From a virus: 33,460 nt of DNA. The stretch covers positions 1 through 33,460 of the IMG/VR virus record IMGVR_UViG_3300047299_000031; one strand, written 5' to 3'. The notes beneath the pieces are model-generated. The model was given only the letters and a program-made list of their open reading frames with translations, did not search any database and was not told where the DNA came from. This document shows, piece after piece, positions 1-33,460 of this stretch. Made by a program: the position numbers and the translations under genes. Position 1 is the first letter of the stretch; the number at the start of each line of letters is the position of its first letter.

Positions 1-1562
1 TTACAGAGACTCCAGAGCAAAGGATTAAAGATATTGCCAATAAAGCTGAAAAATACCTTAAAGTAGAAGGTTTCGCAAAGAAATTTGAAGATTATATGTC
101 AAGAGGATTTTACAGCCTTTCAACACCGGTCTGGATTAATTTCGGTAAAGACAAAGGACTTCCAATCAGTTGCTATGGTTCTAATGTAGATGATACATTA
201 GATAGTATTTTGAACGCAGGAAGAGAAATTGGAATGATGTCAAAGTATGGTGGTGGAACTAGCATTTATTTAGGAAACATTAGAGCAAGAGGCACCAAAA
301 TTTCAACAGGCGGTACGGCAGATGGACCTGTTCACTACGCAAGAATCTATGACACAACAGTAGACGTTTGTAAACAATCAGAAGCAAGAAGAGGTGCATG
401 CGCAGCATGGTTACCCATTGAGCACGCAGATATTTTAGAATTCTTAGACATTGGAACTGAAGGAAATCCAATTCAAAACCTTCAATATGGAGTTACAGTA
501 ACTGATCAATGGCTTGAAGAAATGAAAGCCGGTGACGCAGATAAAAGAAAAGTTTGGGCTAAAGTTATTCAAAGACGTAATGAATTTGGTTTTCCATACA
601 TTATGTTTAAGGACAACTCTAATAATAATTCACCATACAAGGATTTAGGTCTTGAAATTACAGCAAGTAACCTATGTTCTGAAATTCAATTGCCAACAGA
701 CTCATTTAATTCATTTGTTTGTTGTTTAGGTTCTATCAATCTTTTACATTGGGATGAGTTAAAAGACACTGACGCAATTGAAGTTTACACAATGTTCCTT
801 AATGCGGTAATGGATGAATTCGTTAAGAAATCATACAACATGCCAGGTATGTCAAGAGCACACAGATTTGCAGAGCAACACAGAGCGTTAGGTGTTGGAG
901 TTCTTGGATACCATTCACTGTTCCAGTCTAAATTAATTGAATTTGATTCTCTAGCAGCTAAGCAATTAAACTATCAGATCTTTAAAACTATTAAAGAAAA
1001 AACTGAAGCTGCATCAAAGTATTTACACGACGAAAAGGGTTATCGTTCTTTAAGAGAAGGATTTGCAAATACTACTTTAGTGGCTATTGCACCTACAAAA
1101 TCAAGTTCATTTATTCACGGACAAGTTTCGATGGGAATCGAACCTATTAAATCTAATTATTTCATTAAAGACTTAGCTAAGTCAAAGACGATCTATAAGA
1201 ATCCTTTCTTAGTAGAAGAATTAGAAAAGTACGGTTTAAATACACCAGACGTTTGGGAAGGAATCTTAAAAAGAGATGGCTCAGTTCAACACTTAGATTT
1301 TCCAACTAAAGGAGTATTCAAATCATTTATTGAAATCACACCCAGAGAATTAATTACACAAGCGGCTCAAAGACAACAATTTATAGACCAATCTCAGTCT
1401 TTGAACCTAATGATACACCCTTCAGTGCCAGCTAAGGATATTAATCAATTGTATTTGTATGCGCATGAAGAGGGAGTTAAGACTCTATATTATCAATTTA
1501 GCCAAAGTTCAGCACAATCATTTGCTAGAGATATTCTAGAATGTGCAAGCTGTGAGGCATAA
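1..1562 (+). CDS. nrdA: Ribonucleotide reductase class I large subunit NrdA, 5' end outside the window
   Basis: Reduces ribonucleoside diphosphates to deoxyribonucleotides for phage DNA synthesis, working with the radical-generating NrdB subunit, which is not in this window. The frame is open from position 3, so the first in-window ATG (96) is not the true start; about 519 C-terminal residues are present of roughly 750 usual for the family. Catalytic features seen: active-site cysteine in LPISCYG (codon 171-173), the N-x-C-x-E triad in ASNLCSEI (669-683), the second redox cysteine in FVCCLGSIN, the phosphate-binding APTKSSSF segment, the radical-transfer tyrosine pair in KTLYYQ (1488-1493), and a C-terminal CASC pair that would be re-reduced by thioredoxin or glutaredoxin. 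The gene is intact to its TAA stop and is followed by tandem hairpins and a terminator. Confidence 0.97.
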   Translation, partial: TETPEQRIKDIANKAEKYLKVEGFAKKFEDYMSRGFYSLSTPVWINFGKDKGLPISCYGSNVDDTLDSILNAGREIGMMSKYGGGTSIYLGNIRARGTKISTGGTADGPVHYARIYDTTVDVCKQSEARRGACAAWLPIEHADILEFLDIGTEGNPIQNLQYGVTVTDQWLEEMKAGDADKRKVWAKVIQRRNEFGFPYIMFKDNSNNNSPYKDLGLEITASNLCSEIQLPTDSFNSFVCCLGSINLLHWDELKDTDAIEVYTMFLNAVMDEFVKKSYNMPGMSRAHRFAEQHRALGVGVLGYHSLFQSKLIEFDSLAAKQLNYQIFKTIKEKTEAASKYLHDEKGYRSLREGFANTTLVAIAPTKSSSFIHGQVSMGIEPIKSNYFIKDLAKSKTIYKNPFLVEELEKYGLNTPDVWEGILKRDGSVQHLDFPTKGVFKSFIEITPRELITQAAQRQQFIDQSQSLNLMIHPSVPAKDINQLYLYAHEEGVKTLYYQFSQSSAQSFARDILECASCEA

Positions 1563-1565
1563 AGA

Positions 1566-1614
1566 TCCGGTGGCCTGAAACACGGCCACATTTTAGGACC
1601 GTTCTAGTTAACGG
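1566..1614 (+). other. Tandem hairpins directly after nrdA
   Basis: Four bases after the nrdA stop come two perfect stems: GTGGCC (1570-1575) with GGCCAC (1584-1589) around an 8-nt loop, and CCGTT (1599-1603) with AACGG (1610-1614) around a 6-nt loop. TCC (1566-1568) can also pair with GGA (1596-1598). The terminator stem follows two bases later. The heptamer AGGACCG (1595-1601) recurs at 2691-2697, at the same distance from the next terminator. The region could protect the mRNA 3' end or be a processed RNA. Confidence 0.5.
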
Positions 1615-1641
1615 CTGGGCAGGAAACAAGTTCGCTACTAT
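1615..1641 (+). repeat. 27-nt direct repeat, copy 1
   Basis: These 27 bases (beginning CTGGGCAGGAA and ending GCTACTAT) are identical to 2312-2338. They cover the 5' arm and the loop of the terminator. The second copy lies after the next gene, so the two copies bracket the 178-aa gene at 1748-2284. Confidence 0.95.
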
Positions 1642-1660
1642 TCCTGCCCTTTTTATTTTT
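1617..1660 (+). terminator. Rho-independent terminator after nrdA
   Basis: GGGCAGGAA (1617-1625) pairs perfectly with TTCCTGCCC (1641-1649) around a 15-nt loop, followed by a T-rich run to 1660. The 5' arm and loop are part of a direct repeat with 2312-2338. Confidence 0.85.
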
Positions 1661-1665
1661 AAGCA

Positions 1666-1674
1666 GATATATAA
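1666..1674 (+). promoter_or_regulatory. Late-promoter-like motif GATATATAA
   Basis: Matches the motif found upstream of the head and tail genes; it lies just after the nrdA terminator and 73 bases before the 178-aa gene. Confidence 0.5.
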
Positions 1675-1717
1675 TAAAATAATTTCAAATGTATTTTTTT
1701 ATTTCAGATAAATTTAA

Positions 1718-1725
1718 TATATTTG
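1718..1725 (+). promoter_or_regulatory. Candidate host-type (Bacteroidota) promoter -7 box TATATTTG
   Basis: Fits the Bacteroidota -7 consensus TAnnTTTG exactly. The -33 position 19-21 bases upstream holds only TTTT rather than TTTG. A start about 7 bases downstream would give a short A-rich leader before the GTG at 1748, so this small gene may be read both early and late. Confidence 0.4.
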
Positions 1726-1747
1726 TATATCAAAAAAAAACAATATC

Positions 1748-2284
1748 GTGAAACACATTCTATTATTTGAACATTTTTTATTAGAAAATGCGGGAGACGC
1801 TGCTATAGCTAATATGTTGATTAAACTTCTATATAAATATGGAAATGCGAGCAAGGATGCAGCACTGTTTGGAGAAACTTCAAATATCCAGATACAGCTT
1901 GACGTAGCGTCAGCACAAGAAGATGATAAAATGGCCGATCATTTTAAACAAGTTTTAAAAGAAAATCCTAAAAAGGCTGCAAAATATCAAAAAGCAGCTG
2001 ACGCGCTTTTAAATCAAATAGAATCTCTTAAGGAAAAAGCGCCTAGGGAGGTTAAGGGATTAGTTAGTATGTATGTAAAGGAAGTATTACCGTTATCAAT
2101 AGAGCGCACCATCAAGTATAATAAAAACTCAACATACACATACGCAGCATCGAAAGATAAAAAATATACAGAAGACGCATCTAAATATAAAAATGAATTT
2201 GCGGCGGCTGATGCAAAATATGCTAAAATTAGCAAAGAATACGAAAATAAAGTCAAAGAAGTTATTTCTAATATTGCAAAGTAA
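1748..2284 (+). CDS. Candidate internal head protein with capsid-targeting-like N-terminus (178 aa)
   Basis: No enzyme family recognised. The protein is helical, rich in lysine and alanine and has no cysteine. The GTG start is chosen because the resulting N-terminus, MKHILLFEHFLLE, lines up with MKYTRLFEDFINE of the next gene: both begin M-K, share L-F-E-x-F at residues 6-10 and place I/L at 11 and E at 13. T4 internal proteins carry a comparable targeting peptide (MKTYQEFIAEA) that is removed by the gp21 protease after an (I/L)-x-E motif. By analogy this protein may be packaged in the prohead and injected with the DNA. The residue after E13 here is N, not the usual A or G, so cleavage is uncertain. 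It stands alone between two terminators, with its own promoter-like sites, which suits an exchangeable accessory cassette. Role after injection is unknown. Confidence 0.8.
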   Translation: MKHILLFEHFLLENAGDAAIANMLIKLLYKYGNASKDAALFGETSNIQIQLDVASAQEDDKMADHFKQVLKENPKKAAKYQKAADALLNQIESLKEKAPREVKGLVSMYVKEVLPLSIERTIKYNKNSTYTYAASKDKKYTEDASKYKNEFAAADAKYAKISKEYENKVKEVISNIAK

Positions 2285-2311
2285 GTATTAAACACTTTCT
2301 ACATTAAGAAT

Positions 2312-2338
2312 CTGGGCAGGAAACAAGTTCGCTACTAT
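2312..2338 (+). repeat. 27-nt direct repeat, copy 2
   Basis: Identical to 1615-1641. The sequence after it has diverged (TATCCCGGCC here, TATTCCTGCCC in copy 1), so the 5' arm and loop are better conserved than the 3' arm of the hairpin. Confidence 0.95.
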
Positions 2339-2351
2339 CCCGGCCTTTTTT
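2313..2351 (+). terminator. Imperfect terminator after the 178-aa gene
   Basis: The repeat's GGC-A-GG can pair with CC-G-GCC (about 2339-2345) with one internal mismatch, or CTGGG with CCCGG including one G-U pair; seven or more T residues follow. Weaker than the copy at 1617-1660. Confidence 0.6.
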
Positions 2352-2352
2352 T

Positions 2353-2361
2353 AATATATAG
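2353..2361 (+). promoter_or_regulatory. Late-promoter-like motif AATATATAG
   Basis: Lies directly after the terminator T-run and 22 bases before the start at 2384; first base A instead of the commoner G. Confidence 0.5.
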
Positions 2362-2383
2362 CATAAGAACATATAAATTAATC

Positions 2384-2659
2384 ATGAAATACACTAGACT
2401 TTTCGAAGACTTTATTAATGAAGGCTCAGTTTCAGATATTGTTGCCAAAATGCAAGATAATGGCCAAAAGGCAAATGATATTAAAGCAAAAACTGCTGAA
2501 ATTAAGCAGAAAATGAAAGATAATTTTCAAAAGGAAGCTCCTTTAGAAGATAACAAAATATTAGCATATCAAACTGAAATCAATGCTATGAAATTAAGAA
2601 TCATTGACCTGCAAAATAAAATTCTTAGAATTAAGATAGAAAAAGAACAGCAGGGATAA
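2384..2659 (+). CDS. Candidate small internal head protein with capsid-targeting-like N-terminus (91 aa)
   Basis: Short, charged, entirely helical protein with heptad-like spacing of leucine and isoleucine in residues 50-85, suggesting a coiled coil. Its first 14 residues, MKYTRLFEDFINEG, resemble the T4 internal-protein targeting peptide, and I11-N12-E13 before G14 matches the gp21 cleavage rule (I/L)-x-E before A or G. Cleavage would leave a mature protein of 78 residues. The shared N-terminus with the preceding gene, each with its own terminator and late-type motif, argues for a pair of capsid-packaged accessory proteins. No homologue is recognised and the function after packaging is unknown. 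Confidence 0.8.
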   Translation: MKYTRLFEDFINEGSVSDIVAKMQDNGQKANDIKAKTAEIKQKMKDNFQKEAPLEDNKILAYQTEINAMKLRIIDLQNKILRIKIEKEQQG

Positions 2660-2672
2660 TTTTAAGAACCTC

Positions 2673-2709
2673 TCCTCAGGATAGAATCGGAGGACCGACT
2701 CATAAGAGT
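2673..2709 (+). other. Tandem hairpins upstream of the 2713 terminator
   Basis: TCCTC (2673-2677) pairs with GAGGA (2690-2694), then ACTC (2698-2701) pairs with GAGT (2706-2709) around ATAA. The AGGACCG heptamer (2691-2697) lies 15 bases before the terminator stem, exactly as after nrdA, although the sequence between differs. Confidence 0.45.
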
Positions 2710-2712
2710 TTC

Positions 2713-2739
2713 AGCCTGTCAGTAATGACAGGCTTTTTT
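2713..2739 (+). terminator. Rho-independent terminator before the replication block
   Basis: AGCCTGTCA (2713-2721) and TGACAGGCT (2726-2734) form a perfect 9-bp stem with a GTAA tetraloop, then a run of T. It separates the accessory genes from the clamp-polymerase operon. Confidence 0.9.
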
Positions 2740-2762
2740 ATGAAACTATCCCTCTTAATCAG

Positions 2763-2771
2763 GTATAATAG
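2763..2771 (+). promoter_or_regulatory. Candidate early/middle promoter GTATAATAG
   Basis: A -10-like GTATAATAG lies after the terminator and 26 bases before the clamp gene. The identical nonamer precedes gp55 (12617-12625). No convincing -35 element is seen 17 bases upstream, so recognition may need a phage activator, as at T4 middle promoters. Confidence 0.5.
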
Positions 2772-2797
2772 CTAAACAATTTAAAGTCAAAACTATT

Positions 2798-3544
2798 ATG
2801 AAGATTAAAATTTCGAAAGTAGATCAAGGCAATTTTACATCATTTGTTAACAGACTTAAAGTAATTGATTCTTTCATTTATTTTAAGATTAAAGATGGTC
2901 GTATTATCTCATCTGCTTATTTACCACAGCGAGATGCTGTAAAACACCACACGCTTCCTTTAAATGAAGTATTTGTCATCGATGGTAAAATTGAAACCGA
3001 AAAAGAATTAAAGGTTGCTTTCTTCGATGCTAACAAATTAATTGATGCATTCCGTCAATTTGAGTATGATGCAATCCAAGGTGAAATTGAATTCACAGAA
3101 AATGATGAAGATTGTGTAGCAAATAGCTTTAAGATCTTTACTGATGATTTGGAAATTACCTTAGCATGCTCAGAACCATCTTTAGGTTTCAAAGACTTAA
3201 CAGATTCTCAGTTACAAAATATCTTTAATACTGAAGGCGCTGAAGCAACATTCGAATTGTCTTACACCGACGTATCAAAAATCAAATCTTTATTTGGTTT
3301 AGATAAAGATGAAACTTTTGCAATTGCAGCTAACAAGGATGGTATCCGAGTTAAAGGTAAATCTTACAATAAATTAATTAACGCAGCTTCTTCTCCGAAG
3401 ACAGATGTAACAGTTTACAAAAAATACTTGAATCTCTTCGATAAAGAAGATTACGCAACAAATGTATTCTCAAACAGAATCGTATTGCGTTCTAAAGACT
3501 CAGATACTTTGTTAACTATTGCAACTTGTCAAACCGCTGATTAA
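2798..3544 (+). CDS. 45: DNA polymerase sliding clamp, gp45-like
   Basis: Expected to form the trimeric ring that tethers the phage DNA polymerase to DNA and, in T4, also activates late transcription by binding gp55 and gp33. At 248 aa it is slightly longer than T4 gp45 (228 aa). The sequence is a mixed alpha/beta protein with two similar halves (about 1-120 and 135-248) and the acidic surface usual for phage clamps; there are no catalytic motifs. The call depends on this general form plus position: its stop overlaps the start of the polymerase gene by one base (TAATG), the next genes are uvsX and 41, and the clamp loader gp44 is encoded at 21781. First gene of the replication operon, behind a terminator and a GTATAATAG promoter-like site. 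Confidence 0.85.
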   Translation: MKIKISKVDQGNFTSFVNRLKVIDSFIYFKIKDGRIISSAYLPQRDAVKHHTLPLNEVFVIDGKIETEKELKVAFFDANKLIDAFRQFEYDAIQGEIEFTENDEDCVANSFKIFTDDLEITLACSEPSLGFKDLTDSQLQNIFNTEGAEATFELSYTDVSKIKSLFGLDKDETFAIAANKDGIRVKGKSYNKLINAASSPKTDVTVYKKYLNLFDKEDYATNVFSNRIVLRSKDSDTLLTIATCQTAD

Positions 3545-4740
3545 TGATAATTGAAGAACTTTTAAATAAAACCGAAGATCAACTATCTTTGGAAGAAATG
3601 AAAACCTTGGCAGAATTCTATTCAACAGAATCTGCCAAGTTTACTGCTTATGAGCAAGCTGTTAAGGTAACTCTTAACTCTATATATGGCGCCTTTGGAA
3701 ATAAATGGTTTCACTTTTTCAATATTGACATCGCTGAATCCATTACATTGCAAGGTCAAAACGCAATTCTTTATTCTGAAAAAATCTTAAACAAATACTT
3801 TCAAGATTTCTTCATTAAAGACACTGAAGTTCATAAGACGTTAAACATTTCTGTTAAGCGACCAATCGTAAAGCCCGCTGTAATTTATATTGATACTGAT
3901 TCAAACTATGTACAGTTTCAAGAAATGTATGAAGCAATTGAGTGGCATGGCAAAAAGCTAGATATTGTAACCTTTATTTTGCAGATCTATGATATGCGAA
4001 TTAAGCAGTATATCGTTAAAGCATTAGATAAGTATGCTGAAAATACAAACACAGATTCTTTCTTGGAATTTGAATTGGAATCGGTTGCTTACGCTGGAAT
4101 CTGGTTGGCAAAGAAAAAGTATCTTCAGAATTTAGCATGGGATGATAAGATCCCAAAGACTGAACGCCACAAAATGTTGAAGAAGATTAAAACAATTGGG
4201 TACGATACAATTCAATCTTCAACACCAACCTTTGCTCGTAAAAAATTATCTGAAGCTCTTTCTATTTTGTTTGAAAAGAAACCAACACAAGAAACACTTG
4301 GTATTCTAGCAACTTTCTTACAAAAAACCAAAAAGGAATTTAAGATGATTTCAGTGGATGAAATTGCTTTTAATAAAAGAACTAACAACATTGAAAAGTA
4401 CATTGTTGATGACCACATAGAATTTCAATATGGACTAAAATGTCCACCTAACGTTAAAGCAGCTGGATTCTATAACTACTTAATGAATACTCATCCTGAA
4501 TTTAAATCTAAATACAGAATGATTTCAAACGGTGAAAAGCTAAAATTGTATCATTGCAACCATGGTGTATGTGAAATGTTTGGATATTTACCAGGCGATC
4601 ATCCTTATGAATTTGCACCAGAAGTAGATTATGAAACTCAATTTGAAAAATCAATTATTGACCCATTAAATCGAGTTTTAGACTGTGTAGGTTTACAACA
4701 ATTAAACAGAAACCTATTATATTCAACCTCATTATTTTAA
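3544..4740 (+). CDS. 43: DNA polymerase gp43, C-terminal half of a split family B enzyme
   Basis: Carries the second half of a family B polymerase: motif B K41-VTLNSIYG49 (nucleotide-binding finger helix) and motif C YIDTDS with catalytic D117 and D119, followed by the thumb to the C-terminus at 398. The 3'-5' exonuclease domain and motif A (D-x-x-SLYP), which supplies the third metal-binding aspartate, are absent here and in the neighbouring clamp gene. From motif B to the end is about 358 residues, close to the same interval in T4 gp43 (about 340), so this is a complete C-terminal half and not a decayed remnant. The first 40 residues would form the helix before motif B. It must pair with an N-terminal subunit encoded elsewhere. 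The C-terminus STSLF is a plausible clamp-binding tail. Start overlaps the clamp stop (TAATG), implying coupled translation. Confidence 0.93.
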   Translation: MIIEELLNKTEDQLSLEEMKTLAEFYSTESAKFTAYEQAVKVTLNSIYGAFGNKWFHFFNIDIAESITLQGQNAILYSEKILNKYFQDFFIKDTEVHKTLNISVKRPIVKPAVIYIDTDSNYVQFQEMYEAIEWHGKKLDIVTFILQIYDMRIKQYIVKALDKYAENTNTDSFLEFELESVAYAGIWLAKKKYLQNLAWDDKIPKTERHKMLKKIKTIGYDTIQSSTPTFARKKLSEALSILFEKKPTQETLGILATFLQKTKKEFKMISVDEIAFNKRTNNIEKYIVDDHIEFQYGLKCPPNVKAAGFYNYLMNTHPEFKSKYRMISNGEKLKLYHCNHGVCEMFGYLPGDHPYEFAPEVDYETQFEKSIIDPLNRVLDCVGLQQLNRNLLYSTSLF

Positions 4741-4741
4741 T

Positions 4742-4939
4742 ATGATAGACATTAGTCAATTAGATCCAGAACAATTAGAAATCATTGCTAAATATCAAGC
4801 AGTGTATCAGCGAGTTCAGGCCTTGCAAACAAGAATGACTCTTATTGAAACAGATTTGCAAAACGCTTTAAAAGAATTAGAAGAAATTCGTAACGAAGAA
4901 AAAATAAAACAAATAATAAACACACATGGCAAAAAGTAA
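4742..4939 (+). CDS. Small coiled-coil protein of unknown function (65 aa)
   Basis: Not recognised. Residues 10-57 form one long amphipathic helix with heptad spacing (L, V, I, L at core positions) and an acidic face, then a basic tail ending HGKK. It begins one base after the polymerase stop and its last 14 bases overlap the uvsX start, so it is translated within the replication operon. Position suggests a small partner of polymerase or UvsX, but that is inference only. Confidence 0.75.
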   Translation: MIDISQLDPEQLEIIAKYQAVYQRVQALQTRMTLIETDLQNALKELEEIRNEEKIKQIINTHGKK

Positions 4940-6038
4940 CAAAGCATTTACGTTTGATGATTTGAACGCAGAATTAGCCAACATCAATCCATTGGGCTCA
5001 ATCATGGAGCAATCAGATTTCTCTGAAATTACAGAGTACATTGATACAGGTAACTATCACTTGAACGCATGCGTTTCCGGTTCTCTTTTTAAAGGATGGC
5101 CAAATAATCGTGCAGTTTCAGTAGCGGGTCCTTCAGGAACAGGTAAAACTTTCTTGATGTTGAACACCGTTAGAGAAGCAATCAATATGGGTTACAGCGT
5201 AATCTATTATGATTCTGAAGCAGCGATTGATAAAGAGTTAATGAAGAAATTCGGTATTGATATTTCTAAAGTAAACTATCAGCCGGTAAATACGGTTCAA
5301 GAATTCCGTACTTCAGTAACCACTATTACAAAGAAAATGCAGGATGCAAAACGCAATGGTGCAGAATTGCCAAAGGTAATGATTCTTTTAGATTCAGCTG
5401 GTAACTTAGCAACTCAAAAAGAAATTGATGATGCAACAAGCGGTTCAGATAAAGCTGACATGACACGTTCTAAAGTTCTTAAGTCAATTTTTAGAATTAT
5501 CATGACTCCGTTGGCAGATTTAAAGATACCTTTCTTATTTACTAACCACACGTACATGTCGCAAGACTTTATGCCAGTCCATGTTGCTGGTGGTGGTACA
5601 GGTCCAGAATATGCAGCTTCTATCGTGTTAATTTTAACAAAGGCACAATTAAAAGACGGTGCTGAGAGAGTTGGAATCATTGTAACTGCAAAACCTGCAA
5701 AGAATCGTTTTGCAAAACCACATCCCGTTAAATTCCACTTGGATTTTAGCAAAGGTATGAATCGTTATGTTGGATTAGAACAATATGCAACATGGGATAT
5801 TTGCGGTGTGGCAAGAGGAACTATCGATCCAAAAACAAAAGAAAAGATTTTAAAAGATTCAGCAAGAACATGGGTATGTAAGCATTTAGATACTACTGTT
5901 TCTAACGCAGAATTCTTTACTGAAAAAGTATTCACTAAAGAAGTATTAGAACAAATTGATGCTCACATTAAACCTATTTTCAACTATAACACCAATGAAA
6001 TTGGAATGGATGTTGATGATATTTTAAATGAAGATTAA
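4926..6038 (+). CDS. uvsX: UvsX recombinase (RecA family)
   Basis: Forms a filament on single-stranded DNA and catalyses strand invasion for recombination-dependent replication and repair. At 370 aa it is close to T4 UvsX (391 aa). Walker A is GPSGTGKT at residues 68-75, the catalytic glutamate lies in YYDSEA (about 94-99), and Walker B is VMILLDS (151-157). The FLFTNHTY segment (about 203-210) and the following glycine-rich AGGGTG occupy the place of the DNA-binding loop region. The acidic tail (DVDDILNED) is typical of RecA-like proteins. Translation start overlaps the end of the preceding small gene by 14 bases; the next gene begins two bases after its stop. Confidence 0.95.
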   Translation: MAKSNKAFTFDDLNAELANINPLGSIMEQSDFSEITEYIDTGNYHLNACVSGSLFKGWPNNRAVSVAGPSGTGKTFLMLNTVREAINMGYSVIYYDSEAAIDKELMKKFGIDISKVNYQPVNTVQEFRTSVTTITKKMQDAKRNGAELPKVMILLDSAGNLATQKEIDDATSGSDKADMTRSKVLKSIFRIIMTPLADLKIPFLFTNHTYMSQDFMPVHVAGGGTGPEYAASIVLILTKAQLKDGAERVGIIVTAKPAKNRFAKPHPVKFHLDFSKGMNRYVGLEQYATWDICGVARGTIDPKTKEKILKDSARTWVCKHLDTTVSNAEFFTEKVFTKEVLEQIDAHIKPIFNYNTNEIGMDVDDILNED

Positions 6039-6040
6039 TA

Positions 6041-6352
6041 ATGAGCGAAATATACGAATTAGTAGAAGATAAATTACCAATCAAATACATTCTGGGTATT
6101 GAACAAGAATTTGAGTCATACCCAGATGCATTTGACATAGTTTATATCTACATTCAACGAGCAAGAAGAAATCCAGAAAGATATAAAGATACTTTCACTA
6201 AGCACGCTTTAATCAAATATGAAGCGGCTGGATTTCCAGAATCTAATATCGAAGCGGGCTTAAAACATGCAATTGAATTAGGATTAATTGAATGTACATG
6301 TGAAACTCCAGGTAAAGAATCCTATAAAATAATTTTAAACCCATTCGCTTAA
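6041..6352 (+). CDS. Hypothetical protein between uvsX and 41 (103 aa)
   Basis: Not recognised. Mixed alpha/beta sequence with an N-terminal acidic helix, a basic segment (RARRNPERYK, about 46-55) and a C-terminal helix-turn-strand stretch (about 57-101) that could be a winged-helix fold. In T4 the small gene 40 occupies the equivalent site between uvsX and 41, but no sequence similarity is evident to me. It starts two bases after the uvsX stop and ends nine bases before gene 41, so it belongs to the replication operon; a DNA-binding or helicase-accessory role is possible but unproven. Confidence 0.75.
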   Translation: MSEIYELVEDKLPIKYILGIEQEFESYPDAFDIVYIYIQRARRNPERYKDTFTKHALIKYEAAGFPESNIEAGLKHAIELGLIECTCETPGKESYKIILNPFA

Positions 6353-6361
6353 ACACATTAC

Positions 6362-7675
6362 ATGAAATTCGGACAAGATTTTGAAAAAATATTCTTTAAG
6401 TTATCTTTACAAAAACCAAAGTACTTAGAAAAAATTAAGAAAGGTTTTTACACAAGTGAAGATATTGATGCGCTTCATTATTTAGCAACTAAGTTTTATG
6501 AAAAGTTTCATGAAACTCCAAGTTCTGCTCAAATGAAACTTTTAACACAGAAGGCTGCATCAAAGGTAACAGTAGATGAAGATTTAATTGATGTTATTTA
6601 TGCAGCTGATTTAAATCAGTATGACGAAGAATGGTTGATTTCAACAGCAGAATCTTGGATTAAGTGGAGAAACTTCGATACTACATTAATCGATACAATT
6701 GAGTATGTTAAAACAACTCAAGTAAATCCAGATAACGTTGATTCTATTATTAGTAAAGTTAAAACTTTAATCAATGATAGAAACTCTTTAGTGTTTAATT
6801 CAGATATTGGTTTAGATTTCTTTAACCCATCAGATCACATTCAATCTGATGTTTCTAAAGTTTCTACTGGTTATAACTTTTTAGATAGAGCATTAGGTGG
6901 TGGATATGATAAAGATGGTACTTTAACAGTTTACGTTGGTGAGCAAAATATTGGTAAGTCTATTTATTTAGCAAATGATGCTTCTAACTTTGTTAAAATG
7001 GGAACTAACACCGCAGTAATTACAGCTGAGATGTCAGCTCATAAATTTATGAAGCGTATTGGTTCTAATCTTTTATCAATTTCAATGAATGAATATGAAG
7101 AAAAGACAAAGAATTCAGAATATATTCGTAGAAGATTAGAAAGCGTAGGAGATGGTTTAACTCCCCCTGGACAATTATTCGTTAAACAATTCCCAACTTC
7201 ACAGGCAACTGTTCCGGATATCGAAGCTTATTTAAAGCAGATTGAAGAAGAGCGTAAGATTAAATTGGGTGCCGTTGTAATTGACTATATTAACATTCTT
7301 TCTAATTACAGAAATCCAAATTCAGAAAACACATATTTGAAGATTAAGCAAATCGCTGAAGATTTAAGAGCAATGGGTGTTCGTAATAAATGGTTGATTG
7401 TAACAGCAACGCAGATCACAAGAAGCGGTTATAATTCAAGCGATATTGGAATGTCAGACGTTGCAGAATCCGCAGGTCTTTCACACACGGCCGACGTAAT
7501 GTTAGGTATTATTCAAGATGATATTATGCGAGCTAGTTATGAATATTGGCTGAAGATCTTAAAAATCAGAGACGGTGAAGGTCGTGGAGTTAAGTGTAAG
7601 CTTAACATTAATTATCAATACATGAGATTAACAGAAACAGATGAAATCTCAAATTCAAATATACATTCACTATAA
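6362..7675 (+). CDS. 41: Replicative DNA helicase gp41-like (DnaB family)
   Basis: Hexameric 5'-3' helicase that unwinds the replication fork and stimulates primase. The length (437 aa; T4 gp41 is 475 aa) and motif order fit: Walker A GEQNIGKS at 193-200 with the polar form GxxNxGKS seen in T4-type helicases, the TAEMSAHKFMKR segment (motif 1a) about 30 residues later, Walker B VVIDYINIL near 304-312, and the VTATQITRSG sensor stretch near 350. The N-terminal 150 residues form the helical collar domain. Primase is not in this window. Immediate neighbours uvsX upstream and 47/46 downstream mirror the functional grouping of T4 recombination-dependent replication. Confidence 0.93.
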   Translation: MKFGQDFEKIFFKLSLQKPKYLEKIKKGFYTSEDIDALHYLATKFYEKFHETPSSAQMKLLTQKAASKVTVDEDLIDVIYAADLNQYDEEWLISTAESWIKWRNFDTTLIDTIEYVKTTQVNPDNVDSIISKVKTLINDRNSLVFNSDIGLDFFNPSDHIQSDVSKVSTGYNFLDRALGGGYDKDGTLTVYVGEQNIGKSIYLANDASNFVKMGTNTAVITAEMSAHKFMKRIGSNLLSISMNEYEEKTKNSEYIRRRLESVGDGLTPPGQLFVKQFPTSQATVPDIEAYLKQIEEERKIKLGAVVIDYINILSNYRNPNSENTYLKIKQIAEDLRAMGVRNKWLIVTATQITRSGYNSSDIGMSDVAESAGLSHTADVMLGIIQDDIMRASYEYWLKILKIRDGEGRGVKCKLNINYQYMRLTETDEISNSNIHSL

Positions 7676-7686
7676 TCAAAAAAGAA

Positions 7687-8133
7687 ATGTTTAATAACAA
7701 AAGAGATAAAATATTCGACAACACGTTTGACGATCAAAAGTTTGAATTAGATTCAACTATTTCATTTCAAATCTCACCACAATATGATAGTGGATTAGAA
7801 GAAGAGGAAAAGATTCAACTAGAAATGGTTAGGCGTGATATACATGAGTTAATTATTAATTCTAGGTTTAAATCATTTAACGAATTAGGAGATTTAGCAG
7901 AGGCTAAAAAACTAAAGAAGTTAGATATTAATGAGATTTATGAATTTGTTTCTAGTGAATTAGTTGCAAAATATTCTTTAATAGAAATTTATTCAGAAAC
8001 TGCAGACTACTTCAACGTTAATCCTACGAAATTCTATGCTTCTTTAAGTAATAAATTTAAAGAGGACTTAATTCAAGAATTAGATAACAGAACTAAAGTT
8101 TTAAAACGTAAAAAAATAAATCGCTTATTCTAA
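7687..8133 (+). CDS. Hypothetical protein, possible gp33-like late transcription co-activator (148 aa)
   Basis: Not securely identified. The N-terminal 45 residues are polar and acidic; residues about 77-135 are helical and read like the core of T4 gp33: a helix ending in a hydrophobic-acidic pattern (SLIEIYSETADYF), then NVNPTKFYASLSNKFKEDLI. The C-terminus is basic and ends INRLF, which would suit a clamp-binding tail, as in T4 gp33 and gp55 where a short hydrophobic C-terminus contacts gp45. In T4, gp33 bridges RNA polymerase and clamp at late promoters. The length is somewhat greater than T4 gp33 (112 aa). The gene lies between 41 and 47, overlapping 47 by one base (TAATG). Alternatively it may be a helicase- or nuclease-associated factor. 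Confidence 0.8.
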   Translation: MFNNKRDKIFDNTFDDQKFELDSTISFQISPQYDSGLEEEEKIQLEMVRRDIHELIINSRFKSFNELGDLAEAKKLKKLDINEIYEFVSSELVAKYSLIEIYSETADYFNVNPTKFYASLSNKFKEDLIQELDNRTKVLKRKKINRLF

Positions 8134-9248
8134 TGATAGATGAAAAAACACTAAAACAACCAGTTAAAAGAATCTGGGTTTTAGGCGATTTACACTTAGG
8201 CGTAAGAGCTAATTCAGTGGAATGGCTTGAAATTCAACAAGAATTCTTTGAGAAGGTTTTGATTCCAACTCTTAAGAAAGAGGTAAAACCGGGAGATGTT
8301 CTTGTCCAAGTGGGAGACGCTTTCGATAATAGACAAAGCGTTAACTTAAGAGTTCTTAGTTATTCAGTAGATCTATTCGAAAGATTAGGTAAAATTTTAC
8401 CAGTTCATGTAATCTGTGGTAACCATGATATTTGGGCAAAGAAGTCAAATGACATTACTTCAATTGATGCTCTAAAATGGATTCCAAACGTTTCAATTTA
8501 TAAGAAGCCTAAACAATTTAATTGGGCCGGCAAGAATGTATTGTTAATGCCATGGAGAAGAGATTCAGAACATGAAATTGAAACTTTGGCAAAATATCCA
8601 ACTGCAAATATTGTGATGTGTCACTCTGAAGTAAGCGGGGTTTCGTTAAATGCTAAAGTAAAGAATTTACATGGAACCGATACAGAATCTTATAAGGGAT
8701 ATGACGCAGTTTATTCTGGTCACATTCACTATCGCCAAAGAAAAGGAACTCTTCGCTTAGTTGGAACTCCATATCAATTAACTCGCTCTGATGCTAATAA
8801 CGCAAAAGGCTTTGATCTGGTTGATCTAGAGACGATGGAGGAGACTTTCTTTGAAAATACAATATCACCTAAGTTCTTAAAGTTCAATTTAAAGAGCTTA
8901 TATATGGTGCAATTGGGTGAATTTAAGTCTCAGATTCAAAATAATTTCGTTGACCTATACGTTCCTTCTAAGATAGCAACTTCAAGCGCTTTATCTAAAT
9001 TGATTAATAAAGTTCAGAAGATTTCAAGAAAGATTGAACCTAGTATTTACGAAGATGAATCTATGGTGGACAAGGATCTATATGACATGGATCAGATTGA
9101 AGACCTTTACAAAAACTATAACATTTTGCACTTATGTAACATGTATGTGGATGGAACAAATCACGATGAAGATGTGAAACAAAAGCTAAAGTCCAGACTA
9201 AAACAATTACATGATCAGTGTGCGTATAACTACGATTTAGAACAATGA
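8133..9248 (+). CDS. 47: Recombination nuclease subunit gp47-like (SbcD/Mre11 family)
   Basis: Metal-dependent phosphoesterase subunit that, with gp46, resects DNA ends for recombination and host DNA breakdown. Calcineurin-type motifs are in order: GDLHLG with D19 and H21, GDAFDNR with D62, the CGNHD motif at 95-99, a CHSEV histidine, and GHIHYRQ further on. The length of 371 aa exceeds T4 gp47 (339 aa), the extra residues lying in the C-terminal region that contacts the ATPase partner. It overlaps gene 46 by four bases (ATGA), a sign of coupled translation of the two subunits. This overlap forces a TGA stop, the only non-TAA stop among the complete genes of the window. Confidence 0.95.
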   Translation: MIDEKTLKQPVKRIWVLGDLHLGVRANSVEWLEIQQEFFEKVLIPTLKKEVKPGDVLVQVGDAFDNRQSVNLRVLSYSVDLFERLGKILPVHVICGNHDIWAKKSNDITSIDALKWIPNVSIYKKPKQFNWAGKNVLLMPWRRDSEHEIETLAKYPTANIVMCHSEVSGVSLNAKVKNLHGTDTESYKGYDAVYSGHIHYRQRKGTLRLVGTPYQLTRSDANNAKGFDLVDLETMEETFFENTISPKFLKFNLKSLYMVQLGEFKSQIQNNFVDLYVPSKIATSSALSKLINKVQKISRKIEPSIYEDESMVDKDLYDMDQIEDLYKNYNILHLCNMYVDGTNHDEDVKQKLKSRLKQLHDQCAYNYDLEQ

Positions 9249-10918
9249 AAATAAAATCCATAGAGTTTAAAAACTTTGCATCTTACGGTAACAAATCTCA
9301 GAAATTATCATTTAGCGATGATAAGTCTGAGTTGTTTTTGACATTAGGTAAAAATGGCGATGGTAAGACCACACTAGCAAATGCAATTGTATTTGGACTT
9401 TATGGTAAATTGGAAGGCGTTAAGCTACAGGACTTACCAAACCGTATTAATAAGAACCTAATGGTTCGATTAGTGGTTCAATGTAAAAATATTGAAGTTG
9501 AAATTGAGAGAGGGTTAGCGCCTAATCATTTCAAAGTTATGTTAAATGGTATTGAATTTGATAAGGCCGGTAAGAAATCAGTTCAAGAATATTTAGAAGA
9601 AGAGGTGTATGGAATTCCATATCACGTATTCAAAAACATCATTATTCTATCAGTAAATGATTTTAAATCTTTCTTAACAATGTCAGGCAATGATAAGAAA
9701 CAAATCATCGATAAGATGTTTGGTTTTTCTATTCTAAATGATATGCAGCGTAATGTTAAAGAAGAAAAGAAAACTATTAAGTATGAATTAGATTCTTTTG
9801 AAAGAGATTTAAAACAGCTTAATGACAATATTACGTCAGTTCAAATGAAATTGAATGAATTGTTAGCTGAATCAAAAACCAAGAACAAAGAAAAGATTAA
9901 AGATCTGAAAGAAAAGCTAGTTCATTATGACGAAAATAAAAAGAAGTTAGAAGAGGCTAGAGATAAAATCAAAGATGCGCTAGGTAAATACGGTAAAACG
10001 GTTGACACCAAGAAATCTGAATATAGCAAACTTAAACATGAGTATGAGGATTTAAAGCGTAAATTAGCTTTATATGAAAAGAATGCATGTCCAACATGTG
10101 AAGCTCCATTAACTGGCGATTTCCACGAAGACAGAAAAAATGAAATTGCGCATAAATGTAATGGCATGCCAGACGCTCTAACTTCATGCGAAAATGAAAT
10201 TAGAGATATTAATCTTGAGATAGCATCATTAAGAGCTAAAGAAACTCAGGTTCTTGATAAAGTTTCAATGTTGAATACTAATATTAGAACATTCAAATCT
10301 GAGTTACTTTCTATTAAAGAAAGTTTAGATAACAATGAACAATTCGATCATTTAAAACAAATCATTGAAGATTTTGAAAAGAGAGAAAAAGAAGCTGCAG
10401 CTAACAAGGATGCAAATTCAATAAACTTTACATTCTTAGAAATCATTGAAGAAGTTTTAGGAGAAGATGGGGTTAAGAATTTAGCAATCAAAACTATTTT
10501 ACCAGGTTTAAACGCAAACATTGCAGCATTAAGCCAGACAATGCACCTTCCTTTTCAATTAAAATTTAATGATAAATTTGATTGTATTATTACACAATTG
10601 GGTCAAGAAATCAATGCAATGACCCTTTCAACTGGTGAAAGAAAGAAGGCCGACTTCGTTATTATTATTGCAATCATTAAGATCTTAAAGCTCAGATTTC
10701 CACAATTAAACCTATTATTCTTAGATGAGTTGTTGAGTTCAGTGGATCAGGACGGTATTTATAACATCTTAAAAATATTGAGCCAGGTAATTAAAGAAAG
10801 TAAGATAAATACCTTTGTAATTAACCATAGTACGCTTCCTCATGAAATTTTCGATAAGAAGCTACAAATTTACAGAGAGAATGGTTTCTCTAAATTCGAT
10901 ATTGAAACCATCGAATAA
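9245..10918 (+). CDS. 46: Recombination nuclease ATPase subunit gp46-like (SbcC/Rad50 family)
   Basis: SMC-like ATPase that drives the gp46/47 end-processing complex. At 557 aa it matches T4 gp46 (560 aa). Walker A GKNGDGKT is at 35-42; a long coiled coil (about 165-375) is broken by a zinc hook C282-P-T-C285; the ABC signature LSTGERKKADF and Walker B LLFLDELLSSVD follow, with a C-terminal H-loop histidine in NHST. This arrangement of split ATPase halves around a hooked coiled coil is diagnostic of Rad50 proteins. It ends the replication block; the next unit begins 16 bases later behind a late-promoter-like motif, so transcription appears to change from early/middle to late here. Confidence 0.96.
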   Translation: MKIKSIEFKNFASYGNKSQKLSFSDDKSELFLTLGKNGDGKTTLANAIVFGLYGKLEGVKLQDLPNRINKNLMVRLVVQCKNIEVEIERGLAPNHFKVMLNGIEFDKAGKKSVQEYLEEEVYGIPYHVFKNIIILSVNDFKSFLTMSGNDKKQIIDKMFGFSILNDMQRNVKEEKKTIKYELDSFERDLKQLNDNITSVQMKLNELLAESKTKNKEKIKDLKEKLVHYDENKKKLEEARDKIKDALGKYGKTVDTKKSEYSKLKHEYEDLKRKLALYEKNACPTCEAPLTGDFHEDRKNEIAHKCNGMPDALTSCENEIRDINLEIASLRAKETQVLDKVSMLNTNIRTFKSELLSIKESLDNNEQFDHLKQIIEDFEKREKEAAANKDANSINFTFLEIIEEVLGEDGVKNLAIKTILPGLNANIAALSQTMHLPFQLKFNDKFDCIITQLGQEINAMTLSTGERKKADFVIIIAIIKILKLRFPQLNLLFLDELLSSVDQDGIYNILKILSQVIKESKINTFVINHSTLPHEIFDKKLQIYRENGFSKFDIETIE

Positions 10919-10919
10919 A

Positions 10920-10928
10920 AATATATAG
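10920..10928 (+). promoter_or_regulatory. Late-promoter-like motif AATATATAG before the gp15-like gene
   Basis: Overlaps the region just after the gene 46 stop and ends only five bases before the ATG at 10934. If transcription starts six to seven bases after the motif, as at T4 late promoters, the message would be almost leaderless. Confidence 0.5.
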
Positions 10929-10933
10929 CTTAC

Positions 10934-11734
10934 ATGGCATCATATAACGTTAAATACAATTTCGATGATTCAGTTGTTAGACATATCATCATTGGTCTTT
11001 TAGCCGATTTAAATAATAAACTTTATTTTTATCGTCAAATTGACAATAATACAAGGGTTGCTATTGACGTACCTTTCTATTACACTATCACAGGAGACGA
11101 TCAATTCTTAAGAGATAACTTTTTATTTACAACACCAGAAGGAATTAACTGCGTTCCAGAGCCAAAAATGGCAGATGGTAATTACGATAAAATTCCAAGA
11201 GGAGTTGCAAATCTAGAATCAATGTCAATTAATGCTGACAAGCTAGTAAATAGAAGAGTTAGGGGTTCATATTCAAAAATGAACGACCAGGGAGCTATGG
11301 AAGGTTACACTGCAGAATTCTCGATGATACCAGTAACCCTTAATTTTAATGTTGAAATCTTAACTTCATCACAATTAGACTCTCTTAAAATCACCGAGAT
11401 GATTATTAAGAAGATGTACAAATCTAATTATTTTAACATTGAGGTTGGTCATCTAAACGAAGGAACATATAAGATTGCATCTTACTATGCGATGCCTGAT
11501 GAATACTCTGATGAAAATCCAATTGATTTTACATTTGAGGATAAGGGCAAATACAAAGTAACTTTTTCTATCGAAGTGAGCTCCTTTATTCCAGTGTTTG
11601 AGTTTGAAACTGAAATGCATGCAGGAAAAAGAATGTTTGAGATCATTTCTACAGTCACTGATCAGGCTGAACAAACCTTCATGCGAGGCAAGTCCACGGA
11701 TCAAGTAGACATTATTGATAAAAATGACATATAA
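10934..11734 (+). CDS. 15: Tail terminator / proximal sheath stabiliser, gp15-like
   Basis: In T4, gp15 forms the hexameric ring that caps the finished tail and joins it to the head neck. This 266-aa protein (T4 gp15 is 272 aa) has the same arrangement: an N-terminal helix with aromatic residues (VRHIIIGLLADLNNKLYFYR, 16-35), a strand VAIDVPFYYTI, a middle strand LESMSINADKLVNRR, then MIPVTLNFNVEILTSS followed by a helix IIKKMYKSNYFNIEVG, and a late strand pair GKYKVTFSIEVSSFIPVFE corresponding to T4 IEWSLTFEVNGWMYPP. The identification is by this pattern, read by eye. It is separated from the other neck and tail genes (14, 16-19 at 25768 onward), unlike in T4. Confidence 0.8.
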   Translation: MASYNVKYNFDDSVVRHIIIGLLADLNNKLYFYRQIDNNTRVAIDVPFYYTITGDDQFLRDNFLFTTPEGINCVPEPKMADGNYDKIPRGVANLESMSINADKLVNRRVRGSYSKMNDQGAMEGYTAEFSMIPVTLNFNVEILTSSQLDSLKITEMIIKKMYKSNYFNIEVGHLNEGTYKIASYYAMPDEYSDENPIDFTFEDKGKYKVTFSIEVSSFIPVFEFETEMHAGKRMFEIISTVTDQAEQTFMRGKSTDQVDIIDKNDI

Positions 11735-11740
11735 TATCAG

Positions 11741-11749
11741 GATATATAA
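11741..11749 (+). promoter_or_regulatory. Late-promoter-like motif GATATATAA
   Basis: Lies between the gp15-like gene and the 253-aa gene, 22 bases before the ATG at 11772. Confidence 0.6.
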
Positions 11750-11771
11750 ACAGTAAAAAAATAATTTAAAG

Positions 11772-12533
11772 ATGAGAACAAATATTCTTGCACCTGTAAA
11801 GGTATCTGAAAATTCAATCCAATTCTATTTAAACGGTAGAGTATTTGAATTAGTAGAAAATAAAATCAATGAGGCAGAGAACATCTCAGATGTTACTTTT
11901 GCTAATGCTATTAAAGCATTTGAAACTTTTGAGTTTAATGTTGATAACGTTAAATGGTATCATGGAACTTCAAGATTTGCTTACAATTTAGATGAAAACA
12001 AATTTACTTGGGGTAACACTGAAATTTTATCAGAGTCATTCGCAACTCACATCATGTCAGCTGGCGCTATTAGATATGAGAACTTAAAAACTGCTGAATT
12101 GTTTCAATCTATTCCGGCAATGTTAGAGAACTTTACTCTATTAGATTTCGCAGCAACTTTCGAAGGAAATGGTGTTACTGTAGATTTAATGAAAACTGAA
12201 GATTCTATTTTTGTTTCTAGATTTAACTCTAACAATAGAATCTACAAATTCTTTGAAGCTAAAAACGCAAATGACGCTTTAGAATATGTTAAAGAACAAA
12301 CTGGAGCAGATGCTTCTTTATTCTTAGCAGGTTTATTAGAAGGTGAAGCAGCTGAAATCGCAGCAACAAACGAACAAATTTCTGAATTTAATTCAATGAT
12401 TGATTTCTTAAAAGATCAAAGAGAATTAATTGCAGGACACGACAAATCTGTAGCTGAAATCAAAGCTGCTGACGATTTAATTGCTGCTGAGATTAAAGTT
12501 TGGGAATCAAAAATTGCTGAATTACAAGCATAA
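11772..12533 (+). CDS. Hypothetical probable virion protein (253 aa)
   Basis: No family recognised. Residues 1-190 are mixed alpha/beta; residues about 192-253 form an acidic coiled coil (EGEAAEIAATNEQ and on) ending in KIAELQA. I32-N33-E34 before A35 matches the T4-type prohead protease rule (I/L)-x-E before A/G, which hints at processing inside the prohead. Codon choice resembles the abundant structural genes (frequent GCT, TTA, GAA). It has its own late-type motif upstream and a strong terminator downstream, so it forms a single-gene late unit, consistent with a product made in quantity. Head, neck or internal location cannot be told from sequence. Confidence 0.8.
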   Translation: MRTNILAPVKVSENSIQFYLNGRVFELVENKINEAENISDVTFANAIKAFETFEFNVDNVKWYHGTSRFAYNLDENKFTWGNTEILSESFATHIMSAGAIRYENLKTAELFQSIPAMLENFTLLDFAATFEGNGVTVDLMKTEDSIFVSRFNSNNRIYKFFEAKNANDALEYVKEQTGADASLFLAGLLEGEAAEIAATNEQISEFNSMIDFLKDQRELIAGHDKSVAEIKAADDLIAAEIKVWESKIAELQA

Positions 12534-12560
12534 TCCTCTCTTAAACAGAGATCTATATAT

Positions 12561-12589
12561 AAAGAGTCAGGTTATCACCTGGCTCTTTT
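12561..12589 (+). terminator. Rho-independent terminator after the 253-aa gene
   Basis: GAGTCAGGT (12564-12572) pairs with ACCTGGCTC (12577-12585), one G-U pair, TATC loop; flanking AAA/TTT extends the stem and T residues follow. Confidence 0.9.
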
Positions 12590-12616
12590 GTTTTATAAAC
12601 AAAATCAACATTTAGT

Positions 12617-12625
12617 GTATAATAG
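12617..12625 (+). promoter_or_regulatory. Candidate early/middle promoter GTATAATAG before gp55
   Basis: Same nonamer as at 2763-2771 before the clamp gene, 17 bases before the ATG at 12643 and just after a terminator. No clear -35 element. It would let the late sigma factor be made before late transcription begins. Confidence 0.5.
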
Positions 12626-12642
12626 ACATAAATGAAAAAATA

Positions 12643-13062
12643 ATGTCAAATCTAGTGAGCGCAGAAAAACCAAAGCCAAGAGCAAAAAAGAAAAACTACT
12701 TGAACAACGCTGATTTTTATAAAGCGATTGTTGAGTCCAAAGAGCAGGGAAAGCTAACACGAGATGCTGAAAAGATGCTAATTTTATTAGCTGAAAAGGC
12801 AATTAATAAAATGAAATATGTAGATGAAAAAGACAGAGAAGATTGTCTTGCGTTTGCTATTTTAGATTTATTAAAGTATTGGAAGAATTTCAATCCACAG
12901 TATACTAATGCCTTTGCCTACTTTACAGAAATCGCAAAGAAAGGTTATGCTAAAGGATGGAATACTATTCATCCAGAAAAATATAAAGGAACTCTTTCCA
13001 TTGATAGAGCTGGCCGTGGAAGTGGTGGCGAAGATGGAGAAGGTGGTATTTACACAATCTAA
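12643..13062 (+). CDS. 55: Late-transcription sigma factor gp55-like
   Basis: Directs the host RNA polymerase core to phage late promoters. Residues about 22-30 (NADFYKAIV) correspond to NEDFTKAII of T4 gp55, and residues 63-106 form the sigma region 2-like core: KDREDCLAFAILDLLKYW, then FNPQYTNAFAYFTEIAKKGY, parallel to T4 YREDMISDGIENCLMYFDNFDPEKSKNPFAYFTQI in spacing and aromatic positions. At 139 aa it is shorter than T4 gp55 (185 aa), mainly in the N-terminus. The C-terminus is a glycine- and glutamate-rich linker (about 124-135) ending IYTI; T4 gp55 also ends in a short hydrophobic clamp-binding motif, so this tail may do the same. It lies behind a GTATAATAG site, and its stop overlaps gene 4 (TAATG). 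Confidence 0.88.
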   Translation: MSNLVSAEKPKPRAKKKNYLNNADFYKAIVESKEQGKLTRDAEKMLILLAEKAINKMKYVDEKDREDCLAFAILDLLKYWKNFNPQYTNAFAYFTEIAKKGYAKGWNTIHPEKYKGTLSIDRAGRGSGGEDGEGGIYTI

Positions 13063-13547
13063 TGTCAATTAAAAACGTTAAACCCACAAAGAAATCAGGA
13101 TTTACGCAAGGCTATTTTAAACCTCTTAATCCTACAAAATATGTTGGAGCTCCTCCAATCATATACAGATCTTCATGGGAACGTAAATTTATGATATGGT
13201 GCGATACCAACGAAAAAGTGTTGTTGTGGTCGAGTGAACCAATACAGATAGAATATTTGTCTAGACAAGACCAACGAACACATAATTATTTTCCAGATTT
13301 TTACATGAAAGTGTTACAAGAAAATGGAAAAACCAAAGAATTTTTAGTTGAAATAAAACCAAAGAATCAACTAGTAAAACCAGAGCCACCTAAGAAAAAT
13401 TCTAAGAAAGCTTTGGATTCATATAAGTTTTTAGCAGAACAATACGTTAGAAACATGGATAAATATGCAGCAGCGAAAATATACTGTGCAAATAGAGAAT
13501 GGAACTTTATTGTATTAACTGAAGAATCATTAAATGGCTTACATTAA
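13062..13547 (+). CDS. 4: Head completion protein gp4-like (nuclease fold)
   Basis: T4 gp4 is needed to finish DNA-filled heads before tails attach. This 161-aa protein (T4 gp4 is 150 aa) shares the signature: QGYFKPLNPTKYVG near the start, then IIYRSSWERKFMIWCDTN (34-50), SSEPIQIEY (57-65), YFPDF with D79, and FLVEIKP with E97 and K99. The D...E-x-K arrangement is that of the PD-(D/E)xK nuclease fold, and E40 sits in the first helix as usual for that fold. A lysine- and proline-rich insert follows (101-118). Its last 14 bases overlap the next gene, and its start overlaps the gp55 stop by one base; gp55 and gp4 being co-transcribed links late-gene control to head maturation. Confidence 0.93.
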   Translation: MSIKNVKPTKKSGFTQGYFKPLNPTKYVGAPPIIYRSSWERKFMIWCDTNEKVLLWSSEPIQIEYLSRQDQRTHNYFPDFYMKVLQENGKTKEFLVEIKPKNQLVKPEPPKKNSKKALDSYKFLAEQYVRNMDKYAAAKIYCANREWNFIVLTEESLNGLH

Positions 13548-14151
13548 AAAACAAATTCAACAATTATCTAAAGATGCTGGCAGCAAAAAGAAGGCTAGGA
13601 TAGATGCTGAATCTTGGTTTAATGATAGCCTTAGAAAAATGTCAGATAAAAATGTACAATTAACACCTAAGCCATTCATGCCCGGCAAAATTTACGTGTT
13701 TGAATACCCTAATCCAGTTACAAAAGATCAGTTAGATTGGTGGGATAAAAGACCAGTAGTGCTAGCATTAAATTCAATAGACGCAACAACGGATTGCGGC
13801 ATTAATCTTAATTTATTACCAATAAAGTTTAAAGAGGAACTTTTAGATGCTTTTTATGAAGCTTTTAAATCTCCAATTAATGCAGCAACAAACGGTATGA
13901 GTAAAGAAGATGCTCTAAGACAAAAAGCATTAACTACGTTAAGATATGAAAATGTAAAGCGATATTTAGATAAATTTGGATTTGGCTTTGCAATTAGAAG
14001 ATATAAAACAAATCTTAAAAGAAGGCAAACTGTTGTAAGTTATGAGAGTTGGCCTAAAATTGCATTATGTGATTTTATTACAATAGCGGGAGGCACCGTT
14101 TGGGTTGTAAGAAGAATGTTCACAGAATACAATATTAAGAGGAATATATAA
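13534..14151 (+). CDS. Conserved-looking hypothetical protein of the gp4 operon (205 aa)
   Basis: Not identified by name. The N-terminal 45 residues are basic and helical. The core has a distinct segment PGKIYVFEYPNPVTKDQL followed by WWDKRPVVLALNS, then GINLNLLP and a helix KEELLDAFYEAF. This reads like a family I associate with T4-like myoviruses, whose members carry a Y-x-P-K/T-x-x-x-L-x-Y/W-Y/W-D-x-x-P-L-V stretch followed by GLNLHYLP; I cannot name its function. The C-terminus is basic (KTNLKRRQ) and aromatic. It overlaps gene 4 by 14 bases and ends 31 bases before the portal gene, so a role in head completion, DNA end binding or packaging is plausible by position only. Confidence 0.85.
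   Translation: MAYIKKQIQQLSKDAGSKKKARIDAESWFNDSLRKMSDKNVQLTPKPFMPGKIYVFEYPNPVTKDQLDWWDKRPVVLALNSIDATTDCGINLNLLPIKFKEELLDAFYEAFKSPINAATNGMSKEDALRQKALTTLRYENVKRYLDKFGFGFAIRRYKTNLKRRQTVVSYESWPKIALCDFITIAGGTVWVVRRMFTEYNIKRNI
14143..14151 (+). promoter_or_regulatory. Late-promoter-like motif AATATATAA before the portal gene
   Basis: Overlaps the last codons of the preceding gene and ends 31 bases before the gene 20 ATG. Confidence 0.55.
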
Positions 14152-14182
14152 GTAAGATAAAAAAACTTAAAAACCATATAAT

Positions 14183-15808
14183 ATGGCAGGATTCGTAGAA
14201 AGAAACGGACCATTTAGTGTAGGTAGAAGAACCTTTAATTTGAGCGATACTTTAAAAAAGCTATCCTCATTTGGTATGTATTATGATGATTTAGTCTTGA
14301 GACAATCTCAGGCTATTGGTCCAATGGAAGATCAATTTGGTTATGGCCAAATGAACTTAATGGGCGTAGATTCAGATGACATTTACGGTGCTTTTGCCGC
14401 CCTTTCAATGGCAGATACAAACATGAGAAAGAACATTCCGTTCTTTGACATGAATTATAAGTCTAAAAGAGAAGAGCTAAGACAATTTTCTTTATATGAT
14501 GAGATTGAAGATATTCTAGACATTTTATGTGATGAATCAATTGTTTTCGATGAAAAGAATTTTATTGCAGTTCCATCGTTAATTGGTTTAGAAGTTTCAG
14601 AAGAGGTTACAAGTTATTTAAATAAAGCATTCCGAAACATTTATCAATATTTTGGATTTGCAGCAGATCAATCTGCATGGTTCTATTTCCGTAAATGGTT
14701 AATTGATGGTTATTTATCATTTGAGATTATTTACAATCCAGAAATGACAGAGATCATTGGTTTTAAAGAGATTGACCCAATTACATTAGTTCCTGCATAT
14801 AATAAAGATGATGGTAAGAAAGTTTGGATTCAATTTAAAGACGATCCAATTAAAGAAAGAAAATTATATGATTCTCAAATCATCTATATTTCTTACTCAT
14901 CAATCACAACAGCATCGCGTATTTCTTACGTTGAAAGATTAATTAGAGCATTCAACTTATTGAGAGTTATGGAACACACCAGAGTTATCTGGGCCGTTAC
15001 TAACGCTTCATATAGAATGAAATTTATTATCCCAGTCGGTGGTAAATCTAAAACAAGAGCAAAACAATCCCTTGCTCAATTAATGAATAACTACAAAGAA
15101 GTAGTTGACTTTGATTGGGAATCTGGTAATCTTACAACTAATGGTAAACCAAATTTACAATTTAATAAGGAATATTGGTTACCTTCAAAAGACGGTGAGC
15201 AACCTGAAATTGAAACATTAGGTAATGATGGTCCAGAAATTAATGACACTGATGCATTAAAATACTTCTCAGATAAATTAAAACACGTATCTAAGATTCC
15301 ATTTAACAGATTTATGTATGAAGATGGCGGTGGAGATTTTGCAATCTCAGCCGATGGTATGATTAGAGATGAGATTAAGTTTGCTAAGTTCGTAAATCGT
15401 TTACGTTCTTCATTCCAAGAAATTTTAGTTAAACCTCTTTATATTCAAATGTGTTTAAAGTTCCCTGAATTCAAGGAGGATCCTGCATTCAAAACTCAAA
15501 TTGCATTAAGATATAATGAAGAGAACATGTTTGCTGAGATGAAGTACATGGAGATTATGGAGAAGAGATTAGACTTTATTGCTAAAATGAAAGATGATTT
15601 AGTAATTACTAATCCAATGACGATGGAAGAAGAACACTACTTCGATATGGAATTCTTAGTTGATAGATACTTGAAATTATCTCCAGATGATAAAATTGCT
15701 AATGAAGCAGCTAAGGCTAGAACTGAAGCGGCTAAAGCAAAAGAACCACCAAGCGATATGATGGGTATGATGGGTGGAGCCGGAGCCGGTGGAGCCATGG
15801 GATTCTAA
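14183..15808 (+). CDS. 20: Portal vertex protein gp20
   Basis: Forms the dodecameric ring at one capsid vertex; starts prohead assembly, threads DNA during packaging and binds the neck. At 541 aa it fits T4 gp20 (524 aa). Family hallmarks seen: a long N-terminal region, EIEDILDILCDESIVFDE, the KEIDPITLVP-type strand, the tail-channel helix region around ERLIRAFNLLRVMEHTRVIW, and the signature KEYWLPSKDGEQPEIETLG then ALKYFSDKLKHVSKIPFNRF. The C-terminus is glycine- and methionine-rich (PSDMMGMMGGAGAGGAMGF), an unusually flexible tail. It opens the head gene block 20-(core)-21/22-23, the same order as in T4. Confidence 0.97.
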   Translation: MAGFVERNGPFSVGRRTFNLSDTLKKLSSFGMYYDDLVLRQSQAIGPMEDQFGYGQMNLMGVDSDDIYGAFAALSMADTNMRKNIPFFDMNYKSKREELRQFSLYDEIEDILDILCDESIVFDEKNFIAVPSLIGLEVSEEVTSYLNKAFRNIYQYFGFAADQSAWFYFRKWLIDGYLSFEIIYNPEMTEIIGFKEIDPITLVPAYNKDDGKKVWIQFKDDPIKERKLYDSQIIYISYSSITTASRISYVERLIRAFNLLRVMEHTRVIWAVTNASYRMKFIIPVGGKSKTRAKQSLAQLMNNYKEVVDFDWESGNLTTNGKPNLQFNKEYWLPSKDGEQPEIETLGNDGPEINDTDALKYFSDKLKHVSKIPFNRFMYEDGGGDFAISADGMIRDEIKFAKFVNRLRSSFQEILVKPLYIQMCLKFPEFKEDPAFKTQIALRYNEENMFAEMKYMEIMEKRLDFIAKMKDDLVITNPMTMEEEHYFDMEFLVDRYLKLSPDDKIANEAAKARTEAAKAKEPPSDMMGMMGGAGAGGAMGF

Positions 15809-15829
15809 AATAAAACAAATAAATATAAA

Positions 15830-16192
15830 ATGAATAGCAAAAAATACGTTAAGACATTTGAACAGTTCTTTTTGAATGAAGAGGACGATGCTTTAAAAGC
15901 ACCAGATTCAAAGGTATATGTTGATGATGTAACTATTGATAGTGGAGAAACTATCAAAGCTGCAGAAATTTTAGGAGCTATTACTGCCTCTAAAACTGAA
16001 GATGACTTCAAGGACTATTTCTTTCAAACCTATGGTAATTTAGCATTCCAAGATGGTGAAATGGAACAATTAGTTAAATACTATAATCAATACGAAGAAG
16101 AAAGAAATCAAGAAGAAACTGATAAAGAGCAAGAAAAAGAAGGTGAAGGCGGTGGAGAAAAAGATCCGTTAGCTGGATTAGGAGGCCTATAA
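15830..16192 (+). CDS. Small acidic prohead core-like protein (120 aa), gp67/68 position
   Basis: In T4, genes 67 and 68 encode small prohead core proteins located between 20 and 21; this gene sits in the same place. The N-terminus MNSKKYVKTFEQFFLNEE resembles the targeting peptide of T4 internal proteins, with L15-N16-E17 as a possible cleavage motif though E follows instead of A or G. The middle is helical and the last 35 residues are extremely acidic and glycine-rich (EEERNQEETDKEQEKEGEGG), a feature shared in kind with T4 gp67. No direct sequence match can be claimed. It is likely a scaffold-core component digested or expelled on maturation. Confidence 0.8.
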   Translation: MNSKKYVKTFEQFFLNEEDDALKAPDSKVYVDDVTIDSGETIKAAEILGAITASKTEDDFKDYFFQTYGNLAFQDGEMEQLVKYYNQYEEERNQEETDKEQEKEGEGGGEKDPLAGLGGL

Positions 16193-16224
16193 ACACATAT
16201 TTTTTAAAAATCACAAATAAAAAG

Positions 16225-16233
16225 GATATATAA
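16225..16233 (+). promoter_or_regulatory. Late-promoter-like motif GATATATAA before the 21-22 fusion
   Basis: Ends 20 bases before the ATG at 16254. A second partial copy, GATATATG (16249-16256), includes the start codon itself. Confidence 0.6.
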
Positions 16234-16253
16234 CTAAAATAATATCAAGATAT

Positions 16254-18110
16254 ATGAATATTGAATCTAAAAAACTCTTGATTCTAGAAAGAAGTGGTAA
16301 CACTTTATCGTTTAAACAAGACAACGCTGGCGCTTATGTACTAGAAGGTGTTTTTGGTGAAATTGATAAAATGAACCGTAACAATAGAATCTATACTGAA
16401 GACGAATATCTTCCGCAAGTTGAAGCGCTTCAGAACAAAATCAATTCGTCTAAGTTATTAGGAGAATTAGATCATCCTCAAAATTTTGACATTTCTTTAA
16501 AGAATGTTTCTCACATTATCGAGGAATTAAGATATGACAAAAACAGTAAGCAGATCTTAGGTAAAATTAGATTATTGGACACAGATGCTGGTAAACAAGC
16601 AAAAGCTTTAGTTGATGCAGGTGTTCCATTACACATTTCTTCAAGAGCAGCTGGTACAGTTGAATCAAACGGTAAAGTTAAAATCAAACAACTTTTTACT
16701 TATGATTTAGTTGCAGATCCAGGTTTTGCTAATGCTGAGTTAAAGAGAGTTAACGAAGCTTATGGTTTCGAAGAAGATCAAGATTTATTGATTTATGAAA
16801 TCAATCCAACGGATAACACACAATCACAAATAAAAGAAGCAGAAAAAATGGAAACATCAAGATTTGTAAGCTCTGATGACTTCAATAATTACTCTAAGTA
16901 TTTAGCTGAAGAAATTAAAGCTCTTAAAGAATCTATTGCTAAATCAAATGATAAGGAGTCTTTAGCTGCTCAGGTTGAGAACTTAAAGGAATATTCATCT
17001 TATTTAGCAGAGAAATTAAATCAGTCAATTGCTTATGCTGAGCATGTTGCTGAAAAGGCCGATCAAGGCATTCAATACTCTGAAGAATTAGCAGAGAAAT
17101 TAGATAACTCAATTCAATACTCTGAGCATATCGCTGAAGGAGTTGAATCAATTAAGAAGTACACGAATTACTTAGCTGAATCTTACAATGAAGGAGTTAT
17201 CTCTCATGAAAACGTAACTAAGTACATGAACTACTTAAAAGAAAACTTAGAAAGAGTAAGCGAATACGCTGAATACGTTGCAGAAACAGTAAACACTAAC
17301 CTATTAATGGAAGATGATACTGATGCTGGTAAAGAATTAACAGAAGATCCAAAGGACGTTACACCTCCAGTTGTTGATGCAGATGGTAAGGAATATGCTA
17401 AAGCAGAAGACAGAGCTGAAGACGATTCTAAAGAATTAGAAAAGGATTTAGAAGGTGATACTGAAGAAGTTGCAAAAGAAGTAGCCGTTGATGGTGAAGC
17501 AGCTGATAAAGTTGACGCTGAAGAAGGTGAAAAGGCTGAAGAAGGTGAAGCTGGTAAAGAAGTAGTTGAGTCAGTAGACAAAATGGAAGCTTACAAGGCT
17601 GAAATCTCTTCTAAATTAAGCGCTTTATTAGAATCAGCAACTGCAAAGAAAGTTGAAGAGCCACATTTCTTCAAGTTTATTGCTGAAGCTAAGAAAGAAG
17701 AATTCAACGCATTAGAAACTGAAGCAAAAGAAAAGGTAATTGCAGCAGTATCTGGTAAAGGTTTCTTAACAGAATCTCAAATCTACGCTTTATGGAATCA
17801 ATCTTTAGCTGGCGCTCCAGTTGAGAACGAACCGTTAGTAATCGCAGCAATGCCATCTGAATACAAAGAAACTTGGAACGCATTATCTGAAGCCAAGAAG
17901 AATCAATTATTAGCTCAATCTAAATATCACAGATTAGAGACTGAATATCAAGTAAGAAACTTCTGGCAAACAAGAGACTTCAGAGAAGTTGCTCCAGTAA
18001 TGGAAAAAGTTGAAATTGTAAATGAAGCTGTTGAATCAGTAGAAGCTCCAACATTACCATACAATATGGAAGGCGTAGCTGAATCATTCAACAAAAGATT
18101 CAAAAAATAA
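16254..18110 (+). CDS. 21: Prohead protease fused to scaffold protein (gp21-gp22-like, 618 aa)
   Basis: Residues 1-185 are the prohead maturation protease (T4 gp21, 212 aa): FGEIDKMNRNNRIYTED, GELDHP with catalytic H74, HISSRAAG with nucleophile S129 or S130, and DLVADPGF with D151/D155. Residues about 205-350 form a coiled coil of 14-residue repeats beginning Y and containing AE. Residues 353-440 are very acidic, and 445-618 is a helical domain. This is the composition and place of T4 scaffold gp22, normally a separate gene between 21 and 23. Protease-type sites (I/L)-x-E before A/G occur at the junction (I193-K-E/A196) and inside the scaffold (IAE/G296, IAE/A479, LSE/A547). M199 (16848) follows the junction in an A-rich context like other starts of the window, so scaffold could also be made separately. 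The frame is continuous, with no sign of a sequencing frameshift. Confidence 0.93.
   Translation: MNIESKKLLILERSGNTLSFKQDNAGAYVLEGVFGEIDKMNRNNRIYTEDEYLPQVEALQNKINSSKLLGELDHPQNFDISLKNVSHIIEELRYDKNSKQILGKIRLLDTDAGKQAKALVDAGVPLHISSRAAGTVESNGKVKIKQLFTYDLVADPGFANAELKRVNEAYGFEEDQDLLIYEINPTDNTQSQIKEAEKMETSRFVSSDDFNNYSKYLAEEIKALKESIAKSNDKESLAAQVENLKEYSSYLAEKLNQSIAYAEHVAEKADQGIQYSEELAEKLDNSIQYSEHIAEGVESIKKYTNYLAESYNEGVISHENVTKYMNYLKENLERVSEYAEYVAETVNTNLLMEDDTDAGKELTEDPKDVTPPVVDADGKEYAKAEDRAEDDSKELEKDLEGDTEEVAKEVAVDGEAADKVDAEEGEKAEEGEAGKEVVESVDKMEAYKAEISSKLSALLESATAKKVEEPHFFKFIAEAKKEEFNALETEAKEKVIAAVSGKGFLTESQIYALWNQSLAGAPVENEPLVIAAMPSEYKETWNALSEAKKNQLLAQSKYHRLETEYQVRNFWQTRDFREVAPVMEKVEIVNEAVESVEAPTLPYNMEGVAESFNKRFKK
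16890..17306 (+). repeat. 14-residue coiled-coil repeats in the scaffold part
   Basis: Units of 14 residues start at Y213, Y247, Y261, Y275, Y289, Y303, Y324 and Y338 with the pattern Y-x-x-Y/H/L-h-A-E-x-h; units 247-316 are strictly contiguous. Two heptads per unit indicate a regular left-handed coiled coil. DNA identity between units is partial, so the repeat is old. Confidence 0.8.
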
Positions 18111-18124
18111 TCAGTATAAATATT

Positions 18125-18161
18125 AAGAGTCCAATCTCTATGAATGGACTCTTCTTTTTTT
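18125..18161 (+). terminator. Rho-independent terminator after the 21-22 fusion
   Basis: AAGAGTCCA (18125-18133) pairs with TGGACTCTT (18145-18153), then a T run to 18161. It insulates the protease-scaffold unit from gene 23. Confidence 0.85.
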
Positions 18162-18199
18162 AAAAAAATGAAAATTTAAAAAAAGCGAAAAAGTATACA

Positions 18200-18208
18200 G
18201 ATATATAG
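18200..18208 (+). promoter_or_regulatory. Late-promoter-like motif GATATATAG of the capsid gene
   Basis: Lies 116 bases before the gene 23 ATG, the largest spacing among these motifs, leaving a leader of about 110 bases that contains inverted repeats. Confidence 0.65.
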
Positions 18209-18233
18209 TTAGTAAAGTATTACAAAAATATAT

Positions 18234-18290
18234 CGACGATCAGATAAGAAGCAAAAGTCTGAATTATGTCGAGCAGTTGACGCAGTCAAC
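18234..18290 (+). promoter_or_regulatory. Structured 5' leader of the capsid gene
   Basis: CGAC (18234-18237) can pair with GTCG (18268-18271) enclosing CAGA (18241-18244) with TCTG (18258-18261); directly downstream GTTGAC (18276-18281) pairs with GTCAAC (18285-18290) around a 3-nt loop. The remaining 34 bases to the ATG are A-rich and unstructured. The arrangement could stabilise the mRNA 5' end or tune translation. Confidence 0.5.
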
Positions 18291-18324
18291 ACAAACATAA
18301 ACATAAAAAAAGACATTTAAAAAA

Positions 18325-19758
18325 ATGGCACAATTAATTAACGAAGCTGAAATCAGAGCTACATGGTCTCCGATCATCGAATCAGCTACTGGTATCACAG
18401 ATGCTAACAAATTAGCATGGATGTCTGAGTACTGCCACAATCACAAGTTGTACGAAGACGCAAACATCATGAGATTAGACCCAACTATGAACTTACACGG
18501 TATGGGTGCTGTATCTTTCCCATCAAACTTTGGTTCTAATCCAACTACAGCAGGTTCTGGTGACAAAGCTCCAACTTTATTACCTTTAGCAATGCAAGTT
18601 GCTGCACAAACAATCGCTTTAGATTTAGTACCTGTAATTCCAATGGCTGGTCCAATGGGCTTATTATCTTACTTAGACTTCGTTTACGAAGGTGGTAGAT
18701 TAGATAACACAGTTGCTCCAACTTACATTAAATCAGCAGACGCTGCTGCAGGTAATGACGTTGTTGCTGGTGTATCAAGAATTGATGGTAAAAACATCAT
18801 CAAAATTGTTGATGCTTTAGATATCGCTGGTGGTGAAACTAAAATCACTGACAGATACGCTGACGCAGTATTAGTTAAAGCGTTAGAAGATCATATCCCT
18901 GGATTCTCTGGTGATAATTCAATCAACGCTGCTAATCCTTACGGAAGAGCAGAAGGTGAAAGAACTCCAGATAGATTAATGGGTCTTTCTTTATTCAGCA
19001 AAGCAGTTGAAGCTAAAACTTTCCAAGTTGCTGCTGCTGTAACTAGAGAGCAAGTTCAAGATTTAAAACAATTCGGTGTTGATGCTGTTGCTCAAGTTGA
19101 AGCTGTTTTAGTTAACGAATTAACTCAATCTATCAACGATTACATCATCGCTGAAATCGATACATTAGGTGCATCTAACATCACTAAAGCTGCTGCAGCT
19201 GGTGAAATTTCTGCAACTTCAATGAACGTAAACTTATATGCTGCTTCTGCATTGCAAGGTGGTAAAACTGAAGGTTCTGAGCACAGAAAAATCTTAACTG
19301 GTATCTTAGCTGCTGCTAACTTAATTGCTAACAGAGGTAGAAGAGGTGCTGGTAACTTCGCGGTTGTAGGACCACAAGTTGCTACTGCATTACAATCAGT
19401 TGCTGGTTATGTTCCAAACCCATTCGCTAACACAGTTTCTCAAGCTGCTGGTGCAATCTACCCAGTAGGTTCTATCGCAGGTGTTCAAGTTTACACTAAC
19501 CCTAAGTGGAAGTGGAACAACATGGACGTATTAGTTGGTAGAAAAGGTGACGGTAACGGTCCTGGTTTAGTGTTCATGCCTTACTTAATGGCTGAATCAG
19601 TACAAACTATCGCTGAAGGTACAATGGCACCAAAAATTGCTGTTAAATCTAGATTCGCTTTAGTTGAAGCTGGTTTCCACCCAGAAACTCAATACGTGAA
19701 ATTCACTATCGGTGTTGCTGGTTCTACACAATGGACTAACTTGATCTCTTTATCTTAA
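18325..19758 (+). CDS. 23: Major capsid protein gp23
   Basis: Builds the hexamers of the head shell with an HK97 fold. The 477-aa product is shorter than T4 gp23 (521 aa). Recognisable family sequence: LHGMGAVSFPSNFG, then GSGDKAPTLLPLAMQVAAQT, IALDLVPVIPMAGPMGLLSYLDFVYEGG, and C-terminal MAPKIAVKSRFALVEAGFHPE. The protease motif I5-N6-E7 before A8 lies almost at the start, so the removed propeptide may be only seven residues, against 65 in T4. Codon use is strongly biased (GCT, GGT, TCT, TTA, AAC), as expected for the most abundant virion protein. It forms its own transcription unit, bounded by a promoter motif and terminators. Vertex protein gp24 is not seen in this window. Confidence 0.97.
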   Translation: MAQLINEAEIRATWSPIIESATGITDANKLAWMSEYCHNHKLYEDANIMRLDPTMNLHGMGAVSFPSNFGSNPTTAGSGDKAPTLLPLAMQVAAQTIALDLVPVIPMAGPMGLLSYLDFVYEGGRLDNTVAPTYIKSADAAAGNDVVAGVSRIDGKNIIKIVDALDIAGGETKITDRYADAVLVKALEDHIPGFSGDNSINAANPYGRAEGERTPDRLMGLSLFSKAVEAKTFQVAAAVTREQVQDLKQFGVDAVAQVEAVLVNELTQSINDYIIAEIDTLGASNITKAAAAGEISATSMNVNLYAASALQGGKTEGSEHRKILTGILAAANLIANRGRRGAGNFAVVGPQVATALQSVAGYVPNPFANTVSQAAGAIYPVGSIAGVQVYTNPKWKWNNMDVLVGRKGDGNGPGLVFMPYLMAESVQTIAEGTMAPKIAVKSRFALVEAGFHPETQYVKFTIGVAGSTQWTNLISLS

Positions 19759-19795
19759 TCTTCTGATTTAGATAATAATCAATAACCCAATACTT

Positions 19796-19823
19796 GAAAG
19801 GACTCTTCGGAGTCCTTTCTTCG
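19796..19823 (+). terminator. Rho-independent terminator after gene 23
   Basis: GAAAGGACTC (19796-19805) and GAGTCCTTTC (19810-19819) form a perfect 10-bp stem closed by a C(TTCG)G tetraloop, followed by T-rich sequence. The strongest terminator of the window. Confidence 0.93.
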
Positions 19824-19840
19824 TTTATAAGAATGACATA

Positions 19841-19849
19841 GATATATAA
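19841..19849 (+). promoter_or_regulatory. Late-promoter-like motif GATATATAA
   Basis: Follows the gene 23 terminator and ends 31 bases before the ATG at 19881. Confidence 0.6.
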
Positions 19850-19880
19850 GTAATAAGTTTAATAAACAAAAGAAATTAAA

Positions 19881-21203
19881 ATGAATACAGAATTAAAATT
19901 TGATGATTGGTGTAAACATATTTTAGAATCTATGGATGCAGCTCCAGCAGCTCCGGCTAAAACTGAATCGGCGCCAGTTACATCTGCAGCACCTGCGTCA
20001 ACCGCAAACGCAGAAGTTAAGACAGATTCTAAAACTTCTATTATCAGCGATGTAGATGCAATCATGAATAACTTAGCTCAATTATCTGTTCAGATCAAAG
20101 AAGCAGTCGATACTATTGAAGTATTCGAAACTGAAGAATTAAATGAAGAGGAATTAAATGAAGATCAGGCCATTTTTGAATTAACAGCTGATGAAGCTGG
20201 TAGTAAATTGGCAGATTGGATCTATTATGCTCCTAAATATAGAAAAATGCAACAGAAGGTTAATAAAATGAAAATGAATTCATTAGACATTCAGATTGCA
20301 ATCGACAATTTATCGGATGAAGAAATGGATTCAACCGCTAAAAAAGCTAAAAAGGACGTATTGTCTTCAAAGAGAAGTACATTGCAAGATCAAATTAAAG
20401 ATCTACAGGACGCAATAGATACTAAAGCAAGAGAAAGAGGCGAATATATTGGAAAGGTATTAAGTTCTGAAAAAATTAAAGGCCAAATGGCTTTAGTTAA
20501 AAGATCTTCTGGCCAAGAGGACGATCCTAAAAAACAAAAGGATTTGGCCGCATCAATGAAAGAATTACAGCAAAGATTCAATGATGAACAAGCTGCAATG
20601 AAAGAATTGACAAATAAAGAAAAACAAAAAAAGGCAAATTCTACTCAGAAATCAGTAAAGGAACCTAAAAAGGAAGAACCTAAAAGGGAAGAGCCTAAAA
20701 AAGAGGAACCTAAAAAGGAAGAACCTAAAGCCGAAGAGCCTAAAAAAGAGGAACCTAAAAAGGAAGAGCCTAAGAATAAGGCAGCAGAATTAGAGGCAGA
20801 CATTAAATCATACAACAATAATATTGCTGAAGAAAGAGCTGCTATTGAAAAAGCAAAAGAAGAATTAAAAACTGAAAAAGATCCTGAGAAAATTGCAAAA
20901 TTAAAAGATTCTATTCAACAATCAAAGGAAGATATTACAGAAATGCAAGCTGAAATTAAGAAATTAAAAGATGATTTTAAAAAGTCAGCTCCTGCAAAAG
21001 AATCTTTAATATTCGCAGCAAATGAATTAGGATTAAATGAAATGGCAAATGAAATTGCAACCAAACAAGATTGGCAATTTGAAAATAATTCAGCTCTTTA
21101 CGTTAAATACAATACGGAGATTGAAAAACAGTCTGCATTGAAAAAAATTAATGAGTCTACCGCAATTTCGGTTGCAGATAAATTTAGAATGTTATTAGGA
21201 TAA
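19881..21203 (+). CDS. Coiled-coil, KEEP-repeat protein downstream of the capsid gene (440 aa)
   Basis: No family recognised. Layout: N-terminus FDDWCKHILES with I14-L15-E16, loosely like the targeting peptides of this window; an Ala/Pro/Thr-rich linker (20-48); an acidic helical part with two ELNE motifs (about 85-95); a coiled coil (about 110-255); eight short Lys-Glu-Glu-Pro units (262-298); a second coiled coil (about 300-370); and a C-terminal helical domain. Extremely charged and almost free of cysteine. Its single-gene late unit beside gene 23 suggests a head-internal, scaffold-like or head-associated protein. In T4 the gene after 23 is the vertex protein 24, to which this bears no visible resemblance. 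Confidence 0.85.
   Translation: MNTELKFDDWCKHILESMDAAPAAPAKTESAPVTSAAPASTANAEVKTDSKTSIISDVDAIMNNLAQLSVQIKEAVDTIEVFETEELNEEELNEDQAIFELTADEAGSKLADWIYYAPKYRKMQQKVNKMKMNSLDIQIAIDNLSDEEMDSTAKKAKKDVLSSKRSTLQDQIKDLQDAIDTKARERGEYIGKVLSSEKIKGQMALVKRSSGQEDDPKKQKDLAASMKELQQRFNDEQAAMKELTNKEKQKKANSTQKSVKEPKKEEPKREEPKKEEPKKEEPKAEEPKKEEPKKEEPKNKAAELEADIKSYNNNIAEERAAIEKAKEELKTEKDPEKIAKLKDSIQQSKEDITEMQAEIKKLKDDFKKSAPAKESLIFAANELGLNEMANEIATKQDWQFENNSALYVKYNTEIEKQSALKKINESTAISVADKFRMLLG
20661..20774 (+). repeat. Tandem 15-nt repeat encoding K-E-E-P-K units
   Basis: About eight units of 15 bases (core GAAGAACCTAAAAAG with GAA/GAG and A/G changes) give the pentapeptide KEEPK with R or A variants. Synonymous differences show the units are not freshly copied. 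Such extended, charged repeats usually act as rigid spacers. Confidence 0.9.
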
Positions 21204-21206
21204 ACG

Positions 21207-21713
21207 TTATTTCTTAGCGTTTTTCTTAGCTAATTTAAGGAACTCCTGTTGTTGATTCATCAGGAGTTCTTTGCATTTCTTGCGAAACTCAACTGAAGAT
21301 TTCAGGATACGGCTATCAACCATTGGAGCCTTTAATACATCGTGATATTTAGGGTGTACAAAGTTCTCTAAATTAAACTCACCCATCTTAGCCCTGATTG
21401 GCATACCTGAAATGGCGCAAACCCAATCAATAGTCTGATAATTTTCATGCAATTCTTCTTTTTCTACGATGGTTCCAGTAGACCAATCATAAAACATCTT
21501 ATTGGTTTGATTATGGGTTCTGTGAGTATAACTATGTAACTCAAATAAGATATGAACAAATTGATCGGATTGACATCTTTCTCTCAATAGAGGATAATCC
21601 ATTAACAGCCTACGTTGTGCTCGAGATAGAGTAGAATAGATGATTCCAAATCGATTCTTTGGAAATGGACCTCCAGTTCTTTTAATTTCCGGATATTTCT
21701 TTTTGATTGCCAT
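21207..21713 (-). CDS. Hypothetical protein, only minus-strand gene (168 aa)
   Basis: Not recognised. Basic at both ends (MAIKKKYPEIKR and LAKKNAKK) with a mixed core containing several histidines (ELHSYTHRTHNQ, about 58-69) and a WVCAISGMP segment near 97-105. It looks soluble. It converges on the KEEP-repeat gene with three bases between stops and diverges from clamp-loader gene 44. A host-type promoter (CTTG-N21-TACGTTTG on the minus strand) precedes it, so it is likely transcribed early by host RNA polymerase, opposite to the late + strand reading. Function unknown; a DNA-binding or host-takeover role would suit its timing but is speculation. Confidence 0.8.
   Translation of the reverse strand: MAIKKKYPEIKRTGGPFPKNRFGIIYSTLSRAQRRLLMDYPLLRERCQSDQFVHILFELHSYTHRTHNQTNKMFYDWSTGTIVEKEELHENYQTIDWVCAISGMPIRAKMGEFNLENFVHPKYHDVLKAPMVDSRILKSSVEFRKKCKELLMNQQQEFLKLAKKNAKK
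21237..21272 (+). terminator. Hairpin at the convergent junction, inside the minus-strand gene
   Basis: AAGGAACTCCTG (21237-21248) pairs with CAGGAGTTCTTT (21261-21272), 12 pairs with one G-U, around a 12-nt loop. It lies 33 bases after the stop of the + strand gene and within the last codons of the minus-strand gene. The T content of the 3' arm (TTCTTT) could serve termination of + strand transcription; no separate T run follows. Confidence 0.55.
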
Positions 21714-21722
21714 ATAAGTACC

Positions 21723-21752
21723 TTGAAACTTATTTATTCTTTTTCGTATAAG
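21723..21752 (+). promoter_or_regulatory. Weak candidate promoter for gene 44
   Basis: TTGAAA (21723-21728), 18-base spacer, TATAAG (21747-21752), 28 bases before the ATG at 21781. This is a sigma70-like arrangement that differs from the other candidate promoters, hence low confidence. No GATATATAR motif is present here (nearest is GTATATAAA, 21764-21772). Confidence 0.3.
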
Positions 21753-21757
21753 TTAAA

Positions 21758-21790
21758 CAAACGTATATAAATTAAAAATAATGATTCAAG
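21758..21790 (-). promoter_or_regulatory. Bacteroidota-type promoter of the minus-strand gene
   Basis: On the minus strand a CTTG (21790-21787) is followed after 21 bases by TACGTTTG (21765-21758), matching TTTG-N19-21-TAnnTTTG except for one base. Predicted start is about 37 bases before the ATG. The -33 part lies within the first codons of gene 44. Confidence 0.5.
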
Positions 21791-22731
21791 CACTATTTAC
21801 AGAAAAGTATCGCCCGAAAAATTTAGATGATTTAATCTTGCCAGAAAGAGTAATGAATAAATTTAAAGATGGTTTAACACAAAACGTCTTATTCGCAGGT
21901 TCTCCAGGAACTGGTAAAACATCAACCGCTAAGGCGATTATCAATCAGTTTGAATTACCATACTTATACATTAATGCGTCAACCGATACTTCAGTTGAGG
22001 TTATTAGAACTAGAATCACTGACTTCTGCTCCACGATGTCAATCCTAGATGATCGAAACAAGTTCAAAGTAGTTATATTAGATGAGGTTGATGGTGTCTC
22101 AGATCAGTTCTTTAAAGCGCTCCGTGCCACTATGGAACAATTTGCATCCAACTCTCGATTTATTGCAACTTGTAATTATATTAACAAATTGCCAGATCCA
22201 ATTCTTTCACGATTTGAAGTAATTAATTTTGATTTCGATAAGTCAGAGGAAACAGAATTAACAAAGAAGTATATCAAGCGTGTTTATGATATTTGCGGTA
22301 AAGAAGGCATGTCAATCGAAAAGCCGGCTTTAGTTGAATTTGTAAAGCGTAACTTCCCAGATTTAAGAAGCACTCTAAACAAATTACAGGGTTATAAATC
22401 TCAAGGAACTACTAATATTACGGTTGACGATGTTGTACGCTTTAATTCAGTTTATAAAGATATTTTTGAATTGATTTTTAATGAAACCGATCCAGTTAAA
22501 AACTACAAGCTATTGGTTTCAGAGTATAGCAATAGAGTGGACGAGGTATTACAATCATTAGGTAGTGATTTTATAGAATATGTACAGGCCGAAAAACAAG
22601 CTAATATTAAACATATTCCACAGATTGTGATTTCAGTGGCCGAGCATCAGGCACAAAGAACTAACGTAATTGATCCAATTATCACAATGTTATCTTGTGT
22701 TTATAAGATTCAGGAGATAGTTAGGTCTTAA
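21781..22731 (+). CDS. 44: Clamp loader large subunit gp44-like (AAA+ ATPase)
   Basis: Opens the sliding clamp and places it on primed DNA using ATP. The length of 316 aa equals T4 gp44 (319 aa). Motifs in order: clamp-loader N-terminus TEKYRPKNLDDLILP, Walker A GSPGTGKT (40-47), Walker B VVILDEVDG with D101-E102, sensor 1 ATCNYINK (about 129-136), and the arginine finger S143-R144-F145, where SRC is the usual form. In T4 the small subunit gp62 follows directly; here the next gene is RNase H, and no obvious gp62 is present. It is well separated from the clamp and polymerase genes. Confidence 0.95.
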   Translation: MIQALFTEKYRPKNLDDLILPERVMNKFKDGLTQNVLFAGSPGTGKTSTAKAIINQFELPYLYINASTDTSVEVIRTRITDFCSTMSILDDRNKFKVVILDEVDGVSDQFFKALRATMEQFASNSRFIATCNYINKLPDPILSRFEVINFDFDKSEETELTKKYIKRVYDICGKEGMSIEKPALVEFVKRNFPDLRSTLNKLQGYKSQGTTNITVDDVVRFNSVYKDIFELIFNETDPVKNYKLLVSEYSNRVDEVLQSLGSDFIEYVQAEKQANIKHIPQIVISVAEHQAQRTNVIDPIITMLSCVYKIQEIVRS

Positions 22732-22751
22732 AAAAATAATAGTAAATATAT

Positions 22752-22782
22752 TTTACCAGGTCAGAAAAATTGGTTATATTTA
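22752..22782 (+). promoter_or_regulatory. Candidate host-type promoter before RNase H
   Basis: TTTA (22752-22755), 19-base spacer, TATATTTA (22775-22782): each box differs from the Bacteroidota consensus by its final base. TATAATA (22786-22792) also abuts the ATG at 22793, so two overlapping signals are possible. Confidence 0.35.
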
Positions 22783-22792
22783 CAATATAATA

Positions 22793-24022
22793 ATGGAAGA
22801 AGATATGAAATTAGGAAAACACACGTTACTGATAGATGGAAACTATTTCATTTACAGTCGTCTTTTTGTGATGCCACGTCCAAATAGCGGTAAGTTATTA
22901 GGTGACGATAAGAGTAAAGCTCAATTCATGCGTAAATTATGTATTGACTTTGCATCTGAAATTAGAAAAATGCAGCCATTTTTAGATAAGATCGTACTAA
23001 CAATCGATTCTAAATCTTGGCGTAAAGATCTTTTTCCTGACGCAGAATATAAAGGTACTAGAACACAAGATGATTCAGTGTGTTGGGATGGTGTTTATGA
23101 AATTTACGATGAATTTAAATCAGTCTTAGCAAAACGCGGTGTCATTGTTCACCAAGTAAATGGCGCAGAAGCTGATGATTTATTATTTGGCTGGTCCACA
23201 TACTTAAACTCAATGGGTAAAAATTGTATTGTTTGGACAGGTGATAGTGACTTAATTCAAATTGTAGACTATTCTAAAGCAACCGATGGCTATACTTTAT
23301 GGTATTACAATTCTAAAAAGAAATTAATTGCGTTCGAAGGCTTTAATAAAATGATGGCAATGCCTACATTTGATAATTCAAACGATGATGATTTACTTTT
23401 TAATATGGCAAGCAAAACAGCTCTTTTAGAAAAAGTTAGAGCTGATTTATCAGATTGGTTAAAAAAGAATCGCGTTGAAGTTGAAGAAGTAAATTGCGAT
23501 CATTTTATCTTTAAGAAGATTTTAATGGGTGACAAATCAGATAACATTAAATCTGTAGTTACATTCAGTAAAGAAGTCAAGGGTAAACCTCGTACATTCT
23601 CAATTACTGAAAAACAAGCTTCTAAGATATTAGAACAATACATTAAAGAAGAACAGGATTTTACAATTGACCACATGTTTGTTGAAGCTCAGGTTGAAAA
23701 GATTGCAGATATAATTTATAGAGTGGTAGGCCATGACCCTAAATCTCATATCAAAATGCGATTCAATCAAAATCTAGACATTATGTTATTACACAATAAC
23801 ACAATACCTGAATCCATACAACAACAAATACAAAAGAGCATTGATAAAGATATTTCAATTGATCCAGAATTATCTAAGTTAACTCAGATGGAAAAGATTT
23901 TAGAATCTTCTAAATGGGTTCAAATTAAAGCAGATGTTCCAAAGCAATTTGATCCATTTGCTGGCTTAGAGGATGAAACAAATTCAGCCCCTTTGACTAA
24001 AAACCTTAAAGAATTATTCTAA
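22793..24022 (+). CDS. rnh: RNase H / 5' nuclease (FEN-1 family)
   Basis: Removes RNA primers and 5' flaps from Okazaki fragments. Acidic metal-binding residues are in family order: LLIDGNYFIYSR with D15, IDSKSWRKD with D72, GAEADDLL with E126, D128 and D129, WTGDSDLIQI with D151 and D153, and GDKSDNI in the helix-3-turn-helix region near 245. With 409 aa it is about 100 residues longer than T4 RNase H (305 aa); extra sequence lies between the last metal motif and GDKSDNI and in the C-terminus. The C-terminus LKELF resembles a clamp-binding tail. Start is uncertain: ATG 22793 abuts a TATAATA, and ATG 22805 gives MKLGKHTLLIDGN directly before the first catalytic motif. Confidence 0.93.
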   Translation: MEEDMKLGKHTLLIDGNYFIYSRLFVMPRPNSGKLLGDDKSKAQFMRKLCIDFASEIRKMQPFLDKIVLTIDSKSWRKDLFPDAEYKGTRTQDDSVCWDGVYEIYDEFKSVLAKRGVIVHQVNGAEADDLLFGWSTYLNSMGKNCIVWTGDSDLIQIVDYSKATDGYTLWYYNSKKKLIAFEGFNKMMAMPTFDNSNDDDLLFNMASKTALLEKVRADLSDWLKKNRVEVEEVNCDHFIFKKILMGDKSDNIKSVVTFSKEVKGKPRTFSITEKQASKILEQYIKEEQDFTIDHMFVEAQVEKIADIIYRVVGHDPKSHIKMRFNQNLDIMLLHNNTIPESIQQQIQKSIDKDISIDPELSKLTQMEKILESSKWVQIKADVPKQFDPFAGLEDETNSAPLTKNLKELF

Positions 24023-24030
24023 TAGTTGAT

Positions 24031-24189
24031 ATGACTAACGAGGAACAAATAGAAGAGATCTTATTTGAAGCTGATTCTTATGGACTTCGAGTTGAAGTAA
24101 TAGCCGAAGCTAAAAAAATCATGCAAGAACAACCATCGATCGATAAAGTGCTAGCATATCAGTTAGCATTCGATGAATGGATTAAATAA
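24031..24189 (+). CDS. Very small hypothetical protein (52 aa)
   Basis: Short reading frame filling the gap between RNase H and the next gene, in the usual A-rich context with a TAA stop. The product is acidic and helical (MTNEEQIEEILFEAD at the start, AYQLAFDEWIK at the end). The pattern A-Y-x-x-A-F-x-E-W is regular and amphipathic. Spacing (8 bases from the RNase H stop, 6 bases to the next ATG) and codon use like its neighbours support translation. No function can be assigned. Confidence 0.6.
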   Translation: MTNEEQIEEILFEADSYGLRVEVIAEAKKIMQEQPSIDKVLAYQLAFDEWIK

Positions 24190-24195
24190 TTAAAT

Positions 24196-24618
24196 ATGCT
24201 AGACGAAACAAAATTATTTGACTTTGTAAAAATCATGTTTACAAAGCCAAAGGACTATAAAGAATTAAAGCAACAAACTAAGAAGCGTCATCATTTTATG
24301 ATTAATCGTTTCTTCTCTATTAAATTTCCGGCAAACGCACAGTTGTTTAATAAGAATGGAATTAATGGAGCTGCTGTTGTAGATTCTTGGAGTTTAGTTG
24401 CTCAACGATTTACTTCAGTTCCAACTTGGTTTTATACTAAAACTAAGAAAATTGAGACAACTAAGAAAGATGAATACATACCTAGTGAGGAAGTTGTTTC
24501 GTTATTCTTACAAAAGAATGAAATTGGTAAACGAGAATTTAATGAATTAAAAAAGTTTGCCAGAGAAGAACTTTACACAGAGTTAAAGAAATTAGAAACA
24601 GCAATCAAGGTATATTAA
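24196..24618 (+). CDS. Hypothetical protein of the clamp-loader/RNase H operon (140 aa)
   Basis: Not securely recognised. Basic and helical, with a notable segment HHFMINRFFSIKFPANAQLFN (about 33-53, last residue approximate) and then INGAAVVDSWSLVA, SVPTWFYTKTKK, and a C-terminal helix rich in lysine and glutamate. The company of gene 44 and RNase H suggests a replication accessory protein; clamp loader small subunit gp62, which is missing from its usual position after 44, is one possibility, but I see no convincing sequence match. Its stop overlaps the next start by one base (TAATG), indicating coupled translation of the two. Confidence 0.8.
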   Translation: MLDETKLFDFVKIMFTKPKDYKELKQQTKKRHHFMINRFFSIKFPANAQLFNKNGINGAAVVDSWSLVAQRFTSVPTWFYTKTKKIETTKKDEYIPSEEVVSLFLQKNEIGKREFNELKKFAREELYTELKKLETAIKVY

Positions 24619-25283
24619 TGAAAAACTTTTCAACATATAACGCGGTCGATGTTATCGATATTATTTTATACAAATATAATTATTACGATAACAAGATTTG
24701 GACAGGTATTAAAAACCAGATCAATTACATGACAGTCAATGAACAGTCTGTATTGGTTTCTCCGGCTGCGTTAAAAGAATACATTGAAAAGACATATCCT
24801 AATGAATTAAATAAATTCAAATCAATTGGTTCAGAGTTTTTACACAAGGACGCCAATTCTATCTATTTTTTAAATCTGCTTCTTTCGCAGATGCAACAGT
24901 TAAAGTGGGTTAAACTAACGCTTGATAAGAGTAAAAATTATTCAAGATTAATTAACGACGGTGGTCAGTCCCCTAGAATTAATTTCAGTTACAAAATATT
25001 ACACATCACCCTAAGATTATTTGATCTTTTTCAAGAAGATGAGCTGGAAGACATTAATAAAATACTTACGGGTTTAAAGTTATTAAGAAACGGTAAACCT
25101 TACGAAAGACATCGTCTAGATCATTTTGTTTCTATGTTAGACAGATGGATGAATAACGCAGATTTAAATCCACACGATCATACCCCAGACGAACAGGTTG
25201 AATTAGTAGCAATGATTCTAGATATAATTGAGGCTAAATTAGAGGGTGACAATCCAGAAGTTTTATTGGTGACAGACTATTAA
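24618..25283 (+). CDS. Hypothetical helical protein (221 aa)
   Basis: Not recognised. All-helical, with aromatic N-terminus (YNAVDVIDIILYKYNYYDN, 7-25), a central KWVKLTLDKSKNYSRLIND segment and an acidic C-terminus (VELVAMILDIIEAKLEGD). Length and composition are like T4 helicase loader gp59 (217 aa), which is also helical, but no motif confirms this. It is translationally coupled to the preceding gene and ends the early-type operon; a late-promoter-like motif follows 11 bases later. Confidence 0.8.
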   Translation: MKNFSTYNAVDVIDIILYKYNYYDNKIWTGIKNQINYMTVNEQSVLVSPAALKEYIEKTYPNELNKFKSIGSEFLHKDANSIYFLNLLLSQMQQLKWVKLTLDKSKNYSRLINDGGQSPRINFSYKILHITLRLFDLFQEDELEDINKILTGLKLLRNGKPYERHRLDHFVSMLDRWMNNADLNPHDHTPDEQVELVAMILDIIEAKLEGDNPEVLLVTDY

Positions 25284-25293
25284 TTCTTTTCAA

Positions 25294-25302
25294 GATATAT
25301 AA
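25294..25302 (+). promoter_or_regulatory. Late-promoter-like motif GATATATAA before the membrane protein
   Basis: Ends 19 bases before the ATG at 25322, marking the change from replication to late structural genes. Confidence 0.6.
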
Positions 25303-25321
25303 TTGAAAAGAAGGATAGTAT

Positions 25322-25768
25322 ATGTCTTTAAAAACTAAATTCAATACGCTTATATCAAATTTTGGTAAGAGAGAATGGCTAGTGTACATGGTAGTTTCAC
25401 TATGGATTGCATTTGGAATCCTAGGAGCCTTTGAAGATGCAAACTTTGCGCAGATGGCCACGTATTTCGGTTCTTTAACAGCTTATGTTGCAACATACAT
25501 TTGGGCAGAAACAAAAAGACCAAGCGAAAAAACAAGCATTTTATTACCGGGTCCATCTTCTAGAAGAGAGATCATGATTTATTTGGTTGTATTATTATGG
25601 GCAATTGCAGGCGCTGTTGCTATTAAAATGCATAGAGATTTAGGAGATTTAGCATTATACTTCGTATCTTTGACGGGATTTGTTGCATCTTGGATTGCCG
25701 GTGAAGTTTATAAGCCAGAAGATACAATTAAACTTAAAAGATTTGATAAAGAAAATACAGAAGCATAA
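25322..25768 (+). CDS. Four-helix membrane protein with internal duplication (148 aa)
   Basis: Four hydrophobic segments are predicted by eye: about 19-37, 43-62, 84-101 and 109-126. Residues 17-63 and 82-128 are two 47-residue repeats that align without gaps, with 18 identities (R-E, Y, V-V, L-W, G, A, Y-F, S-L-T, V-A, I, E); each repeat is a pair of helices. A short loop (64-81) with KRPSEK joins them, and the tail is charged. No signal peptide. It is expressed with late genes (motif upstream) and its stop overlaps the gp14-like gene by one base. A late-expressed small inner-membrane protein could be a holin or antiholin-like protein or an assembly-site membrane factor; none is proven. Confidence 0.88.
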   Translation: MSLKTKFNTLISNFGKREWLVYMVVSLWIAFGILGAFEDANFAQMATYFGSLTAYVATYIWAETKRPSEKTSILLPGPSSRREIMIYLVVLLWAIAGAVAIKMHRDLGDLALYFVSLTGFVASWIAGEVYKPEDTIKLKRFDKENTEA

Positions 25769-27705
25769 TGATAAAGGGTAATTCAGCAAACGAGTATGGT
25801 GATTTTTTAATAGCGTCCCTTAAAGACCCTTATAAAGATGTCGTTAGAGTAATAGATTGGGAAATCTTAGTAGGTTTATCTGATTCTAATACCGTTGGAA
25901 AAATTTCATTACAAAGAAATAGCAACGAGGTATTTGGTCTAGGCACCAATTTTAATTTTCAACCAGGTGATAAAATCATCGTGGGTAATATGACATTGGA
26001 AATTGAAAATCAAGTTAGTGCTGAGAAATTATTACTAGTAAATCCATCGCCAGTCACGGCAACCAACGTTGAATTCTTTAAACCTGATAATCAATATAAT
26101 CATTTCTCATACGAATTTAGATATTCAACTGATGGTAAATTATTTAATGAATTTCATGCGTTAAATAAACAACAGGATTTTGGTGATTTGTTTCACATGA
26201 CATTCAATCCTAGAGAATCTTTATATTTAGAAGTTAAGGCTGAAGTAGATACTTTAATTCCTGGAAATAAATTAACTTTAATTTCAATTACATATACTCT
26301 TGAAAAAGATAATGGTATTATAGAATCATGTCCGCAGTTATGTTTAGATTGTACAGATCCATTCTTATTTTCAGGTTGCGCAAACATTAGAGTGGATTGT
26401 GAGTATGACGAATTATTTAAGCCTTATAGCTTAATGAAAAGTCAGCAGGTATATCTTCAATTGGCGAAAATGGCAAACGATATTTTTGGTCATGACGTTA
26501 CCTATTTTAGAACAGAACCTGACATGAGAACAAAGGACGTAATTCTAATGGAGTACTCGTTGTTTGACGTGGTTGATCAGCAGACTTTAAAAATTTTAGT
26601 ACCTGACAATGAGTTTCCACAAGAATCAACAATTGCATACAATATGTTCGGTATGGATTTTGAAGAGTTTGAAATTCATATTGTTGCTTCTGAGTTTGAA
26701 AAAGTATTCGGTTACAAGAAGAAGCCAAGGGCGAGAGATTACATGTACATTCCATTGATTAATAAAATGTATATGATTAGTTCAATTGCAGTGGGTGATC
26801 GTTTTAATGCAACGCAAGCATATTGGAAAGTTAAATTAACTAAATATAACGAAGATACTGCGGTAGATCAAAATCAATTTGAACCTACAATCGACGCAAT
26901 CGTTACAAACATAGATGAGGTGTTTGGCGAAGAAATTCAAGAAACTTATGCAAAGGATACAAAACCAATGCAGTTTCAAACGGTTTCAACTGCATACCGC
27001 GATGGCATAAGACAGTTTATAGAAAAGGATTTAAAGATCGTAGACTATGAATTAAAGAATAGATGGACAGTTGTTTCTAAGAATTATTATGATTTATCTC
27101 CTGTAAAAAGAGGAGAAGTTGCAATGGAATATGTTGTTGAAAGTTCAATTACAAATAGCGATAACTTTGCTTTATCTGGATGGTTTCAACCTCAGTTTCC
27201 AGCAAATTACGCAGCTGAAGAATTTTTCTTTGGAGATTACGATGTGAATAACGGATTTAGAACTTTAATCTCTGCACAAGATTTTAAAGTAATGATAAAC
27301 GGAATTACGCATACTTTCCAACATAATGTTACATTTGATCCAGCAAAATGGTATGCAATTATCTTAAACGGTAGTAATACATTCAAACAGCTTGCATTGT
27401 ACATATATGAATTAGATTTATCATTTAATTTCAACTTCCCACAATCAGGTGATAACGATCTGGTTCTTAAGTTCTCAGAAGTGAAGAGTGTATCACAGGC
27501 GTTCTATTGGGATTCAAATACTAATTACCATTTAAAAGGCGGCAAGTTGTCTCTAACAAACCTGAGATTCTTCAAGCAACCTATTGAGTTTGAACAACAT
27601 AGCAATGTGTTAAATCAATATGTGGTAAGAGATTCTCAATTAGCAATCATCATCGATAATGCAATTCCTTCAATTGGATTCCAGAAATTCCGCAATGCAA
27701 GATAA
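25768..27705 (+). CDS. 14: Enlarged neck protein, gp14-like core with extra domains (645 aa)
   Basis: T4 gp14 (256 aa) forms part of the neck that joins head and tail. Residues about 230-370 read like its core: ANDIFGHDVTYFRTEPD, an FGMDFEEFEIHIVAS-type strand pair matching T4 FGMQVQDEVTLSINP, then PRARDYMYIPLINKMYMISSI corresponding to [21 protein letters not shown]. Around this core are a beta-rich N-terminal part (1-195) with a cluster of four cysteines (SCPQLCLDCTD...SGCANI, about 188-208), and a C-terminal beta-sandwich (about 450-610) with SGWFQPQF, FKVMINGITHTF, FDPAKWYAIILNG and LSLTNLRFF spacing typical of LamG/concanavalin-like lectin folds. It is 2.5 times the T4 length. Gene order 14-16-17-18-19 as in T4 supports the call; gene 13 is not seen. 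Confidence 0.8.
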   Translation: MIKGNSANEYGDFLIASLKDPYKDVVRVIDWEILVGLSDSNTVGKISLQRNSNEVFGLGTNFNFQPGDKIIVGNMTLEIENQVSAEKLLLVNPSPVTATNVEFFKPDNQYNHFSYEFRYSTDGKLFNEFHALNKQQDFGDLFHMTFNPRESLYLEVKAEVDTLIPGNKLTLISITYTLEKDNGIIESCPQLCLDCTDPFLFSGCANIRVDCEYDELFKPYSLMKSQQVYLQLAKMANDIFGHDVTYFRTEPDMRTKDVILMEYSLFDVVDQQTLKILVPDNEFPQESTIAYNMFGMDFEEFEIHIVASEFEKVFGYKKKPRARDYMYIPLINKMYMISSIAVGDRFNATQAYWKVKLTKYNEDTAVDQNQFEPTIDAIVTNIDEVFGEEIQETYAKDTKPMQFQTVSTAYRDGIRQFIEKDLKIVDYELKNRWTVVSKNYYDLSPVKRGEVAMEYVVESSITNSDNFALSGWFQPQFPANYAAEEFFFGDYDVNNGFRTLISAQDFKVMINGITHTFQHNVTFDPAKWYAIILNGSNTFKQLALYIYELDLSFNFNFPQSGDNDLVLKFSEVKSVSQAFYWDSNTNYHLKGGKLSLTNLRFFKQPIEFEQHSNVLNQYVVRDSQLAIIIDNAIPSIGFQKFRNAR

Positions 27706-27711
27706 AAACAA

Positions 27712-27720
27712 GATATATAA
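27712..27720 (+). promoter_or_regulatory. Late-promoter-like motif GATATATAA before the terminase genes
   Basis: Ends 21 bases before the small terminase ATG at 27742. Confidence 0.6.
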
Positions 27721-27741
27721 TCTTGAAAATAATATCTTATT

Positions 27742-28407
27742 ATGTCAGAAGAGAAAAGAAGACCAATTGCCGAGCAGGCAGAAGACATTCGTAAAGAATT
27801 AGACGAATTAATAGGAACTGATGAAGCAATAAGCGATATCGTTCAACAAGATCCAGAACTTCCAGTTGCAAGACCTAAAGCACCTGCTAATTTTGCTGAA
27901 ATGAAAACTAAGGCAACAAAGCAGGCCGAGAAGACAATTACAGCTTTAATGAAATTTTATTTAGATGAAGACATCATCACTAAGGATGAGTATGTCATGG
28001 CTAAAAAGAAAATGGATGAGATGACAATGTCATCTTTAGTGTATCAGTTAAACGCAGGCGAAAGAGCTCTAACAACTTTATTAGAAACTATTGAAGATGG
28101 CGAGCTGGCCCCAAGAATGTTTGAAGTATTGGCTACACTACAAAAATCAATGTTAGACATCATTAAGTCTCAGACCATGTACTTGATGGCAACTGAAGAA
28201 TCAACTAAACGTATTGCAAGAGATATTGAAATGTATCGTAAAAACGTAGATAAGCAAGAGATTCAAGCAGCCGGCGGTTCTACTGATAATGGAAATGTTC
28301 AGCGTGGAACAAAAGATCTAATGAGATTAATTAAACAGGCTCATTTAACTGAAGAAGAGAAACAAGAGGAGCTTGAAATAGATGATGCAGAATTAAACGA
28401 AGATTAA
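27742..28407 (+). CDS. 16: Terminase small subunit gp16-like
   Basis: Recognises DNA and regulates the gp17 packaging motor. The 221-aa product is longer than T4 gp16 (164 aa). The central helical stretch APRMFEVLATLQKSMLDIIK parallels T4 SPRHMEVFATLMGQM and is the oligomerising coiled coil of the family. The N-terminal 60 residues are acidic and proline-containing; the C-terminus (GGSTDNGNVQRGT, then DLMRLIKQAHLTEEEKQ) resembles the gp17-contacting tail of T4 gp16. It lies directly upstream of gene 17, one base between stop and start, as expected for co-translated terminase subunits. Confidence 0.9.
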   Translation: MSEEKRRPIAEQAEDIRKELDELIGTDEAISDIVQQDPELPVARPKAPANFAEMKTKATKQAEKTITALMKFYLDEDIITKDEYVMAKKKMDEMTMSSLVYQLNAGERALTTLLETIEDGELAPRMFEVLATLQKSMLDIIKSQTMYLMATEESTKRIARDIEMYRKNVDKQEIQAAGGSTDNGNVQRGTKDLMRLIKQAHLTEEEKQEELEIDDAELNED

Positions 28408-28408
28408 T

Positions 28409-30238
28409 ATGGCAGAGAACGCTAGTGATAATATGTGGATTCCTAAGGAATCCTCAGACATACAATCGGTTAAGTTAATTTGGTCGACGAAAAACGTTAA
28501 TGATTATATTACAGCAGTCGATAAGGGTTACAGACCAAACGTAAGTTCTCCTTTTTATGAAGGTAAACAACACCTTCGCAAAGGTAATTTAGTGTTTGAA
28601 TATACTGATGAAGAAATTCAAGAGATAGCCCGATGCGCAACCGATATTGTATACTTTGCAGAAAAGTACGCGGTTGTAATGACGGATGAGGGTATTCAGC
28701 AGGTTAAATTAAGAGAATACCAAAAGAAAATGTTAGCAAATCTTCAAAATGAAAGATTTAACATTGTACTTGCATCTCGTCAAATGGGTAAAACCGTAAC
28801 AGCATCTATTTTCAATGCATGGTTCTTAACATTTAATTACGATAAAACAACCCTATTATTAGCCAACAAGGCCGATTCGACTAAAGAGATTATTGATAAG
28901 GCAAAAGTTGTAATTGAGCACTTACCTTTCTACATGAAACCTGGAATTATCAAGTATGACGTTATGAACGTTAGAGCTGATAATGGTTGTCGTTTAGTAG
29001 GTCAATCAACTACAGCTAAAGCCGGTATTGGTTTTACCATCCACAACTTATATCTAGATGAGTTTGCCCACATTCACCCAACGATCGTAGATACTTTTTA
29101 TGAAAACGTTTATCCTACGCTATCAGCTTCTAAAATCTCTCGTATTAATATTACTTCTACTCCAAATGGATTTAATAAATTCTATGAGATTTGGTCAGCT
29201 GCTGAAAAAGGAGATAATGCGTATACACCTTTAAGAATTGACTGGTGGCAACACCCCGATAGAGATGATGCATGGTATCAACGAGAGCTAAGAAACTTAG
29301 GTTCTGAAGAGGCATTTAATAGACAATATGGTAATGAGTTCGTAAGTTCTAGTTCACTTCTTTTATCTCCGGCATCAATGAAGGTTTTAAGAAAGAACGC
29401 TAAGAAATTTATAAATCATGAATTTGAAGAGTTTGATAATATACATATTGACGTAAAGGGATATTTAACATGGCATCCTGATTTTGATGTAGAAACATGC
29501 AGCGATCCGGATAGATTCTTCTTATATTCTGTAGATATTGCAGAAGGTAACGGAGGAGACTTTTCAGTTATTAATGTATTTGAATTATTGCCAATGAAAA
29601 AGGAGCACATGGATAAAGTATTAAATCCAGGCGCAATGTATGATTTCTTTAAGTTAGAACAGGTGGCAATTTTTAAATCTAATGAACACGTAATAGAGGA
29701 CTTTGCTAAGATTTTATACACCCTGTCATGTGAAATCTTTAATCCGGAGAACGTTAAGATGGTAATTGAGTATAATACATACGGGGATATTCTATTAAAA
29801 TATCTTTCAACTGTATTTCCTCAAAGAAATGAATTTGAGGAAGAAATGATTTTAAGGTTTAAGCACAGACATGATTCTAAAGGATTGAAAATGGGTCTTA
29901 AACTTAAATCAGATAATAAAGCTATTTTCTGCCAGAACTTTAAAAAGCTGATAGAAAATAATAGAATTTTTATTAATGACATAGAAACAGTAAACGAAAC
30001 GTCATTATTTGGAACCTTGAAAAATGGTAGTTATGGTGCCCAAATGGGACATGATGACATGGTGATGTCCTCAGTCAACGCAACGGAGTTCTTTGGAACA
30101 ACTGATTATGCAGATGCGGTTGAGGAATTGTTAGATATAATAGATCCAGATCTTCACGATTACATGGAAAAGATTCTTTTTAAGGATAATGATTCACAAG
30201 GAGATCTGCAATATGATATTTATGACCTATTATCATAA
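28409..30238 (+). CDS. 17: Terminase large subunit gp17 (ATPase and nuclease)
   Basis: Powers DNA translocation into the prohead and cuts the concatemer. The length of 609 aa equals T4 gp17 (610 aa). ATPase domain: Walker A SRQMGKT (123-129), Walker B LYLDEFA with D217-E218, and coupling motif TSTPNG (249-254). Nuclease domain (RNase H fold): YSVDIAEGNGGDFS with D376, MVIEYNTYGD with E454, and the final GHDDMVMS motif with its aspartates near 550. All catalytic positions are intact. It follows gp16 and precedes sheath and tube genes in the T4 order. Confidence 0.98.
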   Translation: MAENASDNMWIPKESSDIQSVKLIWSTKNVNDYITAVDKGYRPNVSSPFYEGKQHLRKGNLVFEYTDEEIQEIARCATDIVYFAEKYAVVMTDEGIQQVKLREYQKKMLANLQNERFNIVLASRQMGKTVTASIFNAWFLTFNYDKTTLLLANKADSTKEIIDKAKVVIEHLPFYMKPGIIKYDVMNVRADNGCRLVGQSTTAKAGIGFTIHNLYLDEFAHIHPTIVDTFYENVYPTLSASKISRINITSTPNGFNKFYEIWSAAEKGDNAYTPLRIDWWQHPDRDDAWYQRELRNLGSEEAFNRQYGNEFVSSSSLLLSPASMKVLRKNAKKFINHEFEEFDNIHIDVKGYLTWHPDFDVETCSDPDRFFLYSVDIAEGNGGDFSVINVFELLPMKKEHMDKVLNPGAMYDFFKLEQVAIFKSNEHVIEDFAKILYTLSCEIFNPENVKMVIEYNTYGDILLKYLSTVFPQRNEFEEEMILRFKHRHDSKGLKMGLKLKSDNKAIFCQNFKKLIENNRIFINDIETVNETSLFGTLKNGSYGAQMGHDDMVMSSVNATEFFGTTDYADAVEELLDIIDPDLHDYMEKILFKDNDSQGDLQYDIYDLLS

Positions 30239-30257
30239 GAAAAAGCACGATGACAAC

Positions 30258-30266
30258 GATATATAG
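30258..30266 (+). promoter_or_regulatory. Late-promoter-like motif GATATATAG before the sheath gene
   Basis: Ends 25 bases before the gene 18 ATG at 30292. Confidence 0.6.
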
Positions 30267-30291
30267 AATATAAAAAAATACTTATAAAATT

Positions 30292-32892
30292 ATGGCACTA
30301 AGTCCTCAATTAACTAATTTTAAAAGTTCTGGTGTTTACAGATTAGAGTTTGATAAGTCTATCACTACTAATTTCAACACACAAACATTAAGATTAGTTG
30401 TAGGTCACTCTAAGAAGGGACCTTACAACACACCAGTGTTAGTACAATCAGCTGAAGAATTTATCTCTGTATTCGGTACAGCAGATACAAATCTTGAGAA
30501 GAAAGGTATGTTCTTCCACCGTTCTGCAATTGCAGCTTTAGGTAGAGGAGCTATCTTAGCGTTAAACATTGCTGATATCGATGCAGGCGATTCTATCAAC
30601 TATCAAGCACCAGTTACAAATGGTTCAGTTGATTCAATTAGTTCATTAGGTTCTTCTAATGAGTACGCTAAATTCTTCAATACAGATAAATTCTGGTTCC
30701 CTGAAGATGCAGCTACTATTTCTGCAATCGGCACTGACAATGATAGAGTTTTAAACTTTATTAACATTAAACAAGAGCCTATCACAATCGTAGTTAGAAA
30801 AGCACAAGATGCTGCTCAATTCGAAATTACAGCAAGAGAGTGGTATGGTGAAGGTAATGTTCCTGCATTTATGAATGATTTTGATTACGTATCAGATTTC
30901 ATGGTAGATGTATTTGTATTTAAAGGTGAGTTTGATGCTGCTGCATTAGCAACTGACCCAGTTTACGGAGCTTACTTTACAACTGAAGGTTTAATTAAAG
31001 GTAAATTAAATGATTTTGCTAATTTAAGACAAGTTACTTTAATTGCAAAATATTCAGGTTCTTTAATTCCAGATTTCAAAGATTTAGAAGGAAGAAGATT
31101 ATTCATTGAAACAATTATCAACAACGAAGCAAGAAGAACTGGTTTATTCTGCGCAGTTAACACTGATTTAGTAACTGACGAAACAGGAACTAAAGTAGAT
31201 TTAGTTGGTCATGTATATGATGAAGATCAAAATTATGAATGTTTATCATACGTAATCGATCAAACGGTATCATCTTCTACAGTTACTTTACCATCTGACG
31301 TTGATAACGGTGGTCAAGCAGTTACAACTGAATTAGATCAAACTAATATGGCTAATGATACATTATTAGTTCATGATTTTGATTTAACAGGTATCGTTAC
31401 AACTAATGATAAATTCTTAAAGGCATCAACTCCGGGTGAATATGTTCAAATCACTCACGTTGAATTTACTGCAGGTACTTTCAAAATTGTTTGCGATGGT
31501 CCAATCGATGCTTCTTATGGTGGTATCGATACAACTGGCGCAGCTGCAACATTTGCATCTTATCAAGTAACAGTTAGTAAGTTCCCTCATTACTTCTTAA
31601 CCGCAGGCGCAGTAACTGGAACTTATGCAAACGCAGGTAACGGTATTTTCACAGTAACATTTGATATGACTGGTAATACTTCAACTGCAATTAACTTCCC
31701 AATCAAGAAAGGTCACTATGTTGATTCTGCAATTGCTGGAAGATTAGCAAAAGTTACAAGAGTTCAAGAATCAATCGTTGGTAATGTACACACATTCACG
31801 GTAACATGCGATAGAGAAGTTGCTAACTCATGGTCTGGTAACTATATCTTATCATTCGAAGAAGCTTCTCCAGTTTACAAAATGTTTATTTTGTCTAAAG
31901 CCGCAGTTGCTGATAAAACAATCGAAGGTTCATTATCAGAATTAAACGGAACTAAATTATTCCAAGCATTAGTTGATAAAAACTTAATCGATTATAGATA
32001 TATCGTAGATACATTTGCTTCATACGAGAATGGAACTATCTTAAACAAAAAAGAATTATCATTCTTAGCGCATGAAAGACAAAACGCTTCAGCTATCTTG
32101 AACGCGCCTACCGTAGCAGATTTCAAAAAATCTACTAATCCATCTTTCAAAGATGCAAACGGTAAATTCGATACACAATTTATCGCTACAGGTGGTAACT
32201 TAGATTTAAACCCAACTTCATTGTATGCATTACCATCAATCAATGATGGTGCAAACTATGCATTCTACTACGGTCCAGGTTTAATCGTAAGAGAAGGTGG
32301 TAAGGACATTGTTGTTCCACCAGCTGCTTACGTATCTAATAACTACATTGATAAATACTTCAACGCTTTACCTTGGTCAATCGTTGCAGGTCCAAGAAGA
32401 GGTGCAGTTTCTGGTCCAAACGTAATTGGTGCAGAATACTCATTCGACAAAGCAGATAGAGACATCTTAGAACCATTTGGTATCAACCCTATCGTGTTCC
32501 AAAGAGGTGCTGGTTTAGTTATCTTAGGTAATAAAACAGCTCAACAATCTGTGAAGTCAGCTCTTTCTTCTGCTCACGTAAGAGAAGTATTAATCTACAT
32601 TCAAGAAGGTATGGCTAATATCTTAAAAGACTACGTGTTTGAATTCAATACAGCTCAAACAAGATTAGAAATTAAGACTTTAGCAGATTCATTCATGAAT
32701 GGCTTAAAGGCAGACGGTGGTGTTTATGATTATAAAAATATCATGGACCAAACTAACAATACGGACGATATCATCGACAATAACATGGGTATTATCGACA
32801 CATTCGTTGAACCAGTTAAAGGTTTAGAAATTGTAGTTCACAGAACAACAGTTTTAAATACTGGTGAAATTGCAACCGGAAACTTTTCTTAA
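30292..32892 (+). CDS. 18: Contractile tail sheath protein gp18
   Basis: Polymerises around the tail tube and contracts at infection. The N-terminus (SGVYRLEFDKS, LVVGHSKKGPYNTPVLVQSAEEF) and the C-terminal part (LPWSIVAGPRRGAVSG, DILEPFGINPIVFQRGAGLVI, VREVLIYIQEGM, then DTFVEPVKGLEIVVHRTTVL) are typical of T4-type sheath proteins. At 866 aa it exceeds T4 gp18 (659 aa) by about 200 residues, and a beta-rich, Thr/Gly/Val-rich stretch at about 325-525 accounts for this; such inserted domains lie on the outside of the sheath in related phages. Codon bias is strong (GCT, GGT, TTA, AAC), matching a very abundant virion protein. The tube gene follows after 30 bases. Confidence 0.96.
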   Translation: MALSPQLTNFKSSGVYRLEFDKSITTNFNTQTLRLVVGHSKKGPYNTPVLVQSAEEFISVFGTADTNLEKKGMFFHRSAIAALGRGAILALNIADIDAGDSINYQAPVTNGSVDSISSLGSSNEYAKFFNTDKFWFPEDAATISAIGTDNDRVLNFINIKQEPITIVVRKAQDAAQFEITAREWYGEGNVPAFMNDFDYVSDFMVDVFVFKGEFDAAALATDPVYGAYFTTEGLIKGKLNDFANLRQVTLIAKYSGSLIPDFKDLEGRRLFIETIINNEARRTGLFCAVNTDLVTDETGTKVDLVGHVYDEDQNYECLSYVIDQTVSSSTVTLPSDVDNGGQAVTTELDQTNMANDTLLVHDFDLTGIVTTNDKFLKASTPGEYVQITHVEFTAGTFKIVCDGPIDASYGGIDTTGAAATFASYQVTVSKFPHYFLTAGAVTGTYANAGNGIFTVTFDMTGNTSTAINFPIKKGHYVDSAIAGRLAKVTRVQESIVGNVHTFTVTCDREVANSWSGNYILSFEEASPVYKMFILSKAAVADKTIEGSLSELNGTKLFQALVDKNLIDYRYIVDTFASYENGTILNKKELSFLAHERQNASAILNAPTVADFKKSTNPSFKDANGKFDTQFIATGGNLDLNPTSLYALPSINDGANYAFYYGPGLIVREGGKDIVVPPAAYVSNNYIDKYFNALPWSIVAGPRRGAVSGPNVIGAEYSFDKADRDILEPFGINPIVFQRGAGLVILGNKTAQQSVKSALSSAHVREVLIYIQEGMANILKDYVFEFNTAQTRLEIKTLADSFMNGLKADGGVYDYKNIMDQTNNTDDIIDNNMGIIDTFVEPVKGLEIVVHRTTVLNTGEIATGNFS

Positions 32893-32922
32893 TAAATAGA
32901 TAAAAAATAAACATTAAATAAA

Positions 32923-33460
32923 ATGGCTTTACCACATTATTCACAAGATCAGACTTCTAAGAAAGGTATGCAGTACGAACCAGTACAAACCAACCTTTTT
33001 GAAGTGACTATCTTACCGCCAGCTGGTGTTTCAGGTTCGTCTTTGTTATTACAACATGTTAATAAAATTAACGGTTTAGATTTATACAAAGAAATTTCAC
33101 CTGTAGATCAGAAATTCAAATTCGCTAAACGTTCTTTCGCCGGTATGCCAGACGATACAACGTTAGAAGTTGAAATTGAATTCTCATTAAACTTAAATGA
33201 TTCTAATCAAGCGTACTTGTATAAGACTTTAAGAGAATGGTACAATAAAATTTATAATCCACAAACAGGTGCTATGGGTCTTAAGAAAGACTACACTGGA
33301 ACTTTAGTGGTTGTACAATTCAACAGAGCTGGCGATATTTATAGAACTATCACATTAGAAGACGCATTCATTATGTCAGGTTTACCTTTCACAAATGAAT
33401 TAGCATACGATGGTGCTGACCCAGCAACATTAGCTGTTAAATTTAAAGTAAATACTTTCA
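32923..33460 (+). CDS. 19: Tail tube protein gp19, 3' end outside the window
   Basis: Builds the inner tube through which DNA passes. The frame from ATG 32923 is open to the window end (179 complete codons). Features of the T4-type tube family: NLFEVTILPPAG near the start, FKFAKRSFAGMPDDTTLEVEIEF, then a LREWYNKIYNPQTGAMGLKKDY segment corresponding to the conserved W-x-x-x-x-Y-(D/N)-P-x-T-G-x-M-G motif (residue spacing read by eye), and LEDAFIMSGLPF. T4 gp19 has 163 aa, so only a short stretch is likely missing. It follows the sheath gene by 30 bases with no GATATATAR motif between, so the two are probably co-transcribed. Confidence 0.95.
   Translation, partial: MALPHYSQDQTSKKGMQYEPVQTNLFEVTILPPAGVSGSSLLLQHVNKINGLDLYKEISPVDQKFKFAKRSFAGMPDDTTLEVEIEFSLNLNDSNQAYLYKTLREWYNKIYNPQTGAMGLKKDYTGTLVVVQFNRAGDIYRTITLEDAFIMSGLPFTNELAYDGADPATLAVKFKVNTF

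Follow-up and report, generated by a model that had tools for sequence, protein, structure and literature searches.

Two small genes of this phage lie between nrdA and the sliding-clamp gene, amid replication genes, and encode proteins that look alike only at their N-termini. We asked whether this shared N-terminus is a tag for packaging into the phage head, as in the internal proteins (IPs) of T4, and what the proteins carrying it may do. The window, by which we mean the whole 33,460-nucleotide stretch of DNA analysed, is a 33.5-kb viral contig of the T4 superfamily in which a portal, an S77 prohead protease and a gp23 capsid protein were all found. Its closest named relatives, LR756500-504, are uncultured phages of huge size (462-735 kb), and more distant relatives are phages of Prevotella, Tenacibaculum and Chryseobacterium. 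This makes a host among the Bacteroidota likely, though unproven. The genes called clamp, helicase and the like are named from ORFs read by eye, with family searches covering only part of them. Read in this way, a 398-aa ORF at 3544-4740 of the window resembles the C-terminal part alone of a family B DNA polymerase (YGAFGNKW, DTDSNYV), and it is possible that the polymerase gene is split. Separately, the recA/uvsX-like gene of the relative G013 (36550-39050, L128) is broken by about 1.4 kb, possibly an intron or a mobile insert.

Two proteins with a shared N-terminus

The first gene (1748..2284, + strand) has a GTG start and encodes a 178-aa protein (MKHILLFEHFLLENAGD) with a 165-aa body of pI 9.18 that is predicted to be helical. 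The second (2384..2659, + strand) has an ATG start and encodes a 91-aa protein (MKYTRLFEDFINEGS) with a 78-aa body of pI 9.23. All that the two have in common is MK...LFExF[IL]xE, that is M1, K2, L6, F7, E8, F10, L or I at 11 and E13. When the bodies of tagged ORFs were clustered, these two fell into separate clusters. The capsid-targeting-like tags occupy 1748..1786 (MKHILLFEHFLLE) and 2384..2422 (MKYTRLFEDFINE), both on the + strand, and each has a predicted cut after E13.

This arrangement was compared with T4. We checked the T4 sequences: IPII and IPIII begin with MKTYQEFIAEA, and IPI begins with MKTFKEFTSTTTPVSTITEA. In IPIII, residues 4 and 7 mainly govern targeting and residues 8 and 10 processing (PMC9026906), and the biology of this capsid targeting sequence (CTS) is documented (PMC9026906, PMC3012670). 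In both window proteins F7, F10, [L/I]11 and E13 have exactly the spacing of CTS positions 4, 7, 8 and 10. A preliminary description made from the sequence had claimed two ORFs at these coordinates with a common N-terminal pattern on unrelated bodies, a likeness to the T4 leader and, for the 91-aa protein, a cut site between E13 and G14 that fits the T4 rule. The ORF check and the clustering bore out the first of these claims. The likeness held as well, with the same residue spacing and the same leader in IPII and IPIII, and so did the cut site. The predicted site of the 178-aa protein (L11-L12-E13, with N14 after the cut) fits the rule too.

The bodies themselves give little further information. 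No relatives of the 178-aa body were found by tblastn, in a scan of viral contigs, with phmmer against 17,396 ORFs or among PDB sequences, and for this reason its tag is beyond a test by conservation. Its single-sequence structure prediction, which is helical, had a pLDDT of 55, too low for a fold search. The 91-aa protein has tagged 90-aa relatives in two phages, at another locus. PDB matches of this family were only coiled-coil-like chance matches, and weak Pfam and PHROG matches of both bodies were also dismissed as chance. No homology of either body to IPI, IPII or IPIII was seen in a phage collection containing T4 at E values up to 1. Such homology is not required of internal proteins, as the known ones have only the leader in common (PMC12373910).

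The tag in related phages and its links to the prohead

It could be argued that two short N-termini rich in lysine and glutamate match by chance, given that only eight positions are shared, by only two proteins, in an A+T-rich genome. We derived the motif [FY]xx[FY][ILV]xE in advance, solely from T4, and scored its occurrence in 17 related phage records. It started at residues 2-16 in 148 cases, where the internal rate predicts 12.7; 95 of the 148 began exactly at residue 7. Among the 32 genes of the window, the motif is expected at residue 7 0.007 times and was seen twice. Because the 17 records are mutually related, the P value overstates independence, but the excess itself is not in doubt. 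In control genomes the same count picked exactly ipII and ipIII in T4 and gave zero tagged genes in T7 and lambda; PTm1 and Lak-C1 had no tag excess, with counts near expectation. These data, together with about 94 unrelated tagged bodies, all but exclude a chance match.

Tagged genes are numerous in some of these phages. There were 33 motif genes in the 735-kb phage (2.65 expected; 400 kb read) and four in the cultured Chryseobacterium phage MA9V-2 (0.56 expected), with one of these four lying between its portal and protease genes. One 256-kb relative has about 20 tagged genes, clustered near 193-200 kb, and other relatives have at least 11. Over all loci, 234 distinct tagged ORFs formed 100 body clusters, 67 of them singletons. 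Six ORFs with an accidental-looking motif were taken out before the remaining 94 representatives were aligned. The consensus was MKxIKLFExFxNE with almost nothing beyond it, and M1, F10 and E13 were nearly invariant. In the tag logo the P1' residue is highly variable (A, K, S, G, N and others), and V is common at P3, as compared with the published T4 rule of L/I-x-E. There are thus about 94 tagged families with nothing else in common, and most are unannotated. A search for the same N-terminus in other short genes had been proposed in the preliminary description; its outcome is the roughly 20 genes of the 256-kb relative and the 94 or so families overall. Weak PADLOC matches of the tagged family set were dismissed as chance.

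Two other observations were made among these ORFs. A conserved family of 421-429 aa with LEGG[AS].GH[ML].HPF has a tag-like N-terminus (G012 879-2168, G013 12831-14120, W01 267941-269206) and no Pfam match. In the 462-kb phage W01, three tagged ORFs (13446, 180972 and 313382) form one cluster, and the set contains Pfam leucine-rich repeats.

A tag of this kind could also have a destination other than the head. The N-terminus might dock onto a host factor, the replisome or a membrane with no capsid link; the genes do sit among replication genes, and a short aromatic-acidic peptide may have many possible binding partners. The head genes of the window bear on this. The portal protein (gp20 family; 14183..15808, + strand; PF07230, E 4e-69) is followed by a 120-aa head-operon protein (15830..16192, + strand) in the position of T4 gp67/gp68, between portal and protease. 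This protein carries a variant tag, MNSKKYVKTFEQFFLNE followed by E. The strict tag is found in 34 of its 54 distinct relatives, and nearly all of the other 20 have the aromatic pair, a spacer and then [ILV]xE (FEEFTGSLQE). This is as in T4 IPI, where a spacer separates the targeting part from the cut site (FKEFTSTTTPVSTITE), and the split form is thus also present in the clade of the window. Next comes an S77 prohead protease fused to a scaffold-like C-terminal half (16254..18110, + strand; PF03420, E 1.9e-11), and then the major capsid protein (gp23 family; 18325..19758, + strand; PF07068, 8e-40), in which [LI]xE is conserved at residues 7, 19 and 44. The gene 3' of the capsid gene encodes a 440-aa protein (19881..21203, + strand) whose orthologues start with FENWY..ILE, a form of the tag with tryptophan. 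Fusion of protease and scaffold is a feature of the clade and, it appears, of the 462-735 kb phages as well; in T4 these are the separate genes 21 and 22.

The scaffold half contains repeats of [FY]xx[FYHE][ILV]xE (16890..17285, + strand; 14/21-residue spacing), the same motif as that of the tag. It holds six strict copies, most of them 14 or 21 residues apart, compared with 0.07 in shuffles (0 of 20000 reached six), and because of this the tag looks like one scaffold repeat. The scaffold of the 735-kb phage has about 15 copies in slightly looser letters, and elsewhere in the 17 records proteins have two copies at most. As a separate observation, a 1691-aa protein of LR756503 (21458, L331) contains seven FVxY[LI][IA]E copies and is the one protein outside the scaffolds in which many were seen. 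In T4, the maturation site of gp23, FGSFLTE before A, is itself motif-like. T4 gp22 lacks such a repeat, and therefore a scaffold-mimic step has no direct T4 parallel.

These data argue against docking elsewhere: the scaffold repeat and the head-operon protein have the same motif, the spacing is that of the T4 CTS, and [ILV]xE is retained even where a spacer parts it from the aromatic pair. We consider such docking very unlikely. It is likely, as inferred from sequence alone, that the tag is tied to the prohead through the head-operon protein, the scaffold repeat and the gp23 maturation site. The earlier claim of prohead targeting is supported, in part by links independent of the motif, namely the S77 protease, the scaffold repeat and the tagged head-operon protein.

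The interval between nrdA and the clamp gene

Both neighbours are present in 57 related contigs. Strictly tagged genes (51 genes) occupy 32 of these nrdA-clamp intervals, and eight contain other genes only, several of which have split or variant tags. The other 17 had no ORF listed; in the count made for the promoter motif below, 16 of 58 intervals were empty. Because the occupants differ between phages, this interval is a cargo hotspot in which tagged genes are swapped.

Each gene of the window has a late-promoter-like site 5' of it on the + strand, ATATATAA (1667..1674) for the 178-aa gene and ATATATAG (2354..2361) for the 91-aa gene. The motif, ATATATA[AG], was spotted by reading the upstream regions of structural genes and was tested afterwards. 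It lies before the portal gene in 14 of 14 cases, capsid in 13 of 15, protease in 5 of 5 and sheath in 5 of 5, and is absent before nrdA, clamp, polymerase, recA, helicase, gp46, gp47 and clamp loader. Its only + strand occurrences in the window's first 10.9 kb are at 1667 and 2354, and 41 of 42 occupied hotspot intervals contain it, compared with 2 of 16 empty ones. Over all tagged genes the enrichment immediately upstream is only mild (33/109 compared with 294/1405), possibly as many of them lie inside operons, and no clear motif emerged when the k-mers upstream of tagged genes were searched. ATATATA[AG] is probably a late promoter, although this is inferred from the motif without expression data. 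Early-only expression, which the preliminary description said would refute its reading, is not favoured, as each gene has a late-promoter-like site and the surrounding replication genes have none.

Both promoter-like sites are preceded by a terminator-like hairpin. The first hairpin ends a structured RNA (1562..1655, + strand) with invariant TTAGGACCG and TTCGCTAC loops, which is found directly 3' of nrdA in 31 of 31 aligned relatives. This RNA has a covarying first stem and five covarying pairs, its last hairpin is the terminator, and Rfam has no family for it. The second hairpin (2314..2350, + strand) is a further copy, with an exact 17-nt repeat of 1624-1640 at 2321-2337. Another terminator hairpin (2713..2734, + strand) lies 3' of the 91-aa gene.

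Cargo, proposed pathway and known systems

Some tagged relatives outside the window belong to anti-defence families. Two of these, G002_180681 and G004_199513, match Tad3, a Thoeris inhibitor. The match of the former has a Pfam E value of 9e-22 (above the cut-off) and 4e-35 to the solved Tad3 9b7d, and begins at residue 48. The tag lies in the N-terminal extension ahead of the domain, together with three [LI]xE sites (residues 14, 30 and 42), so that cutting would free the known Tad3 domain nearly at its start. A third tagged protein, G012_76648, matches the anti-CBASS family Acb1 in Pfam (2e-7, above the cut-off) and has both HxT motifs intact. By sequence it matches solved Acb1 only weakly (0.01), and the fold matches of its low-confidence model are to 2H phosphoesterases as a whole. 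T4 Acb1 (gp57B) has no tag. Further tagged cargo domains are a P-loop/zeta-like kinase, an acetyltransferase, a polynucleotide phosphatase and a metallopeptidase.

The idea in the preliminary description that the two window proteins are injected effectors is strengthened by the tagged Tad3 and Acb1-like relatives; a counter-defence role of the 178-aa and 91-aa proteins themselves is not shown. The main rival is that they are packaged by the tag but structural, serving as a basic core filler or DNA condenser in head assembly or packing with no action in the host. Both bodies are basic (pI about 9.2), with 27 lysines in the larger and 13 in the smaller, and this and the predicted helical fold of the 178-aa protein would suit a DNA-binding head filler. 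Also, some tagged families are clearly head-operon proteins, and T4 head assembly is slower without IPIII (PMC9026906). However, the locus is empty in some phages and holds different cargo in others, so the genes are accessory, and other cargo consists of enzymes and known anti-defence proteins. We therefore regard the filler explanation as unlikely and an injected effector as the best reading, while the function itself remains open.

Overall, the 178-aa and 91-aa proteins are likely to be T4-type internal proteins packaged in the head, although presence in the virion, targeting, cleavage and injection are inferred and there are no virion proteomics. As an injected effector, each protein would be made during head assembly from its own putative late promoter inside the replication block. 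The F7/F10 pair would then imitate one scaffold repeat and bind to the core of the prohead, the role of Y4/F7 in T4 IPIII, and the prohead protease would cut after E13 ([LI]xE) to free the mature protein inside the head. By analogy with T4, the protein would enter the host with the DNA. Least certain is the last step, in which it may counter host defence or help to take over the host during the first minutes.

A bolder reading, which we favour by a small margin, is that large phages of the T4 superfamily (with genomes to 735 kb) load dozens of proteins into the head by means of a scaffold-repeat copy, including anti-Thoeris and anti-CBASS proteins otherwise known untagged. It would then be possible to list the injected set by reading the sequence, with the nrdA-clamp hotspot as a plug-in cargo site that has its own late promoter. 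Injected phage proteins are usually identified by proteomics alone. With a tag that can be read in the sequence, if this reading is correct, small uncharacterised genes of huge phages could be ranked as candidate first-minute effectors (about 94 families), and inhibitors of Thoeris and CBASS signalling defences could be delivered ready-made with the DNA via a T4-type tag. That the tag copies a scaffold repeat is also a testable rule of cargo choice.

As a comparison, T4 IPI-III likewise have a short leader, an aromatic pair with an [LI]xE end and unrelated bodies, and the T4 system shares the S77 prohead protease, accessory hotspots and the split form seen in IPI. By contrast, the leader here has 13 residues (MKxIKLFExF[ILV]NE) rather than 10, there are about 20 or more tagged genes per genome rather than three, the scaffold is fused to the protease and built of the tag motif, and the bodies have no detected similarity to IPI-III. 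The Ip loci of T-even phages (Repoila 1994; Silas 2025, PMC12373910) are also hotspots that swap tagged genes with different bodies. A counter-defence role, which is inferred here, is known for Ip1-3, which are injected and block GmrSD nucleases (PMC12373910); IPIII acts in the cytoplasm (PMC9391042). The present system differs from these loci in its nrdA-clamp hotspot, its clade (probably on Bacteroidota) and its tagged Tad3 and Acb1-like cargo. The inner-body and ejection proteins of phiKZ-like giant phages are head proteins that are cut by the prohead protease and ejected, as is inferred here. PhiKZ injects Tad1, and according to a 2026 review no other anti-defence protein has been described from jumbo phages (PMC13282480). 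Unlike the 13-residue tag on a T4-type head, several propeptides of SPN3US exceed 100 residues (PMC5694885). No paper describing the present system was found in the open-licence literature searched. The T4 internal proteins, the CTS and the variable loci are already well known; the novelty lies in the clade, in how large the arsenal is, in the tag being identical with a scaffold repeat, in the promoter-bearing hotspot and in the recognisable Tad3 and Acb1-like cargo.
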